Below the pieces are notes generated by a model. It was not told the DNA's origin. It made no database searches and saw only the letters and a program-made list of their open reading frames with translations. DNA of 64,000 nucleotides, taken from Magnetococcales bacterium (GTDB lineage: Bacteria; Pseudomonadota; Magnetococcia; Magnetococcales; JADFWU01). A program made the translations under genes and the position numbers. Below, piece by piece: positions 1 to 64,000 of this stretch (the stretch's first letter is position 1; every line of letters starts with the position of its first letter). The DNA lies in the NCBI GenBank assembly GCA_015234045.1, contig JADFWU010000002.1, forward strand, positions 1-64,000, written 5' to 3'.

Positions 1-2154
1 GGGTTAGAGTGGGTTGCTAAATCGCAGACCAAAGATACAGACATCCCACACTTAGATATGGCCTCATGGGAAAGCCTCTTGCCCAGTTTAGATGTCTGGT
101 TCGATGTGCAAGATGATGAAATACATCATGTGATTCATATGCTGCCAGCATTAAGTTGGAGCGGTGGTTTGGTGGGGGTGCGACTTAGATATGAACCAGA
201 AGATATAAAAAAACTATATTTTGAGTACACAGAAGCAGTCCAAGAGGCACGTGAAGCAAAAGAAAATGCTGAAAGAAAAGCAAAGGAAAGTGCTGACTCA
301 GAGAATGCAATAGAATTTAGCGTTGAGTTATGGCCCAGCTCTTTAATCGAGTTCTTGATTAAACGGATGCGGACTCACTTTAAGATAAAAGCATACTGTC
401 TTGATCCTAATAAACAAACAGATCCAAATAATGGAATTGCAAATCCTCAACCATTGGTAGAAGGCATGCTCGCTTTAAAAGGTGATCCTCTACATGGACT
501 GATTAAAATTAAGACAATTGATGCGCAAAGAGGTTTGTCAGATCAAGATAATAGTCAAAGAGAGTCAGGAGAGTTTCAATCGAGCTCTCAAAGTGCTCAT
601 AGAGTACTTTCCTCTCAGTTTCGTGCATATTATGACAAGCATGTTGACCCAGAAAAGTCTGTGGATGCACATGACTTGCAGATATTACAAGCTGTACGAG
701 AAGCCGAAAAATCATTTGATAATAAGTTGAAAGAAAGTTTTGACACCCCCTTAAAGGGGCTTAATAATCTTGGTTATCCTGGTGTTACAAATCCATCAAT
801 CAGTATTAAAACAAAGGTCAGACCTGCAAATGCTTTGATGCATGATTCTGCTGTACAGTATCAGGTGCAAAGCAAAGGTGAGGGTGGAGGTGTTTTGCAC
901 TTGCCTGAAAGCTATAATGGGCTTGGCTATCAGAACTTGATTTTAATAGTTTTCAAATTGATTCGTTTTCGTGATGAATGGATGCAAGTTGGCAAAATTG
1001 CCCAAGAAACTAATAGAGATCAATCGGCAGGTATTGAACCGTTACACTTAGTTCTCATTGAGGAACCAGAAGCGCATCTTCATGCTCAGGTCCAACAATT
1101 ATTTATTAGGAAGGCTCACGCAATTCTGTGTGATCATCCTGATTTAAAAGAAAGCAGTCTACATACGACACAGCTGATTGTTAGTACACATTCAAGTCAT
1201 GTAGCTCATGAATGTAATTATAATGCTCTACGCTATTTTAGGCGCTCACCCGCTGTAAATAATGGTGATGTGCCTACCTCAGTAGTTATTAATCTTTCAA
1301 AAGTTTTTGAAACTGAGGATAAAACAGCTCGTTTTGTGACCAGATATCTAAGGATTACCCATAGTGATTTGTTCTTTGCAGATGGGGTCATTATGGTTGA
1401 AGGTGCATCCGAGCGTATGTTGATTCCCCACTTTATAAAAAATAATAAAGAATTATCAGGTTTGCAAAAGTGTTACATTACTCTTTTAGAGGTTGGTGGT
1501 AGCCATGGACATCGCCTTAAGAGTCTGATTAGACATCTCGGAATAACGACATTGGTGATTACTGATCTTGATGCTGGAGATTCAACCGATAGAAGTCAAA
1601 AACGGCCTATCTTAGGAGTTGGTCAAATAACTAATAATGTGACACTGAAAAGTCATTGGCATCCCAATGAAAAAACTATTGATGGGCTTATTAATTTGAG
1701 TCCTGAAGAGCGTGTAAAGCATTATGAAAATGAGCAGTTTTCAGTTGGCTTTGCGTATCAATTGCCTGTTGCCATCGATATTGGAGAAACAAAATCAAAA
1801 GTAATCCCTTATACATTTGAAGACGCCTTAGCTATGGATAACTATGAACTATTTAAAAATATGGAAGGAGGAACTGGGTTGGTAAAAAAATTTCATGATG
1901 TCATTAGAGATAATAATGAATTAGAAGAAATTGCCGAAGCAATGTTCCAACAAATTAGTAATGGTAGTAGTAACCTTAAGGCAAAGTTCGCTTTAGATCT
2001 TATATTTGATTTGTCTGATTTAGATACAGAGTTTGAAGGTACGAAGAAACTTAAAACGCCTAACTATATTATGGAGGGTCTGCTGTGGATGCAGAACCAA
2101 TTAAATGAAAAAAGGTTGGCAGCAGAAGTAATGCAAAGCAGTGAGGGAGGCTAA
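1..2154 (+). CDS. GajA-like OLD-family ATPase/TOPRIM nuclease (5' partial)
   Basis: The frame is open from the first base, so the N-terminus, including the expected Walker A, lies outside the window; 717 residues remain. Seen, numbered from the window edge: a signature-like segment YNGLGYQN, Walker B EEPEAH (354-359), H-loop STHSSH (395-400), then a TOPRIM domain with VEGASE (Glu467) and the acidic pair DLD (Asp522/Asp524). ATPase followed by TOPRIM defines OLD nucleases. The SF1 helicase immediately downstream is the class 2 OLD arrangement, i.e. Gabija GajA, a DNA-nicking enzyme in anti-phage defence. The protein exceeds the roughly 580 residues of the characterised Bacillus GajA, with a charged insert near 60-85. 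The gene is AT-rich relative to the rest of the window, suggesting transfer. It could instead belong to another OLD-helicase defence type. Confidence 0.82.
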   Translation, partial: GLEWVAKSQTKDTDIPHLDMASWESLLPSLDVWFDVQDDEIHHVIHMLPALSWSGGLVGVRLRYEPEDIKKLYFEYTEAVQEAREAKENAERKAKESADSENAIEFSVELWPSSLIEFLIKRMRTHFKIKAYCLDPNKQTDPNNGIANPQPLVEGMLALKGDPLHGLIKIKTIDAQRGLSDQDNSQRESGEFQSSSQSAHRVLSSQFRAYYDKHVDPEKSVDAHDLQILQAVREAEKSFDNKLKESFDTPLKGLNNLGYPGVTNPSISIKTKVRPANALMHDSAVQYQVQSKGEGGGVLHLPESYNGLGYQNLILIVFKLIRFRDEWMQVGKIAQETNRDQSAGIEPLHLVLIEEPEAHLHAQVQQLFIRKAHAILCDHPDLKESSLHTTQLIVSTHSSHVAHECNYNALRYFRRSPAVNNGDVPTSVVINLSKVFETEDKTARFVTRYLRITHSDLFFADGVIMVEGASERMLIPHFIKNNKELSGLQKCYITLLEVGGSHGHRLKSLIRHLGITTLVITDLDAGDSTDRSQKRPILGVGQITNNVTLKSHWHPNEKTIDGLINLSPEERVKHYENEQFSVGFAYQLPVAIDIGETKSKVIPYTFEDALAMDNYELFKNMEGGTGLVKKFHDVIRDNNELEEIAEAMFQQISNGSSNLKAKFALDLIFDLSDLDTEFEGTKKLKTPNYIMEGLLWMQNQLNEKRLAAEVMQSSEGG

Positions 2155-2158
2155 TCTA

Positions 2159-4108
2159 ATGTCTGATCAATTTATTGCTGACGATAATCATCTTGATGAT
2201 CCAGTTGATGACAAAATTATTCAATGTTTAGACATGAATGTTCCAAAAAGTTTTTTCATGTTTGCTGGTGCTGGTTCAGGAAAAACAAGGTCACTAGTCC
2301 ATGTGTTGAAAACACTTTTATTGAATGAAAATCGAGAACGACACAATAATATTGATCTGGATTATCAAAGATATTTTAGGCTTAGAAGGCAACAAATAGC
2401 TGTAATTACATATACAAATGCAGCTAGAGATGAAATTAAGCGCCGCCTTCAGGATAACCCGTTGGTTTCAGTTTCGACCATTCATAGTTTTGTCTGGATT
2501 CTTATTCAAAATCATCAATCAGATATTAAAAAGTGGTTAAGATATAAGCTGCAAGAAGATATTGATGACTTGAAATATAAGCAAAGTAGAGGAAGAGCTG
2601 GAAAAGCTGCTCGACAGAGAGACAGGAGTATAGACTCTAAGCAAAACCGTCTTAATCAATTAGATTCTATCAATAGATTTACATATAGTCCTGACCATAA
2701 TAATACGGACAAGGACGCTTTAAATCACACAGAAGTAATTCAAATTTGTGCTGATTTCATCAAAAAAAACCCATTGATGCAGAAGATATTGATTGCAAAA
2801 TTTCCAATACTGTTGGTTGATGAGAGTCAAGATACAAATAAGCATCTCATGATGGCTTTGTTATATGTGCAAGAGCATTCTGTAGGGCCTTTTTGTTTGG
2901 GGCTTATTGGTGACTCAATGCAACAAATATATCAAGATGGCGTGTTTAATTTGAACAATAAATTATTAGGGGATTGGGAGCGACCAACAAAGAAAATGAA
3001 TCATCGTAGCCAAAAACGGATTGTTGATTTAATCAATTCCATTCGAGCAGACGATGATGGGCTAGAGCAAAAGCCAAGAAGTGATCATCCAGGTGAAGGG
3101 ATCGTACGTTTATTTATTTTGCCAAATAATACGCAGAATAAAAAAGCAGCTGAAAAAAAAATCGCCATCGAAATGGCAAGCCTATCTGAAGATAGTAGCT
3201 GGTCTGAAGATGAAACAGGGTATAAAGCATTAACATTGGAACATCATATGGCAGCCAGTCGTATGGGTTTTTTAGGCATGTTTGAGCCGCTGTATCAGGT
3301 AAAACATTTAAGAACTGAACTTATCGACGGTAGTCTAACTGAGTTAGAGTTTTTTACTCATCAAGTATTGCCTTTGGTGACGGCAAGTAACAATAAAGAT
3401 GAATTTGCAGTAATGAGTGTATTACGGAAGCACTCTCCTTTGTTGGGAAAAGATAATTTTACAAACCAAAATGGAAAAGAACAAAAAATACAGCTTATCA
3501 AAGCACAATATGCTGTTATGCATTTGATGGCGCTATTTCAAGAGGATACTCCTCCAAGCTTCTTCAAGGTTCTTTGTTGTGTTGCTTCAATGGCATTATT
3601 CCCTATACCGGAAAAATTGAAGCCGTTTGCAGTCAATAATTCTGAGAAACAGGAGATAAGTGAATCATCAGATTCAATTGATGGAAAAGGATTAAGTCGT
3701 CAAGAGATTGAATTAGACGGATGGGATAAGTTATTGAAAGAACCGTTTTGTCAAATTGAGAATTATCTTGACTATGTCAGTGGCCAAGGTGAATTTGAAA
3801 CACACCAAGGTGTCAAAGGTCTTGAGTTTCCGAGAGTTATGGCCATTATTGATGATTTAGAGGAACGTGGTTTTATGTTTGATTATGAAAAACTTTTTGG
3901 AGTAAAGGAGCTGTCAGAAACAGATAAAAAAAATGAACTGGAAGGAAAAGATACAAGTGTTAATAGAACGCGTCGTTTATTTTACGTGATATGTAGCAGG
4001 GCTGAAAAGAGTTTAGCGGTTGTATGCTATACAGAAAGTCCAAGTGCAGTTAAGAATCTTGTGACAGAAAAGGGTTGGTTTGATCCTAAAGAAATTGTAA
4101 TGATGTAA
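2159..4108 (+). CDS. GajB-like UvrD/Rep-family SF1 DNA helicase
   Basis: This 649-residue SF1A helicase shows all core motifs: Walker A AGAGSGKT (36-43), motif Ia TYTNAARDE, STIHSF, Walker B DESQD (221-225), motif III GDSMQQIY, motif IV NHRSQ, motif V THQGVKGLEF (about 547) and motif VI RRLFYV (about 605). An in-frame ATG exists at 2141, but the ATG at 2159 has GGAGG 8 bases upstream and lies 4 bases after the nuclease stop, so it is preferred. Pairing with the OLD nuclease matches Gabija GajB, which is thought to act with GajA on phage DNA. It is longer than the roughly 490-residue reference GajB. A basic segment rich in Arg/Lys/Gln (about 140-170) and a charged region at 500-525 look like lineage inserts. 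Confidence 0.82.
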   Translation: MSDQFIADDNHLDDPVDDKIIQCLDMNVPKSFFMFAGAGSGKTRSLVHVLKTLLLNENRERHNNIDLDYQRYFRLRRQQIAVITYTNAARDEIKRRLQDNPLVSVSTIHSFVWILIQNHQSDIKKWLRYKLQEDIDDLKYKQSRGRAGKAARQRDRSIDSKQNRLNQLDSINRFTYSPDHNNTDKDALNHTEVIQICADFIKKNPLMQKILIAKFPILLVDESQDTNKHLMMALLYVQEHSVGPFCLGLIGDSMQQIYQDGVFNLNNKLLGDWERPTKKMNHRSQKRIVDLINSIRADDDGLEQKPRSDHPGEGIVRLFILPNNTQNKKAAEKKIAIEMASLSEDSSWSEDETGYKALTLEHHMAASRMGFLGMFEPLYQVKHLRTELIDGSLTELEFFTHQVLPLVTASNNKDEFAVMSVLRKHSPLLGKDNFTNQNGKEQKIQLIKAQYAVMHLMALFQEDTPPSFFKVLCCVASMALFPIPEKLKPFAVNNSEKQEISESSDSIDGKGLSRQEIELDGWDKLLKEPFCQIENYLDYVSGQGEFETHQGVKGLEFPRVMAIIDDLEERGFMFDYEKLFGVKELSETDKKNELEGKDTSVNRTRRLFYVICSRAEKSLAVVCYTESPSAVKNLVTEKGWFDPKEIVMM

Positions 4109-4189
4109 TTGTGATAATATATCACTACAGACCAACCATCTTGTTTTTATTATAAGGTATTATATTGCTTATAGTTTGTGTGTGTGAAA

Positions 4190-4228
4190 TTTCCTGTTGC
4201 CTCATTAGAATAGAGAGGCAACAGGAAA
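4190..4228. terminator. Perfect 14-bp hairpin between convergent genes
   Basis: The arms at 4190-4203 and 4215-4228 are exact reverse complements separated by an 11-base loop. It lies between the helicase gene (+) and ilvE (-), so it may act as a bidirectional terminator. No U-tract follows either arm, so intrinsic termination is uncertain; an mRNA 3'-end stabiliser is equally possible. The rest of 4109-4244 is AT-rich with no visible gene. Confidence 0.5.
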
Positions 4229-4244
4229 GAACTAAATTACTGAA

Positions 4245-5165
4245 TCACACAAAACTCAGCCACTTCTTGTGCGTTTCATCCGAAGTCCGGCCATGAACGA
4301 TATCAAAGTAACGGGACTGGATTTCCTTGGTGATGGGGCCGCGGCTGCCAATGCCGATAGGGCGGCCATCCAATTCGCGGATGGGGGTTACTTCTGCGGC
4401 TGTGCCGGTGAAGAACGCTTCATCGGCGATCATTACTTCATCACGGGGAAAGCGTTGTTGAATCACTTCCAGGCCCATGTCGGCGGCGATACTCATCACG
4501 GTTTGGCGGGTGATGCCGTCCAATGCGGAGTCCAACGGCGGTGTGCGTAGGCCATTGTTGCGGACGATGAACAGGTTTTCGCCGGAACCTTCGGCAACAT
4601 AGCCTTCAGTGTCCAGAAGAAGGGCTTCTTCCGCACCGCTGCGTAGCGCTTCAGTTTTGGCCAGAATGGAGTTGGGGTAGTTGCCAACCGCTTTGGCGCG
4701 GGTCATGACTACGTTGGGATGGTGTCGGGTAAAGGAAGAGGTACGCACCTTGATACCCTTTTCCATGCCTTCAGCACCCAGATATGCGCCCCACAGCCAA
4801 GCCGCAATGGTGACATGTACTTTGCACGCCGCAGGGTTTATGCCCATGCTTTCCGCGCCGTAAAACACCAGCGGGCGGATATAGCCTGATTTGAGCCCAT
4901 TCTCTCGGACAACGGCCAGACAGGCGGCGTTGATCTCATCTTGGTTGTAGGGTATATCCATGCCGAGGATATGGGCCGAACCAAACAGACGGCGCGTATG
5001 TTCCTCTAATCGGAAAATGGCTGGTCCTTGTTCGGTTTCATAGCATCGAATGCCTTCAAAAACGCCCATTCCATAATGCAGTGTATGGGTCAATACGTGG
5101 ACTTTGGCTTCACGCCAATCCACTAATTCACCATCCATCCAAATTTTTCCATCGCGGTCATGCAT
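4245..5165 (-). CDS. ilvE: Branched-chain amino acid aminotransferase
   Basis: This 306-residue class IV PLP aminotransferase catalyses the last step of leucine, isoleucine and valine synthesis and the first step of their breakdown, using glutamate/2-oxoglutarate. Seen: N-terminal HYGMGVFEGIR, the PLP-binding Lys in RAKAVGNYPNS (Lys158), and EGSGENLF. The length is typical of the family. The ATG at 5165 is preceded by GGAG at 7 bases. It lies 19 bases downstream of glnE on the same strand, so the two nitrogen-metabolism genes are probably co-transcribed. D-amino-acid aminotransferase is less likely because of the Gly-rich FEGIR and length. Confidence 0.93.
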   Translation of the reverse strand: MHDRDGKIWMDGELVDWREAKVHVLTHTLHYGMGVFEGIRCYETEQGPAIFRLEEHTRRLFGSAHILGMDIPYNQDEINAACLAVVRENGLKSGYIRPLVFYGAESMGINPAACKVHVTIAAWLWGAYLGAEGMEKGIKVRTSSFTRHHPNVVMTRAKAVGNYPNSILAKTEALRSGAEEALLLDTEGYVAEGSGENLFIVRNNGLRTPPLDSALDGITRQTVMSIAADMGLEVIQQRFPRDEVMIADEAFFTGTAAEVTPIRELDGRPIGIGSRGPITKEIQSRYFDIVHGRTSDETHKKWLSFV

Positions 5166-5184
5166 GATTATGCTCCGACTTCCG

Positions 5185-8100
5185 TTATGAATCGGACGTG
5201 ATATCCGGGTTCATAATCTCTGTATATACCTTTGAAACATTGGAAAAATGTTTACGCAATGTTTCCCTAATAGGTGACTCTTCCGACAGATTGCACAGGC
5301 GCTCCATACGTCTGTGTAATACCGGATCAGCGGCTAAACGATTTTCAGACCTGTTGTGTAGCAAACGCAGCCTGTTTTCCACAAGCCGATAGAATCGATA
5401 CGCATCATCCAGCACAGTAAACTGTGCCTTGGTCAACAGTTTTACCTGTTTAAACGCAAACAATGCCTTACCCACATTTGTCTGCACAATACGTTTGTGA
5501 GATCTGCCATAGGCGAGGATAAGATACTGTACCAAAAACTCTACGTCCACGATTCCACCGCGAGTCTGTTTGATATCGATGATGTCACCGGGCGCTTTTT
5601 TTTCCTGATGCATGCGCCTACGCATTTCATCCACCTCGACACGGACTTTTTCAGGATCGCGTTTGAAGGTGATTATCTCATTGATCTCATTTTTAATTTT
5701 ATCATAAAACCCAGGGTCAGCCACCACAACTCTGGCGCGGGTAAGGGCTTGGTGCTCCCAGTTCCAGGCATCTGAACGCTGATAATTTCTAAAAGCCTCG
5801 AAGGAGGTGACCAGTGGACCGGAATTACCGCTTGGACGCAAGCGCATATCCAATTCATAGAGACGACCAGCACGGGTTGTGGCGGTGATGCCTGTAACGA
5901 CTTTCTGGCCCAACTTGTTGAAAAAAACTGAATTTGAGATGCTGTTTTTACCATCAGTAAAGGCATTGTCGCCCTGACTGCCATGGATCATGATTAAATC
6001 GAGATCAGAGGCGTAATTCAGTTCACTGCCTCCTAATTTTCCCAACGCAATAATGCCAAATGGTGCAACCTTTGTTTCGCCATCTTCGGTGTGGCAAGGA
6101 TGACCATGACGTTTAATAAGCGTCTGTTTGGCCCAGAAAAGCACACGGGTTAGTAGAGCATCGGCAATGGATGATAGACCGGACATCGCTTCATCCAACT
6201 CGGCAATCCCGGACATTTCACGCGCACCGATACGCAGTATCTCACTATTTTTAAAATCACGCAGTGCATCCAAAAATAGTTCATCATCATCAGTCTTTTT
6301 GGTATGATGGACTAAATCATTAACCAATTCAGCTTTCTGACGATACTGGTTCAGATAGTCCCAGGAGAGAAAATTATCCATCATCTCTGGGTGGTTGATA
6401 AAATATTGGGAAAGAAAGGAAGAAGCACCAAATAGGCGCACCAATAGTGCGAGAATAGGTGGATTCTCAACCAGCGTGGCCAAATAGTTGTGACGTGATC
6501 CTATATGGACCAAAAACGCTTCCATATGACCGAGGGCCATTGTCTGATCGGGCGCTTTGAGAATCTCATGGATCACCAAGGGTGCCAGCTGGTCATACCA
6601 GTGTTGGGCTTTTTCAGAAATAGTGATCTTTCTCGGGCCTTTGCGAAGTACTTCGAGAACTCTTTGGGCTTGTTCCGGGTTTTCAAATCCTGCCTGTTTA
6701 AGAAGCATTGGACATTGCTCGGCGTTACAGCTGAGGATTTCCTCAACCAATGGGTTTGACAGCTCGCGGCTCTGACGTTCTGAACCATGGAACAGCTGAT
6801 CGTAGATGGTATGAACTTTGTCGGTTACTTTTTTTATTCTTTCAAACAGAGGCTTTGCTTCATCATAGCCCATGCGCCGTGCCAATCGCAGTTGCTTTTC
6901 GGCATCCCGTGGCAAGACGTGGGTCTGCTCCTCCCGAACAATTTGCAGACGGTGTTCCACGGTTCTCAAAAATCGGTAAGATCGGTTGAGATGAGACGCT
7001 GTTTCACGATCAATCAGGCCCAGTTTACGGAGCGTCTCTAGGGCTTCGAGTGTAGAGCGGGTTTGAAGTTGCTCATGGGTGCCCGCGTGAATCAGTTGCA
7101 GGCTTTGGGCGAAAAACTCAATCTCTCGGATGCCGCCATAACCCAATTTTACATTGTGGTGATAGTTCTCTTGAGCGGAGACTTTTTTATCCACCATGCG
7201 TTTCATATCCCGGATGGCCTGAAGTGCGGGATAGTCCAATGAACGTCGATAGATAAACGGTTTCAGAGAGGCTATAAACTGGTTGCCTAATGCAAGGTCA
7301 CCAGCTACTGGACGCGCTTTGATCATGGCGGCCCGTTCCCAAGTACGTCCCCATGATTCATAATAGATTTCAGCGGACCGGATCGAAAGGCACAGGTCAC
7401 CGGTTTCACCTTCCGGCCTCAGCCTTAAATCAAGCCGAAACGCCATACCCTCAGCGGTGCGATCCATCAACAAACGCATCAATTCACGTCCCAGTTTGCT
7501 ATAGAACGTCTTGATGTTCAGTTTGCGTTTTCCGTTGGTTTCACCTTTGTCGGAATCGTAGAGATAGATCAGATCAACGTCTGAAGAAAAGTTCAGCTCA
7601 CCACCACCCAATTTGCCCATGCCAAGAATGACAAAACGGGCCGGGCGCGGTGGTTTATCACCCGTTTGTACCATGGGCTGTCCATGTTGTTGACTCAACG
7701 TGCGGTTGAGCCAACGATACCCAGCTTCCAGACAGTCATCGGCCAGATCAGACAGCCCTTGAGTAACCGCCATAACAGGCATCTCACCAGCCAGATCCAA
7801 CATGCCTAATTGAAGATAAGCCCGTTGTTTATATACTCGGATCAGAGACATGACCTGATCCTTGTCGTCAATGATTTTCATGGATTCCAGCAAAGAGCGC
7901 CGGGCCTGATTACCATACACAGGCGTATCATCAAATATTTCAGCAAGAAACTGTGGCCAACGTTTGAGCAGATGAGACAGAAAAATACTGTTACCCAGTG
8001 CCAACGAGAGGCGGCGCTGCCATTTTTTGTCGGCAAACGCATTCCTTACCACTTCCAGAGTGGTATCGCTGTGATCTTTCGCCGCGTTGATAAAGGATTC

Positions 8101-8208
8101 CAAATGCTGGTTTGCACCTTTTGGATCAGCGGTAGTCTGAATTAATTCTGACCACTCGTTTTGCTGTTTTTTACTGATATTTAAAAGCATTGCAAGACTA
8201 TCATTCAT
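5185..8208 (-). CDS. glnE: Bifunctional glutamine synthetase adenylyltransferase/adenylyl-removing enzyme
   Basis: This 1007-residue protein adenylylates glutamine synthetase (inactivating it) and reverses the modification according to PII state. Two nucleotidyltransferase domains are visible: an N-terminal adenylyl-removase site GMGKLGGGELNFSSDVDL (196-213) and a C-terminal adenylyltransferase site ALGKLGGSELNYASDLDL (about 720-738), each with the DxD metal ligands. Length and domain order are as in the family. The start at 8208 has AGGAG about 10 bases upstream. It is transcribed divergently from the yhdP-like gene and is followed after 19 bases by ilvE. No PII gene (glnB/glnK) is in the window. 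Confidence 0.96.
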   Translation of the reverse strand: MNDSLAMLLNISKKQQNEWSELIQTTADPKGANQHLESFINAAKDHSDTTLEVVRNAFADKKWQRRLSLALGNSIFLSHLLKRWPQFLAEIFDDTPVYGNQARRSLLESMKIIDDKDQVMSLIRVYKQRAYLQLGMLDLAGEMPVMAVTQGLSDLADDCLEAGYRWLNRTLSQQHGQPMVQTGDKPPRPARFVILGMGKLGGGELNFSSDVDLIYLYDSDKGETNGKRKLNIKTFYSKLGRELMRLLMDRTAEGMAFRLDLRLRPEGETGDLCLSIRSAEIYYESWGRTWERAAMIKARPVAGDLALGNQFIASLKPFIYRRSLDYPALQAIRDMKRMVDKKVSAQENYHHNVKLGYGGIREIEFFAQSLQLIHAGTHEQLQTRSTLEALETLRKLGLIDRETASHLNRSYRFLRTVEHRLQIVREEQTHVLPRDAEKQLRLARRMGYDEAKPLFERIKKVTDKVHTIYDQLFHGSERQSRELSNPLVEEILSCNAEQCPMLLKQAGFENPEQAQRVLEVLRKGPRKITISEKAQHWYDQLAPLVIHEILKAPDQTMALGHMEAFLVHIGSRHNYLATLVENPPILALLVRLFGASSFLSQYFINHPEMMDNFLSWDYLNQYRQKAELVNDLVHHTKKTDDDELFLDALRDFKNSEILRIGAREMSGIAELDEAMSGLSSIADALLTRVLFWAKQTLIKRHGHPCHTEDGETKVAPFGIIALGKLGGSELNYASDLDLIMIHGSQGDNAFTDGKNSISNSVFFNKLGQKVVTGITATTRAGRLYELDMRLRPSGNSGPLVTSFEAFRNYQRSDAWNWEHQALTRARVVVADPGFYDKIKNEINEIITFKRDPEKVRVEVDEMRRRMHQEKKAPGDIIDIKQTRGGIVDVEFLVQYLILAYGRSHKRIVQTNVGKALFAFKQVKLLTKAQFTVLDDAYRFYRLVENRLRLLHNRSENRLAADPVLHRRMERLCNLSEESPIRETLRKHFSNVSKVYTEIMNPDITSDS

Positions 8209-8278
8209 CCGTCCAGCGCTCCTGATATAAACCTGTCATGCGACAAAAGCTTTTTTTTCGCGTAAGAGTTCGGTAACG

Positions 8279-8309
8279 TTGATACCATTCTACATGAATG
8301 GGGTATACT
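8279..8309 (+). promoter_or_regulatory. Weak sigma70-like promoter candidate for the yhdP-like gene
   Basis: TTGATA (8279-8284) and TATACT (8304-8309) are separated by 19 bases, longer than the ideal 17, about 80 bases before the yhdP-like start. It sits in the 182-base region between the divergent glnE and yhdP-like genes. Suggestive only. Confidence 0.25.
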
Positions 8310-8390
8310 TTCCTCTATCCTCCAACCATAAAACGACCCAACCGATTTTATGGAATAGTAGACCACTGTTGACGGGCTTTCCACAACCCT

Positions 8391-11300
8391 ATGACCCAAA
8401 CTTCAAAAATGGATGATGCCTCATCATCAACGCACGCCTCCGATCTTGAAAATGAAGGGCGTACTTCACCTCAGGCTGGTCAAAAGAGTCGCGTTGCGGC
8501 ACTAATGATCAAAATGGTCAATGGGTTAGGCTATCTGTTAGGTGTTGTACTTCTCAGTGCTGTTGGTGCGGTTATCTGGCTTACGGTTTATCCGCTCTCT
8601 TTGGATGATTATGCTTCAGATGTGTCTGGTTTTCTGTCTGGTCCCAGTGGATTGACGGTGCGTCTGGATACCCTTTTTTTGGAAATGGGTGCAGTCTGGG
8701 CGCTTTCTGGACATGGTTTGACAGTGTTGGATCAGGATGGAAAAAATCATCTGTTTGATGCTGAGTCGGTTCGTATCCAATTTGCCTTGAAACCCTGGTT
8801 GAATGGTGGACGACCATTCAAAGTGGGATTAAGTGGTGTCAACCTACTGGTAAGGCGGGATGAGGAAGGCAATTTCCATTTAGGAAATAAAAAGTTTCAG
8901 GTAAAAGATAATACAGGCTCTGAAGTCGGATTGGAGCCAGATCTATTACCTTTTTCTGTGCTTTCCATGGATAATTCTGATCTGCTTTGGATTGATGAAC
9001 ATGAAAAAGACAGTTCAGAAAATGGTGTTGAATACCATTTGACTAATTTGAAAACCACCGGTTACCACGCGCCTCAGCAGGGGTGGCAGTTTACTCTGGC
9101 AGGCCTGCTGGAAACACAAAACAATATCTCTAATATTTACATTAAGTTATCCCGAGATCTTCAGGAAGTTTGGCACTCAGAAGCCTCTTTGAAAGAGGTG
9201 AAGATTACTGAATTTTTGCCTTATACCGGCAACGTTCCACCGCTGGATGGTTTACGTTTTCCCATGGATATTGATCTCACTGCCAAGTGGGGCAAGTCCC
9301 AGCATCCAGAAATTGAATGGAAGCTGGCTGTTGGCAAAGGTGATCTCAATTGGCCTACGCTGTTTCGCTGGCCGATTCCCATCACTTGGTTAAAATCCCA
9401 TGGTGAAGTCATTGTAGGGGAAGAGGACTGGCGGCTGAATGTGGCAGCCTTTGAGTTTGAAAGCAGTCATGGTTGGGGCAAAGGTGACCTTACCTTAGAC
9501 CGCTTCAATGATCCCAAAGGGCCTTTTCTGGACCTTAATGCGGATGCAGGGGGTACGCTTACCAAACAGGCTCCCTATTACTATCCTGTCGCCATCATGG
9601 CACCAGAACTGGTTGAGTGGCTCGATAATGCACTGAAAAGGGGGCGGGTCAATAAAGCCAATGCCCGCATTCGTGGTTTGGTGGGTAATATTCCCTTTGA
9701 TGATGCACCGACACAGGGACCGGATGCAGCATATTTCCGTTTTACTGGTGATGTGGTGGGAGCCAGTGTTTTCTACTATTCCGGCTTGCCGCCAATCTCT
9801 GAGGTGAAGACCCATTTGCTCTTTGACCGCAGTTCCATGACAGCTCAGGTTGCGGATGGTTTTCTGGCGGATTCACGTTCAGTACATGGAACAGTCACCA
9901 TACCGGATATGGTTGATGATCCTCATGTTGTCATTGATGCACGGGCGCAGGCTTCTATGGCGAGCTTATGGCAGGATCTGGTTGCTGCCAAGTCGTTGAG
10001 ATGGGATAAGGATATCGGTCTTAATGGCAGTGAAATCCATGGGTTTGGTCCTGCGCATTTTAAAATGGATCTGCCTATTTGGCGTTTGGATGATACCCGT
10101 TTTCACGGTACGCTGGATTTTACCGGCAGCACGGTAAAACTTCCGTTTCTGGATATACCGTTTATTGGTCTCAATGGTCATTTGAAACTTGATGATAAGA
10201 AACTATCGGTCTCAATTCTGGATGGTATCTTCGAAGAAGTGCCCATCAATGGTATTGTTCGGGTCCGTGACTATCGAAATCCACCTAAAGCGCGGATGGA
10301 TCTACAAGTAGCAGGGCAGGTTATTGATGAACAACTACAACCCCTTTTAGATCCCTTTTTGTCTGATGATGGACTCTTATCTGGCAGTGCTGAACTTACG
10401 TTAGAGATGATACGGGGTTCGGGACAGTCGGATTTTGGAATTGAAGCAACTTTGGATAGTCGCTTTTTGGGGGTGGCTGGCGTTGGAGGCTGGAAGAAAC
10501 ACATGGGTGCACCGGGTTTTCTGAATCTGGATGCTCGGATGGATCTTCAGGGGCGTCTGAATATTCAGCGTCTTACTGGTAAGATGGGAAATGCGCGAAT
10601 CAGAGGCCGTGGGCAATGGCGATTGCACGAAGGGACCGGGCAGATGCGCCTTGATCCGATTTCTATCAATGATAACAGTGTGACCGTTGATATCAAGCGT
10701 ATCAAGAATGCGACAGATTCGTCCAATGATTGGGCAGTGTTGGCTCAAGCAAATACACTCAATCTACCAACATTATTTCCCAAAATTACCGATGAAAAGA
10801 CTGATAAAGCAAAATCCGCTGATATCGGTCATAACGCTACGCTCTGGCCGAGGGTGTGGTGGCATTTTGAAGCTGACCAGATCAAGATGTACAACAATAT
10901 CGAAGCCAAGCGGTTTGTGGCGGAAGGTGGTTTTTCCGAACGTCGATTTTCCATTGATAAGCTTACTTTTGAGCAAGGTCAGGATAAAAAACAGACATTG
11001 GAAACGCGCGTTCAGTGGGAAAATATGCCCGGTGAAGGGGCTTACCAAGGACGGGTCAATATCACCTCTCAAGATTGGGGTGCATGGCTGAAAGGATTGG
11101 ATATCCATGATGGTATTGAAGGTGGCCATGGTGCATTGAGTATGAATTTGAAAGGATCTGTTCCTGCTGGCATGCGTCTTTCTGATCGAGTTTCTGGCAC
11201 TGGGAATCTGGAAATTAATAAAGGCGAAATCCGACGATTTCAACTGTTGTCCAAATTGTTGGGTTTGCTCTCTCTGGCTGAATTGCCACGGTTGTTGATT

Positions 11301-11771
11301 CTGGATCGTCCTGATTTGACCAAAGAAGGATTTTTCTTTGATACGCTTTCAATGCCGATCAAAATCAATAACTCGGTAGTGATGGCTGATGGGTTTGAAA
11401 TGGTTGGCCCTTCTATGAAAGTGGTTGCTTCGGGCAATGCCAGTGTGCCAGCGGATAAGCTTGATCTCTTAGTCGGTGTACGTCCATTACAGACCCTAGA
11501 TGAAATTCTAACCAAACTGCCGGTTCTCGGTCAGATATTGGGTGGGAGTCGAGAGGCGATCCTTGAAACACAGTTTGATGTCAGTGGTAAGTTGAATGAT
11601 CCACAAGTGGTGCTGAAACCCATGGCCAGTTTGGCTCCTGGTATTCTTAAAGACTTGATATCCATACCTGGAAAGCTTATCAACAAGGCAAAAGAGAAAA
11701 AAAACCCAGAAGAGGGGGTTGGCAAATGGGATTTTTCCGTGGTTAAGCCTTCTTCAGAGGATCAGGAATAG
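8391..11771 (+). CDS. YhdP/AsmA-like envelope protein
   Basis: This is an 1126-residue protein with a cytoplasmic N-terminus, one membrane anchor (about 50-72) and a very long beta-rich periplasmic region. The arrangement matches the YhdP branch of AsmA-like proteins (E. coli YhdP is about 1270 residues): an N-terminal DUF3971-type region and an AsmA-like C-terminal region (about 900-1090) rich in GxxxL and DFxVSGKL-type strands. YhdP-type proteins form periplasmic bridges thought to carry phospholipid to the outer membrane. It is followed after 11 bases by pdxJ, so the two are probably one transcript, although no functional link is known. TamB or another AsmA member is possible, but domain order favours YhdP. 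Confidence 0.78.
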
Positions 11772-11782
11772 AGGGAATAACA

Positions 11783-12517
11783 ATGATCTATCTTGGTGTT
11801 AATGTTGACCATGTTGCAACGGTACGTCAGGCACGTGGTGGTCGCTATCCAGATCCAGTTGCGGCGGCATTGGTTGCCGAACGGGCTGGTGCAGATAGTA
11901 TTACTGTCCATCTTCGAGAGGATAGGCGTCATATTCAGGATCGGGATGTACGTGTTCTATTGGAAACGGCCCAGACCAAAGTCAATCTGGAAATGGCTAC
12001 CAGCGAAGAGATGGTGACGCTTGCCACTGCTTGGAAACCAGCGGATTGTTGTCTTGTTCCTGAAAAACGTGAAGAGCTGACCACTGAAGGTGGGTTAGAT
12101 GTAAAGGGACACAAAGCCCGTATCACCGATGTGATTAAACGCCTAACCGATGCCGGTATTCGGGTTTCATTGTTTATTGACCCTGAACTGGAACAGATTG
12201 CCGCAGCAGTGGAGAGTGGTGCGCCGGTTATTGAATTGCATACTGGGCGCTATGCGGATGCAACGTCCGATAGTCAACGCCTGGAAGAGCTTGAGGTACT
12301 GCGTATCTCCGCTGTTCAGGCTCAGGCGCAAGGGTTGGTGGTCAATGCAGGGCATGGATTGACCTATCATAATGTTCAGCCAGTGGCGGCCATTCCAGGT
12401 ATTCATGAGTTGAATATCGGACACGCAATGATGGCACAGGCCATGTTTGATGGTATGGAAAAAGCGGTCAGGGATATGAAACAGTTGATGCGGGCTGTGG
12501 CTGTTGATCGGCCATAA
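11783..12517 (+). CDS. pdxJ: Pyridoxine 5'-phosphate synthase
   Basis: PdxJ (244 residues) condenses 3-amino-2-oxopropyl phosphate with 1-deoxyxylulose 5-phosphate to pyridoxine 5'-phosphate, the ring-closing step of DXP-dependent vitamin B6 synthesis. Seen: N-terminal [16 protein letters not shown] with Asn7, Asp9 and His10, HLREDRRHI, catalytic-region VNLEMA, and C-terminal LNIGHAMM. Length is typical of this TIM barrel. It begins 11 bases after the yhdP-like stop with GAGGG before the ATG and converges with the cyclase gene. No terminator is evident in the 52-base gap. Confidence 0.96.
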
Positions 12518-12569
12518 GTGTATGAATCGTTGTGTTTTATGGGATAGCACCAGCTAGTAATAATAGAAT

Positions 12570-14768
12570 CTATTTTGTGGTATGGGTAAAGACACCATCC
12601 CATTGTGGACCGGGCGGATTGGCTTTGAAGTGGCGGGTCCGGTCCAGATAGATATGGTAGATCATCCGGTCAGGATCATGTTTCCGCAGGGCGAGGAATA
12701 GTTTCTCTGCCTTGGCAAAGCCTTGATCAGCATACTGCTCTACAGCTTGGTGATAGATCTTTAATTCCTCAAGAACCGTTGGGCTGATTTGGTCGGTTAG
12801 CCCGAGAGGTTCATAGATCATCACTGGTTCATCCTTACCTTTCACGCGAACCTGATCGAGATAGCGGAAAGTCACATCATCCACTTCGTTCCTGGTGTAC
12901 TCACTCACCAAGAACATCACACCATACTGCTTGGTCAAACTTTCCAGACGTGCGCCAAGATTGACCGAATCACCAAGAACCGTATACGCCATACGGAACT
13001 CAGAACCCATGTTGCCCACATTCATTAAGCCGGTATTGAGGCCCACACCAATCTTAAGTTCAGGCCAACCGCGTGTACGGAAGTCATCATTGATTACATC
13101 CAGCTGATCAATCATTTCCAAACCCGCCAAAAGCGCATGCCGGGCATGATTTTCATCTTCTATTGGCGCACCCCAGAAGGCCATGATCGCGTCACCCATA
13201 TATTTGTCAATGGTGCCACGATGGTGATGAATGACCTGGGTCATGGGTGTTAAGAAGGCGTTCATCAAGCTGGTGAGGGATTCAGGGTCCAAGCCCTCAG
13301 AGATGGTGGTAAAACCACGCACATCGGAGAACAGCACCGTCATTTCACGGCTTTCACCGCCAATGCTGAACGCTTTTTCACTTTTGCTCATCTCCTCCAC
13401 CAATTCGCTGGGAATGTAGTGGCCAAACATATTGGAGATCTGTTTCTTGCCGCGCGACTCGACAAAAAATCCATAGGTCATGTGTAAAAACATCAAGCCA
13501 ACAATCGTTACCACAGGCGCAACAAGTGGCAAGATAAAGTTGTTATATTTCCAGAAGTAGAGATTCATCCAGACAATAATAAGCAGGCTGCTGATCGTGA
13601 TAACCAGACTAGCTAAAGGCGATAGTCTGGGAATGAGTACAGAAAGCAGAATGCCCAGCGTCAGGACAGTAATCAGCTCAATACCCAACGAGTAATCAGG
13701 GTGATGTTTGATCCGACCATCCAGAATACCACTGATAATATTGGCATGAACCTCGACACCAGGATAGGCACTCTGTACTGGTGTGCTTCTCAAATCCATC
13801 AAACCAGGTGCGGTAGAACCGACCAGGACAACATTGTCCTGCAACACAGCTGGATCAGCACGCCCCGTCAGTACGTCCACGGCTGAAACATAGGGAAAGC
13901 TGCCCTGTTTGCCCAGAAAGGGCACAGTAACAGCCATTTGGTGGTCCACCGGAATACGTTCTCGGCCCAACCCGATCCAACCTAAACCGAATGTCAGTGG
14001 AAGGTCGCCGGTTCCCGCTTTGGTGACAGCCAGTGCTAAAGACGGATAAAGGCCGTCTTTATAGCGTAAAATCAGAGGGACACGCCGAAAAATGCCATCA
14101 TCACCCACCAAAGCATTATCAAAGAATCCACCACCATAAGCAGAACGCTGAATAGCAGTTAGGTTGCCACCGAAACCAAACGCTTTGACAAACTGAGCCT
14201 TCAGGTTTGGATCTAATTCTGAAGTACGAATCAACGGCGCTGGTAGTGTGCCAGACGTGGCGGCTTTCTCATTGGGATTATATTTGAAATAGAATCCGGT
14301 AATAACAGGATGATTTTTCAGGCTTTCTGCGAAAATCTTATCACGGTCTAAAGAAGGTTTCAGGCGTTTCAACTCTCTATTGAACGCCTTGTTGTTTTTC
14401 AGAGAGCCATTGGCCATGTTCTCAAGGGCATCAAGACCGGAACTGGTATCCGGCTCGGCAAATACCACGTCAAAGCCAAGAACCGCAATACGATAGCGAT
14501 CAAACAGTGTATTGGTTAATCGGCTGACAACGTCACGGTTCCAGGGCCAACGGCCTATTTCACCGAGACTTTTTTCATCAATATCAACGATAACAACACG
14601 CGGATCTACCCGATTTTCCTGGGTAAAGCGAACCCGCATATCGTAAAAAACATATTCAAGTCGATCAAGCAGGGAAATTCGAAAAAAGCCCAACACATGG
14701 GCCAGCATTAACAGAATGACCAACGTGCTGAGTAGATGGCGAATCAGATTATGTTTCAGCGTGGTCAA
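12570..14768 (-). CDS. CHASE2-domain class III adenylate/guanylate cyclase
   Basis: This 732-residue membrane cyclase has an N-terminal membrane segment (about 10-28), a periplasmic CHASE2 sensor (about 30-320), a cluster of three membrane helices (about 335-420) and a cytoplasmic class III catalytic domain (about 460-640). Metal-binding Asp is seen in FSDVRGF (about 480) and KYMGDAIMAFWG (about 526); LGDSVNLGARLES carries the conserved Asn and Arg. It should make cAMP (possibly cGMP) in response to an unknown periplasmic cue. The C-terminal tail of about 80 residues resembles the helical tail common in CHASE2 cyclases. It sits downstream of the GAF/HD-GYP gene on the same strand, but an intrinsic terminator separates them. 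Confidence 0.9.
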   Translation of the reverse strand: MTTLKHNLIRHLLSTLVILLMLAHVLGFFRISLLDRLEYVFYDMRVRFTQENRVDPRVVIVDIDEKSLGEIGRWPWNRDVVSRLTNTLFDRYRIAVLGFDVVFAEPDTSSGLDALENMANGSLKNNKAFNRELKRLKPSLDRDKIFAESLKNHPVITGFYFKYNPNEKAATSGTLPAPLIRTSELDPNLKAQFVKAFGFGGNLTAIQRSAYGGGFFDNALVGDDGIFRRVPLILRYKDGLYPSLALAVTKAGTGDLPLTFGLGWIGLGRERIPVDHQMAVTVPFLGKQGSFPYVSAVDVLTGRADPAVLQDNVVLVGSTAPGLMDLRSTPVQSAYPGVEVHANIISGILDGRIKHHPDYSLGIELITVLTLGILLSVLIPRLSPLASLVITISSLLIIVWMNLYFWKYNNFILPLVAPVVTIVGLMFLHMTYGFFVESRGKKQISNMFGHYIPSELVEEMSKSEKAFSIGGESREMTVLFSDVRGFTTISEGLDPESLTSLMNAFLTPMTQVIHHHRGTIDKYMGDAIMAFWGAPIEDENHARHALLAGLEMIDQLDVINDDFRTRGWPELKIGVGLNTGLMNVGNMGSEFRMAYTVLGDSVNLGARLESLTKQYGVMFLVSEYTRNEVDDVTFRYLDQVRVKGKDEPVMIYEPLGLTDQISPTVLEELKIYHQAVEQYADQGFAKAEKLFLALRKHDPDRMIYHIYLDRTRHFKANPPGPQWDGVFTHTTK

Positions 14769-14797
14769 AGGGTATGTGCCTCACAGCAACCGATTGG

Positions 14798-14843
14798 AAA
14801 AAACATAAGCCACGTCCCGGAGAGAAAAACATCCAGGACGTGG
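14798..14843 (-). terminator. Intrinsic terminator after the GAF/HD-GYP gene
   Basis: Read on the minus strand, an 11-bp stem with one mismatch (14843-14833 with 14820-14810) encloses a 12-base loop. It is followed a few bases later by six T residues (14803-14798). It lies 32 bases past the HD-GYP stop and just before the cyclase start, so the cyclase probably has its own promoter or depends on read-through. Confidence 0.75.
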
Positions 14844-14875
14844 TTGTGACACAATGTCAGATGACAGAGCCCCAA

Positions 14876-16549
14876 TCAGGCGCTGTCTGATGTTACGGCC
14901 TCATACCCCGGAATTTTTTCGGCAATCACTTCATCAATCTGTTCTTCACCAAGGTACTGTTCAGCGTAATCCTGGTAAACTTTTTGGTCAATAAACACCT
15001 GGAAGAGATCAGGATCAATATGTTGATCTTTTTTCATAAAGCCAAGAATCTTCAACGCCTGTGACAGTGGCTTACCTTTTTTATAGGGACGATCCCGAGC
15101 AGTCAACGCTTCGAAGACATCGGCAATGGCCAGTACACGGGCCTGGATACTCATCTGATCTTTAACCAGACCATTGGGATAGCCAGTACCATCCAATTTT
15201 TCATGATGTGCACCGGCGATTTCTGCGACTTTGGCGAGATGTTTGGGGAACGGAATTGCGTTCAACATCTTGAGGGTTGCAGTGACATGATGATTAATCA
15301 CATCACGTTCTTCATTGGTGATGGTGCCTCGGGAGATACAGAGGTTGTACACCTCATTTTCTGACAAAAAGTTTTGTGCCTTTCCGTCAGGACCGGTCCA
15401 AGAGCGGGCACCGATGGATTTGACTCTGTTTTTCAATTCATCGCTCATGAATTCACCGCCGACGTTACAGGTGCGAATAAATTCACGGTCACTGTCCAGT
15501 GCTTCAGCCCGTTCTTTATACTCTTTTTCCAGCTGAGGGATGATTTCAGGCGTATTGGCCTGAACGGCTCTCAGTTTGCGCTTCAGCATCTTGATTTCGA
15601 TGTCCCGTTTGAGTACTTCGAAACGGGTATCCACCATATGAACACGATCATAGATGGTTTCCAACTTGGTGGATTTGTCCACCACATATTCTGGTGTAAC
15701 GACTTTACCGCAGTCATGCAACCAAGCGGCGATCTTCATTTCATAAAGCTGTTCTTCGGTGAGGTTCACATCTTTAAGCTCACCAATATCGGAATCATTC
15801 ACCGCCCGCATAAGCATATCAGAGAGCACTGGCACACGATGGCAGTGACCACCGGTATAGGGTGACTTGTCGTCAATGGCGGAAGCGATTGTTTGGATAA
15901 AAGATTCAAACAACAACTTCAGATCAGTGATCAATTTTTGGTTGGTGAGTGAGATGGCGGCCTGGGATGCCAGGGATTCTGCCAGCTGTGTATCTTCAGG
16001 GCCAAAAGCTCGGACTTCATCGGTGTTTGGATCTTTGGCATTGATCAGCTGAAGAACGCCGATAATCTCACTTTCATGATTTTTCAGTGGCACAGTGAGG
16101 AATGATTTGGAACGGTAACCGGTTTTGGAATCAAACGCGCGGGTGCCGGCGAAATCAAAACCCTCGGCTTCGTAAGCATCGGGCAGATTGACCGTTTCTT
16201 CTCTCAAAGCCGCATAGGCGGCGATCATTTTGAGGTTGGGCTCACCATCTCGATAGAGTGGCAAATTGGGGAAATTGATTGGAATACCGGTAGTGCCACC
16301 CATGGCAATGCCCAAAGAGTCGGTTCGAATAATTTCGAACTTCAGTTCATGGTCTTCGGTGACGGTATACATCGTACCCGCATCAGCATTGGTCAGTTCT
16401 TTAGCGCCGAGCAGGATTGTTTCCAACAATCTATTGGCATCTCGTTCGGCAGAGAGCGCAATACCAATATCATTGAGCTTCTGAATGCGCTCAGCCGATG
16501 CGACAACCTGATCTGCCTGTGATGTGGCGTTATCGTTCATTCCATCCAT
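14876..16549 (-). CDS. GAF-HD-GYP cyclic-di-GMP phosphodiesterase
   Basis: This soluble 557-residue protein has an N-terminal GAF domain (about 25-190) and a C-terminal HD-GYP domain. Seen: HD motif LHDCGKV (about 276), the HHEKLDGTGYP signature (about 450) and the trailing DVFEALTARDRPYKKG. HD-GYP proteins hydrolyse c-di-GMP, and GAF usually binds a small ligand. Between the HD and GYP motifs there is an unusually long helical, charged insert (about 300-410). Two in-frame ATGs (16549 and 16540) are possible; the first has GCGGG about 5 bases upstream. It is divergent from the DUF457 gene across a 330-base region full of short repeats. Confidence 0.9.
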   Translation of the reverse strand: MDGMNDNATSQADQVVASAERIQKLNDIGIALSAERDANRLLETILLGAKELTNADAGTMYTVTEDHELKFEIIRTDSLGIAMGGTTGIPINFPNLPLYRDGEPNLKMIAAYAALREETVNLPDAYEAEGFDFAGTRAFDSKTGYRSKSFLTVPLKNHESEIIGVLQLINAKDPNTDEVRAFGPEDTQLAESLASQAAISLTNQKLITDLKLLFESFIQTIASAIDDKSPYTGGHCHRVPVLSDMLMRAVNDSDIGELKDVNLTEEQLYEMKIAAWLHDCGKVVTPEYVVDKSTKLETIYDRVHMVDTRFEVLKRDIEIKMLKRKLRAVQANTPEIIPQLEKEYKERAEALDSDREFIRTCNVGGEFMSDELKNRVKSIGARSWTGPDGKAQNFLSENEVYNLCISRGTITNEERDVINHHVTATLKMLNAIPFPKHLAKVAEIAGAHHEKLDGTGYPNGLVKDQMSIQARVLAIADVFEALTARDRPYKKGKPLSQALKILGFMKKDQHIDPDLFQVFIDQKVYQDYAEQYLGEEQIDEVIAEKIPGYEAVTSDSA

Positions 16550-16577
16550 TCCCGCATTATCTAAATGACAGCAACAA

Positions 16578-16704
16578 ACTCAGTCCCTGTATTTGACAGG
16601 GCGTATGGTGCAGATGCGTTAAGGAAACGAACTGAGTAACCCCAAAAATAATCACTCAGTTTTGGCCCCCCTAACTGAAATATTGATGTACCACTATACT
16701 CAGT
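16578..16704. promoter_or_regulatory. Cluster of ACTCAGT heptamers in a divergent promoter region
   Basis: The 330-base region 16550-16879 separates the HD-GYP gene (-) from the DUF457 gene (+). It holds ACTCAGT at 16578, 16654 and 16698 and its complement ACTGAGT at 16631. The pair 16630-16637 and 16654-16661 forms an 8-bp inverted repeat, and the copies at 16654 and 16698 share the longer core ACTCAGTTT. Further half-matches (AACTGAA) occur at 16672 and 16752. A separate tight hairpin GGATCG-AAAA-CGATCC lies at 16825-16840, 30 bases before the DUF457 ribosome site. A shared operator for a regulator of both genes is an inference; no gene is seen in this stretch. Confidence 0.4.
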
Positions 16705-16879
16705 TTGGTATCGAAAACCAACAGGGCAATCCTGATTCAGTAGAGAAAAGTAACTGAAGATCTCCAAACCAGAATTATTCGCCTTTTGACTTGGTTCAGT
16801 AATGGGCGACTGTTTTACAGTGAGGGATCGAAAACGATCCTGTATCGTATCTTCAATTCATTTGAAATAGGAGGATGGG

Positions 16880-17593
16880 ATGGCAGGGTTTAAAATGCAT
16901 GTTTCCGTGGCTGCCATGGCTTCGGGATTGTCTGCCACTGCTTTGATGGGCAGTGGGCAGGTGGATCATGGACAGGTGATTTTGTTGTTTACTGCGGGCA
17001 CAGTGGGCGGCATTTTGCCGGATATTGATTCGGATAATTCAACGCCTTTAAGTCTTGCTTTTACAATTTTTTCAGTTGCATTTGCTTTTTTGAGCGTTTT
17101 TGCGCTTTGGCCGCGTTTTTCGATCGCAGAGTTGGGGATTGTCTGGCTTGTGGCCTATCTTATTGGCCAGATTGGCTTGTTTCGTGTTTTTGCCGATATG
17201 ACTGTGCATCGTGGCATCATTCATTCGATTCCAGCGGGTTTTGTGATGGGTTTGCTCGCTTTGCTGATGGGGTATTACCTGTTTGGCATTCCCGTGCTGG
17301 TGGCGTGGTGGATGGGCATCTTTGTCATGGGTGGTTTTTTTGTTCACCTGTTGCTGGATGAGTTGTACAGCTTGAATTTACTCTCACCAGGCGGTGTAAA
17401 ACACTCCTTTGGAACCGCTTTTAAGCTCTATTCCAGTATCCCATTAACGGCGATTTGGTATGGTTTGGCCGTGGGGCTGTTTCTATTGGCACCGGATCAT
17501 TCACAGTTTTGGCAGTCAGGCATTGTTGAATTTGACTGGCAGGCGTTTCACAGTAAATTGTTACCTCAAGAGGGTTGGTTTGGCATGCCATGA
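16880..17593 (+). CDS. DUF457/YdjM-family membrane metal-dependent hydrolase-like protein
   Basis: This 237-residue multi-spanning membrane protein has five or so hydrophobic helices and the family His/Asp motifs: GILPDIDSDNS near 44-54, HRGIIHS near 112-118 and HLLLDELYS near 158-166. The family is annotated as inner-membrane putative metal-dependent hydrolases; E. coli YdjM is SOS-induced, but no substrate is established. AGGAGG (16869-16874) lies 5 bases before the ATG. Its stop overlaps the next start as ATGA, so the fused SpmA-SpmB gene downstream is translationally coupled. A second DUF457 protein lies at 55872-56930. Confidence 0.75.
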   Translation: MAGFKMHVSVAAMASGLSATALMGSGQVDHGQVILLFTAGTVGGILPDIDSDNSTPLSLAFTIFSVAFAFLSVFALWPRFSIAELGIVWLVAYLIGQIGLFRVFADMTVHRGIIHSIPAGFVMGLLALLMGYYLFGIPVLVAWWMGIFVMGGFFVHLLLDELYSLNLLSPGGVKHSFGTAFKLYSSIPLTAIWYGLAVGLFLLAPDHSQFWQSGIVEFDWQAFHSKLLPQEGWFGMP

Positions 17594-18906
17594 ACGCGAT
17601 ATTTTTCTTTCTGGTTCTCATCGCATTTATCGTCACTGCCGTTCGGCAGATTATCTGGATTCCTGAGACTGCTGTCGATTCTCCGATGCAGGTGCTTTCC
17701 CTGGCTATGGTGGATACCGCAAAAAGTTCGGTCACTTTGGCGATCGGTTTAGTAGGTGTGATGGCATTGTTTCTTGGGTTGATGAAAGTGGCCGAGGCGG
17801 GTGGACTCTTGAAAATTCTTGCCCGCTTGATTCGGCCTATGATGATTCGGCTATTTCCTGATGTGCCTGCTGATCATCCGGCAATGGGTGCGATGATCAT
17901 GAATCTTGCTGCCAACGCTTTGGGACTTGGAAATGCTGCTACACCGTTTGGCATCCGTGCCATGCAGGCGCTGGATCGACTCAATCCTGTCAAAGGGACA
18001 GCCACCAACGCCATGGCGCTATTTCTTGCGATCAATACCAGCAGTGTCACACTACTGCCTACCGGTGTGATCGCGTTACGGGCTTCCATGGGGTCTATTG
18101 AACCGGCTGCCATCTTGCCTACCACACTGTTTGCCACTTTTTGCTCAACCACTGTGGCTATTCTGGCAACGCGGTTCTATCAGCGATTTTTTCCGGTTCA
18201 GACGGATGAAAAAAGTCAGGAAATCAAACAGAAATCGCCAAATCTTGAATTAAAAGATGAACTTGATGGCATGCAACAGGCACAAACAGAAGAGGTGCTT
18301 TCTCAACCGGGCCTGCCGGTCTGGATCTCCTGGTTTGCATTGATTACACTGATCTCTTTTGTACCGTTAACCATCATCTACGGGCGTATGATGTCACCGT
18401 GGGTGATGCCTGGTTTGATGATTGCGCTCTTGGGATTTGGCTATCTGCGTGGCGTTGCGGTCTATGAACGCTTTGTGGAAGGGGCGCGTGATGGCTTCGA
18501 TGTGGCGATACGGATCATTCCCTATCTTGTGGCAATTCTGGTCGCAGTCGGCATGTTCCGCGCCTCTGGAGCGATGGATTTTCTGGTTGGATTGATTGCG
18601 CCATTGACCGAAATGGTTGGTCTGCCTGCTGAGGCGTTACCTATGGCGCTATTGCGGCCTTTATCTGGTTCAGGGGCTTACGGTGTGATGGCATCCATAA
18701 TCGAAAACCCTGCCATTGGACCGGATAGTTACACCGGTATTCTGGTCAGTACTTTCCAAGGATCGACCGAAACCACTTTCTATGTGATTGCCGTCTATTT
18801 CGGCGCGGTACAGATACGGCGCATTCGTCATGCCATGGCAGCCGCTTTGACAGCTGACTTGGCAGGCATTATCGCTGCGGTGGCGATTTGCTCATTTCTA
18901 TACTAA
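17590..18906 (+). CDS. Fused SpmA-SpmB nucleoside-recognition (Gate domain) membrane protein
   Basis: This 438-residue integral membrane protein has two halves resembling spore maturation proteins A and B. The N-terminal half carries AANALGLGNAATPFG and NAMALFLAINTSS; the C-terminal half carries RPLSGSGAYGVM and FQGSTETTFYV. A soluble charged linker (about 205-240) joins them. Such nucleoside-recognition domain proteins are membrane transport-like proteins of uncertain substrate and occur in many bacteria that never sporulate. The ATG at 17590 overlaps the upstream stop (ATGA) and is preferred to a TTG at 17575. It ends 32 bases before the convergent PilZ gene; a weak GGAAA/TTTCC hairpin without a T-tract lies between. 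Confidence 0.85.
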   Translation: MNAIFFFLVLIAFIVTAVRQIIWIPETAVDSPMQVLSLAMVDTAKSSVTLAIGLVGVMALFLGLMKVAEAGGLLKILARLIRPMMIRLFPDVPADHPAMGAMIMNLAANALGLGNAATPFGIRAMQALDRLNPVKGTATNAMALFLAINTSSVTLLPTGVIALRASMGSIEPAAILPTTLFATFCSTTVAILATRFYQRFFPVQTDEKSQEIKQKSPNLELKDELDGMQQAQTEEVLSQPGLPVWISWFALITLISFVPLTIIYGRMMSPWVMPGLMIALLGFGYLRGVAVYERFVEGARDGFDVAIRIIPYLVAILVAVGMFRASGAMDFLVGLIAPLTEMVGLPAEALPMALLRPLSGSGAYGVMASIIENPAIGPDSYTGILVSTFQGSTETTFYVIAVYFGAVQIRRIRHAMAAALTADLAGIIAAVAICSFLY

Positions 18907-18938
18907 AGGGGCACGGAAAAATCTTTCCAAACCAATGC

Positions 18939-19229
18939 TTATAGAAAAACGACACCAAAGCCCATTCTGGTACGGTTTTTTTCCCAGCGTAGCACTTTGC
19001 ACGGAAGTTCCAGGCGCTCGATATCCAAATCCACAATCAGCTTTGCTTGCTGATCAATCAACTTCTTTGGGTTGGTGCCGCCGGTTGTCTGAACAAAAAA
19101 ACCGGTTGAACTGAAGTCGCCTGCTTTTCCTGTTATTACTGTACCATCAGAGGTTTGAAGTACCAATTCTTTGCCATAGGGAACCCGAAGAGTACGACGT
19201 TTATTTTGAGTTGTAGATGTGTTGGCCAT
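18939..19229 (-). CDS. Single-domain PilZ protein
   Basis: This 96-residue protein is little more than a PilZ domain. The c-di-GMP-binding RxxxR is in RRTLR (11-15) and the second motif DFSSTG is near 38-43, followed by beta strands ending in RMGFGVVF. It is expected to bind c-di-GMP and act as a small effector on a partner, perhaps pili or exopolysaccharide export encoded elsewhere in the window. It starts 9 bases after the stop of the 59-residue gene upstream, so the two form a short operon. Confidence 0.85.
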   Translation of the reverse strand: MANTSTTQNKRRTLRVPYGKELVLQTSDGTVITGKAGDFSSTGFFVQTTGGTNPKKLIDQQAKLIVDLDIERLELPCKVLRWEKNRTRMGFGVVFL

Positions 19230-19238
19230 GGTTCAGAC

Positions 19239-19418
19239 TCACTTGTCCGGTCGTGTGATCAGGTTGGGGTTGGCGGGGTCGAGAATCTCATCATCTAAAG
19301 AGCCTCCGGGATTGATCAGTGCATAGAGTTCGGGTCTTTTTGGTCCTTCTGGCTTCATTGGTGTCGCAGATTTTTTCTTTGGATCTGTTTTTTGAGAAGC
19401 GGTTTCCTTTTCAGTCAT
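19239..19418 (-). CDS. Small hypothetical protein (59 residues) upstream of PilZ
   Basis: This reading frame starts at ATG 19418 with AGAGG (19430-19426) spaced 7 bases upstream, a textbook ribosome site. The product has a Lys/Pro-rich polar N-terminal half (MTEKETASQK, TDPKKK, PKRPELY) and an Asp/Pro/Asn-rich tail (NPGGSLDDEILDPANPN). It has no membrane segment or signal peptide and is probably disordered. It lies 9 bases upstream of the PilZ gene. I do not recognise a family. The ribosome site and tight spacing support it being real and possibly a partner of the PilZ protein. Confidence 0.6.
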   Translation of the reverse strand: MTEKETASQKTDPKKKSATPMKPEGPKRPELYALINPGGSLDDEILDPANPNLITRPDK

Positions 19419-19610
19419 GATCTTGCCTCTGTTTTTGTGTGTGCAACTGTCTATCAGTTAACAGGAAACCCGATAAAAAAACAAGATCATTGGACAAAAA
19501 ACAGTCACAGCCTTTCGATTTTTTGTTCTCGTTTGATAGTAAACACAATAACAATTAGCCGTTACGCAATTTTCAGTTGAAACAGCCATCAAAGCGTGTC
19601 CCATCATGAA

Positions 19611-20612
19611 CTATGGTTCACCAATCAACTCAGTGCCGTGAAAGCGCCATCCATTTTTCTTTAGTGCATCCAACGGAACAAGCCCATATTTAGCAGGCAA
19701 TGATTTTGTCCGAGTCGTGAGAAATTCAATCAGTTTTTTCATGTTTTGTTGCTTTTCGGGCGAATGTTGATCCCATGTGCTCACGCTGAATGTGCGGTAC
19801 AGCGGATATTGTCCGCTGGCAACAGCGTGTTGATCTCGTGGATCAGCGTTGTTGATGCGAATTACTTTGGGTTGTCCTTTGTTCTTGAAGCGCATCAGGT
19901 GGAGCATTGTTTCATAGCCAATTGCACGGGGATTTTTACTCACCTGTGCGATCATGTCAGGGATGGTGCCGACTTCTTGGAGACGCGCACTGAATTTACC
20001 GGGATTATCCAGAATAAGTCGCCAATGACCAGGGCGTATTTTACAGTGTAATCTTCCGACTGGTTGCACGCCCATGTCAGATTGTCCTTTGATGCCTGTA
20101 TCAGAGGTGACCTGTGACCATTGGGTGACCTCGCCTGAATATACCTTTCTAAGTTGTTGTAAACTCATGCCTTCAATGGGGTTTTTGTTGTGAACAAATA
20201 TGGCTAACGCACCGATAGCAAAGGTGTGATACGTCAATCCTGGCAGACGATCCACTTCACCGGCTGGGCAACAAAATCCTGCTGAATCCACCTGTTTCTT
20301 GAACAGTAGTCCAGCTGAGATTCCGCAGGTGCCTTCTCTGAATGCAACTGTAAGGCCGCTTTCTTTTTCAAATTCTGGGATGAGATCAGCAAAAGTTCGA
20401 TAAATTTGTTGATCCAAACTGACAGTAAGATCAGCGCCTTTTGACCAGGCAGGGTAGCGCAGTGGTTGATCAATCCAACGCTGAGGCATTGGTATGATTT
20501 TAGTCGGATCGCTGAATCGTGCTTCAGGCGGGATGGTGTTATCTGCGTTGACCAGCATCGTAGATAATAGTGTAAAAATAAAAGTGATTATTCCAAGGGG
20601 GTAAGTCAGCAT
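19611..20612 (-). CDS. Secreted PstS-like substrate-binding protein
   Basis: This 333-residue protein has an N-terminal signal peptide (hydrophobic 5-22, cleavage near VNA-DN). It has the fold signature of the phosphate-binding-like periplasmic proteins: FREGTCGISAG near the ligand loop, FVHNKNPIEGMSLQQLRKVYSGEVTQW, and ARLQEVG with PRAIGYETM in lobe 2. Solitary proteins of this group bind phosphate or other ligands, and some act in sensing rather than transport. No pst permease genes are present. It follows the REC-PAS-GGDEF gene by 41 bases on the same strand, suggesting it supplies a ligand signal to the neighbouring kinase. Several Cys residues (FCCPAG, GTCG) may form disulfides. Confidence 0.75.
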   Translation of the reverse strand: MLTYPLGIITFIFTLLSTMLVNADNTIPPEARFSDPTKIIPMPQRWIDQPLRYPAWSKGADLTVSLDQQIYRTFADLIPEFEKESGLTVAFREGTCGISAGLLFKKQVDSAGFCCPAGEVDRLPGLTYHTFAIGALAIFVHNKNPIEGMSLQQLRKVYSGEVTQWSQVTSDTGIKGQSDMGVQPVGRLHCKIRPGHWRLILDNPGKFSARLQEVGTIPDMIAQVSKNPRAIGYETMLHLMRFKNKGQPKVIRINNADPRDQHAVASGQYPLYRTFSVSTWDQHSPEKQQNMKKLIEFLTTRTKSLPAKYGLVPLDALKKNGWRFHGTELIGEP

Positions 20613-20653
20613 AGATCACCATATTTCGGAAAAAACAGTTGCTACAGAGTGTC

Positions 20654-22018
20654 TCATTTTTTTTTCTTTTTATTTTTGTGTTTTTCTATTTTTTTCGGAT
20701 TTGAATAGAATTGTACATTGTTTCTGCCTTTGGATTTAGCTTTATATAACGCTTGGTCCGCATTGCTGGTCAGCTCTTTCAAACTATCACCGTCATAGGG
20801 ATAAAGGCTGACACCGATGCTACTGGTCACTTTGATATCATGTTCTTCTAGATGGTATGTTTTTTCAAGATATTTTAATAATTTGTCCGTGATCTCAAGC
20901 AGGGAATAAATATCTTTGAGATTGGTAAGTACTGCGGTAAATTCATCACCGCCCATGCGGGCGACAGTATCGGATTCACGCACACAATGAAGCAGTCGGC
21001 TGGCCACTTCCTGTAATAGTAGATCGCCGATACCATGGCCTAATGTGTCGTTAATCGCTTTGAAGCGGTCGAGATCAAAAAAGAGTACCGCAACCATTTG
21101 ATCATGGCGGCGCGCTTGAGCAATGGCCTGTTCCAGACGGTCAAAAAAGAGCTGACGGTTGGGTAGAGCGGTTAACGCATCATGGAAAGCCAGATGCTTG
21201 AGACGCTCTTCAAGCAGCTTGCGTTGTGTGATGTCGCGTGCGGTAAAGATGATTTGATAGGTTTGATTGTTCTCATCTTTGATAGGCGTAGTAATGGTTT
21301 TTAGATAGCGGGGCTGTCCATCGCTGAAATCATGTAGCGATTCTATGATGACTGTCTGGCCTGTTTGGGCCGTTTCCCTAAAGGAGCATTTTTTTTTGTT
21401 TTCTTTAAATTTTCCCGGCGCAAAACATTGAAACTGTGGCGCAAGTTCTGTCTCAGTTATAAACCGTTGCCCGATTAATTCTTCACGTGATTTGCCAACT
21501 TGTTGTTGAAAAATAGTGTTGGCTTCCAAAATTTCAAATTTCTGACTATCCACCACGCACAGCGCATCTTCGATACTGTTCAATATGGTATCTGTGAATG
21601 TTTTTGCTTTTTGCAATTGGCTGCGTTGTTGTTGAATCGCCTGGATATGTGCCTGTGTGGCTAGAGCGATAGTGATGCGTGACGTGAGTTCCAGCGGGCG
21701 AATGGGTTTTTTTACAAAGTCTACAGCCCCTTTTTCAAAACAGAGCGCAATCAGTTTTTCATCAGTTTCACCAGTAATCATGATGACCGGCGTATCACAT
21801 AGCGTTGCATGGTCTCTCAATCGCTCAAGGAGCGTAAGTCCATCGACTTCTGGCATGTTGACATCAAGCAGAATCAGATCAACAGGTTCAGCCTCAAGCT
21901 TCATAATCAGGTATTGCGCTTCCAATAGAAAATCAGCACGATGTCCCGCTTCGGAAATCAGTTGGATTGTCTGTTCAATGACCTGACTGTCATCATCAAC
22001 TACCAGAATTGTCGCCAT
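20654..22018 (-). CDS. REC-PAS-GGDEF response regulator diguanylate cyclase
   Basis: This 454-residue response regulator has a receiver domain (about 3-120) with acidic pocket VVDDD, phospho-acceptor Asp52 in LLDVNMP and Lys in FVKKPIRP. A PAS domain follows (about 140-265), then a GGDEF domain (about 275-440). The active site GGDEF is intact, and an inhibitory I-site RESD sits five residues before it, so the enzyme should make c-di-GMP with product feedback. The C-terminus is a poly-Lys tail. Its start overlaps the end of the hybrid kinase gene by 23 bases, strong evidence that the kinase is its partner and that they are translationally coupled. Confidence 0.92.
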   Translation of the reverse strand: MATILVVDDDSQVIEQTIQLISEAGHRADFLLEAQYLIMKLEAEPVDLILLDVNMPEVDGLTLLERLRDHATLCDTPVIMITGETDEKLIALCFEKGAVDFVKKPIRPLELTSRITIALATQAHIQAIQQQRSQLQKAKTFTDTILNSIEDALCVVDSQKFEILEANTIFQQQVGKSREELIGQRFITETELAPQFQCFAPGKFKENKKKCSFRETAQTGQTVIIESLHDFSDGQPRYLKTITTPIKDENNQTYQIIFTARDITQRKLLEERLKHLAFHDALTALPNRQLFFDRLEQAIAQARRHDQMVAVLFFDLDRFKAINDTLGHGIGDLLLQEVASRLLHCVRESDTVARMGGDEFTAVLTNLKDIYSLLEITDKLLKYLEKTYHLEEHDIKVTSSIGVSLYPYDGDSLKELTSNADQALYKAKSKGRNNVQFYSNPKKIEKHKNKKKKK

Positions 22019-25000
22019 GCAGTGCCCCCTGAATAATCTCTGGTATTACTTTGGAATTTCTGGTGAAAATCGCCTCTTCAATGGCAATGAATATTCCTGT
22101 CAATGGTGTCGTATAATTTTCACATACTTCACGACATTGTCGGCTGATTTTAACAATTTTTTCAGCTTGATAAAGAGGAATTTCAGCCATTCGAGTTAAG
22201 TTTTGCAGCATTTCTTGCTCTAGATTTTCTGGTAATGGTGTGTCAGCTTGCTGTAAAGACACATCATTTTTATCTAACTCTATCGGATCAAGATAGTGTT
22301 TGAGCAGTGGTAAAAATGTTTTGAAATCCATGGGCTTGGTCAGAAAATGATCAGCACCTGCTTCCAAAGCACTTCTTTGTTGGTCTTCAAAAGCGTTGGC
22401 GGATAAAGCAATAATGGGCACAAGATTTTCGTCTGTGGCCTCTTTTCTCAAAGTGCGGATTGCTTCAACACCACTCATTACTGGTAGCTCCATATCCATC
22501 AATATCAGGTCTGGTTTATTGGTTTGAGCCAGTTCAACGCCGGATTTTCCATTATCGGCCAGCAGTGTTTGAAGATTCAGATCACTGAGAAGAGATTGGA
22601 TCATATCCCGGCTCATGGGATCATCTTCAATAATCAGAATCGTGCTTTCAGGGTCAAAGGATGGTGGAGTAAAGTCATTATTTTGTTTTCTTTTTTCGAT
22701 AGTTACAGCTTTAATGAGTGGTAAATCCACAGTAAAAGTTGTGCCATAATCAGGTATTGAATCAAAGGTTAACGTTCCACCTAGCAGATCAATACCGCTT
22801 TTGACCAGAGAGAGACCAAGACCAGTGCCACCAAAACGGCCTTTTATACTGACATCAGCCTGTTGAAATGGATTAAAAATCGTGTCTTTCTTATCTTCTG
22901 CAATACCAATGCCTTCGTCCTGGACCTTAAACAGCAGGCGATCATTGTGTCGGATAGCTTCCAACTTGACCGATTTTCCGTTAGGCGTAAACTTGATGGC
23001 ATTACTGGTCAAATTCATCAAAATCTGATTAAGAAGTGTGCGGTCAGTATGGATAAAGTCCGGTAACGTGGGATCAAGATCATAGGTGTAGAGCAAACTT
23101 TTTTGCAATGCGCGGGCTTTATTCAGATGAAAAATACTCTGAAACAATAATTTGAGGTTAATATCCTCAGGATTTACCGTCATCTTCCCAGCTTCAATTT
23201 TTGATAGATCTAGAATATTATCAATCAGCTCGGATAGATTCCTTGAACCTGTCTGGATGTGATCAAGGAAATGGTTGAATTTATCCGGTATCTGGGAGCG
23301 ATTATTGATCAGAATTTGAGTGAAACCGACAATGGCGTTCAAGGGGGTGCGGATTTCATGGCTGAGGTTGGCAAGGAATCGCGTTTTGGACGCGCTGGCC
23401 TGTTCTGCTTCAATTTTGGCGCGTTGAAGTTGCTGTGCAGATTCGCGTTTTCGCTGTTCCTCTTTGCGCCGTTCGGTAATATCTTCGCCAATGATTGCTT
23501 GAGAAAGTGGTTCGTTGTTATCGTCTTGTAATATAGTGGCATTCCAAAAGAAAAGCCGTGTTGCGTCGTCTTTCAGTGTAACTTCAAGCTCAAAGCAGTA
23601 GGATGAAGAATCTGTGGCATTGAGGCTGGCATCATTGAACAGGGTACTGATTTCCGCACGACTCTGTTGTGGAATGAACAGCTCAAAGAAATTGCTATTG
23701 GTAATCTCAGATCGAGACCAGCCCGATAGATTGGCGAGATACTCGTTACAAAAAGTGATTTTTCCTGACTGATTGATGACCAGCGCAGCCAGTTTAATAT
23801 TTTCCAAAGTGTGACGAAACAGCCGAGATGATGCTTGAACAGCGGCAATAGCCGCCAATTTTTTCCGGCTGGTGATGTCTCTGGCCATGCCGATAAAGTA
23901 GCGCTGTTCGCCAAGATGCATGGGGCGGATAACAAGTTCTATGGGAAAAGTTGAACCATCCTTCCTCAATCCAGCCACTTCTACAGGATCGCCTAAGACA
24001 TTGGAAGGGTGTCCCGAACGAAATGCACGGATACCTTCACGATGTGCCTTGCGATGGTGCTCAGGCATAAGATGTTCCAGTGAGCCGCCAAGCATTTCCG
24101 ATGAAGAATAACCAAATAGTTTCTCAGCAGCAGGATTGAATGATTCTACAATGCCTTTGTCATTGATAATAATAATGGCATCAGCAACATGGTTAACAAT
24201 GGCACGAAGTCGGGTCTCTTTTTCGCTTAATTCATTCGCCGAACGACGCAACTCTTCATGCACGGTCACTGCGCGTTCGGTAAGATGATCAAACTGATCA
24301 TTGAGTACGTGCAGTTGGTCGCCAAAGCGAGAGATCTTGGTTGTTGTGCCAAGGTTCTTGTTGGTGAATCGGGCAACACGGATTGTTAATCGGCGAATCC
24401 GACGAGTCAGCCATAGTACGGTTAAAAAGAATGAAATTAATAAGCTGAATGCGGAAATAAACCGTATTTTTTGTTCTTTCTTCAGTGCAGTGCGCGTGTG
24501 ATCCACCATGCGTTGTTTGGAAATGAGTGACGCAAAGGTTAATTCAAGATCAGAGGCACCATAGTCAAACATTTCCCGACCAGTGACCAGGAATCTTTCT
24601 GAAAGGACGGAAAGATGGGCACCATTGGCAATAACGCTTGGATTGCTACTGATGCGGACTTCCGGGTCTTCTTGGCCATCAAAGAGCACAAGGACACTGT
24701 CAGAAGAGAATCGTTGTGCCTGAAGGCCGGTTAGAAAGCTATTATCCATTGGGGTGACCAACATCAAATAGCCAACAGCACGTCCGTTGATGAGGAGCTG
24801 TTCGGTTGTAATCAGATAGGGCGATTCATTCTGAGAGGTCATGAACGTCTGTTCACGACTTTGAAAAATCAGAATTGGATTTGGATCAAATAGAAAATCA
24901 GGGAGTTGGTCAGTAGATTGCTCCAGCACATATTCACGTAATTTGAAGGTGGTATCATACAGCGCGATATATCGCGGGATTGTAAAATGTCGCAAAATCG

Positions 25001-25349
25001 TATTGGAAGGCATCCAACGGGGTTTTGCGGTCAGTTTATTGGGTTGGGTTTGTTCTTCTGTCCAGGATGCGATGATCTCAGGCAGATGTTTGGAGAAGTT
25101 ATGGTTGGTAATGATCAGTTCTGCTGTGCCATGAAACCGGCTCAACATATGATCCAATTGAATGCGATCATGGGAAGCGCCCCGCCTCAAATCATTCATA
25201 AGCAGGTTGTTGAATAGCGCATTTATGGATGAAGAGTGTATTGGGTCAAGCAGATGCCAGACCAGCGCCGCAACAACGGCGGTAAGTGCGACCGCCTTAA
25301 CGGTCAAAGGAACCCGCCGCAAACCTTGGGAGAGAAAGGTGTGCGCCAT
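21996..25349 (-). CDS. Membrane hybrid histidine kinase (PAS-PAS-HisKA-HATPase-REC)
   Basis: This sensor kinase has 1117 residues from the chosen start. There are two membrane segments (about 15-35 and 295-320) flanking a periplasmic sensor of roughly 260 residues, a HAMP-like region, two PAS domains (about 390-640), HisKA with FLANLSHEIRTPLNA (His about 661), HATPase with NAIKF, DEGIGIAE and GTGLGLSL, and a receiver (about 895-1015) with LMDMELPVMSG. The last 100 residues resemble an Hpt-like helical tail but without an obvious phospho-His. A TTG start at 25397 would add 16 residues; between them is a GGGGG-TAA-CCCCC hairpin (25383-25395), and the ATG at 25349 gives a better signal anchor. 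It overlaps the GGDEF regulator gene. Confidence 0.9.
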   Translation of the reverse strand: MAHTFLSQGLRRVPLTVKAVALTAVVAALVWHLLDPIHSSSINALFNNLLMNDLRRGASHDRIQLDHMLSRFHGTAELIITNHNFSKHLPEIIASWTEEQTQPNKLTAKPRWMPSNTILRHFTIPRYIALYDTTFKLREYVLEQSTDQLPDFLFDPNPILIFQSREQTFMTSQNESPYLITTEQLLINGRAVGYLMLVTPMDNSFLTGLQAQRFSSDSVLVLFDGQEDPEVRISSNPSVIANGAHLSVLSERFLVTGREMFDYGASDLELTFASLISKQRMVDHTRTALKKEQKIRFISAFSLLISFFLTVLWLTRRIRRLTIRVARFTNKNLGTTTKISRFGDQLHVLNDQFDHLTERAVTVHEELRRSANELSEKETRLRAIVNHVADAIIIINDKGIVESFNPAAEKLFGYSSSEMLGGSLEHLMPEHHRKAHREGIRAFRSGHPSNVLGDPVEVAGLRKDGSTFPIELVIRPMHLGEQRYFIGMARDITSRKKLAAIAAVQASSRLFRHTLENIKLAALVINQSGKITFCNEYLANLSGWSRSEITNSNFFELFIPQQSRAEISTLFNDASLNATDSSSYCFELEVTLKDDATRLFFWNATILQDDNNEPLSQAIIGEDITERRKEEQRKRESAQQLQRAKIEAEQASASKTRFLANLSHEIRTPLNAIVGFTQILINNRSQIPDKFNHFLDHIQTGSRNLSELIDNILDLSKIEAGKMTVNPEDINLKLLFQSIFHLNKARALQKSLLYTYDLDPTLPDFIHTDRTLLNQILMNLTSNAIKFTPNGKSVKLEAIRHNDRLLFKVQDEGIGIAEDKKDTIFNPFQQADVSIKGRFGGTGLGLSLVKSGIDLLGGTLTFDSIPDYGTTFTVDLPLIKAVTIEKRKQNNDFTPPSFDPESTILIIEDDPMSRDMIQSLLSDLNLQTLLADNGKSGVELAQTNKPDLILMDMELPVMSGVEAIRTLRKEATDENLVPIIALSANAFEDQQRSALEAGADHFLTKPMDFKTFLPLLKHYLDPIELDKNDVSLQQADTPLPENLEQEMLQNLTRMAEIPLYQAEKIVKISRQCREVCENYTTPLTGIFIAIEEAIFTRNSKVIPEIIQGALHGDNSGS

Positions 25350-25531
25350 ATCAGAATTGAATCGCCCGATTAATAGGAAAAGGGGGGTAACCCCCAAGCA
25401 TACTGAAGGTGTGTTATCTCCAGTAATAAATATAACTGATTGTTAGTTTTGCTTTTTTTATACAGTTTACCAGTGATGCCCAGGGAATTGAAGTGAAAAG
25501 TGTTCAAGAAATTGTGTAGGCATTTCAAGAT

Positions 25532-26587
25532 TTAGCCAAAATGGACACGTGCTTCCAGATTGGCGCGAGAATCAGCATTATTTAAGGCTTCTTCGAGAGA
25601 AATTGCTTTTTCTTGATAAAGATTAAAAAGTGCTAAATCAAAAGACTGAACGCCTTTTTCCGTGCTGGATTCCAAGATCTCCTTTATCTCGTCCACCTGG
25701 CCCTTAAGAATCAACTCAGAAACATGGGGCGTGTTGAGCAAGATTTCAACAGCAGCACGGCGTTTACCATCCAGACTGGGCACCAGTCGTTGGGAAATGA
25801 CAGCGCGAAGATAGAGTGACAGATCCATAAACAGCTGTTTATGCATTGCTTGAGGAAACATGTTGATGATGCGGTTCATGGCCTGATAGGCATTATTGGC
25901 ATGCAGTGTTGAAATGGCCAAATGACCGGTGCCTGCCAGTTCCAAAGCGGCTTCCATGGTTTCCCGGTCTCGGATCTCACCGATGAGAATTACATCGGGG
26001 GCTTCTCTCAAAGCGCTTTTCAATGCGCGGGCATAACTGTGCGTGTCTGGACCAACTTCACGTTGGTTTACCAAGCTTTTTTTGTGCGGGTGAATGAATT
26101 CTACCGGATCTTCAATGGTGAGGATATGACCACTGGTGGTGCGGTTACGGTGGTCTAACATGGCTGCCAGAGTAGTTGATTTACCTGAACCGGTACCACC
26201 TACCATCAATAGTAAACCGCGTCTGTTCAGAATCAACTCTTTCAAAGACTCTGGCATTTTCAGATCATCAATATTGGGCACCGTGCCTTTGATATAACGC
26301 AGAACCATGGCGGGTTGACCGCGCTGGTGAAATGCGTTGACCCGAAATCGTCCAGCATTGCCAAGGGAGATGGCAAAATCCACCTCTAATTCCTGTTCAA
26401 AAAGCTGTTGTTGAGTGTCATCCATGATGCCAATAATGGCGGCCATGACCAGATCAGTGCTTAACGGGTCTTTGCCGATGGCTGCCATTTGGCCATCTAC
26501 TTTCATACGCGGCATGGAACCAGGCGTGAAGTAGAGGTCAGAGCCGTCTTTGTCAATCATCAGCTTGAGATAGGGTGTGATATCCAT
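25532..26587 (-). CDS. PilT/PilU-family retraction ATPase, second PilU-like paralogue
   Basis: This 351-residue type II/IV secretion ATPase has an N-terminal PAS-like half, Walker A GGTGSGKS (130-137), Asp box TIEDPVEF, Walker B VILIGEIRDRET and His box STLHANNAYQAMNRI. It resembles the pilU product upstream more than the pilT product (STLHAN against GTLHTT). PilU-type ATPases work with PilT to retract type IV pili. It lies 23 bases after the pilU stop on the same strand. A 134-base gap separates it from the kinase gene downstream. Having two PilU-like genes in tandem is unusual; it may be a specialised retraction motor for load or for a second pilus. Confidence 0.88.
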   Translation of the reverse strand: MDITPYLKLMIDKDGSDLYFTPGSMPRMKVDGQMAAIGKDPLSTDLVMAAIIGIMDDTQQQLFEQELEVDFAISLGNAGRFRVNAFHQRGQPAMVLRYIKGTVPNIDDLKMPESLKELILNRRGLLLMVGGTGSGKSTTLAAMLDHRNRTTSGHILTIEDPVEFIHPHKKSLVNQREVGPDTHSYARALKSALREAPDVILIGEIRDRETMEAALELAGTGHLAISTLHANNAYQAMNRIINMFPQAMHKQLFMDLSLYLRAVISQRLVPSLDGKRRAAVEILLNTPHVSELILKGQVDEIKEILESSTEKGVQSFDLALFNLYQEKAISLEEALNNADSRANLEARVHFG

Positions 26588-26610
26588 TCGATAGAGCCCA
26601 GCTAATCGGT

Positions 26611-27750
26611 TTATTTTAAAGATAATCCAGAGAGACCATCCGAGTCAGTCGGCCCTTTTTCCCTGGCTTCTTTGCCTTCGAGTTTGACTTTGAGGCGCAA
26701 TTCATTGGCTGAATCGGCATTACGCAATGCATCTTCCATTGTGATGAGATCGGCCTCAAGCAGTTCAAACAAAGCTTGATCAAAGGTGATCATGCCTGCC
26801 TCTCTGGACTTGGACATTACCTCTTTAATACCGGTCACTTCACCTTTAAAAATCAGATCCTGAATCAGGGGTGAGTTGAGCAAAATCTCAATGGCCGCAG
26901 CCCGTCCGCCACCAACGCGTGGCAGCAGTCGTTGAGAAACGATGGCGCGTAAATTCAAAGAGAGATCCATCAACAGTTGTTCGCGTTTTTCAGACGGAAA
27001 CATATTGATGATTCGGTCCAATGCCTGGTTGGCACTGTTGGCGTGCAGCGTGGAGAGGGCCAGGTGACCGGTTTCAGCAAAATTGATGGCATGTTCCATG
27101 GTTTCCTGATCTCGAATTTCACCGATCAGGATAACATCAGGGGCTTGTCTGAGGGTGTTTTTCAGTGCCGCATGCCACCCTTCGGTATCCACGCCCACCT
27201 CACGCTGAGTGATCAGGCAATTACGGTGCGGATGCACATACTCAATAGGATCTTCAATGGTGATAATATGGCCATAGGTTTCTTGATTACGATGGCCCAA
27301 CATGGCGGCAAGAGAGGTCGATTTGCCTGAACCTGTACCGCCGACCACCAGAACCAGACCACGTTTGCTCAGGACGACATCTTTTAAAATGGGTGGTAAA
27401 TTAAGCTGATCAAAATCAGGGATTTCTGTGGTGATGGTACGCAACACCATGCCCTGCTGGCCTTGCTGAATAAAGGCGTTGACCCTGAAACGTCCAACAT
27501 TGGCCGGAGAGATGGCAAAGTTGCACTCTTTGGTAGCTTCAAACTCTTTGGATTGCCGATCATTCATGATGGAGCGCACCAACATTTGAGCCTGTTGGGC
27601 GGTGAGCGGATCTTTGGTGAGTGGTGTCATTTTTCCATCCTGCTTAATGGCAGGTGGAAAGTTGGCGGTAATAAATAGGTCAGATCCACCTTTGGACTTC
27701 ATCAGCCGCAGCAGATCCAACATGAACTTAATGGCTTGATCCCGCTCCAT
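26611..27750 (-). CDS. pilU: Type IV pilus retraction ATPase PilU
   Basis: This 379-residue ATPase has the usual PilU length. Seen: N-terminal MKSKGGSDLFITANFPPAIK, Walker A GGTGSGKS (137-144), Asp box TIEDPIEY, Walker B VILIGEIRDQET and STLHANSANQALDRIINMFP. PilU is an accessory retraction motor that depends on PilT for full activity. GGAGG precedes the ATG by about 11 bases, and a long hairpin occupies the leader immediately upstream. It lies downstream of two FlgO-family lipoprotein genes and upstream of another PilU-like gene, all on the minus strand. Confidence 0.88.
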   Translation of the reverse strand: MERDQAIKFMLDLLRLMKSKGGSDLFITANFPPAIKQDGKMTPLTKDPLTAQQAQMLVRSIMNDRQSKEFEATKECNFAISPANVGRFRVNAFIQQGQQGMVLRTITTEIPDFDQLNLPPILKDVVLSKRGLVLVVGGTGSGKSTSLAAMLGHRNQETYGHIITIEDPIEYVHPHRNCLITQREVGVDTEGWHAALKNTLRQAPDVILIGEIRDQETMEHAINFAETGHLALSTLHANSANQALDRIINMFPSEKREQLLMDLSLNLRAIVSQRLLPRVGGGRAAAIEILLNSPLIQDLIFKGEVTGIKEVMSKSREAGMITFDQALFELLEADLITMEDALRNADSANELRLKVKLEGKEAREKGPTDSDGLSGLSLK

Positions 27751-27777
27751 GATTCCAACTTCCTCCAGAAATGGAAC

Positions 27778-27825
27778 AGGCGTTGAGGAGAGCTGGACGG
27801 TATAAACCAGACCTCCTCAACGCCT
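27778..27825 (-). promoter_or_regulatory. Long hairpin in the pilU leader
   Basis: The arms 27778-27790 and 27813-27825 are a perfect 13-bp inverted repeat. Inside, CTGG (27793-27796) pairs with CCAG (27807-27810), extending the stem across a small internal loop. It lies between the stop of the second lipoprotein gene (27865) and the pilU ribosome site. There is no T-tract on either side, so it is more likely an mRNA processing, stability or attenuation element than a simple terminator. Confidence 0.5.
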
Positions 27826-27864
27826 TTCGGACGCTTAGAAATGTGTTGATGCGACTCTACTACA

Positions 27865-28461
27865 TTATAGACTGTTGCGTAACAAAGCCCGCGTGTTTGT
27901 GTCCAAGGGCAAGGTAAAGTCCGTTGCGGTCAAAACCACCTGATCTTGGATTCGAATCAGTTGAGCATGGACCTCAACCCGATTCTGAGCGATGGCATAA
28001 CTGCCAGCAAGTACCGCCTTTACATCGTGATTCTGACGAATCTTTTCGAGCTCTCTTGAGAGTAGGAACTCACCGGTTTTCTGCTGAATGAACAGATCTT
28101 TCCTCAGTTTAACCTCAATCATGGAAAAGCCGCGCTGTGTGAAACGTGATGCCATCTGAATGGCCAATCTACGCCCTAAAGCAGAGGTTTGTTCCAGATC
28201 GTTTTGATCCACAAAGCTGGACGGAAGAATCGTATAGCGTTGTGGAACACGATTACCGATATTGTGGATCATATAATCCGCAGCCGCATAGACCACAGAG
28301 GTCATATCCCGCTGAACCGGTCGAACCAGAGGTTGAGAAACGAGCGGATACGGCTCAGGTGCAGCATTGGTACACCCACCGAGTAAGGTCAGTGCACCGA
28401 TGAACGTCACCAGCCCGAGCCACTTCCGTCGCCAGTTGGATGACTGTCCACTCATGTTCAT
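27865..28461 (-). CDS. FlgO-family outer-membrane lipoprotein (second of pair)
   Basis: This 198-residue lipoprotein has a basic N-terminus (NWRRKW), a hydrophobic stretch and a lipobox LLGGC (Cys near 30), then a FlgO-like domain: SSFVDQNDLEQTSALGRRLAIQMASRFTQRGFSMIEVKLRKDL and AVLAGSYAIAQNRVEVHAQLI. FlgO is an outer-membrane protein needed for flagellar stability in Vibrio; other members have no known role. The start overlaps the upstream lipoprotein stop by 4 bases (ATGA), so the two are co-translated and may form a heteromeric complex. The context of pilus retraction genes, with no flagellar genes, suggests a pilus-associated role. That is inference. Confidence 0.82.
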   Translation of the reverse strand: MNMSGQSSNWRRKWLGLVTFIGALTLLGGCTNAAPEPYPLVSQPLVRPVQRDMTSVVYAAADYMIHNIGNRVPQRYTILPSSFVDQNDLEQTSALGRRLAIQMASRFTQRGFSMIEVKLRKDLFIQQKTGEFLLSRELEKIRQNHDVKAVLAGSYAIAQNRVEVHAQLIRIQDQVVLTATDFTLPLDTNTRALLRNSL

Positions 28462-29114
28462 TGATTCACCAGTGTCATGGAAGGACCACCGTTATCCACC
28501 AGGAAGTCACGGGTATCATCACCGATGGGCAGTTTGGCATTGATAGAAGCCAACACCTGACGGTTACGCACCTGAATCAACTGGGTGTCCAAATAGATCT
28601 TGTCACGGCCACGGGTGTATTTACCCACGATCACCGCATACGCTTTATACTCTTGGGAGAGCTTTTCGATATCCCGAGAAAGGATAAACTCACCTTGACG
28701 TTCGCGAATAGCTAGATCGGGCCGTAAGCGGGCTTCGACAATGGTGTATCCCTGTTGGGAAAACCGCGAAGCTACCTGATCCGACAACATCAATCCCAGA
28801 TCGGATGAGCTATTCAGATCACTGCGATTAACAAAGCTGGTGACCAGAATCGGCTTGTGACGATGGAATGAGGGATGATTCTTACGCAGCTCACCGATTA
28901 AGGCATCGGCCATAGAGTGGCTAACGCGAATCAGATCCACATCCTCTGCGGCACGTGCCTGAGGCGGTGGTGCTTGCATCACCTGTGGTGGTGGTTGACG
29001 TGGCATGGTTCGCGGGCCGAAACCCATGGCCTGGGATAACTCACCAGGAGCGACACAGCCTGACAGGGTCAATGCCATCAAAGAAATGGCGATTTTGGTA
29101 CGGGCATTGGTCAT
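28458..29114 (-). CDS. FlgO-family outer-membrane lipoprotein (first of pair)
   Basis: This 218-residue lipoprotein has signal peptide MTNARTKIAISLMALTLSGC with Cys20 as the lipid-modified residue. A Pro/Gln-rich linker (about 30-60) follows, then a FlgO domain: LVTSFVNRSDLNSSSDLG, DQVASRFSQQGYTIVEARLRPDLAIRERQGEF and AVIVGKYTRGRDKIYLDTQLIQV. An ATG at 29162 would add 16 polar residues, spoil the signal peptide and overlap pilT, so 29114 is preferred (AGGA about 11 bases upstream). It starts 13 bases after pilT ends and overlaps its paralogue by 4 bases. The paralogues share the same fold and probably arose by duplication. Confidence 0.84.
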   Translation of the reverse strand: MTNARTKIAISLMALTLSGCVAPGELSQAMGFGPRTMPRQPPPQVMQAPPPQARAAEDVDLIRVSHSMADALIGELRKNHPSFHRHKPILVTSFVNRSDLNSSSDLGLMLSDQVASRFSQQGYTIVEARLRPDLAIRERQGEFILSRDIEKLSQEYKAYAVIVGKYTRGRDKIYLDTQLIQVRNRQVLASINAKLPIGDDTRDFLVDNGGPSMTLVNQ

Positions 29115-29127
29115 GATTCTGACAGTC

Positions 29128-30171
29128 CTATTTAAAGAGATCCTTGTGGTTGGCCTTGGCATGGGCCATCTCCTTGGTAATTAGTCCTTTTTGCATTAAC
29201 TCTTGCAAGGACTGTTCCAGAGTCTGCATGCCCAGTGTTTTTCCGGTCTGAATCGCGGAATACATCTGAGCAATCTTATTTTCACGGATCAGGTTTCGAA
29301 TCGCAGGTGTGCCGATGAGAATCTCATGGGCAGCAACTCGACCACCGCCCTTTTTTTTGAGAAGATTCTGAGCAATAACAGCACGTAATGATTCAGAGAG
29401 CATGGTGCGCATCATGTCTTTCTCTCCAGCAGGAAAGACATCAACAATGCGGTCAACTGTTTTCGATGCGGACGTGGTGTGCAGTGTACCGAATACCAAG
29501 TGACCTGTTTCGGCGGCACTGAGTGCCAGGCGAATGGTTTCAAGGTCACGCATCTCACCAACCAGAATGGTGTCAGGGTCTTCACGCAGTGCGGAGCGTA
29601 GTGCATTGCTGAAGCTCAATGTGTCACGATGCACTTCACGCTGATTGATCAGGCATTTGTTGGATTCGTGGACAAATTCAATGGGATCTTCAATGGTCAG
29701 GATGTGGCCGAGTTCGTTCTTGTTTTTATAGTCAATCATTGCCGCTAGTGTGGTAGATTTTCCAGAACCGGTTGGACCGGTGACCAGAACAATACCGCGT
29801 GGCGTATCAGCGAGTTTTTTGAAAATCGGCGGTGCATTTAACTCTTCCAAAGAAAGAATCTTGGTGGGAATGGTTCTAAATACTGCGCCAGGCCCACGAT
29901 TTTGACGAAATGCATTGACGCGGAAACGAGCAAGGCCTGGAATTTCAAACGAGAAATCACATTCCAGATCGTTTTCATAATCCTTACGTTGCCCATCGTT
30001 CATGATATCGTAAATCATGTCATGGACTTCTTTATGCGCCAATGCCGGAACATCAATGCGCCGTATATCGCCATCTACCCGAATAATAGGCGGCATGCCC
30101 GCAGACAGATGCAGGTCTGATGCGCCATTTTTTACCGAAAATGCCAAAAGGTCAGCGATGTTCATTGACAT
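29128..30171 (-). CDS. pilT: Type IV pilus retraction ATPase PilT
   Basis: PilT (347 residues) powers pilus retraction for twitching and DNA uptake. Seen: N-terminal NGASDLHLSAGMPP, Walker A GPTGSGKS (132-139), Asp box TIEDPIEFVH, Walker B ILVGEMRDLET and His box VFGTLHTTSASKTVDRIVD, all typical of PilT rather than PilU. Length is standard. A second in-frame ATG lies at 30165. An 8-bp hairpin stands directly before the AAGGA ribosome site. It is the first gene of a leftward run with two FlgO-family lipoproteins and two PilU-like ATPases. The pilus assembly genes themselves (pilB, pilC, pilM-Q) are not in the window. Confidence 0.93.
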   Translation of the reverse strand: MSMNIADLLAFSVKNGASDLHLSAGMPPIIRVDGDIRRIDVPALAHKEVHDMIYDIMNDGQRKDYENDLECDFSFEIPGLARFRVNAFRQNRGPGAVFRTIPTKILSLEELNAPPIFKKLADTPRGIVLVTGPTGSGKSTTLAAMIDYKNKNELGHILTIEDPIEFVHESNKCLINQREVHRDTLSFSNALRSALREDPDTILVGEMRDLETIRLALSAAETGHLVFGTLHTTSASKTVDRIVDVFPAGEKDMMRTMLSESLRAVIAQNLLKKKGGGRVAAHEILIGTPAIRNLIRENKIAQMYSAIQTGKTLGMQTLEQSLQELMQKGLITKEMAHAKANHKDLFK

Positions 30172-30186
30172 GTAAGTCTGTCCTTA

Positions 30187-30209
30187 TTCCATCAACATGC
30201 GTGATGGAA
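30187..30209 (-). promoter_or_regulatory. Hairpin next to the pilT ribosome site; pilT-recA intergenic region
   Basis: TTCCATCA (30187-30194) and TGATGGAA (30202-30209) form a perfect 8-bp stem with a 7-base loop. On the minus strand it ends about 3 bases before the AAGGA ribosome site of pilT. The surrounding region 30172-30477 (306 bases) separates divergent pilT and recA. No gene is seen in it, and by eye there is neither CTG-N10-CAG nor GTTC-N7-GTTC (the usual LexA boxes), nor a convincing sigma70 promoter. Confidence 0.4.
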
Positions 30210-30477
30210 ACGCTTTAATAGTGGAGAGACGCTCATTCTCATTTCTCTTGTGTAAATAGGTTTAATGCGTTTTTTGCGCCAACTTGAAAAATAACGGTCA
30301 AATGATCTTCATCATGATAGGCTGTTTTCCCTGAGCATCGGTTTTGATACCCTATTGTCCGGTTAGGGTCTTGTAGTAGTCTCCTTTGCAGTATTTTTTT
30401 TCTGAAGGGTCTCTTATTGCCCTTTACACAGCTCCAATTAGTGTCAACGCATTATTCCGTTTAAGGTGGATTTGAGC

Positions 30478-31524
30478 ATGGATGACAACAAAGCCAAGGC
30501 GCTGCAAGCAGCGTTGGATCATATTGAAAAGAATTTTGGCAAAGGCTCCATCATGCGTATGGATGGCACGGAGCTGGATACTGTGCCCGCAGTTTCTACT
30601 GGTTCGCTGGGGCTTGATATCGCGCTTGGCATTGGTGGACTGCCTAGAGGTCGGGTTGTTGAAGTCTATGGTGAAGAGTCATCCGGTAAGACGACGCTCG
30701 CACTGCACTGTATCGCGGAGCATCAGAAATTGGGTGGTGTTGCGGCTTTCATTGATGCAGAACACGCTTTTGATCCCGGTTATGCCCGAAAGCTGGGTGT
30801 TCAAGTGGATGATTTGTTGATTTCTCAACCGGATACCGGTGATCAAGGGTTGGCCATTTGTGATACCCTGGTGCGCTCCGGTGCGGTGGATATGGTGGTT
30901 GTGGACTCAGTGGCCGCTCTAACGCCTGAGGCGGAAATCAAAGGTGAGATGGGCGATTCTCATGTGGGTCTTCACGCGCGTTTGATGTCTCAGGCGCTGC
31001 GGAAACTGGCCGGCAGTATCTCTCGTTCTGATGCGACTGTCCTGTTTATCAACCAGACACGCATGAAGATTGGTGTGATGTTTGGTAATCCTGAGACCAC
31101 TACCGGTGGTAATGCGCTGAAGTTTTATGCCTCAGTGCGTTTGCGTATCAGTCGGCTTGGTAAACCTCTGCGCGATCGGACGGATAATCCTATTGGCAGT
31201 CACTGTAAAGTACGTGTTGTCAAAAATAAGGTGGCACCGCCCTTTAGAGAGACTGAGTTCGATATCTACTTCGGCAGCGGTATCTCTGTAGAAGGTGAAG
31301 TGCTGGATATGGCTGTTGAAGAGAAATTGATTCAGAAATCCGGTTCCTGGTTCTCTTATGGTAAAGAGCGCATCGGGCAGGGTAGGGATAACGTCCGTCA
31401 GTTTCTAAAAGATAACCCCGATATTCTGGCAACTCTGGAAGATGAAGTGCGTAAACGCCGTGGACTTCCACTTAAATCACGCATGAATGCATCTGATACC
31501 GGTAAGACCAAGGCTGACGCTTAA
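30478..31524 (+). CDS. recA: Recombinase A
   Basis: RecA (348 residues) forms the filament on single-stranded DNA that drives homologous recombination and LexA self-cleavage. Seen: N-terminal [12 protein letters not shown], Walker A GEESSGKT (65-72), [10 protein letters not shown], Walker [12 protein letters not shown] and the L1/L2 regions ending in [15 protein letters not shown]. The ATG at 30478 has AAGGTGG (30463-30469) 8 bases upstream; an in-frame GTG at 30466 sits inside that ribosome site and is rejected. The stop overlaps the parC start by one base (TAATG), so recA and parC are co-transcribed and coupled. No recX or lexA is adjacent. Confidence 0.98.
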
Positions 31525-33761
31525 TGGCACGAACACTCACTATTGGTGATGTGCAGAGCGCTTCTCTGCGTGAGGAGCTTGAGAGCCGTTATCTGGCTTA
31601 TGCGCTTTCCACGATCATCAGTCGATCCCTTCCTGATGTCCGAGATGGCCTGAAACCGGTTCATCGGCGCATTCTGTTTGCCATGCGTGCGCTGCATCTT
31701 GACCCGAAGGCTGCGTTTAAAAAGTCTGCGCGTGTCGTGGGTGATGTGATTGGTAAATTTCATCCGCATGGCGATCAGGCCGCTTATGATGCCATGGTGC
31801 GACTGGCACAGGAATTTGCTGTGCGCTATCCATTGGTAGATGGGCAGGGCAATTTCGGTAATATTGATGGTGATGGCGCAGCGGCAATGCGTTATACCGA
31901 AGCGCGTTTGACAGCGGTTGCCTGGGCGCTTCTGGAAGATCTGGATAAAGACACCGTTGAAATGCGTGCCACCTATGATGGTTCGCAAGAAGAACCAGCC
32001 GTACTTCCTGCTCGATTTCCCAACCTGTTGGCCAATGGTGGTGCCGGTATTGCGGTGGGCATGTCCACCTCGATTCCACCGCATAATGTAGGCGAAATTC
32101 TTGATGCCTGCTTGATGCTGACCAAAAATCCCTCAGCCACCCTTCAGGAGTTGCTCTCTGTTCTGCCTGGGCCGGATTTTCCTACCGGTGGTGTGTTGGT
32201 CTCCAGTGCTGAAGAGTTAACAGAAGTCTATAAAACGGGACGTGGTTCTCTGCGGTTGCGTGGTTGTTGGCAAAAAGAGAAGGCTGGTGGTCGCGGTTTA
32301 TGGCGATTGGTGGTTACTGAAATTCCGTACCATGTCCAAAAAGCCCGTCTTATCGAACGCATCGCAGCGTTAATTGAATCTAAAAAATGTTCCTTCCTGG
32401 CCGATGTCCGGGATGAGTCTGATCAGGATCTACGTATTGTATTGGAACCGCGTAGTCGTACACTGGATCCTGATTTGATCATGGCTTTCCTGTTCAAGAA
32501 TACCGATCTTGAAGTGCGCGTTTCGGTCAATATCAATGTGATTGTCGATGGCGTTCGGCCGGAAGTTCTTGATATTAAGCGTGTTTTGCAGGAATGGTTG
32601 AAGCATCGCTTTGATGTGCGTACCCGTAAAGCCCGTTATGAGCTGGATCGAATTAAAGAACGGCTCCATTTGTTGGAGGCGCATTTGATCGCACATCTCA
32701 ATATTGATGAGGTGATTGCTATCATTAAAGAGTATGACGATCCTGCGCCAGTACTCATGAAGCGCTTTAACTTGGATAAGATTCAAGCGGAAGCGGTATT
32801 GAACCTTCGTCTGCGCTATCTGCGCCGGCTTGAAGAGTTTAAAATCAAGGAAGAGATCGAAGAGAAACAAGAACTGGCCCGAAAACTCCAGGCCATGCTG
32901 GATGATCCGCGTGCCATGTGGCGGGAAATCCGTGCCGAGTTGCGCCGCACGCGCAAAGAGTTCGCCGACCCACGCCGCACTCAGCTTGCAGGACCACCTG
33001 AAGAGCTTGAAGTGCGTCCTGAAGATTTTGTTCACCGTGAACCGGTTACGGTCATCCTGTCTCGAAAAGGGTGGATAAAAACCATTAAAGGTCACGATCT
33101 GGAAGCAGAGAAACGGATTCGATTTAAAGGCGATGATACCCTGCGGATGACGGTTCATGCCTATACCAATGATATGATCTCTTTTGTTTCCGTATCAGGT
33201 AAGATCTATTCTGCCCTGGGAGACCGTTTAGCTACAGGCAAGCGTGCTGGTGATCCGTTATCAATGATTTTTGATCTGGAAGATACGGATGAAATCACTT
33301 GGATGATGGTGGTTCATCCTGAACAGGAGTATTTCGCTGCCACTCGGATGGGACAAGGTTTGCGGCTGAATGGTGAGGCACTTGTAGCAACTCAGAAAAA
33401 GGGCAAGCAGGTGCTGACCTATAAGGCAGGCGATAAGTTGATCCATCTCAATCCGGTTCGTGGTGAGTTGGTTGCGGCTATTTGTCGTGGACGTAGAATG
33501 CTGGTGTGTGGTTTGGATGAATTTCCTTTGCAAAATAGAGGCAAGGGCGTGCGCATCCAGAGATTGGTTAAAGAAGAAGATCTGGTGGATGTTCTGACCC
33601 TGGATTCAGCAAGAGGGTTAGTGTTGGACTCAGGAAAACGGACGCGGCTCTTAATGGATCTGGAATTGTGGAAAGGGCACCGCGCAACCCGTGGCGCAAC
33701 ATTGCCGCATGGCTTTATGGGGGGGGCTGTATTTGCCGGGATGGGGCCTAAGCAGAAATAG
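31524..33761 (+). CDS. parC: DNA topoisomerase IV subunit A
   Basis: This 745-residue type IIA topoisomerase subunit decatenates daughter chromosomes together with ParE. Seen: [18 protein letters not shown], catalytic Tyr124 in AAMRYTEAR, and a C-terminal beta-propeller region with blade signatures about every 50 residues (about 490-740). The length matches ParC rather than GyrA, and there is no canonical GyrA box. At the quinolone-determining positions it has [12 protein letters not shown], so the usual Ser is Gln85 and the usual Glu is Asp89. It overlaps the recA stop by one base. parE is not in the window. Confidence 0.93.
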
Positions 33762-33865
33762 CGCATAAATCTGATACCTTTATAAAAAAATCTTTATTGA
33801 ATAAATTGGAAAATAATGAATTGGAAATCCATTAGTTAGTTATCTGCTATGCATTGGCTTTTTTG

Positions 33866-33895
33866 TTGACAGGCATGGCAGTATTTGGCTATTGT
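33866..33895 (+). promoter_or_regulatory. Sigma70-like promoter for the repeat lipoprotein
   Basis: A consensus TTGACA (33866-33871) is followed after 18 bases by TATTGT (33890-33895), in an AT-rich tract between parC and the lipoprotein gene. It would give a leader of roughly 140 bases to the ATG at 34043. The rest of 33762-34042 shows no gene or clear parC terminator. Confidence 0.55.
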
Positions 33896-34042
33896 GTTTC
33901 GCATTGTGTTTTATGCAAGCGATCGTGTGAGATGGCTTGCTTTTGTTATTCTTCTTTCGTTCTATGAATAAGCTTGCTGTGGGGCACTGCAAAGTCGTTC
34001 CAGGGAGTTTCAGTCACAATGAGCCAGTCGGGAACCAATTAT

Positions 34043-36853
34043 ATGAAACGTTTTAAACTTTTATCTCTTGCTGGTGCGATGACTCTGGCATTGGCTGCTT
34101 GTGGTGGCGGCGGTGGTGGTACGGCAGTCGTAACCAATGGGGTGGGCGGTGGTGTTAATGACCCACTCGTAGCAGATGCTGAAATTTGGTATACCTGCGA
34201 TACCGATAATGATGGCACAGCTGAAGATATTCAGTACTCATCTAACACCGATACAAACGGCGAGTATGAAATTACTCTTCCAGCCAGCTGCCTGCCAACT
34301 GTTCTAAGCTTTAAGAATGGTACTGAGGTTGGAACCGGTGATAGCGTGCCGTTTGATTTGCAGAGTCTTGGTGATGAGCCTGCTACTGGTCTAACCAATG
34401 CGTACTCCAACGCTTCTCCACTCAGCATTATGGTCGTTGAAATGATCGTAGCTGCTTTGGAAGATGAAAGCGGTGGGTCTGTTAATATCGCTGATGCCTT
34501 GAAGAGCAGTACGTTTGCCGATTCAGTCAAGTCAAAAAAGAAAGAGATGCAGACGAAAGTGCTTCAAGCGTTTGCGCCCTCTCTTGCCGCTCTGATGTTG
34601 GCTGATCCAGACTTTGATCCTTTCTCCGTTGACATGTCCAGTAAGAGCACAAACGCGAATGCGTCTGCTGGTAAAAAGGCTATGTCGCTTGACTCTCTGT
34701 CAGTCTCGGAAACGCTCAAGTCGCTGGCTAACTCGGGTTCTGCTTCAAGCTTTGGTAATAGTTTCCAAGCCAAACTCGCTGTTGTTATGAAGGCGATTAG
34801 TAAAGACCTTTCTGACGGTGAGCTTGACGGTAAAGTTGGCAATACGACGCTGGTTATGAAAGATGCCAACGGCGATGACATCAATATCGTGTCTCTCAAT
34901 AAAGACGCTAAAAGCAAATATGCAGAAACAGTTCAAGCGATTGGCCAAGGTACTCTGACGCGTGTTGTGGTCAATACAGATGGTACCGTGACACAAAGGG
35001 TCACCGATCTGTCAAATGATGCCGCTTTTGCTTCCGCGATGGGTATTGATCAAGCAGATCTGCAAGAGGCTGGTAAACAGGCTCTTATCACTGCTAAAGC
35101 CGTTGTTGCCAAAGCATTGGATGATGTTGTCACGCTGTCCGGCACTCTGCTCACATTGCAAGGACTTACTGTCGTTACTTGTGCGGACGTAGAAGATGCC
35201 ATCGTAGCTGATACATTGGCAGCCTATAAAACTGCGCATAGTAGTACGCTCCAAACCAGTCTCATCAGCACTTGTGTTAATAAATATAATATCGCAAACC
35301 TAAGCGATGATAATTTTGATGACCTGGAATTGGAAGAGACTAACCTTGATGCTGCTTATGAAGAGGTGGCAAGTGGGTACACTGAGGAAGAGATTGCTGC
35401 GGCGCTTAAAGAGGCTGCTGAACAAGCTTCTCTTGACAACAGCTTCACTGTTGGAACAGATGGTGACTATTCCTCAGTGGCAACCGTAGCTGATATGGGC
35501 GTGTCATCCTCTCTGGATGCTTCTCTTTCAGGTAGTGTGCTCTCCATAACCGAAGAGTTTACCCTGGACACATCAAACTTTACCGATCTCGCGAACGGTG
35601 TTTCAAGTGCGACAGTGCCAACTCTTTCCGTTGAAATGAGTGTGCCTGAAGATAAGTTCGGTACTGCCACAGTCACCATGCAGTTGTTGGATAGTGCTAC
35701 TGGCGATGATAAGCCAATGGAGTGGGAATCCGGAGAACGTTTTGTCAGTGTGACATTTGGTCTCGACTGGAAAGTCAATGATAATGGGTCCGTAACCTTT
35801 GTCAGTAATGCTGGTAGTACAGCATCAGTAGAGTATGCTGAAGCCGATGACTCTGTTATCGCGCCGACCAGCGCGCCACTGACTAATAACATCACCGATG
35901 ATATCACCACACTGTTTTCATCTGAAGTTATTGGTGATGGCCATATGAGTGAGGCAAAAATCAAATTTGCCAAAGTGTTCAGTGTTACCGATGATGCTGG
36001 ATTCTTGTCAGGAGTAAGCTATCTTTCCGGTAGATATTTCTACAAAGTATCCTTCTCTGGCCTGCCTTTGCGCGGCAATGAAGATGGCGCACCGATCATC
36101 AACACGATTCAAGGCTACTTTACAGCTGATGAGCCTGATGACGACACCAAGATTGCAGACAGCTTTACCATTGGTACCAGTGGTGACTATTCAGATGTCG
36201 TCTCAGTCGTTGATATGGATACGACCACAGGTATTGGTGCGACGCTATCCGGTTCTACGCTGACCATGACGGATGAATTTGTTATTGATGCCGATAACTT
36301 CACCGAACTTTCAAAAGGCTATAGCTCTGCTTCTGTGCCGACCATGTTGGTTGATATGGCCACGCCTGAAGGTAAGGATGGTTCTGTTAACGTCACTATG
36401 GAGCTTATGGATAGTGCTGTTGGTGATGATCTGCCAATGACTTGGGAATCTGGTGAACGCTTGGTTAGTGTGAACTTTGATCTTGATTGGCAGGTTAATG
36501 CAGATGGCTCGGTTACCTTTGTCAGCAATGACAACAGCACAGCTGAAGTTCAGTATGCTGAGGCGGATGATACAGTAATCGCTCCAAGCGTTGTTACGCT
36601 AACTAACGAAGTGCGTGATGATATCACCACGTTGATGACCTCAGAAGTGATCGGCGAAGGTCATGAGAGCCAAGCTCGGATTAAGTTTGCTAAAGCGTTT
36701 AGTGCTGTTTCCGAACAAGGGTTCCTCTCAGATGTAGACCAGCTTTCTGGTCGCTACTTCTATAAAGTAACTTTGGATGGTATGCCACTTCGTGGTAACG
36801 AATCCGGTGCACCGCTGATCACCATGATTCAGGGTTACTTCACAGCTGAGTAA
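34043..36853 (+). CDS. Large secreted lipoprotein with a duplicated C-terminal domain
   Basis: The 936-residue product has a perfect lipoprotein signal: basic MKRFK, hydrophobic core and lipobox LAAC followed by six Gly. The ATG at 34043 gives this signal directly and has GGGAA about 9 bases upstream; an ATG at 34019 is possible. After the Gly spacer comes a short Asp-rich beta domain (DTDNDGTAED, TDTNGEYEITLP) like a carboxypeptidase-regulatory or dockerin-like fold. A helical region (about 110-460) follows, then two copies of a 230-residue acidic beta-rich domain. The protein is very Asp/Ser/Thr-rich, which fits calcium binding and surface adhesion, but I recognise no named family. It has its own promoter and terminator, so it is a stand-alone, probably well expressed gene. 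Confidence 0.8.
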   Translation: MKRFKLLSLAGAMTLALAACGGGGGGTAVVTNGVGGGVNDPLVADAEIWYTCDTDNDGTAEDIQYSSNTDTNGEYEITLPASCLPTVLSFKNGTEVGTGDSVPFDLQSLGDEPATGLTNAYSNASPLSIMVVEMIVAALEDESGGSVNIADALKSSTFADSVKSKKKEMQTKVLQAFAPSLAALMLADPDFDPFSVDMSSKSTNANASAGKKAMSLDSLSVSETLKSLANSGSASSFGNSFQAKLAVVMKAISKDLSDGELDGKVGNTTLVMKDANGDDINIVSLNKDAKSKYAETVQAIGQGTLTRVVVNTDGTVTQRVTDLSNDAAFASAMGIDQADLQEAGKQALITAKAVVAKALDDVVTLSGTLLTLQGLTVVTCADVEDAIVADTLAAYKTAHSSTLQTSLISTCVNKYNIANLSDDNFDDLELEETNLDAAYEEVASGYTEEEIAAALKEAAEQASLDNSFTVGTDGDYSSVATVADMGVSSSLDASLSGSVLSITEEFTLDTSNFTDLANGVSSATVPTLSVEMSVPEDKFGTATVTMQLLDSATGDDKPMEWESGERFVSVTFGLDWKVNDNGSVTFVSNAGSTASVEYAEADDSVIAPTSAPLTNNITDDITTLFSSEVIGDGHMSEAKIKFAKVFSVTDDAGFLSGVSYLSGRYFYKVSFSGLPLRGNEDGAPIINTIQGYFTADEPDDDTKIADSFTIGTSGDYSDVVSVVDMDTTTGIGATLSGSTLTMTDEFVIDADNFTELSKGYSSASVPTMLVDMATPEGKDGSVNVTMELMDSAVGDDLPMTWESGERLVSVNFDLDWQVNADGSVTFVSNDNSTAEVQYAEADDTVIAPSVVTLTNEVRDDITTLMTSEVIGEGHESQARIKFAKAFSAVSEQGFLSDVDQLSGRYFYKVTLDGMPLRGNESGAPLITMIQGYFTAE
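35438..36853 (+). repeat. Two tandem copies of a 240-codon domain within the lipoprotein gene
   Basis: Copy 1 starts near 35438 and copy 2 near 36158; the matched SF codons at 35441 and 36161 are exactly 720 bases apart. Shared landmarks include GDYS, LDSA/MDSA followed by DD-PM-WESGER, GSVTFVSN, YAEADD, DDITTL, SEVIG-GH, IKFAK, SGRYFYKV, PLRGNE and a final IQGYFTA. The copies have diverged at many positions, so the duplication is not recent. Confidence 0.85.
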
Positions 36854-36898
36854 TGAGTAAAGCTGATATCCACTGATGGATATTTCAGTGAGTTGATG

Positions 36899-36939
36899 AA
36901 AGCACGTCCCTTTAAAAAGGGGCGTGCTTTCTTTTTTTT
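36899..36939 (+). terminator. Intrinsic terminator after the repeat lipoprotein gene
   Basis: A 12-bp stem with one G-T pair (36899-36910 with 36919-36930) and an 8-base loop is followed by C and eight T residues (36932-36939). It lies 46 bases after the stop and ends the lipoprotein transcript before the barrel gene. Confidence 0.92.
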
Positions 36940-37084
36940 ACTAATTTTGCTAGAATTTAAGAGAAAATTATTGCCGAATCAAAAGGATCGTAAAGCCTGA
37001 TTTGATGACGTTTCAGGCAGTATTTCTTCGTTGCAGAAAAGTTGATTTGCCGAATCTGTGCAATCTTGAGAGCGTATCAGGTAC

Positions 37085-38215
37085 ATGCCTAATTTATCCA
37101 TACGTGTTTTGAAATCAATTCTGCTAATTCTTTTATTCAGTGCGTCATCTACTGTTTTTTCAGCACCGTTGGATGAACTCCATATTGCAATGAAAGGGTA
37201 TCCAGCTTTACACGGTGAGTTTGAGTTTGCCCTGGATAAAATGAATGACACCCTTGATCTGCTCAATCTGCGTGGTAGAGACAAGAAGTATGCAGGAACT
37301 GATGTCGGTGACTACGATGGTATGCACGTGCTGGGTGGGTTGGCTCTGAGCAGACGACTTTGGATTGATGGTGGCTACTGGCAAAGAAGTGTGCAAACGA
37401 GCTTCGATGTCGCGGATACGACTACCTGGCATATGGGTGCCCAGTTCCAATTAACGGTTAATATGGATTGGTTGCCTGCACTTGCCATACGTATCAGTCG
37501 ATGGGGTAATTATACGCCCGAAGTGATCAAGAATTCTAAAACACGCTTCCAAGGGATAGACTTCGATCGTATTGAAGTAAATTATGTGGAAGATAATCAG
37601 ACTCAGATTGATCTGATTGGCACGTGGAGCTTTGAGAAAACAGCAAGTTTTTCTTTTTTTGGTGGTGTTGGTAGTAGTGAAGTAACTTATCAGGATCTTG
37701 TTGTTAACTTGCAGGATGTTTGCCAATACTCGGTGAATTATTGGAGTGGGTATAATAAGTACGCTGGCTATATCGAAGGCATTCAGGCACGTGGTCTACC
37801 AGGCAATGGTGGCACTTGTCTGATTAATGAAATTACCGTACCGGCTAAAAAAGGACAGTACATTCCCAAAGGGCTTGGTGTTGCTTATAATGCACGATAT
37901 ATCCAGTTTGGTGGGTCTTTTCAGTGGTTTGATCCAAATTGGCGCGTAAGATTTGGCTATAGATATCACTTGTCTGAGCGTGAATCAGTTGAAGAAGTCG
38001 TTTCCCAATTAGGAAAAACAACCTATCAAAGCAATCACTTGTTGACAGCTGATTTTGGATTTAAACCATTTGAACATGTTGGTTTTTTCATGCGTGGGCA
38101 GATAATGTCTAACCAGTTCTTGGGCGAGATCCCATTTTCCTATAATGCGTTTTCAGCGAACCAATTTGGCAAATTATATGGTCTTGCAAGTTTTGGTATT
38201 ATTGCGGGCTTTTAA
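37085..38215 (+). CDS. Putative outer-membrane beta-barrel protein
   Basis: This 376-residue protein has a clear signal peptide (hydrophobic about 8-24, cleavage near VFSA-PL). The mature part alternates polar and hydrophobic residues with many aromatic-girdle residues and short turns. It ends in Gly-Phe, as outer-membrane barrels do. Three or four Cys (DVCQYS, GGTCLI) may form an extracellular disulfide loop. I recognise no named family. It precedes the SLBB polysaccharide exporter by 60 bases on the same strand, so a role in polysaccharide export or surface display is plausible. The ribosome site is weak. Confidence 0.65.
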   Translation: MPNLSIRVLKSILLILLFSASSTVFSAPLDELHIAMKGYPALHGEFEFALDKMNDTLDLLNLRGRDKKYAGTDVGDYDGMHVLGGLALSRRLWIDGGYWQRSVQTSFDVADTTTWHMGAQFQLTVNMDWLPALAIRISRWGNYTPEVIKNSKTRFQGIDFDRIEVNYVEDNQTQIDLIGTWSFEKTASFSFFGGVGSSEVTYQDLVVNLQDVCQYSVNYWSGYNKYAGYIEGIQARGLPGNGGTCLINEITVPAKKGQYIPKGLGVAYNARYIQFGGSFQWFDPNWRVRFGYRYHLSERESVEEVVSQLGKTTYQSNHLLTADFGFKPFEHVGFFMRGQIMSNQFLGEIPFSYNAFSANQFGKLYGLASFGIIAGF

Positions 38216-38275
38216 AAATATCGTGCTTTCAGTTGATCATTCAGTCAGCTATGTCACTACGAAAAGGAAGTAGAA

Positions 38276-41200
38276 ATGCAGGCCACCTTCCACAATTCCA
38301 AACGGACTCTCATGTCCATGATCTCTGCACTCTTTCTGGTGCTCTCTCTGACGGTTTCAGTCTCTGCTTTTGGCCAATCCTTGGAAGAACTCAAGAGTCT
38401 TGGAATGGTGTCTCAAGAGCAGATAGACAAAATGTTTAACCGGTCACAGGGAGATGCGCAAACGCTGATACCGTTAACAGCTCCCCAGATTGTTAAACCA
38501 AGAGGAACAAAGGCTGCTGCAACTGCCAATTTCTCAAGAGTGCACCACGGTGGCATGGCTCAATTTGGATATGATATTTTTTCTGGAGCGCCTTCAACGT
38601 TTGCCCCAGTGACTGAGGTGCCAATTCCAGCAAGCTACATTCTTGGACCTGGAGACAATGTTGTTTTTCAGCTAACTGGTAAGGAGAGCAAAAAGCTCGT
38701 CTTGCAAGTTGGTCGAGATGGTATCATCAGTTTTCCTGACCTTGGACCGATTCCAGTTGCAGGCCTAACCTTTGCTGATATGAAGGCCCAGGTTTCCGAT
38801 ATGATAAAGCGTCATCTTATCGGAATGGAATTAGCCCATGTGACAATGGGGCAGTTACGTTCGGTACGTATCTTTATTCTTGGTGATGCTTATCAACCAG
38901 GTTCTTATACCGTGAGCGCACTCTCCAGCATGACCAATGCGCTAATGGTCAGTGGCGGCGTTAATCCGGTCGGTTCCTTGCGGAATATCCAGCTCAAGCG
39001 TCAAGGTAAAGTGATTACTCGGCTGGATTTATATGATCTTTTGCTCCGTGGTGACACAAGTGGAGATGCACGACTTCAGGCTGGAGATACCATTTTTATT
39101 CCAAGAATTGGAAAGACAGTCGGTGTTTCAGGCGAGGTGAAGCGTCCTGCAATATATGAATTAAAATATGAAAAATCGGTTCAAGACGTTTTAAGTCTGG
39201 CGGGCGGTCTTTTGCCTTCGGCATATCCGAAAAAAACGGTATTAACCCGGTTTAGTAAAGGGGAAGAGGTTATACAGATAGACATAGACCTTGCCAAGAA
39301 TTCAGGAAAATCATTTCGGGTCGGTAATGGTGATACGCTAAATATCAGGTCTGTACCTCCTGAGAAAAAATTTGTTGTCACAATGACAGGTAGTGTTAAA
39401 TTTCCTGGATCTTATCAATGGCATAGTGGTTTACGCCTGACAGATTTGGTTCCCTCCATAGATGATCTTCAACAGAATGCAGATTTAAATTACACCCTCA
39501 TTACTCGAAAAAACCGTCACGATAAGCGAATCCATGTCTTGACGGTCAAATACAGTGAAGCATTAAAGGATCCATCGTCTCCAGACAATATATCATTAGA
39601 ACCAGATGATAATGTTCGATTTTTTAGATTAGATGAGAACAAGTCAAGCACGATGAAGAGTCTACTGAGTAGACTGAAAAGTCAAACCCACTCCAGTGAA
39701 ACAGCACAGATAGTCTTAGTGTCTGGTATGGTTCGTTTCCCTGGTGCCTATCCTTATGTAGAAGGAATGGGGTTACGCGCTTTGATTGATGCGGCGGCTG
39801 GTGTATTGCCAGATGCGGATTTTGGATACACTCTGATGGCGCGTACTGGAAAGAACGGCTTACTTGATCCCTATTCCATTGATCTGACAAAAACCGTATT
39901 TTCAAAGGGTGATTCCGGTGATATTCCACTGAGACCAGGTGATTGGATTATCATACCAAATACTCTCGCACTGCCTGACACAGGAGTGATGGAGTCAGTA
40001 TTTGTGAATGAACCGGATGTAAGTACTGATCTTTCTACGGGGCTACTGCCTGGAGCCGAGACTCTTGACGCGTCTGCTGTCATTCAAAGTGGTATTATAC
40101 CAAATTCTGGTAACAGCTATCCTGCCATGCCGCAAGCTGTAGGCGCGGATGTCCCAAGCAATCTTCAAGGTGCTAAGTCTGGTGTTGTTCAGGCTGAAGG
40201 TGCAAATACAGCGAACTCTTCTGGCGTAATGCCAACATCAGCATTGCAAATAAATACCCACTCCACAATATCAGAGACCGTGTTGGGGGATGAGACTGCC
40301 CCGGAGGATGAGTTTGCGCCATTTAAGGCCAATAAAAATATTGCGGCTCTTCAGGTAAGACGAAACGCTATTATTTGGCCTCTCCTTGAAATCCTTCAAT
40401 CTCAAACCAGCTTGCACCATCCTTTGAAAATCACTTCGATTTCGGGAATGGTCAGATTTCCGGGGAGTTATCCACTTGAAAAGGATATGACAATTTCCCA
40501 ATTAATTAAAGCAGCCGGTGGTTTGGCCGAACCTGCATACGAATTGGATATGGAAATTACGCGTTATATTGTTGAGAAAAATATGAGAGGCTCTGAGCAC
40601 ATTACGGTCAATCTTCAGAAAATACTTGAAGGTGATGCCGAGCACGATATTTTGCTCAAATCGAAAGATGTGTTGCATGTTAAGAAGCTGCCTGGTTGGA
40701 ATGAACGTTACTATGTCGGTGTGTTGGGAGAAGTGAAATTCAAAGGTTTCTATGCTGTTAAAAAAGGTGAAACACTGATTGATCTGATCAAGCGAGCCGG
40801 TGGACTAACAGAATATGCCTATATTGATGGCTTTGTGTTTCTGAGAGAGAGTTTACGGGAAAGAGAGCAAGAGCAGTTGAGTCGGTTATCCCAGCGTCTT
40901 GAAATTGAGCTCGCCTATGCCCGATCTCTTGCAAAAGAGGATGATAGTCGTGCTGTCTATGGTCAGGTATTATCACGATTTTCGGAACAGCTTAAGAGAT
41001 CGACAGCACATGGTAGGCTCGCTGTTGATCTGAGAGAACAGATGCGATTGGTTGAGGGTGATGAAGAGGTGACCCCAATTTTGATTCGTGAAGGGGATCG
41101 AATTTTTATTCCTGAACAAATCAATGAGGTGACCGTGATTGGTGAGATCAACTATTCGACTTCACATCAATTCGATATCAATATGGATGTGGAAGACTAC

Positions 41201-41476
41201 ATCAATCTAAGCGGTGGATATGGTAACAATGCTGATCCAGATAGTATCTATCTGGTTAAGGCAAATGGTCAGGTACGGCCCAGAAGATCCAGTAGTCCTT
41301 TTGGACTTGCTTGGTTCCATATGCATAATTCATTGGATATTCAACCAGGAGATACAATCGTGGTTCCAATCAAAGTGGATGAAGTTGCCACGATGACCTT
41401 TCTGAAAGAGATATCACAGATTCTCTATAACATGAGTATCACAGCTGCGGCCATTACTTCTGTTGGGGCATTATAG
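38276..41476 (+). CDS. Multi-SLBB polysaccharide export protein (Wza/KpsD-like)
   Basis: This 1066-residue periplasmic/outer-membrane exporter has a signal peptide (about 1-33, VSA-FG, no lipobox) and a Poly_export domain with YILGPGDNVVFQLTG (121-135). At least seven SLBB-like units follow, beginning near residues 197, 281, 365, 478, 717, 811 and 950 and marked by G-x-V/M-x-x-P-G-x-Y. Known family members (Wza, KpsD) form the outer-membrane channel for capsule or exopolysaccharide; Wza has far fewer SLBB units. A low-complexity linker (about 575-690) splits the array, and a charged coiled-coil segment (about 855-925) is inserted before the last unit. AAGGAAG precedes the ATG. Polymerase and chain-length (Wzc) genes are absent here. 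Confidence 0.85.
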   Translation: MQATFHNSKRTLMSMISALFLVLSLTVSVSAFGQSLEELKSLGMVSQEQIDKMFNRSQGDAQTLIPLTAPQIVKPRGTKAAATANFSRVHHGGMAQFGYDIFSGAPSTFAPVTEVPIPASYILGPGDNVVFQLTGKESKKLVLQVGRDGIISFPDLGPIPVAGLTFADMKAQVSDMIKRHLIGMELAHVTMGQLRSVRIFILGDAYQPGSYTVSALSSMTNALMVSGGVNPVGSLRNIQLKRQGKVITRLDLYDLLLRGDTSGDARLQAGDTIFIPRIGKTVGVSGEVKRPAIYELKYEKSVQDVLSLAGGLLPSAYPKKTVLTRFSKGEEVIQIDIDLAKNSGKSFRVGNGDTLNIRSVPPEKKFVVTMTGSVKFPGSYQWHSGLRLTDLVPSIDDLQQNADLNYTLITRKNRHDKRIHVLTVKYSEALKDPSSPDNISLEPDDNVRFFRLDENKSSTMKSLLSRLKSQTHSSETAQIVLVSGMVRFPGAYPYVEGMGLRALIDAAAGVLPDADFGYTLMARTGKNGLLDPYSIDLTKTVFSKGDSGDIPLRPGDWIIIPNTLALPDTGVMESVFVNEPDVSTDLSTGLLPGAETLDASAVIQSGIIPNSGNSYPAMPQAVGADVPSNLQGAKSGVVQAEGANTANSSGVMPTSALQINTHSTISETVLGDETAPEDEFAPFKANKNIAALQVRRNAIIWPLLEILQSQTSLHHPLKITSISGMVRFPGSYPLEKDMTISQLIKAAGGLAEPAYELDMEITRYIVEKNMRGSEHITVNLQKILEGDAEHDILLKSKDVLHVKKLPGWNERYYVGVLGEVKFKGFYAVKKGETLIDLIKRAGGLTEYAYIDGFVFLRESLREREQEQLSRLSQRLEIELAYARSLAKEDDSRAVYGQVLSRFSEQLKRSTAHGRLAVDLREQMRLVEGDEEVTPILIREGDRIFIPEQINEVTVIGEINYSTSHQFDINMDVEDYINLSGGYGNNADPDSIYLVKANGQVRPRRSSSPFGLAWFHMHNSLDIQPGDTIVVPIKVDEVATMTFLKEISQILYNMSITAAAITSVGAL

Positions 41477-41485
41477 AAGGTTTGA

Positions 41486-42013
41486 ATGATGGTTGAGAGA
41501 CTTTATCAACTGCATCACAGTTTGATTGGGTTGAATAACAGAGTGGGTCGGGGTGTTTCCTGGCTCACTTTGTTTATGGTCTTGATGACATTCGCCGTGG
41601 CCATATTGCGCTATTTATTTGACCTTGGTTGGATTGTAATGCAGGAGTCTGTGATCTATCTGCATGCGATGGTTTTCATGTTGGGTGCTGGGTATACGTT
41701 GGCTCAGGATGGACATGTCCGCGTGGATATTTTCTTCCGTGGTTGTAGTGTGCGGACAAAGGCGATTATTGATCTGTTTGGTGTACTCTTTCTGCTTTTT
41801 CCGGTAACGATTTTTCTATTTTGGTTTTCGTGGGCCTATGTTGCATCCTCTTGGGCGATTATGGAAGGCTCGCGTGAAGCGGGTGGCCTTGATCTGGTCT
41901 GGCTACTCAAAGGGGTTATGCTTGTTATGCCGGTCCTGCTTTTTTTGCAGGGGCTTGCATCGTTGTTGGGGAATATCCTGATAGTGACAGACAACATGCC
42001 GCAGCAGGGTTGA
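41486..42013 (+). CDS. TRAP transporter small permease (DctQ)
   Basis: This 175-residue membrane protein has four hydrophobic helices and the DctQ motif QESVIYLHAMVFMLGAGYTL followed by HVRVDIF. DctQ pairs with DctM in sodium-driven uptake of carboxylates or related compounds delivered by a DctP binding protein. It starts 9 bases after the SLBB exporter stop and 4 bases before dctM, so it may be read on the exporter transcript. No DctP gene is in the window, so the substrate is unknown. Confidence 0.85.
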   Translation: MMVERLYQLHHSLIGLNNRVGRGVSWLTLFMVLMTFAVAILRYLFDLGWIVMQESVIYLHAMVFMLGAGYTLAQDGHVRVDIFFRGCSVRTKAIIDLFGVLFLLFPVTIFLFWFSWAYVASSWAIMEGSREAGGLDLVWLLKGVMLVMPVLLFLQGLASLLGNILIVTDNMPQQG

Positions 42014-42017
42014 TTCC

Positions 42018-43397
42018 ATGGAAATGTTTGCTGCTTTGATCATGTTTGCTGGTGTGTGTCTTGTTCTGTTATTGGGATATCCTGTTGCCTTTTCATTGGC
42101 AGGTTCTGCGCTGTTTTTTGCTGGTATTGGCACATGGCTGGAGATTTTTGATCCGGTGTTTCTTGAAGCCGTGCCCAATCGGCTCTACGGTATCATGACC
42201 AATGAAACATTGATTGCTGTTCCGTTGTTTATTTTTATGGGCGTGATGTTGGAGCGCTCACGGGTTGCTGAAGATCTATTGGATACCATGGCTGAGCTCT
42301 TTGGTTCCATGCGCGGTGGTTTGGGAATCTCTGTAACTCTGGTCGGTATGTTGATGGCCGCAAGTACTGGAATTGTTGGTGCTACTGTGGTCACCATGGG
42401 TCTGCTTTCTTTGCCGACTATGATGCGACGGGGTTACGATCCTTCGGTTGCAACGGGTGTAATCTGTGCTTCTGGAACATTGGGTCAGATTATTCCACCA
42501 TCAATTGTGCTGGTTTTACTGGGAGATGTGATTTCATCGTCCTATCAGCAAGCTCAGTTGGATATGGGTATTTACTCACCGCGAACAGTGTCCGTGGGTG
42601 ATTTGTTTGTTGGTGCGCTATTTCCAGGTTTATTGCTGGTTGGTCTTTATATCCTATATTTGGTGATGATTGCGGCTATTCGGCCTGAGGCTGTTCCGGC
42701 CATTCCAGAGTCTGAACTGAACCGGGAAGGGCTGGGCACTCGAGTATTGCAGGCTTTGATGCCGCCACTTGTTCTGATTGTTGCAGTTCTGGGTTCTATT
42801 TTGATGGGGGTTGCTACACCAACGGAAGCGGCTTCGGTTGGGGCTGTTGGTGCCATGTTGCTTGCAGCTGCTCAGAAGCGATTGACTATTGCTCGACTTC
42901 GAGAAGTGGTACAAAATACCACGCGCGTTACCAGTATGGTCTTTATGATCCTGGTTGGTGCGTCCATTTTTTCGTTGGTATTTCGCGGGTTTGAAGGTGA
43001 TGAACTGGTCCGGGTATTATTGGGTGATTTGCCCGGCGGTGTGTTTGGTGCCGTATTGGCTGTAATGGCTTTGATGTTTGTATTGGGATTTTTTATAGAT
43101 TTCATTGAAATCACATTTGTCGTGGTTCCAATTGTTGGTCCGATTCTATTGGCAATGGGTCTGGATCCGGTCTGGTTAGGCATTATGATTGCGATCAATT
43201 TACAAACGTCGTTTTTAACGCCACCATTTGGTTTCAGTCTATTTTATCTGCGTGGTGTGGCACCACCAGAGATTACCACTGCACAGATGTATCGTGGTAT
43301 TATTCCATTTATTGCGATTCAGCTCTTGGCATTGGTTGCATTGTCCGTTTGGCCGGAAATGGCAACATGGCTTCCCATGCAGGTGTATGGTGAATAA
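42018..43397 (+). CDS. TRAP transporter large permease (DctM)
   Basis: This 459-residue permease has about 12 hydrophobic helices. Motifs typical of DctM are seen: VPLFIFMGVMLERS, ASTGIVGATVVTMGLL, CASGTLGQIIPPSIVLVLLG and the C-terminal TPPFGFSLFYLRGVAP. It forms the transport channel of a TRAP system with the DctQ encoded 4 bases upstream. The interruption between PPSIVLVLLG and the next helix (SSYQQAQLDMGIYSPRTV) is a short soluble loop seen in one DctM subgroup. The substrate cannot be inferred. Confidence 0.9.
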   Translation: MEMFAALIMFAGVCLVLLLGYPVAFSLAGSALFFAGIGTWLEIFDPVFLEAVPNRLYGIMTNETLIAVPLFIFMGVMLERSRVAEDLLDTMAELFGSMRGGLGISVTLVGMLMAASTGIVGATVVTMGLLSLPTMMRRGYDPSVATGVICASGTLGQIIPPSIVLVLLGDVISSSYQQAQLDMGIYSPRTVSVGDLFVGALFPGLLLVGLYILYLVMIAAIRPEAVPAIPESELNREGLGTRVLQALMPPLVLIVAVLGSILMGVATPTEAASVGAVGAMLLAAAQKRLTIARLREVVQNTTRVTSMVFMILVGASIFSLVFRGFEGDELVRVLLGDLPGGVFGAVLAVMALMFVLGFFIDFIEITFVVVPIVGPILLAMGLDPVWLGIMIAINLQTSFLTPPFGFSLFYLRGVAPPEITTAQMYRGIIPFIAIQLLALVALSVWPEMATWLPMQVYGE

Positions 43398-43502
43398 ACT
43401 TGTTCAAGTTGATGGTATTTTTATCGTGAGAATAGCGCAGTTTGTTTCATGGTGTGGGGGTAGCAAGTGTTCTCTCTACTCATGTGATGTTAGGGGGCGG
43501 TA

Positions 43503-44327
43503 ATGCAAGAAGATGTTATTGTCATCAAGGCCGTTCAGATCCGCAATATTTTAAGACGTGCTCATCAAATGTCGTCCTTAATTGAAGTCCACTTGGACCA
43601 GATGACTTCCCGGCGTCACTATGGTGCTCGGATTGTTCAAGTACCAGGTGGTGCTGCGGTAGAGAATGAGGATGATGATTTGCTTAAGGAGTACGCTTCT
43701 CAGATTGATCAAGGCTATGGTGGATCAGGAGAAGATCAAGATTCCGAGGAAGGGAATGAAGGTGAAGTTCTGGTGCTTTCACCGTTAGAGCCAGCGGATG
43801 GCAATCTGAAAATTCGTAAAGCCCGTCAGATTACGTTGAAGTTCTACGTAGGCAAACGCTACTATGAAACGCGGGTTTCTTTCAGAAAGGTATGTGCTGT
43901 GGATGGTGGACAGGGGTTGGAGATGAGTGCGCCGCGTGCGTTAAGCTCCAGCAGTCCGAGAAATCAGCATCGTGTTAATGTACCTGAAAATATTCGTGTT
44001 CCTGTTGTTGCAGAAAAACGTGGCATGATGAAATTTAATGCACGTTTAATAGATATTTCATCAGGTGGGCTTTCTTTTTCCTGCAAAATGCAGCAACAAT
44101 CTCTTCTCAAAGGCGATAAGGTAACTGTGGTCATTGGTGGAGAGTGGGGGCCCATTTCTACCTTTGGAACAATTTGTTATCTGGCTACAGCACGAGATCA
44201 GGACAATGTGCAGAAAGTGTTGCAACAGTATGGTATCAAATTTCAGATGCTATCACTTTCTGATGCGATGACAGTCGATCGATTGGTAAAGGATTTTCAG
44301 TTCCAAGCGAGACGAAGCGCAGGATAG
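43503..44327 (+). CDS. PilZ-domain protein with an N-terminal extension
   Basis: This 274-residue protein has an N-terminal half (about 1-150) resembling a YcgR-N/PilZN-like beta domain (ITLKFYVGKRYYETRVSF), with an acidic low-complexity insert at 75-100. The C-terminal half is PilZ: RNQHR near 155 and DISSGG near 188-193. It should bind c-di-GMP and could modulate motility or polysaccharide export. It follows the TRAP genes by 105 bases with a strong GGGGGCGG ribosome site and ends at a bidirectional terminator. Confidence 0.78.
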   Translation: MQEDVIVIKAVQIRNILRRAHQMSSLIEVHLDQMTSRRHYGARIVQVPGGAAVENEDDDLLKEYASQIDQGYGGSGEDQDSEEGNEGEVLVLSPLEPADGNLKIRKARQITLKFYVGKRYYETRVSFRKVCAVDGGQGLEMSAPRALSSSSPRNQHRVNVPENIRVPVVAEKRGMMKFNARLIDISSGGLSFSCKMQQQSLLKGDKVTVVIGGEWGPISTFGTICYLATARDQDNVQKVLQQYGIKFQMLSLSDAMTVDRLVKDFQFQARRSAG

Positions 44328-44371
44328 CTATTATACGGATCTATTTCAAGACACGCTGTTCAGATACATAC

Positions 44372-44411
44372 AAAAAGGCCGATGAACTTAATTTCATCGG
44401 CCTTTTTTTTT
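44372..44411. terminator. Bidirectional intrinsic terminator between PilZ gene and ftsK
   Basis: The stem GGCCGATGAA/TTCATCGGCC (44377-44386 with 44393-44402) is flanked by five A on the left and nine T on the right. It therefore carries a T-tract on both strands and serves the convergent PilZ gene (+) and ftsK (-). Confidence 0.92.
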
Positions 44412-44434
44412 CGATAAATCACAGTGATTAAGTG

Positions 44435-47400
44435 TTATCCCATGGGACCAGGTGCCAGCACTTCGCGTTTTCCGGCGGAAGTCGCTTCAGAGATGAGGCC
44501 ATCTTTTTCCATCTGTTCGACTATGCGGGCAGCACGGTTGTAGCCGATTTTGAAGTGACGTTGGACCATACTGGTACTGACCTTTCTAGCTTGTACAATC
44601 ACAGCCACTGCTTGGTCATAGAGTTCATCGTATTCATCGGTGCGATTTCCGGCACCTGCGGCGGCATCACCCACATCATCACTGTCGTCAGATTTATGGT
44701 TTAGCACATCATCATTGTATTTCGGTGCACCGGTACTACGTAGAAATTCAACCAGATCATGGACTTCTTTGTCTGCTACAAATGGGGCATGAATGCGTTG
44801 CAGGTGTGATGTGCCTGGTGGAAGATAGAGACCATCACCCATGCCGAGCAGACGTTCAGCGCCCATGGTGTCCAGAATGGTGCGTGAGTCGATTTTTGAT
44901 GAAACCTGGAACGCCAAACGGGTTGGGAAGTTTGATTTAATCAATCCGGTGATGACATCTACCGATGGGCGTTGTGTAGCCAAGATCAGGTGAAGTCCAG
45001 CAGCACGTGCCATTTGTGCCAGACGGGCGATAGCGGGTTCAACCTCTTTACCTACCTGAATCATCAGGTCGGCAAGTTCATCAATAACGATGACAATCAG
45101 CGGTTTTTTCTCCAGCGGAATATTTTCTTCTTGTTCGACGGGTAAGCCGGTTTCCGGGTCAAAGCCGATGCGAATTTTTCGGGTTGGTTGCGTACCGTTT
45201 TTAATGCATTCATCTATTTTTTCATTATAGCCAGCCAGGTTCCGCACTGCCATTTCAGACATCAGACGATAGCGCTCTTCCATCTCAGATACTGCCCATT
45301 TGAGCAGAGTTGCGGCTTTGCGTACATCGGTGACCACTGGAGCCAGCAGATGAGGAATGCCTTCATAGATGGAAAGCTCCAACATTTTTGGATCAACCAT
45401 CAAAAAGCGTACTTCATCCGGTCGGGAACGGAATAAAATGGAACAGATCATGGCATTGACGGCCACTGACTTACCGGAACCTGTCGTACCGGCCACAAGC
45501 AGATGCGGCATTTTGGCCATATTGGCGAAAACGGGGCCGCCGGTAATATCTGAACCCAATGCCACGGTTAGTGGATTATTATCTTTTTGGAACAGATCGG
45601 ATTCCAGAAGCTCACGCAAATAGACGGTTTCACGCACTTCATTGGGAACTTCAATACCGATAACATTTTTGCCGGGAATATTACCAACAACGCGCACAGA
45701 GGCCGCTGAAATAGAGCGGGCAAGGTCGTCTGAAAGACTGATTACCTTATTGGCACGCAGTCCAGGTGCGGGATCAAATTCAAAGGTGGTGACGACTGGA
45801 CCAGGCAGTTGATTGACAACTTGGCCTTTGATATTGAAATCGCCCAGTTTTTGTTCCAGGATGCGTGCCCTGGCAAACAGTGCCTCAGGATCTTGGCCAT
45901 CATTACTGTTTTCGGGTGGTTGGTAGAGCATGGACAATGCAGGCAAAGGAGATTCTTTTTCTTCGGCACTCAAAGGCGGTTGTGATTCTACAATAGGTTG
46001 ACGTTGTTGTGGTGCTTGAGTTGCTGAAACGGGTTGTTGCGTTTCGTTCTCCAACGCCATACCGTTGGCTACTTCATCGGAGCTGTTTTGGTTAGGCAGC
46101 GGTGGTGGCGTTTGTTGCTCTGGTGTTACAACAGGAGTCGATTCCATAGCTGGTGGTGTTGTTTCGACTCTGGAGGATGTGGATGGTTCTTCAACCTGCT
46201 CGGTTTCCAGTTCAAGATCAAACTCTGCTTCTTGAGTGTGATCTTCAGGTTGAGCGTTTTCAACGTCATCCATAAACATATCTGGACGCGGAAAAGCGGA
46301 CGCATCAGGGAAAGCCGAATTGACAATCGGTGACGCTGGTGGGGTATTGGCTTGAGCGACAGAAGTTAGTGGTTCAAAATCAAGTTCAACAACATCATCA
46401 GTCGTGTCTTCTTGGATGTCTGACTGTTCTGGCAAGGCGATGGATTCCGGCTCGAATGCCAGTTCATCAGTATGATCCGTGTTGTGCTGAGCCATTTTGT
46501 TTTGTTCAGCGCCCAAATCCATTGCTTCGGAATGTTCATCATCAGCATGGGTGTTATGAACAGGTTCAGAGGTAACAGTCGCTTCTTCAATACAAGTGCT
46601 ATCAGACTCTATTTCCTGAACAGATGCAGCAGTGAAGGTCATCTCTTCGAGAGATTCGCTATCAGCATGATCTTTCTGAGCAGGGTCAGAGGTGACACGC
46701 ATTTCTTTATGAGGGTTGATGTCAGCAGATTGTTCAAGGTCAGGTTCAGTGGTGACTTCTATCGCTGAAACAGGTTCTATGTCTGTATGTGTTTCAGGAG
46801 CAGATTCCGCAGTGATGGTTAGTGCTTCGAGCGGTTTATCTTCTGCATGTGGAGCATCAATAGATTCAGATGTTGTTGTAGCTTGCTCTAATTGGGCTGA
46901 TTTTGCAGGTGGTACCGAATGCGTAGAACTCAAGCTTGGGATCGGTGTGATTTTTTCTTGGGACTGAGCGGCACGTTTTCTTAACGCCTTTTTTTCTTCA
47001 CTCGTGAGAAGGTTTTCTAATGAAAAACGATTGTTTGTATCTGTCTGTTCAGATGGCACCATGGGGTCAGAGTAGGGGTGATCCATAGGCCGTTGTGCAG
47101 ATGCAGGATGAGAAAATTCGGCAAAGAGGCTTTTTTTGTTGCCATTGGATGCTTGGGTGAAAGCCTGGTGTTCTGCGAGTTGATAATTTTGTTTTCTGGT
47201 TGTTGTTTTTTCAGTGCCGTTAACTGGTGCTGAAGGTTTCAGCATTATTTTATTTGCTGCTGATTCTTGTGCAAAGGCTTCCAACTCAGCCGGTTCAAGA
47301 ATGGTGCTATGTGTTACTGGTTCTTGGGAAAAAGCCTGTCGTTCAGCCTGATCAAGATGTTGATCTGCCAATGAGATATCAGAGGGCATAGCGGATGTTG

Positions 47401-49252
47401 TTGCTTGGGACAGCTGTGTGTTATCCGAAGCAGTCACCGGTTGTGTCAGATCCTGTCTGTTGGGTTGTTTGACTTCTTCAACACTCAAACCAATGGTGCT
47501 TGCGGAAGGTTTGTTTTCAGGTGTTTTAGCAATTCGTCCCAGGCGGTTGAAGGCGGGTAACGGTTCAACAGGCGCTGTTTGCTCAGAACGGATTGGAGCG
47601 GGACGATGCTCGGTTTCACTTTGGATCTCTGTTGCGATTGGTCCAGGTACATGGATCGCTTCTTCTAAAGTATCCGGCTGGCTGATTGAAGTAGAATCAG
47701 TGGCTGGTTTGTCTTTAATATTTGTTTCAGGCGCAAGAGCATCAGTATTGGTTGATTCAGGCTGTCCGTTGTTTTGTGTTTGATCAGAAGAGGGAGCCAT
47801 AGGCTCATCCAGCCAATCCATTTCAGGCTCTTGGCGGTCTTGATCATACTCTTGGTCACCATGGCCTAAATCGAACACTTTCTCTGTTGCCAGAGGTTTA
47901 ACAGACTGCTTGAGACGATCCCATAGATTGGGGGTATCTCCACTATCGACTTGACCATAGTGCGCTTCATCCTCACGATCTTCTTGATCATCGTGCGTAT
48001 CCGCTTCGGATTGTGCCAAAGATTCAGAATCGAAAAGCGCTTCATCATTGCTGGTGTCAGCGCTGATATCCTCGCTGATATTCCATTCTGCCTCAGCTTG
48101 TTCCAGCTCTTCAGCATGATTGCTTTGAAAGCGGCTAAATAGGTTGCTGACGGCATCACGCAGGGAGTCAGTCAACCGAGGTTCATGGTGTTCCAATTGA
48201 CTGCTAGACGAGGGTGGAGCATCCAGATCATGCTCTTTTGGCGTTCTCCAGGTAGGAATATCCAAATCCTCTGGCTCATCTGGTTCACCATTATCCAGGT
48301 GAATATCCGCTGAGAAATCGGGTTCTGCAAAGGTGTCGTATGTTTCCTGAGACGATGTTGGCGCTGTTTGGGAGGTGTTTGAGGGCAGTGTGGCATCATC
48401 TGGGGTCATCATGTCACGATGAGTTAGATGAGAATTACCTGCTGTGGCTGGTTCAGGCTCTTCTTGAGAAGAAGAGATCTGCAACGTATCAGCGATCCAA
48501 AAAAATCCCATGGCAATGAAACCAAACGGGATAGACAGCAGCTTAAAAGGGGTTGCCAGTGCGGATAATGGTCCTGTTGTAAACTGTTTGGATAGGTTTT
48601 CAATGCTGAAATCATCGCGTAGCGACTGAAGTGCAGCCAAAAATCCGACCAGTGAGAATCGGGTTAGTACCATTGCGGCTATCAGGCCAAGCGGAACCAA
48701 TAGAATCAGTCCGCCCCAGAGTCCGAAAGAGCGTTCAATGAGCAAGGCACCTTGATAGCCAAGCAGACCACCAGGACCAGAAGGTAAGGTTGTGGGTTGT
48801 GTCATGGCCAGGGCGGTGATCAAACTGGTGACATTCATCAGAACAAGAATGCTGAAAAAACGATCCCAGGAGATATTCATCTGTTTGCGCTTAAACAGAC
48901 GGAATCCGATCACTGCGAACACCAGCGGAATCCAGACAGCGGAATAACCTGCCAGCTGGATCATCAGATCGGCTACAAAGGCACCGATCAAGCCACCCAG
49001 GTTGGTTACTTCATGGAGCCCGGTAAAGCTAAACGAAGGATCCGCACGATTATAGGTCGAAAGGCTCAGTACCGAAAAAGCTGAGGCACAAAGCATCATT
49101 AATCCCAGCACTTCACGCACCAAGGGAATATGCGTGGGAAGCTTAATCTTTGGTGTTGGTGGTACTTTGAGTTTTGAACGTGTTCTACGTTTAACGTTGG
49201 ATGTCGGTTTTCTGCGTTTTTTGACGTAATAATTAGTGCGTGACACGGACAC
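44435..49252 (-). CDS. ftsK: DNA translocase FtsK with a very long linker
   Basis: FtsK (1605 residues) pumps and resolves chromosome ends at the division septum. Seen: a basic cytoplasmic N-terminus, four membrane helices (about 45-225), an acidic disordered linker (about 265-1130), the alpha/beta motor with Walker A [9 protein letters not shown] (about 1259) and Walker B [11 protein letters not shown], and a C-terminal winged-helix gamma domain (about 1535-1600) with [28 protein letters not shown] that reads polar sequences. Total length exceeds E. coli FtsK (1329) because of the linker, which holds a seven-unit 20-residue repeat and three AExxAF motifs. A 283-base leader separates it from the RNase J gene upstream. 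Confidence 0.95.
   Translation of the reverse strand: [1605 protein letters not shown]
46409..46828 (-). repeat. Seven 60-base (20-residue) repeats in the ftsK linker
   Basis: Translated from 46828 downwards, seven consecutive 20-residue units begin [48 protein letters not shown] and DELAFEPE. The pattern has an acidic residue at position 1 or 2, a hydrophobic residue at 3 and 5, Thr often at 6, an acidic residue near 8 and Asp near 16. The register is exact with no indels. At DNA level the units are strongly diverged. Confidence 0.8.
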
Positions 49253-49535
49253 CTAACTCCCTGGTCTATAGCGTCTGTTTGAATATGAAACAGACCCTGT
49301 AAGTCCTGCCAAAACAGGCTGGACGATCAAAACCGGTTACCGAGTGTCCAATCAAGACAGTATGAAAGGCAAGAGGCGGCTCATATGCCAAAGGCAATGG
49401 AGTCCACTGCTTCCGAGAGGGAAGCATCCTATCAATCCGCCAGGCCTGATTCGACACTGGTGAATGTTTCGGGCATTTGAGGCACCCGAAACTGATTTTC
49501 AATAATTGAGTTCTTCCATTGTAACGATATGGAAC
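49253..49535 (-). other. ftsK leader region with hairpins and no supported gene
   Basis: This 283-base stretch lies between RNase J and ftsK. It holds a perfect 8-bp hairpin GTCTGTTT/AAACAGAC (49273-49280 with 49288-49295) about 20 bases before the ftsK start. A second hairpin GTTTCGGG/CCCGAAAC lies at 49466-49473 and 49485-49492. Neither has a T-tract. A 78-codon frame (49266-49502, minus) spans most of it but lacks a good ribosome site and has odd composition (rich in Cys, Trp, Arg, Pro), so it is not called as a gene. Confidence 0.45.
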
Positions 49536-51227
49536 TCAGATTTCCATGACAAGCGGAATCACCACAGGCCGACGACCGAGTTTCCGTTTGAAAAAGCGGC
49601 GTAAACCACGAACAGCTAATTCTGGCAGACCTGCTTCATCCTCTTCTCTAAAGTCCATTCCTTTTGGACCCAGAGTGAAGGAATGTTCAACAGCGTCCAG
49701 TGCTTCGTCAAGTAGATCCTGGTTCTCTTCTTCATAGACGATACCACGTGTCATTAACTCTGGACGATTTTTCAGTTTGCCGGTCTTTTTGTCAACTGCA
49801 ATTACCACAACTGCCAAACCAGATTCAGAAATCTGTCTACGATCACGCAATGCGATATCATCGACACCTTCAATGCCCTTACCATCCAGAAGAATACGAC
49901 CATGATGCACGTGATCAATAACGCGGACACCTTCGCTATCCAGGCGAACGCGGTCACCATTTTCCATCACAAGGCTGTTTGATTCGGGCACACCCATACT
50001 GGTTGCCAGTTTGCGATGTAGGTTGAGATGATGCATTTCACCATGAATCGGAATGAAATAGTTGGGCTTGGTCAACGCCAGCATCAGTTTAAGATCATCC
50101 TGAGGTGCATGGCCGGAGACGTGAATCCCTTTGCGATTTTTTTCATGATAGACATCAGCGCCCAGAGCAAACAGCTTATTGATCAAGGTCCAGATAGTGC
50201 GTTCATTACCAGGAATGAATTTGGAGGAGAAAACCACCATATCACCTTTTTGGATACGAATGGTCTTATGGTCTCCGGCGGTGATTCTGGTCAATGAGGA
50301 GTTAGGTTCACCCTGACTGCCAGTGGAAAGGATCACCAGTTTATCTCGGCGGATTTTTTTAAACTGTTTGATATCGACCAAGGTGTTTTCAGGCACTTTC
50401 AAATGGCCTAAGCTTTGGGCGATCTGGAGATTGTTGAGCATGGAACGGCCACTGGGTGCTACTTGCCGTCCCACTGCAACGGCGGCATTGATGACCTGTT
50501 GGGTGCGTTCGATATTGGATGAAAAAGCTGCTGTAATGATCAGCTTTTCCGCCTTGGCGAACAGGCGTTGAAGCTCTTTTCCGACGACCTGTTCTGAGAT
50601 GGTGCGTCCGGTTTTGTCCACATTGGTAGAGTCGGACAGCAGTGCCAGCACGCCCTGTTCACCATAACGGGCCAGGCTAAACAGATCGGTAGGGCGGTTG
50701 TTAATGGGTGTATGGTCAATATTGAAGTCACCGGTATGAATAACTGTGCCAATTGGTGTTGTAATTGCCAGGGCAGCAGCGTCTACGATGGAGTGGGTCA
50801 CTTGCATTGGTTCGATGTTGAACGGTCCGACCTGAAATTTCTGTCGGTAGCGCATTTCAGTAAAGACGGCCTTACCAAGAAGGCGGTGCTCTCTGAATTT
50901 GCCTTTCAACAGCCCGATGGACATACCGGTTCCATAGATTGGTGCGGGAACCTGTGGCCATATTTGTGGCATGGCACCGATGTGATCCTCATGACCATGG
51001 GTAATCACATAGCCTACAACACGTTCACGGTTTTCCAGAAGATAGCGAAAATCTGGAATGATCTGATCAACACCCGGTGTTTCGGCGGTTGGAAACGTGA
51101 TGCCACAGTCAACGATCAATAGCTTATCGTTGAACTCGTAGACCATCAGATTCATGCCGATTTCACCCAGGCCACCCAGCGGAACAATGTCGATAAACTT
51201 TTTATCCGATGCTTGTTGGTTCGACAT
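49536..51227 (-). CDS. rnj: Ribonuclease J
   Basis: This 563-residue beta-CASP metallo-beta-lactamase nuclease has 5'-3' exo- and endonuclease activity on RNA. Seen: zinc motif HGHEDH (77-82), HTGDFNID (motif 3), SDSTN, beta-CASP FSSNIERTQQ, STGSQGEP and HVSGHAPQDD. Length fits RNase J1/J2. RNase J is standard in Firmicutes and occurs in alphaproteobacteria; among proteobacteria lacking it, RNase E does this work. It lies between tatC (116 bases upstream) and ftsK on the same strand. Confidence 0.93.
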   Translation of the reverse strand: MSNQQASDKKFIDIVPLGGLGEIGMNLMVYEFNDKLLIVDCGITFPTAETPGVDQIIPDFRYLLENRERVVGYVITHGHEDHIGAMPQIWPQVPAPIYGTGMSIGLLKGKFREHRLLGKAVFTEMRYRQKFQVGPFNIEPMQVTHSIVDAAALAITTPIGTVIHTGDFNIDHTPINNRPTDLFSLARYGEQGVLALLSDSTNVDKTGRTISEQVVGKELQRLFAKAEKLIITAAFSSNIERTQQVINAAVAVGRQVAPSGRSMLNNLQIAQSLGHLKVPENTLVDIKQFKKIRRDKLVILSTGSQGEPNSSLTRITAGDHKTIRIQKGDMVVFSSKFIPGNERTIWTLINKLFALGADVYHEKNRKGIHVSGHAPQDDLKLMLALTKPNYFIPIHGEMHHLNLHRKLATSMGVPESNSLVMENGDRVRLDSEGVRVIDHVHHGRILLDGKGIEGVDDIALRDRRQISESGLAVVVIAVDKKTGKLKNRPELMTRGIVYEEENQDLLDEALDAVEHSFTLGPKGMDFREEDEAGLPELAVRGLRRFFKRKLGRRPVVIPLVMEI

Positions 51228-51343
51228 TTAACATTCTCCAATATGATCTGGCCGTTTTCCCTGGCCGTTATCGCTGGGTTTGTTCAGCGTTAATTTATTA
51301 TTTTCAGCATGTTTGATAGGTCACAGGCTGTTGTCGCTGGTTG

Positions 51344-52132
51344 CTATTCAGCATCTTTCTTCAATCTGGCGGCATCTTCGGCGGCTTCTTCCAATTTGTG
51401 GGCTTCGCGTTTTTTTTCAATCATGCGACCACCGATGATGGCAATTTCGTACATGGTAAGCAGTGGTAGCGCCAAAAACACCTGAGTAAATGGATCTGGC
51501 GGTGTCAGGATGGCTGCGGCAACAAAAGCGATAACAATGCTGTATTTGCGTTTTTTTACCAGGCCAGCCGTGGTGATCAGTCCTGTTTTGACCATCAGCA
51601 GTAAGCCAAGGGGCATTTCAAACGCAATACCAAAGGCAAAGATGAGTTTAATCACCAAATTGAGATACTCCTTCAGAGAAGGAAGCGCCTCAATGGTGGG
51701 TGTGACAAATCCTAGGAAGAATTTGAAAGCTAATGGAAAAACGAATAGATAAGCCAGTGCTCCACCAGTGAAAAACAGAACTGGTGTTAATAGAAGAAAG
51801 GGCAGAATTGTCCGTTTTTCATGCTGATAGAGACCCGGTGCCACAAACAGCCAAATCTGTGTGAACACCATGGGCAGCGCGAGAAACAGTCCCGAAAAGA
51901 AAGCCACCTTCAAGTAGGTAAAAAAGGCTTCTTGCAGACTGGTATAGATCATTTTAGCATCAGGTCCAATGATGTCGCGCAATGGTTGGACCAGAAAGCC
52001 AAAAATATGTTCAGAAATGGTATAGCAGCCAATGAACATCACCAGGATGGTCACCACAGCGATTACCAGACGCTGACGCAATTCAATCAAATGAGAGAGA
52101 AGCGGTGCTTTATCAACGGGCGCATCGGTCAT
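51344..52132 (-). CDS. tatC: Twin-arginine translocase subunit TatC
   Basis: TatC (262 residues) is the six-helix membrane receptor for twin-arginine signal peptides. Seen: SHLIELRQRLVIAV at the N-terminus, the conserved EAFFTYLKVAFFSGLFLALP loop, FGIAFEMPLGL and a charged C-terminal tail. A frame extension to 52231 adds 33 residues of poor composition that run into tatB; the ATG at 52132 with GAGGA about 10 bases upstream is preferred. It is last in tatABC, 13 bases after tatB. Confidence 0.95.
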   Translation of the reverse strand: MTDAPVDKAPLLSHLIELRQRLVIAVVTILVMFIGCYTISEHIFGFLVQPLRDIIGPDAKMIYTSLQEAFFTYLKVAFFSGLFLALPMVFTQIWLFVAPGLYQHEKRTILPFLLLTPVLFFTGGALAYLFVFPLAFKFFLGFVTPTIEALPSLKEYLNLVIKLIFAFGIAFEMPLGLLLMVKTGLITTAGLVKKRKYSIVIAFVAAAILTPPDPFTQVFLALPLLTMYEIAIIGGRMIEKKREAHKLEEAAEDAARLKKDAE

Positions 52133-52145
52133 GATCGAAACGTCC

Positions 52146-52643
52146 TCAAGCTGTAGAGCCAGTATTGGTGGTATCAGGCACGGCCTTTTGTGGATCAGGC
52201 GTAGTGATCTCTGATGATGCGGTATCCCCATCAGAGCTAGGTGTGTCAGAGGCTGGACTGTTATTTTCAGGCAAAGAAGCAGGCTGTTCAGATAAGTGAT
52301 CTGAACTTTGATTCTCTTGAGTCAGTGTCTCATCCACCGAAGCGGCTGTTACAGGATCACGGGAAAGTGCGGAATCCAGTGGTTCGGGAAACGACTCACC
52401 CAGTTGATCATCGGTTTTGACGGCATTTGGATTGACCTGTGTGGCAACCGGTGGTGTGGCATAGTAATTGGTGGCTTCATTTTCATCCAAACGAATGGTG
52501 TTTTGCACTTCGTTCAGGATTTTGCGCCCTTGGCGCACCACCTTTGCTAACCCTCTGGCTACTTCCGGCAATTTATCTGGACCGATAACCACAAGGGCAA
52601 CGATGACGATGATAAAAATCTCGCCCCATCCCATTCCAAACAT
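52146..52643 (-). CDS. tatB: Sec-independent translocase protein TatB
   Basis: TatB (165 residues) has one N-terminal membrane helix (about 5-20) with the Glu near 8 and VVIGPDKLPEVARGLAK that distinguishes TatB from TatA. An amphipathic helix follows (about 20-55), then a long acidic, Ser/Thr/Pro-rich tail (about 60-165) of the usual disordered type. It forms the TatBC substrate receptor and lies between tatA and tatC on the same strand. Confidence 0.92.
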   Translation of the reverse strand: MFGMGWGEIFIIVIVALVVIGPDKLPEVARGLAKVVRQGRKILNEVQNTIRLDENEATNYYATPPVATQVNPNAVKTDDQLGESFPEPLDSALSRDPVTAASVDETLTQENQSSDHLSEQPASLPENNSPASDTPSSDGDTASSEITTPDPQKAVPDTTNTGSTA

Positions 52644-52661
52644 GGACGACTCCCGATCCGG

Positions 52662-52907
52662 TTAGCCCGCTTTGGGTGCGTCTGGCTTGGCTGTTTCGCT
52701 ATTGACTTGAGCAGCACTTCCATCGGCAGGAGCCGAGGTGGTGGTGTTTTCAGCCGGCGTCGTTAAATCTGGTTCATCCATGGCTTTTTTAAAGCTTTTA
52801 ACACCGCGTCCCATGTCGCCCATCACTTTAGGCAGTTTCCCAGCCCCAAAGATCACCAGGACGATCAGAAGGATGATAACGAGTTCACCAACTCCCAGTC
52901 CGAACAT
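52662..52907 (-). CDS. tatA: Sec-independent translocase protein TatA
   Basis: TatA (81 residues) is the pore-forming subunit: a short N-terminal membrane helix (GELVIILLIVLVIFG), the FGAGKLP hinge and an amphipathic helix MGDMGRGVKSFKKAM. A disordered Thr/Ala/Pro tail follows. GGGAG precedes the ATG. It is first in tatABC. The upstream 238-base gap (52908-53145) contains a perfect 12-base palindrome CCGTATATACGG at 53007-53018 but no gene or clear promoter. Confidence 0.94.
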   Translation of the reverse strand: MFGLGVGELVIILLIVLVIFGAGKLPKVMGDMGRGVKSFKKAMDEPDLTTPAENTTTSAPADGSAAQVNSETAKPDAPKAG

Positions 52908-53145
52908 ATGTGCTCACTCCCTTTATTAATGCAACAGCCAATCATTAGGGATTAACTGATACTTCGTGTGCCGCAGATCAACTGAGGCATTCAGCGTAAT
53001 GCGATTCCGTATATACGGCAATGTGCGCACCACGAAACTAGACATTGTACTCGGCTTTTATCAATGATGAAAGCCTTCCCTCCACACGCCTATTCGGAAA
53101 GAGGCTGATAATTGCGTATGATGTACCAAGAAAGCGGAACCTGTC

Positions 53146-54057
53146 CTACTTAACTTGTGTGCTGCCTTGCAGTTTCATTTTTTCCGCATTTTGTATGGAT
53201 TGGCGCAGTGCCTCACCAGCTCGGCTATCTTCTGGAATAAGTGGCAATAGTTGATTCCAATAGCGCAGTGCATGGTCCCATTCACCGGCACGAAAAGCCA
53301 ATGAGCCAAGGATAATCAACGGTTGAATCCGTTCCGGTTCTCGGCGATTGATCTCTACAAACAGTTCAAGACCCAGAGCAAACAGTCCCTCGTCACCACT
53401 TTGAATCAGCCGTTCACCGAGATAAGTAGCGGCATCACCGTTATCAGGCCATTTTTCCAAAACATGGGCCAAAACCACATAAGCATATGCTGGTCTTCCA
53501 ACACCGGCATGAGAACGTGCCAAATGGAGCCAGCCTTCAAGATCATTTGGCTCTTTTTGTAATCGTAAAGCAAGACCGGTGATTCGTTTCTCAATGTCCA
53601 TCATACTTTGTTGGGACATTGATGAACGTTGCGCCGTGGTTGGCGGGACATCCACGGGTGTACCCTTTTTCAGATAAAGTCCACCAGCACCAATGATCAC
53701 CAACAAAAAGAGTATGAAGCCAACAAAGCGCTCTTTTGGACAGCTATAATGCTGAGAATCATCTTGTGTTTTTTCTGATAGTGTATGGTCAGCAGGGCGT
53801 TCCAGAATAATGCCCAAAGCCTTTTCCAACGGCTGTCTCAGCGCATCTGCTTCTTGCTGTGAGATCAGCCCTGCGGCTTGATCATACTGAAGCTCTTTCA
53901 GTTGGCGTAAAAGCATCTGCCGTTTGGTATCCTGGGCAGTACGTTCATCGCTACCGGAAGCGGGCAGGGCTGCATTGCCATTGCGAAGCCACAACGGATA
54001 GAATACAGCTACCGAGCCAAACAACAGGAGTGCGGGCAGTAGGAAAATCCAGCTCAT
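53146..54057 (-). CDS. CcmI-like cytochrome c biogenesis TPR protein
   Basis: This 303-residue membrane protein has an N-terminal helix (about 2-24), a cytoplasmic stretch LLRQLKELQYDQAAGLISQQEADALRQPLEKAL of the CcmI N-terminal type, and a second helix (about 112-128). A periplasmic TPR domain follows (about 150-290, EPNDLEGWLHLARSHAGVGR). CcmI chaperones apocytochrome c to the haem lyase. No other ccm gene is nearby, so it is an orphan here, and a generic TPR protein is possible. It starts 14 bases after the cyclic-nucleotide-binding gene on the same strand. Confidence 0.65.
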   Translation of the reverse strand: MSWIFLLPALLLFGSVAVFYPLWLRNGNAALPASGSDERTAQDTKRQMLLRQLKELQYDQAAGLISQQEADALRQPLEKALGIILERPADHTLSEKTQDDSQHYSCPKERFVGFILFLLVIIGAGGLYLKKGTPVDVPPTTAQRSSMSQQSMMDIEKRITGLALRLQKEPNDLEGWLHLARSHAGVGRPAYAYVVLAHVLEKWPDNGDAATYLGERLIQSGDEGLFALGLELFVEINRREPERIQPLIILGSLAFRAGEWDHALRYWNQLLPLIPEDSRAGEALRQSIQNAEKMKLQGSTQVK

Positions 54058-54071
54058 TCAGAAGAGTTCCA

Positions 54072-54509
54072 TTACATTTTATGGATTAATTGTTCATTAA
54101 GACTATTGATACGTGCGACCAAAATATCAATCAGCCGATCTTTGAGTTGATCGCGTACCTCAAGTGGTACAGTGCGGAACGTTTCATCTGTGACGCGCAT
54201 TACAACGGTATCCGGTTCATTGGCAATGACGTTGGTGGAGCGTGGGGCACCACTTAGAAAAGCCATTTCGCCGAAAATTGCACCAGCACCAAGATTGGCA
54301 ATAATCTTGTTGGGTTGTTCATTCAAAGTCACACGCGCAGTGCCACGAATCATGATAAAGAATGATTTTTCTTTGGTATTCTGGCGGACGATGAATTCGT
54401 TCTCATTATAGCGGATGAACGTATGCTTCATCGAAGCGATGCTTCGTTGAACCTGCGGGGAGAAAATCTTAAAAATAGGAATTCTTCCTATCAGCTCAAC
54501 CAGTTTCAT
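54072..54509 (-). CDS. Stand-alone cyclic nucleotide-binding domain protein
   Basis: This 145-residue protein is essentially one cNMP-binding domain. It has KEKSFFIMIRGTARV and the phosphate-binding cassette FGEMAFLSGAPRSTNV with the ligand Arg intact. No helix-turn-helix follows, so it is not a CRP transcription factor. It may bind cAMP made by the CHASE2 cyclase at 12570-14768. The ATG at 54509 with GGAG 8 bases upstream is preferred to an upstream one at 54548. The gene precedes the CcmI-like gene by 14 bases and is divergent from mutM. Confidence 0.8.
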   Translation of the reverse strand: MKLVELIGRIPIFKIFSPQVQRSIASMKHTFIRYNENEFIVRQNTKEKSFFIMIRGTARVTLNEQPNKIIANLGAGAIFGEMAFLSGAPRSTNVIANEPDTVVMRVTDETFRTVPLEVRDQLKDRLIDILVARINSLNEQLIHKM

Positions 54510-54670
54510 AATTGCTTCTCCGCTGATGAAAATGTCACGTTGGGGCATGCAGATAAGAGTTAATCCAGCCTATTTTGAAGCATTCCTCACTGAATTTCAA
54601 TTGACGCTGTGAAACATCTTTACCGAATATTTTAGGCGTTACGTAGTGGAATGAATATTGAGGTCCAATG

Positions 54671-55501
54671 ATGCCTGAGCTTCCTGAAGTAGAAACCGTG
54701 TGTCGAGGCGTACAAAATGCGCTGTTAAACAGCGTGATCAAGCAGGTTATCCTTCGTCGGGATACGCTGCGCTGGCCCATTCCTACCAAGGTATTGAGGC
54801 GGACACTGCCGGGTCAGACTCTGATAAGCGTGAATCGTCGAGCAAAGTATCTTTTATTGGGATTTACATCAGGAAATCTGATCATCCATCTTGGCATGTC
54901 CGGTGTGCTCAAGGTAATGGATGGCACTCCAGACGCACAGCGTCATGATCATGTGGATTTTATTTTTGATAATATTCGCACGCTGCGCTATCACGATCCA
55001 AGGCGGTTTGGCGCGATTTTGTGGACCGATGAGGCTATAGATTCGCATAAACTTATCGTTTCGCTTGGGCCTGAGCCATTAGACAATCCCACGTTAGGTC
55101 ATCACTTTGTTAAAATGTTTACCAACCGGCGTGTCGCTATTAAGAACCGTATTATGGACAGCCATGTGGTGGTTGGCGTGGGCAATATCTATGCATCTGA
55201 GATTCTGTTCAGAGCGGGGATACATCCTGAAATACCAGCCGGAGTGCTGGATGAATCGGCGTGTCACCGTCTGGCCGAGGCGACACAATGGGTGTTGAAA
55301 TCGGCCATTGCGCAGGGTGGAACAACATTAAAAGATTATCGTAACAGCCAAGGAAAACCAGGATATTTTCAACAGGAACTTGCTGTTTATAAAAGGGATG
55401 GTCAATCATGTAATCAATGTGGTTCCACAATTGTCCGTACTGTTATGTCGAATCGTGCAACTTATTTTTGTCCGACGTGTCAAACCACCACGATGCCATG
55501 A
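54671..55501 (+). CDS. mutM: Formamidopyrimidine-DNA glycosylase (Fpg/MutM)
   Basis: This 276-residue base-excision repair enzyme removes 8-oxoguanine and formamidopyrimidines. Two ATGs abut (54668 and 54671). The second is chosen because it gives PELPEVE directly after Met, placing the catalytic N-terminal Pro and Glu correctly. Seen: the conserved Lys in NRRAKYLLL, a helix-two-turn-helix (GVGNIYASEILF) and a C-terminal zinc finger with CNQC and CPTC. It runs opposite to the cNMP-binding gene. Confidence 0.95.
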   Translation: MPELPEVETVCRGVQNALLNSVIKQVILRRDTLRWPIPTKVLRRTLPGQTLISVNRRAKYLLLGFTSGNLIIHLGMSGVLKVMDGTPDAQRHDHVDFIFDNIRTLRYHDPRRFGAILWTDEAIDSHKLIVSLGPEPLDNPTLGHHFVKMFTNRRVAIKNRIMDSHVVVGVGNIYASEILFRAGIHPEIPAGVLDESACHRLAEATQWVLKSAIAQGGTTLKDYRNSQGKPGYFQQELAVYKRDGQSCNQCGSTIVRTVMSNRATYFCPTCQTTTMP

Positions 55502-55620
55502 TAATTTGTCAATTATGGCGGGGCAGTTTGGACGGGTCGAACACTTTTTTCTATTCCAATTGAAAAAAGCTGTGGTATCATTCTGGTTCATTGTCCCCTT
55601 TTTAGGATAAGGATATCGCA

Positions 55621-55737
55621 ATGATGGACGAATACAGAAGTACCGATAAAGACCATATCATCATGTTGGGTAGTGGTGTCATTGGGCCATTGTTGATCGT
55701 TATTTCACTGGCCTTGCTTGTCGTTATTGGTTCCTGA
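55621..55737 (+). CDS. Small single-span membrane protein (38 residues)
   Basis: This short frame has AAGGA (55609-55613) 7 bases before tandem ATGs at 55621/55624. The product has a charged N-terminus (MMDEYRSTDKDH) and a hydrophobic helix from about residue 13 to the end (IIMLGSGVIGPLLIV, ISLALLVVIGS). It looks like a tail-anchored inner-membrane small protein. It lies 119 bases after mutM on the same strand. I recognise no family, but the ribosome site and membrane pattern support expression. The region 55738-55871 after it holds no gene or terminator. Confidence 0.6.
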   Translation: MMDEYRSTDKDHIIMLGSGVIGPLLIVISLALLVVIGS

Positions 55738-55871
55738 TTAATTCATATCATTATATAAAAATTGTAAATTCCTCAATGATTTGCAATGGGCTTCTGGATT
55801 GATTCAGAGGTGCGTTTGGTTGCGCTTACAGTGTGCATCACCTGTGGATGATCATCCAATTTAATCATGGA

Positions 55872-56930
55872 CTACATCGGTTCTTGCTTAACTCCAAGTG
55901 CCTGCTTGAAAATCTGTCCTATCCGTTCCCATGAAGGCCGACCTCTGGTGCTGTAACGGTGAATGGAACCAACTTGGTTTCCTTGCAGATCATATCGACC
56001 ACGCACGCCCCATATGCCCAATGGATTGAGTAGCGGCATACCATAGCGCAGATCAGTCACTGAAATGGTTGTCGTACCATCGCTTTCCTGGCTTTGCTGA
56101 TAGAGCAATTGATCATCCGAAAACCATCTGAAAATAGCCATTTTATCGCTATCATTAAACCGATCAATCAGGTTAGAGCCGTCTGCTTGATGTGCGGTGG
56201 TCCATTCTATGTCGTTTTCTATGATGGTATCAAAAAAACCAATATGTATCTGTTTTCCATCCGTATTATGAGCGACTATCCGGTGATTAAATGGTGTGAT
56301 GAGTGTGGGATAACTGTTGAGTCGGCTATAGGTGATCCCTTGTGATTTCAGGCTTGCTGATCCCTTTTCATATGACATTTGATTCAGGTGCCAACCATAT
56401 CCCAACCACAGTGAAGTGATCAGTAAACCGCCTTGAGCAAGGCGCATGGCGTTAACGGGTTTCGTTGATTTGCGTAGGCCAAAGAACAGTGTGATAAACA
56501 GAACCAGGGAGTAGGGTAGGTCAATAATTCCGATGGCATCCAGTGCAAAGCGATGGTTGGTGAATGGCCAGAGTAGCTGTGTGCCATAGGTGGTCATCCA
56601 GTCCAATAGCGGATGTGTGACCAAAGCCAGTATGGACAGCATTATCCAAGCCGTTTGGTTGCTGGAATCTTCTTGTTTACGCCACTGATAATAGCGATGA
56701 ATGAGCCAACCGATGATCACACCGGCAAACAGGCAGCTGAATACACTATGGGTTGGACCACGGTGATGTAGCCAAGAACTGAAAGGACCATAAATTGGTT
56801 TTGCTAATATATCCAGATCAGGCAAAGAACCAATTACCGCCCCCCAAACAATGGCTTTACGCCCCAATTTTTGCCTGAATCCCGCCTGACCGACCGCAGC
56901 GCCCAACAATCCTTGTGTAATGCTGTCCAT
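55872..56930 (-). CDS. DUF457/YdjM-family metal-dependent hydrolase-like membrane protein
   Basis: This 352-residue protein has an N-terminal membrane domain with the family motifs MDSITQGLLGAAVGQ, GSLPDLDIL, HRGPTHSVF and THPLLDWMTTYGTQLLWPF. A further hydrophobic helix (about 165-180) and a soluble C-terminal domain (about 185-350) follow. The group is annotated as putative membrane-bound metal-dependent hydrolases of unknown substrate. It begins 9 bases after pbpC stops, so it is probably third in an operon with the alpha-2-macroglobulin and PBP1c. It is only distantly related to the shorter protein at 16880-17593. Confidence 0.8.
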   Translation of the reverse strand: MDSITQGLLGAAVGQAGFRQKLGRKAIVWGAVIGSLPDLDILAKPIYGPFSSWLHHRGPTHSVFSCLFAGVIIGWLIHRYYQWRKQEDSSNQTAWIMLSILALVTHPLLDWMTTYGTQLLWPFTNHRFALDAIGIIDLPYSLVLFITLFFGLRKSTKPVNAMRLAQGGLLITSLWLGYGWHLNQMSYEKGSASLKSQGITYSRLNSYPTLITPFNHRIVAHNTDGKQIHIGFFDTIIENDIEWTTAHQADGSNLIDRFNDSDKMAIFRWFSDDQLLYQQSQESDGTTTISVTDLRYGMPLLNPLGIWGVRGRYDLQGNQVGSIHRYSTRGRPSWERIGQIFKQALGVKQEPM

Positions 56931-56939
56931 AGTTTCGAA

Positions 56940-59297
56940 TTACTCCAAATTGATCGTGATGGTCACTGTGTCATGGTGACCATAGGCATCCATTGCTGAA
57001 ATTTCAAAACGCCCAGACTTATTAAATTGATGGGTCAGGGGTGTGTTTGGTTCCGTCTGTTTTATCATTTTTCCATTGATCAGCCAGTAAATCGTATCAA
57101 TAGCGCCAAGAACCGACAACTGAATCGGGGGTAAGATGGTTGAACTGCCAGCTGGTCTCAAAATAGTGTCTGGATTGAGTCCGGTAATTTTGAAACTGGC
57201 TGAAAGGGACGTGTCATACTGTTTACAGGCGTGATCAACACGCGGCACGCTTTGCTGTTGCCTGAGCGTTCGATTCAGCCAGGGGTGTAGCAATGTTGGC
57301 CAACGCACCAGATTTTTCTTTCTGGTTGGACGCACTGGACACAGTGACGGTACCCACCGGCCTGTATCGGGATTGATGGCGATAGTGCGTATTGGCGAAA
57401 TCCAGTGCTTTTCAAATCGGTCTGGCAATGTAGGTGGTACTACACCATTGAGAATCCAGGCTTTGTGACGTTGATGACAGAATGTTGTAGCTTGATTTTG
57501 ATCCGTTGGCGGTGCCGTTCCAAGCGGCCAACAGATCTCTTGTTGTGTTACCGTTTCCGGTGGTGGTTGCGGACTATTCCAGAGCGCTTTTTCCGGCAGG
57601 CTCTGAAGAATATTAAACAGAAATGGTGCCGCCGTGATGGCACCATACTGACCAGGAATAGGTACACCATCAGGACGACCTACCCAAACGCCTAATGTAT
57701 AACGGTCTGTCACGCCAATAGCCCAGGCATCCCGATATCCGTAGCTTGTTCCGGTTTTCCATGCAATACGTTGATGTTTAGGCAGGTATCGCTCGGGAAT
57801 ACCCGGTGGTGTTGGCGCACTACTGAGAATCCGGCGGATAATCCATGCTGCGCCAGGGCTGAGAAGGGGCTTTTTGATTAATTGTTGCTCTGGCAAATAG
57901 CGCAGTGTGCCCACTTGGCCATCTCTTGCCAGTGCGGCGTAGAGTGGCACCAGTTCTTCAAGGGTCGTGCCCGCACCACCGAGGATTAAGGCCAAGTTGG
58001 GCAGAGTGTCACCCGGAAATCGCAAACGAAGCCCAGCACGGCGTAAATGGGTGCTGAAACGGATAGAACCAATGTGGTCCAAAATAGATACAGCCGGAAC
58101 ATTTAGCGAGTTTTGCAGCGCCTTGGTCATGCTCACTGGGCCTTGAAATCCCACATGAAAATTATTGGGTCGATAGCCCTGAAAATCCTGTGGTGCATCG
58201 GTTAACAGGCTGTGACTGTGAATCAGACCATCGTCCAAGGCCAGTCCATACAGAAAGGGTTTCAGCAAAGAGCCAGGCGAGCGCACAGCGCGGACCATGT
58301 CCACATGTCCAAACCGGTTTTGATTGGTAAAATCGGCACTGCCTCGGTAGGCGTGGACCACCATGGTTTCATTCTCGACCATCAAGAGAGCCATAGAGGT
58401 TTTAGGCGGTAAGAAGTGTGCGTGATCGTTGATTTTTCTGGAAAGTAACGCCTGTAAATCACCATCCAATGTCGTGTGAATTACAGATCGTCCATCTATT
58501 TTTTTTAGATGGCGGGTCAGTAGTGGTGCGTGATGTGGTGTGGTGTTTTGTAGGGCGTACACCAGTTCATTTCGGGCTTGGGCGATCTCTTTTGCTGGCC
58601 AGACAGTGAAGCGGTCAAGTCGGTTGAGCACTTTGTTGCGTGCTTTTTGGGCGTTTTCCGGGTGTCTGTCCGGTCGTAGTCGGCTGGGCGCTTGAGGTAA
58701 TACAGCCAATAAGGCGGCTTCGGCCTGGCTCAAATTTTGGGCGGATTTGCCAAGATAGACTCGGCTGGCCGCTTCAACGCCCTCAAATGGACCACCAAAA
58801 GGCGCATGGTTGATATAGTGCGTCAGAATCTGTTTTCGGTTGAGATGCCATGAGAGTTGAGTGGCTCGAAATAACTGTTTGATTTTGCCAGTGATTGAGC
58901 GTTCATGCGGATCAATGATCCGCGCTAACTGCATGGTTAGGGTAGATCCACCGGACACCACACGGCCCGAATCAATCCATTGATAGAGTGCGCGGAGCAA
59001 AGAAAATGGATTGATGCCAGGGTGGTTCCAGAACCAACGGTCTTCGTAGTTGATCAATGCATCAATATAGTAGGGCGAAACCTGATCCAAGCGGACGGGA
59101 TAGCGCCAGACGCCGTTATTATCCGCAAACAGCCGCAATGGCTCGCCGTGACGATCAGTGACCACCGTGGTACCACTCGCGTAGAGCTTATCCACAGGTA
59201 GCGGCATGACGTAATCCAGGATTACCATGATACCAAGCAAAAATGCGCCAACGGTCATCAGGAGAATTGTCCTCCTGAACACGCGGTTATTCCTCAA
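56940..59297 (-). CDS. pbpC: Penicillin-binding protein 1C
   Basis: This 785-residue class A PBP has a membrane anchor (about 10-30), a glycosyltransferase domain with EDRWFWNHPG (Glu85) and SGGSTLTMQLARI, and a transpeptidase domain with SPGSLLKPF (SxxK, about 345), SLNVPA (SxN) and KTGTSYGYRDAW (about 513). It ends in a BiPBP_C beta domain, the PBP1c signature. PBP1c polymerises peptidoglycan and pairs genetically with YfhM-type alpha-2-macroglobulin. Its start overlaps the macroglobulin stop by 11 bases, so they are coupled, and it is followed after 9 bases by a DUF457 gene. Confidence 0.95.
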   Translation of the reverse strand: MRNNRVFRRTILLMTVGAFLLGIMVILDYVMPLPVDKLYASGTTVVTDRHGEPLRLFADNNGVWRYPVRLDQVSPYYIDALINYEDRWFWNHPGINPFSLLRALYQWIDSGRVVSGGSTLTMQLARIIDPHERSITGKIKQLFRATQLSWHLNRKQILTHYINHAPFGGPFEGVEAASRVYLGKSAQNLSQAEAALLAVLPQAPSRLRPDRHPENAQKARNKVLNRLDRFTVWPAKEIAQARNELVYALQNTTPHHAPLLTRHLKKIDGRSVIHTTLDGDLQALLSRKINDHAHFLPPKTSMALLMVENETMVVHAYRGSADFTNQNRFGHVDMVRAVRSPGSLLKPFLYGLALDDGLIHSHSLLTDAPQDFQGYRPNNFHVGFQGPVSMTKALQNSLNVPAVSILDHIGSIRFSTHLRRAGLRLRFPGDTLPNLALILGGAGTTLEELVPLYAALARDGQVGTLRYLPEQQLIKKPLLSPGAAWIIRRILSSAPTPPGIPERYLPKHQRIAWKTGTSYGYRDAWAIGVTDRYTLGVWVGRPDGVPIPGQYGAITAAPFLFNILQSLPEKALWNSPQPPPETVTQQEICWPLGTAPPTDQNQATTFCHQRHKAWILNGVVPPTLPDRFEKHWISPIRTIAINPDTGRWVPSLCPVRPTRKKNLVRWPTLLHPWLNRTLRQQQSVPRVDHACKQYDTSLSASFKITGLNPDTILRPAGSSTILPPIQLSVLGAIDTIYWLINGKMIKQTEPNTPLTHQFNKSGRFEISAMDAYGHHDTVTITINLE

Positions 59298-62200
59298 TCA
59301 CCAATGTTCCCGCGTCTGCACCAATGGCGCGTATCTCTGGATGATACATATCTTCAACCATGGTCGGTGCCAATGTATAAGTTCCTGGTGTTACAGCGCG
59401 AACCAGATAGAACAGATCAATTGGATCTAAACTCTGAATGGTCAGAGCTGTTGCAAACCGGTCATCCAAATAGGCGATGTGTCGGATGTTGTCCTTGCTC
59501 ATGGCTTTGGCGGGATTTTTTCCGTTAATCGTGACGCTGCCCAGTTTTTCACCGTGCGTGAGATTCATGTTTTCAAGTTCCAGTCCAGCGGGAAGCAGAT
59601 CTTCTACCAGGCCATGTGTTATGGGTTTTTTGGATGTCAGATGAATATGAACCAAATATTTTTCACCAGCTTTTAACGTATTACCAGAGATGGGTTTACC
59701 GGTTTGGTCCAGAATTTTTCTTTGTAGGGTTATGGGTGCGCTGACCGGTTGTGGTGGTTTGATGGTGTGACCGCTGGTTACGATCTGTCCATAGAGTATT
59801 TGGTCATGTTTGGATGTGAATGTGATCGGTTGTTTCAGTGCATCAGGCCGTAGGGTTTTTATCAACCGAGCGGTCTTGACGTTTTCCACAGGGGAGTTGG
59901 CATTTGTAAAACTGCCTGACCATGTATCACCGGTCTCATTCACAAGAGAGAGGGCTACCCGGAACAGCGCATAGCGCTCTTGGGTGCTGAGGTAGTGTCG
60001 TTTTTCAAGGTCATTGCTTATGCTCAACAGTATGCTGTTTCTGGCTTTTTGGGTCGTATCCAACTGTTTGGTAAGCGTGTGAATCCAGGCTAAGTCTCTC
60101 AGAAGACTACCATAATCATTCGGTCCGTTTTTATTTCGGCCCATTTTAGCAGTCATTTTTAATGCCTTGGCCGCTCTGGGTTTGTCTCCTTGAGCATGCA
60201 GCGCCACGGCCAGTTGAATCAGTGACAGTGCGGTTGGCGCTTCTTTCGCTTGCTGATCCAACATCCTGCGTAATGTGGCTAATGGCGCACGCTTTACACG
60301 GGATAACAGCTGTGCGGCATAGGCGCGTGTAGAATAGCGGCTGGCGGGTGAAATAGTGCTCCAGCGGTTGCCTTTTTCATTTTGAAGGAATTTAAACAGG
60401 TAGTTCAATCCCTTATCCAGCATGGCAGGATCAGGCAGGGGAATACCTTTTTGTTGAGCATCTAGCAGAAGATCTACAGCAAATGCGGTGAGCCAAGGCT
60501 GTTCTGTATCCTGACTGCGCCATAATCCAAACGCACCGTTGGATTTTTGCAGGCTCATCAATCGTGCCATACCTTTATCTATTCGTTTTAGACGCTCTTC
60601 CGGCGTGATCGGGGCGATACCCAGTTTGGCAACGGTCTCAGGATCTGCATGAATGAGAGGAAACAGTCGGCTTGTGGTCTGTTCCAGACAGCCATACGGA
60701 TAACTGAGCAGATTTCTTACTGCACTTTGGATATCCAAAGGCGGAGTTGTGCTCAATGTCAGACGTAACGCGGCTGTGGCTGGAATCAGATTATCCAGTT
60801 GTATATGGCTCAGTGTAAACTGACCGTTAGGCGCTATTTTGAGATTTTCGATACGGCGTACAAAAGGGTTGGACGGACGAACCATCAACGACCAGGTGCG
60901 GTTGATGACCATCTCTTTATTTTGGAAGGTAAGATAGATATCACCCGTTCCAAATGGTGCATTGGTGCTGATGGGTATACGGATTTTCTGACGTTGATCC
61001 TGATCCAAGTGAATGGTCAAATCCTGAGGTTTAACCAATAATGGATCAGTGGCGCTGATATTCAATTTTCCATCTAGCGCAGCGCCGCTGAGGTTATGGA
61101 GATCCAATGCCATAACCGATTGATCACCATAGGAAAGAAAACGGGGTAGACCAGCCTGAACCACCAATGGTGAGCGGACCAATATATTTTTTTCCGCCTT
61201 GCCGAATTGGTTTTCGCCAAAGCCGATGGCCATCAGTCTCAGAGAGCCATTATATTCGGGAATCTCTAAAGAGACCCATGTCATACCCTGTTCATCCGTC
61301 ACAATTGGTCCAGAAAACAGTGACACAATACGCACCTGCGCCACCGCTTTCTTTTCCGCATTACTCAAGGCGGCATCACCACCAAATCGGCTACGCATAC
61401 GCGGTCCATCATGGGCTTCAATCACTTTTCCGTACAGATCGTGGTTTTCCACTGCGTAGCGCCGTTTGGCAAAGAAGAAACCGAATGGATCTGGTGTAGC
61501 AAAGTCAGTGATATTCAATACACCAACATCCACCGCAGCCAGGATCAGATTGGTTTGCTGATTGCGAAGATTGGTTTTCACGCCAACAGAAAGCGTGGCG
61601 TTGGGTTTGATTTCATCAACTGTATTAAGCGAGAGTTTCAACTGTTGTTTGGAACGATCAATAGGTAGATGAATCAGGCCAATAGCTCGGTTAGGTGTGA
61701 TGTTATTCAGAGATGTGCCGGGCCGGTAGAGCACTACACCGGCATAGAGATCATGACGTGCCCAGCCTTTTTTTATGGGAATATCCAGTTGCATGCCTTG
61801 TTCAGGTACATAGACACGCTTTTTCCATAATAGCTGATTACCATTTTCCAAAACCACAATCGCAGGTCCTGGATGTGGTGCATCTATTTTCAAACGCGCT
61901 GCCTCACCTTCTGTAAAGTGGGCTTTATTCCATTGTAGTGATACTTGGTCTGGTCTGGTTTGAGCACTGTTACTGCGTTCACGGCTATCCCAGCCAGCAT
62001 GAAAACGGTAGGCGGTTTTTAATCCGGTTGATGGATCGATGATTTCCAGCCGATAACCACCATATTTGACCGAGAAAGTGAGTTTTCCGCGCGTTTTCTC
62101 ATCAAAAGAGAGTTTTTGTCGGTGGGTTGGGTAGTGGCTCTCGCTGATTTGATGGCTCCAGCCTTGTGCGTCTTGATAGTGCCAATAATATTGCTGAAGC

Positions 62201-64000
62201 TCTCGCACAACTGTGACTGACAGTCCGTCAGCAGGTAGAAGATTACCTTGATGATCAATGCGAATAACTTCAAAGGAGACTGGTCCATCCGGTGTGGCGT
62301 TATCGCCTTCATAGAGAGGACGCAGGCCTACCAGGGTATCGGCAGGCCAGAGGGTTCGATCAATGGAACGACTGACTGTGCGTCCACCGGTTTCAAAGAG
62401 ATCTCCGGTTATGCGAACGGTTAACGGTGATTTTGGTTTTTCTGCCAGAGGGTTGAATGTGTGGTTAATTAAGCCAGCAGCACTCATTTTTTTATTAAAC
62501 AGTTTCTGGCGGACGGCTTGAAAGCCATCTGTTATGTCGCCAAAGTGGAAATCAGTCAGTGATTCGATGGGATGGGTATTGCGTCGAATAGTGACCACAG
62601 CTTCCAGCTGATTCCCTGAGGTTGGTGGTCCAAACAGGTAGTTGCCTTTGAACTGAACAGGCAATTTCTGGCCGGATATGAGTTGTTGTTTCGTGCTGGA
62701 AATCTCCAGGCGCATCCGCTCCGGCATGAAGGCTTCAACATGAATGGCAAGTTGACTGCTTTGGCTGCCCAGCTTGGGTTTATAATCGGCCAGAATATGC
62801 CACTGTCCGGTGGGTGCATCATCGGGCAGAGTGAACGACCACTGGTAATAGCCGGGGGCTGTGTCATGTGGTTTCAGGGTCGTTTTTTTAAAGCGTTGGC
62901 CGTCTGGGCGTTTAACCTGTAGATGAATAGGCTGATTGGCAACCTGTTGTCCATCGTGGTTTCTCAATAGGAATGAGACGCGGACATCTTCACCAGGACG
63001 ATAAAGATCACGCTCACTGAATGGAAATAATAACCGCTCTTTCCACGGTTTCCCTTGAACAGGAAATTCAGAAAGATCAAGCGCCGGATCACTGAATGAG
63101 AGTACGGAAAAGTGGAGCCCCTTTCGAGCCACCACGACCGCATGTTCCAAATCCAAGGTACTGGGTAGGCGTGCGACACCATCTTCAACGGTCCAAACTG
63201 TTTTAATTTCCTTACCATCGGCACCCAGCAGTTGAACCTGAACATCAGATATGGCTTGTCCGGTTTTCAGCGAAGCGGTAAAGACAGCGGTCATATCCTT
63301 GTATTGGCGCGCATGTAGTCCGATATCGCTGACAAAAAAATGTGTTGTTTTGAATTTTCCGAACCGTCCAGGCAGGCTCATTACAGCAATATAGAGTCCT
63401 GGGCGTTCCAACGGTGTGATATCTTCAACAGGAATATGGCTCACCGTACGTGTGTTTTCAGGGGCTTCAGTGGTGAAACGCGACATATGAACCGATTCGA
63501 TATGGTCCTTCATGTTATCCAGAGCGGTATCCCAGTGTCGTCCTTTGCGCGTCCAGGCGAACTTTTTTAGAAAATCCGACAATTTTTCCGGTCGTACCCT
63601 CAGAAATTCCACATCCACTGCTGGGACATTCACTGTCATAACCGGCAATCCACGTGTCAAACGTGAAGGGAGTAGAAAACCATCACCAAGAAAATCGTAG
63701 GCTGGTGCCATACTGCCGGTTTTAATGGTTAGCTGCTTTGGTGCGGTTAATTTATTGCCATTTTCACTGGTTATGCCACTGCTTATATGGATCGTATAGT
63801 TTTTTGAAGGCAGAACATGAGGAAAGAACAGGGTTGTCGGATTGTCGCCGATGATCCAACCACCCTCAACTGTAATGTCGTTGTTTGTTGTCACTCGAAT
63901 GAAACGATCGTAGACCTCAGTGGCGATTAACGGATCAGAGAAGGCCAGAGAAAGGGCTAATCTATTATCAAACAGATTGCTTTTTCCATCCAAAACAGAA
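59287..64000 (-). CDS. Bacterial alpha-2-macroglobulin (YfhM-like, 5' partial)
   Basis: The frame runs off the right edge, so the start and signal peptide/lipobox are missing; about 1570 residues remain of an expected 1650 or more. The beginning (LSLAFSDPL, FIRV) matches an early macroglobulin domain. The thioester motif is intact as YGCLEQ (complement of 60678-60695), followed by an alpha-helical thioester domain and a receptor-like C-terminal domain. Such proteins are thought to trap proteases in the periplasm and protect the cell wall together with PBP1c. The downstream overlap with pbpC is the classic genomic association. Confidence 0.9.
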   Translation of the reverse strand, partial: SVLDGKSNLFDNRLALSLAFSDPLIATEVYDRFIRVTTNNDITVEGGWIIGDNPTTLFFPHVLPSKNYTIHISSGITSENGNKLTAPKQLTIKTGSMAPAYDFLGDGFLLPSRLTRGLPVMTVNVPAVDVEFLRVRPEKLSDFLKKFAWTRKGRHWDTALDNMKDHIESVHMSRFTTEAPENTRTVSHIPVEDITPLERPGLYIAVMSLPGRFGKFKTTHFFVSDIGLHARQYKDMTAVFTASLKTGQAISDVQVQLLGADGKEIKTVWTVEDGVARLPSTLDLEHAVVVARKGLHFSVLSFSDPALDLSEFPVQGKPWKERLLFPFSERDLYRPGEDVRVSFLLRNHDGQQVANQPIHLQVKRPDGQRFKKTTLKPHDTAPGYYQWSFTLPDDAPTGQWHILADYKPKLGSQSSQLAIHVEAFMPERMRLEISSTKQQLISGQKLPVQFKGNYLFGPPTSGNQLEAVVTIRRNTHPIESLTDFHFGDITDGFQAVRQKLFNKKMSAAGLINHTFNPLAEKPKSPLTVRITGDLFETGGRTVSRSIDRTLWPADTLVGLRPLYEGDNATPDGPVSFEVIRIDHQGNLLPADGLSVTVVRELQQYYWHYQDAQGWSHQISESHYPTHRQKLSFDEKTRGKLTFSVKYGGYRLEIIDPSTGLKTAYRFHAGWDSRERSNSAQTRPDQVSLQWNKAHFTEGEAARLKIDAPHPGPAIVVLENGNQLLWKKRVYVPEQGMQLDIPIKKGWARHDLYAGVVLYRPGTSLNNITPNRAIGLIHLPIDRSKQQLKLSLNTVDEIKPNATLSVGVKTNLRNQQTNLILAAVDVGVLNITDFATPDPFGFFFAKRRYAVENHDLYGKVIEAHDGPRMRSRFGGDAALSNAEKKAVAQVRIVSLFSGPIVTDEQGMTWVSLEIPEYNGSLRLMAIGFGENQFGKAEKNILVRSPLVVQAGLPRFLSYGDQSVMALDLHNLSGAALDGKLNISATDPLLVKPQDLTIHLDQDQRQKIRIPISTNAPFGTGDIYLTFQNKEMVINRTWSLMVRPSNPFVRRIENLKIAPNGQFTLSHIQLDNLIPATAALRLTLSTTPPLDIQSAVRNLLSYPYGCLEQTTSRLFPLIHADPETVAKLGIAPITPEERLKRIDKGMARLMSLQKSNGAFGLWRSQDTEQPWLTAFAVDLLLDAQQKGIPLPDPAMLDKGLNYLFKFLQNEKGNRWSTISPASRYSTRAYAAQLLSRVKRAPLATLRRMLDQQAKEAPTALSLIQLAVALHAQGDKPRAAKALKMTAKMGRNKNGPNDYGSLLRDLAWIHTLTKQLDTTQKARNSILLSISNDLEKRHYLSTQERYALFRVALSLVNETGDTWSGSFTNANSPVENVKTARLIKTLRPDALKQPITFTSKHDQILYGQIVTSGHTIKPPQPVSAPITLQRKILDQTGKPISGNTLKAGEKYLVHIHLTSKKPITHGLVEDLLPAGLELENMNLTHGEKLGSVTINGKNPAKAMSKDNIRHIAYLDDRFATALTIQSLDPIDLFYLVRAVTPGTYTLAPTMVEDMYHPEIRAIGADAGTLVIEE

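What the first reader, a model, noticed from the sequence alone, without database searches (positions are those of the whole stretch)
1..4108. Oversized Gabija-like OLD nuclease plus UvrD helicase pair
Seen: ATPase (EEPEAH) plus TOPRIM (VEGASE, DLD) followed 4 bases later by a complete SF1A helicase. Known: this pairing is Gabija, an anti-phage system. Odd: both proteins are clearly longer than the characterised pair, with charged inserts in each. The system may be a distinct class 2 OLD variant with altered sensing.
Basis: partly seen in the sequence, partly recalled or inferred. Interest (0 to 1): 0.6.

Follow-up and report, generated by a model that had tools for sequence, protein, structure and literature searches.

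The report
Ordinary long-form Gabija phage-defence operon
This is a standard two-gene bacterial anti-virus system (Gabija: a nuclease plus a helicase) of a long-protein type found in many bacteria; the only unusual thing, its size, is normal for that type, and its missing beginning lies at the end of another contig of the same genome.

Summary
Window 1-2154 encodes a 5'-open OLD-family ATPase-TOPRIM protein. Four bases later, 2159-4108 encodes a complete SF1A helicase. It is Gabija by every test run here: best matches are PADLOC GajA (801 bits) and GajB (798 bits), both nearly end to end.

The 5' end is missing because the contig starts inside gajA. The first 61 codons, with the Walker A motif GANNSGKT, are the last 185 bases of contig C58. 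Conserved gene order confirms that the two contigs adjoin: six relatives of the same order have glnE-ilvE-ettA with nothing, or at most about 1 kb, between ilvE and ettA. Here the low-GC Gabija cassette (0.36-0.38 against 0.47) sits between ilvE and ettA.

'Oversized' holds only against the B. cereus VD045 pair (578/493 aa). Homologues across Bacteroidota, Bacillota, Chlorobiota, Pseudomonadota and a Parcubacteria bin have GajA of 726-784 aa and GajB of 620-653 aa. Short and long forms separate with full support in both trees. Only insertions of 7-12 residues are peculiar to this copy. Nothing points to altered sensing. The genome carries a second, divergent Gabija on another contig. All full-length GajA structures found are from B. 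cereus.

The parts
1..2154 (+). gajA, 717 codons, 5' end cut by the contig start: rest of the ABC ATPase domain and the dimerisation insert, then the TOPRIM nuclease domain. The first 61 codons are on contig C58:24031-24215; about 8 codons fall in the gap; full protein about 786 aa.
   Evidence: PADLOC PDLC00093 GajA 801 bits, model 75-730/736; Pfam AAA_15 and OLD-like_TOPRIM; model positions 1-61 on C58
1048..1077 (+). Walker B of GajA, LVLIEEPEAH
   Evidence: position; EEPEAH invariant in 19 homologues; aligned with the B. cereus GajA Walker B
1183..1200 (+). H-loop STHSSH (equivalent of B. cereus H320)
1396..1413 (+). TOPRIM motif VEGASE (equivalent of E379 and E383)
   Evidence: aligned to solved GajA, BpOLD and XccOLD
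1561..1572 (+). TOPRIM motif TDLD (equivalent of D432 and D434)
1813..1989 (+). C-terminal TOPRIM catalytic segments: TFEDA and the invariant Lys of NLKAKF (probable equivalents of the D511/D513 and K541 region)
   Evidence: invariant E607 and K660; equivalence inferred from order and conservation
178..336 (+). Charged helical stretch in the ATPase N-lobe (GajA residues 60-112), about 7 residues longer than in any of the 18 homologues
2159..4108 (+). gajB, 649 aa UvrD/Rep/PcrA-like SF1A helicase (ATG start; GTG at 2141 also possible)
   Evidence: PADLOC PDLC00111 GajB 798 bits, model 4-623/625; motifs; fold matches UvrD/Rep/PcrA and B. cereus GajB
2816..2836 (+). Walker B / motif II VDESQDT of GajB
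4245..5165 (-). ilvE-type aminotransferase, right-hand neighbour of the cassette; with glnE (5185-8208) and ettA on C58 it forms the conserved cluster into which Gabija is inserted. Gene names are inferred from the sequences, not from a family search.
   Evidence: conserved order glnE-ilvE-ettA in six relatives

Best explanation
A complete long-form Gabija operon, gajA-gajB, acquired horizontally as a compact cassette of about 5 kb between ilvE and ettA, and split here only by a contig break. GajA (about 786 aa) is a class 2 OLD protein: its ABC ATPase domain binds nucleotide and, through its dimerisation insert, builds a GajA tetramer, and its C-terminal TOPRIM domain cuts DNA with two metal ions. 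GajB (649 aa), a UvrD/Rep/PcrA-like helicase, docks on the GajA ATPase lobes to give a GajA4-GajB4 complex that cleaves invading phage DNA. Shown here: the domains, the catalytic motifs, the operon, the contig join and the insertion site. Inferred from the B. cereus and P. aeruginosa systems: assembly, nuclease and helicase activity, and phage defence. The trigger is not settled in the literature: nucleotide depletion (PMC8136825), or linear DNA ends not occupied by RecBCD (PMC12407980).
For: PADLOC GajA 801 bits and GajB 798 bits, near full length. Pfam AAA_15, OLD-like_TOPRIM, UvrD-helicase. Walker A on C58, the only such fragment in the genome ending at a contig edge. glnE-ilvE-ettA order with ilvE and ettA 80-100 bp apart in four relatives and about 0.9-1.1 kb apart in two. 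In 18 of 19 homologues gajA is intact and gajB directly follows; the 19th (L019) has a disrupted gajA frame but keeps gajB. Fold search of the GajA model: GajA and OLD entries fill the top ranks, followed by retron-Eco8. GajB model matches UvrD/Rep/PcrA and B. cereus GajB. Profile-profile matches to short GajA (99.4%) and short GajB (99.4%). GC 0.36-0.38 against 0.47.
Against: No activity was tested. About 22 bases between C58 and C40 are unseen, and the last two bases of C58 (AT) do not fit the conserved Asn codon at that place, so a frameshift in the gap is not excluded. The GajA model is of moderate quality (mean pLDDT 69, pTM 0.50), so its fold matches are topological only.
Confidence: 0.93

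Rival explanations
1. A functionally distinct variant: the long form uses its enlarged GajA ATPase lobe and full-size helicase to sense something other than what short-form Gabija senses.
For: Long and short forms separate with 100/100 support in both GajA and GajB trees, and both proteins are long or short together. Most extra GajA residues (118 of 157 in L039; about 134 of about 195 in the window) lie between Walker A and Walker B, the region that in B. cereus holds the dimerisation insert and contacts GajB (PMC10822852). GajB's profile finds PcrA, UvrD and Rep but no solved GajB.
Against: Catalytic and ATP-binding motifs are all kept. Operon structure is the same. Sensing has not been compared between forms. 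Insert location is inferred from motif spacing, not from a confident model.
Confidence: 0.1
2. A different OLD-helicase or OLD system (class 1 OLD beside an unrelated helicase, PARIS AriA, or a retron-Eco8 effector).
For: Weaker matches to AriA (127 bits) and to the retron Eco8 effector (36 bits against a cut-off of 250).
Against: GajA and GajB matches are hundreds of bits stronger. A UvrD-like helicase is adjacent in all 19 homologues. No RNA family is found in the window. No reverse transcriptase was found among the neighbours examined.
Confidence: 0.02
3. A broken relic: gajA is truly truncated or interrupted at the C58/C40 junction, for example by an insertion sequence.
For: The gene is split between two contigs, and about 22 bases are unaccounted for.
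Against: Both halves are open and in the expected register, and all catalytic motifs are intact. An insertion sequence would duplicate bases rather than remove about 22. Gene order fits a simple join.
Confidence: 0.04

Closest known systems
Gabija, PADLOC GajA PDLC00093/PDLC00095 and GajB PDLC00111/PDLC00143
   Same: Both proteins match end to end (75-730/736 and 4-623/625), with gene order gajA-gajB.
   Different: Nothing beyond ordinary divergence and insertions of 7-12 residues.
Long-form Gabija of Agrobacterium tumefaciens plasmid pAt15-1187-1-2a2 (GajA 763 aa, GajB 634 aa) and of same-order genome G019 (748/623 aa)
   Same: 47.6% GajA identity, the same length class, the same operon. G019 GajB is the sister of the window GajB (98/99).
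   Different: Different insertion sites. Window GajA is about 20-40 residues longer overall.
Gabija of Bacillus cereus VD045 (GajA 578 aa, GajB 493 aa; PDB 8SM3 and others)
   Same: Class 2 OLD ATPase-TOPRIM with the same Walker, H-loop, VEGxSE and DxD motifs; adjacent SF1A helicase (PMC10781630, PMC10822852).
   Different: Short form. About 200 fewer residues in GajA, mostly between Walker A and Walker B, and about 155 fewer in GajB. Its close relatives form a separate branch with 100/100 support.
Class 2 OLD nucleases BpOLD and XccOLD (PDB 6NK8, 6NJV)
   Same: TOPRIM domain homologous (E = 2.7e-06 to 8e-06).
   Different: Only their isolated TOPRIM domains are solved. They act as non-specific nucleases in vitro (PMC10568477).
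Retron-Eco8 effector and PARIS AriA
   Same: The same OLD-type ATPase superfamily.
   Different: Much weaker scores, and different partner genes.

Membership tests
Gabija (class 2 OLD) | GajA: N-terminal ABC ATPase with Walker A | tested here: met
   GANNSGKT at the end of contig C58, model positions 1-61; adjacency of C58 and C40 supported by glnE-ilvE-ettA order. About 22 bases between are unseen.
Gabija (class 2 OLD) | GajA: Walker B and H-loop | tested here: met
   LIEEPEAH and STHSSH, conserved in the alignment and aligned to B. cereus GajA
Gabija (class 2 OLD) | GajA: OLD-type TOPRIM with the VEG-SE and DxD catalytic set | tested here: met
   Pfam OLD-like_TOPRIM 67.8 bits; VEGASE and TDLD
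Gabija (class 2 OLD) | GajB: adjacent UvrD/PcrA/Rep-like SF1 helicase with intact motifs | tested here: met
   gajB starts 4 bases after gajA; PADLOC GajB 798 bits; all motifs present
Gabija (class 2 OLD) | Best match to GajA/GajB models rather than to other OLD systems | tested here: met
   801 and 798 bits against 127 (AriA) and 36 (retron Eco8 effector)
Gabija (class 2 OLD) | GajA4-GajB4 assembly | not testable with these tools
   Complex modelling was not available; inferred from B. cereus structures
Gabija (class 2 OLD) | Anti-phage activity and nucleotide- or RecBCD-linked triggering | not testable with these tools
   Needs experiments
Retron-Eco8 (class 3 OLD) | Reverse transcriptase and retron ncRNA beside the OLD gene | tested here: not met
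   The neighbours are gajB, ilvE and glnE on one side and ettA on the other; no Rfam family in the window
PARIS (class 4 OLD) | AriA as best match, with AriB adjacent | tested here: not met
   AriA 127 bits against GajA 801 bits; the partner is a helicase

The most novel reading that the evidence does not exclude
Long-form Gabija is a mechanistically separate branch. Its enlarged ATPase/dimerisation lobe in GajA and its full-size, UvrD-like GajB evolved together and give a complex whose docking or activation differs from the B. cereus short form. Phage inhibitors such as Gad1, which grip the short-form dimerisation domain, might then not work on it.
Probability: 0.15. Interest if true: 0.45.

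Novelty: new member of a known kind. Interest (0 to 1): 0.15.

Why it matters
Two points are of modest use. The family falls into a short and a long lineage in which GajA and GajB change size together, and all the full-length GajA structures found here come from one short-form system. The locus also has a clear insertion site (glnE-ilvE-[Gabija]-ettA) with unoccupied counterparts in related genomes, which shows how such a cassette moves without a defence island.

Tried and rejected
(1) Another OLD system (retron Eco8, PARIS, class 1 OLD): rejected on scores and partner gene. (2) Truncated pseudogene: unlikely, because the missing part is on C58 and gene order joins the contigs. (3) Placing the inserts on an AlphaFold model: the GajA model, lacking its first 69 residues, reached only pLDDT 69 and pTM 0.50 with global TM-scores near 0.2 to solved GajA, so I used motif spacing instead. 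(4) Single-sequence search of GajB against solved structures: no hit. The profile found PcrA, UvrD and Rep but not B. cereus GajB; Foldseek did find it. (6) Papers on GajA diversity or long forms: the searches of the library showed none that separates long from short Gabija.

Full report
Observation. The window is G000:C40:1-64000, so it begins at base 1 of a contig. A 717-codon open frame without a start runs from 1 to 2154. After TAA and four bases (TCTA), an ATG at 2159 opens a 649-aa frame ending at 4108.

Identity. Pfam gives AAA_15 and OLD-like_TOPRIM for the first protein and UvrD-helicase for the second. PADLOC gives GajA PDLC00093 with 801 bits over model positions 75-730 of 736, and GajB PDLC00111 with 798 bits over 4-623 of 625. 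Other OLD systems score far lower: AriA 127 bits, retron Eco8 effector 36 bits against a cut-off of 250. Foldseek of the predicted GajA returns GajA and OLD entries first, and predicted GajB returns UvrD/Rep/PcrA and B. cereus GajB. The GajA model itself is only moderate (pLDDT 69).

The missing start. A search of the whole genome with the GajA model finds positions 1-61 at C58:24031-24213, two bases before the end of that contig. It reads MRISYVEIQNFRRLKSVRIDFSEETTIFVGANNSGKTTAM..., with Walker A. Homologues read FTLSNWxxINxIGxxW across the break. C58 ends in FTLS and C40 begins with GLEW, so about 8 codons (about 22 bases) are unseen. The last two bases of C58 (AT) do not fit the conserved Asn codon, a small unresolved point. 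The full protein would be about 786 aa.

Independent support that the contigs adjoin. C58 carries ettA on the minus strand just left of gajA, and C40 carries ilvE and glnE on the minus strand just right of gajB. In six genomes of the same order glnE, ilvE and ettA lie in this order on one strand. The gap between ilvE and ettA is 80-100 bp in four of them and about 0.9-1.1 kb in two. The Gabija cassette therefore sits between ilvE and ettA. Its GC content, 0.36-0.38 against 0.47 for the rest of the window, fits acquisition from elsewhere. The other window genes examined (pdxJ, recA, topoisomerase IV subunit A, ftsK, RNase J and others) are not defence genes, so it does not appear to be in a defence island. 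The names ilvE, glnE and ettA are my reading of the sequences.

Is it oversized? Only against B. cereus VD045 (578 and 493 aa; PMC10822852). Nineteen relatives from public genomes (42-47% identical) were fetched. Eighteen have an intact gajA of 726-778 aa, and all 19 have gajB of 620-639 aa immediately downstream; in L019 the gajA frame is disrupted. Plasmid-borne members have 763/634 aa (Agrobacterium), 744/653 (Roseovarius), 784/650 (P. aeruginosa), 775/632 (Sinorhizobium) and 758/642 (Sphingomonas). Short-form systems found with B. cereus GajA segments have 569-591 and 502-550 aa. Trees of both proteins separate short from long with 100/100 support. Profile comparison confirms homology of the two forms.

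Where the extra residues are. Taking the same-order homologue L039 (748 aa) against the Paenibacillus short form (591 aa), Walker A to Walker B is 118 residues longer, Walker B to VEG 24, VEG to DxD 1, and the C-terminus 13 (positions; my subtraction). The window differs in the same places, with about 134 extra before Walker B. So most of the growth is in the ATPase N-lobe and dimerisation region, and the TOPRIM core is unchanged. Segments peculiar to this copy are small: about 7 residues in the charged helix at GajA 78-97, about 8 near GajA 670, and 12 in GajB near residue 60.

Mechanism. By homology, GajA tetramerises through its ATPase/dimerisation region, GajB docks on the ATPase lobe, and the complex cuts phage DNA through the TOPRIM site (PMC10781630, PMC10822852). 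Two triggers are proposed: relief of nucleotide inhibition (PMC8136825), and linear DNA not occupied by RecBCD (PMC12407980). Nothing in this sequence decides between them, and nothing shows altered sensing.

Second system. The same genome has another intact gajA-gajB pair at C32:230-4031 (666/584 aa by the longest frames), matching PDLC00063 (885 bits) and PDLC00113 (804 bits), only about 27-30% identical to the window pair. It lies on a separate long branch within the non-short side of both trees.

Verdict. The finding is real and correctly named, but ordinary: a new member of a known kind, in a long-form lineage already covered by existing models. Remaining interest lies in the long form as a structurally unsampled branch.

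Noticed in passing
L029 230-4031 (G000:C32): A second intact Gabija operon in the same genome, of a different subfamily (GajA 666 aa PDLC00063, GajB 584 aa PDLC00113).
   Followed up: partly
window 4245-8208 and L028 17630-19309; counterpart sites in L070-L075: Conserved glnE-ilvE-ettA cluster used as an insertion site for the Gabija cassette; ilvE and ettA are 80-100 bp apart in four relatives, and about 0.9-1.1 kb apart in two relatives where the content between was not examined.
   Followed up: partly
G010 (contig of 4,719,581 bases): One same-order relative is a single 4.72 Mb contig, which by memory matches the size of Magnetococcus marinus MC-1, so the window genome is probably from Magnetococcales; not tested.
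   Followed up: no
L049 4001-5989 (MT835554.1): An unverified phage-labelled scaffold from human faeces carries a 41.6% identical GajA, so long-form Gabija may ride on prophages, or the label is wrong.
   Followed up: no
OR790969.1 2135-3556 (Pseudomonas phage PfAC02b): A filamentous Pf phage record carries a GajA-like endonuclease with a helicase annotated in the same place (25.7% identity to the window GajA).
   Followed up: no
L019 486-2714 (Mucilaginibacter pallidiroseus) and L045 5682-6542 (G036): gajA frames in these two relatives are broken or shortened while other members are intact: possible decaying copies or sequencing errors.
   Followed up: no
window 33974-36853 and 37085-38215: Two large neighbouring open frames (959 and 376 aa) without any Pfam match, upstream of an SLBB/polysaccharide-export protein.
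   Followed up: no
window 12570-14768: CHASE2-adenylate/guanylate cyclase sensor protein next to a GAF-HD domain protein (14876-16549).
   Followed up: no
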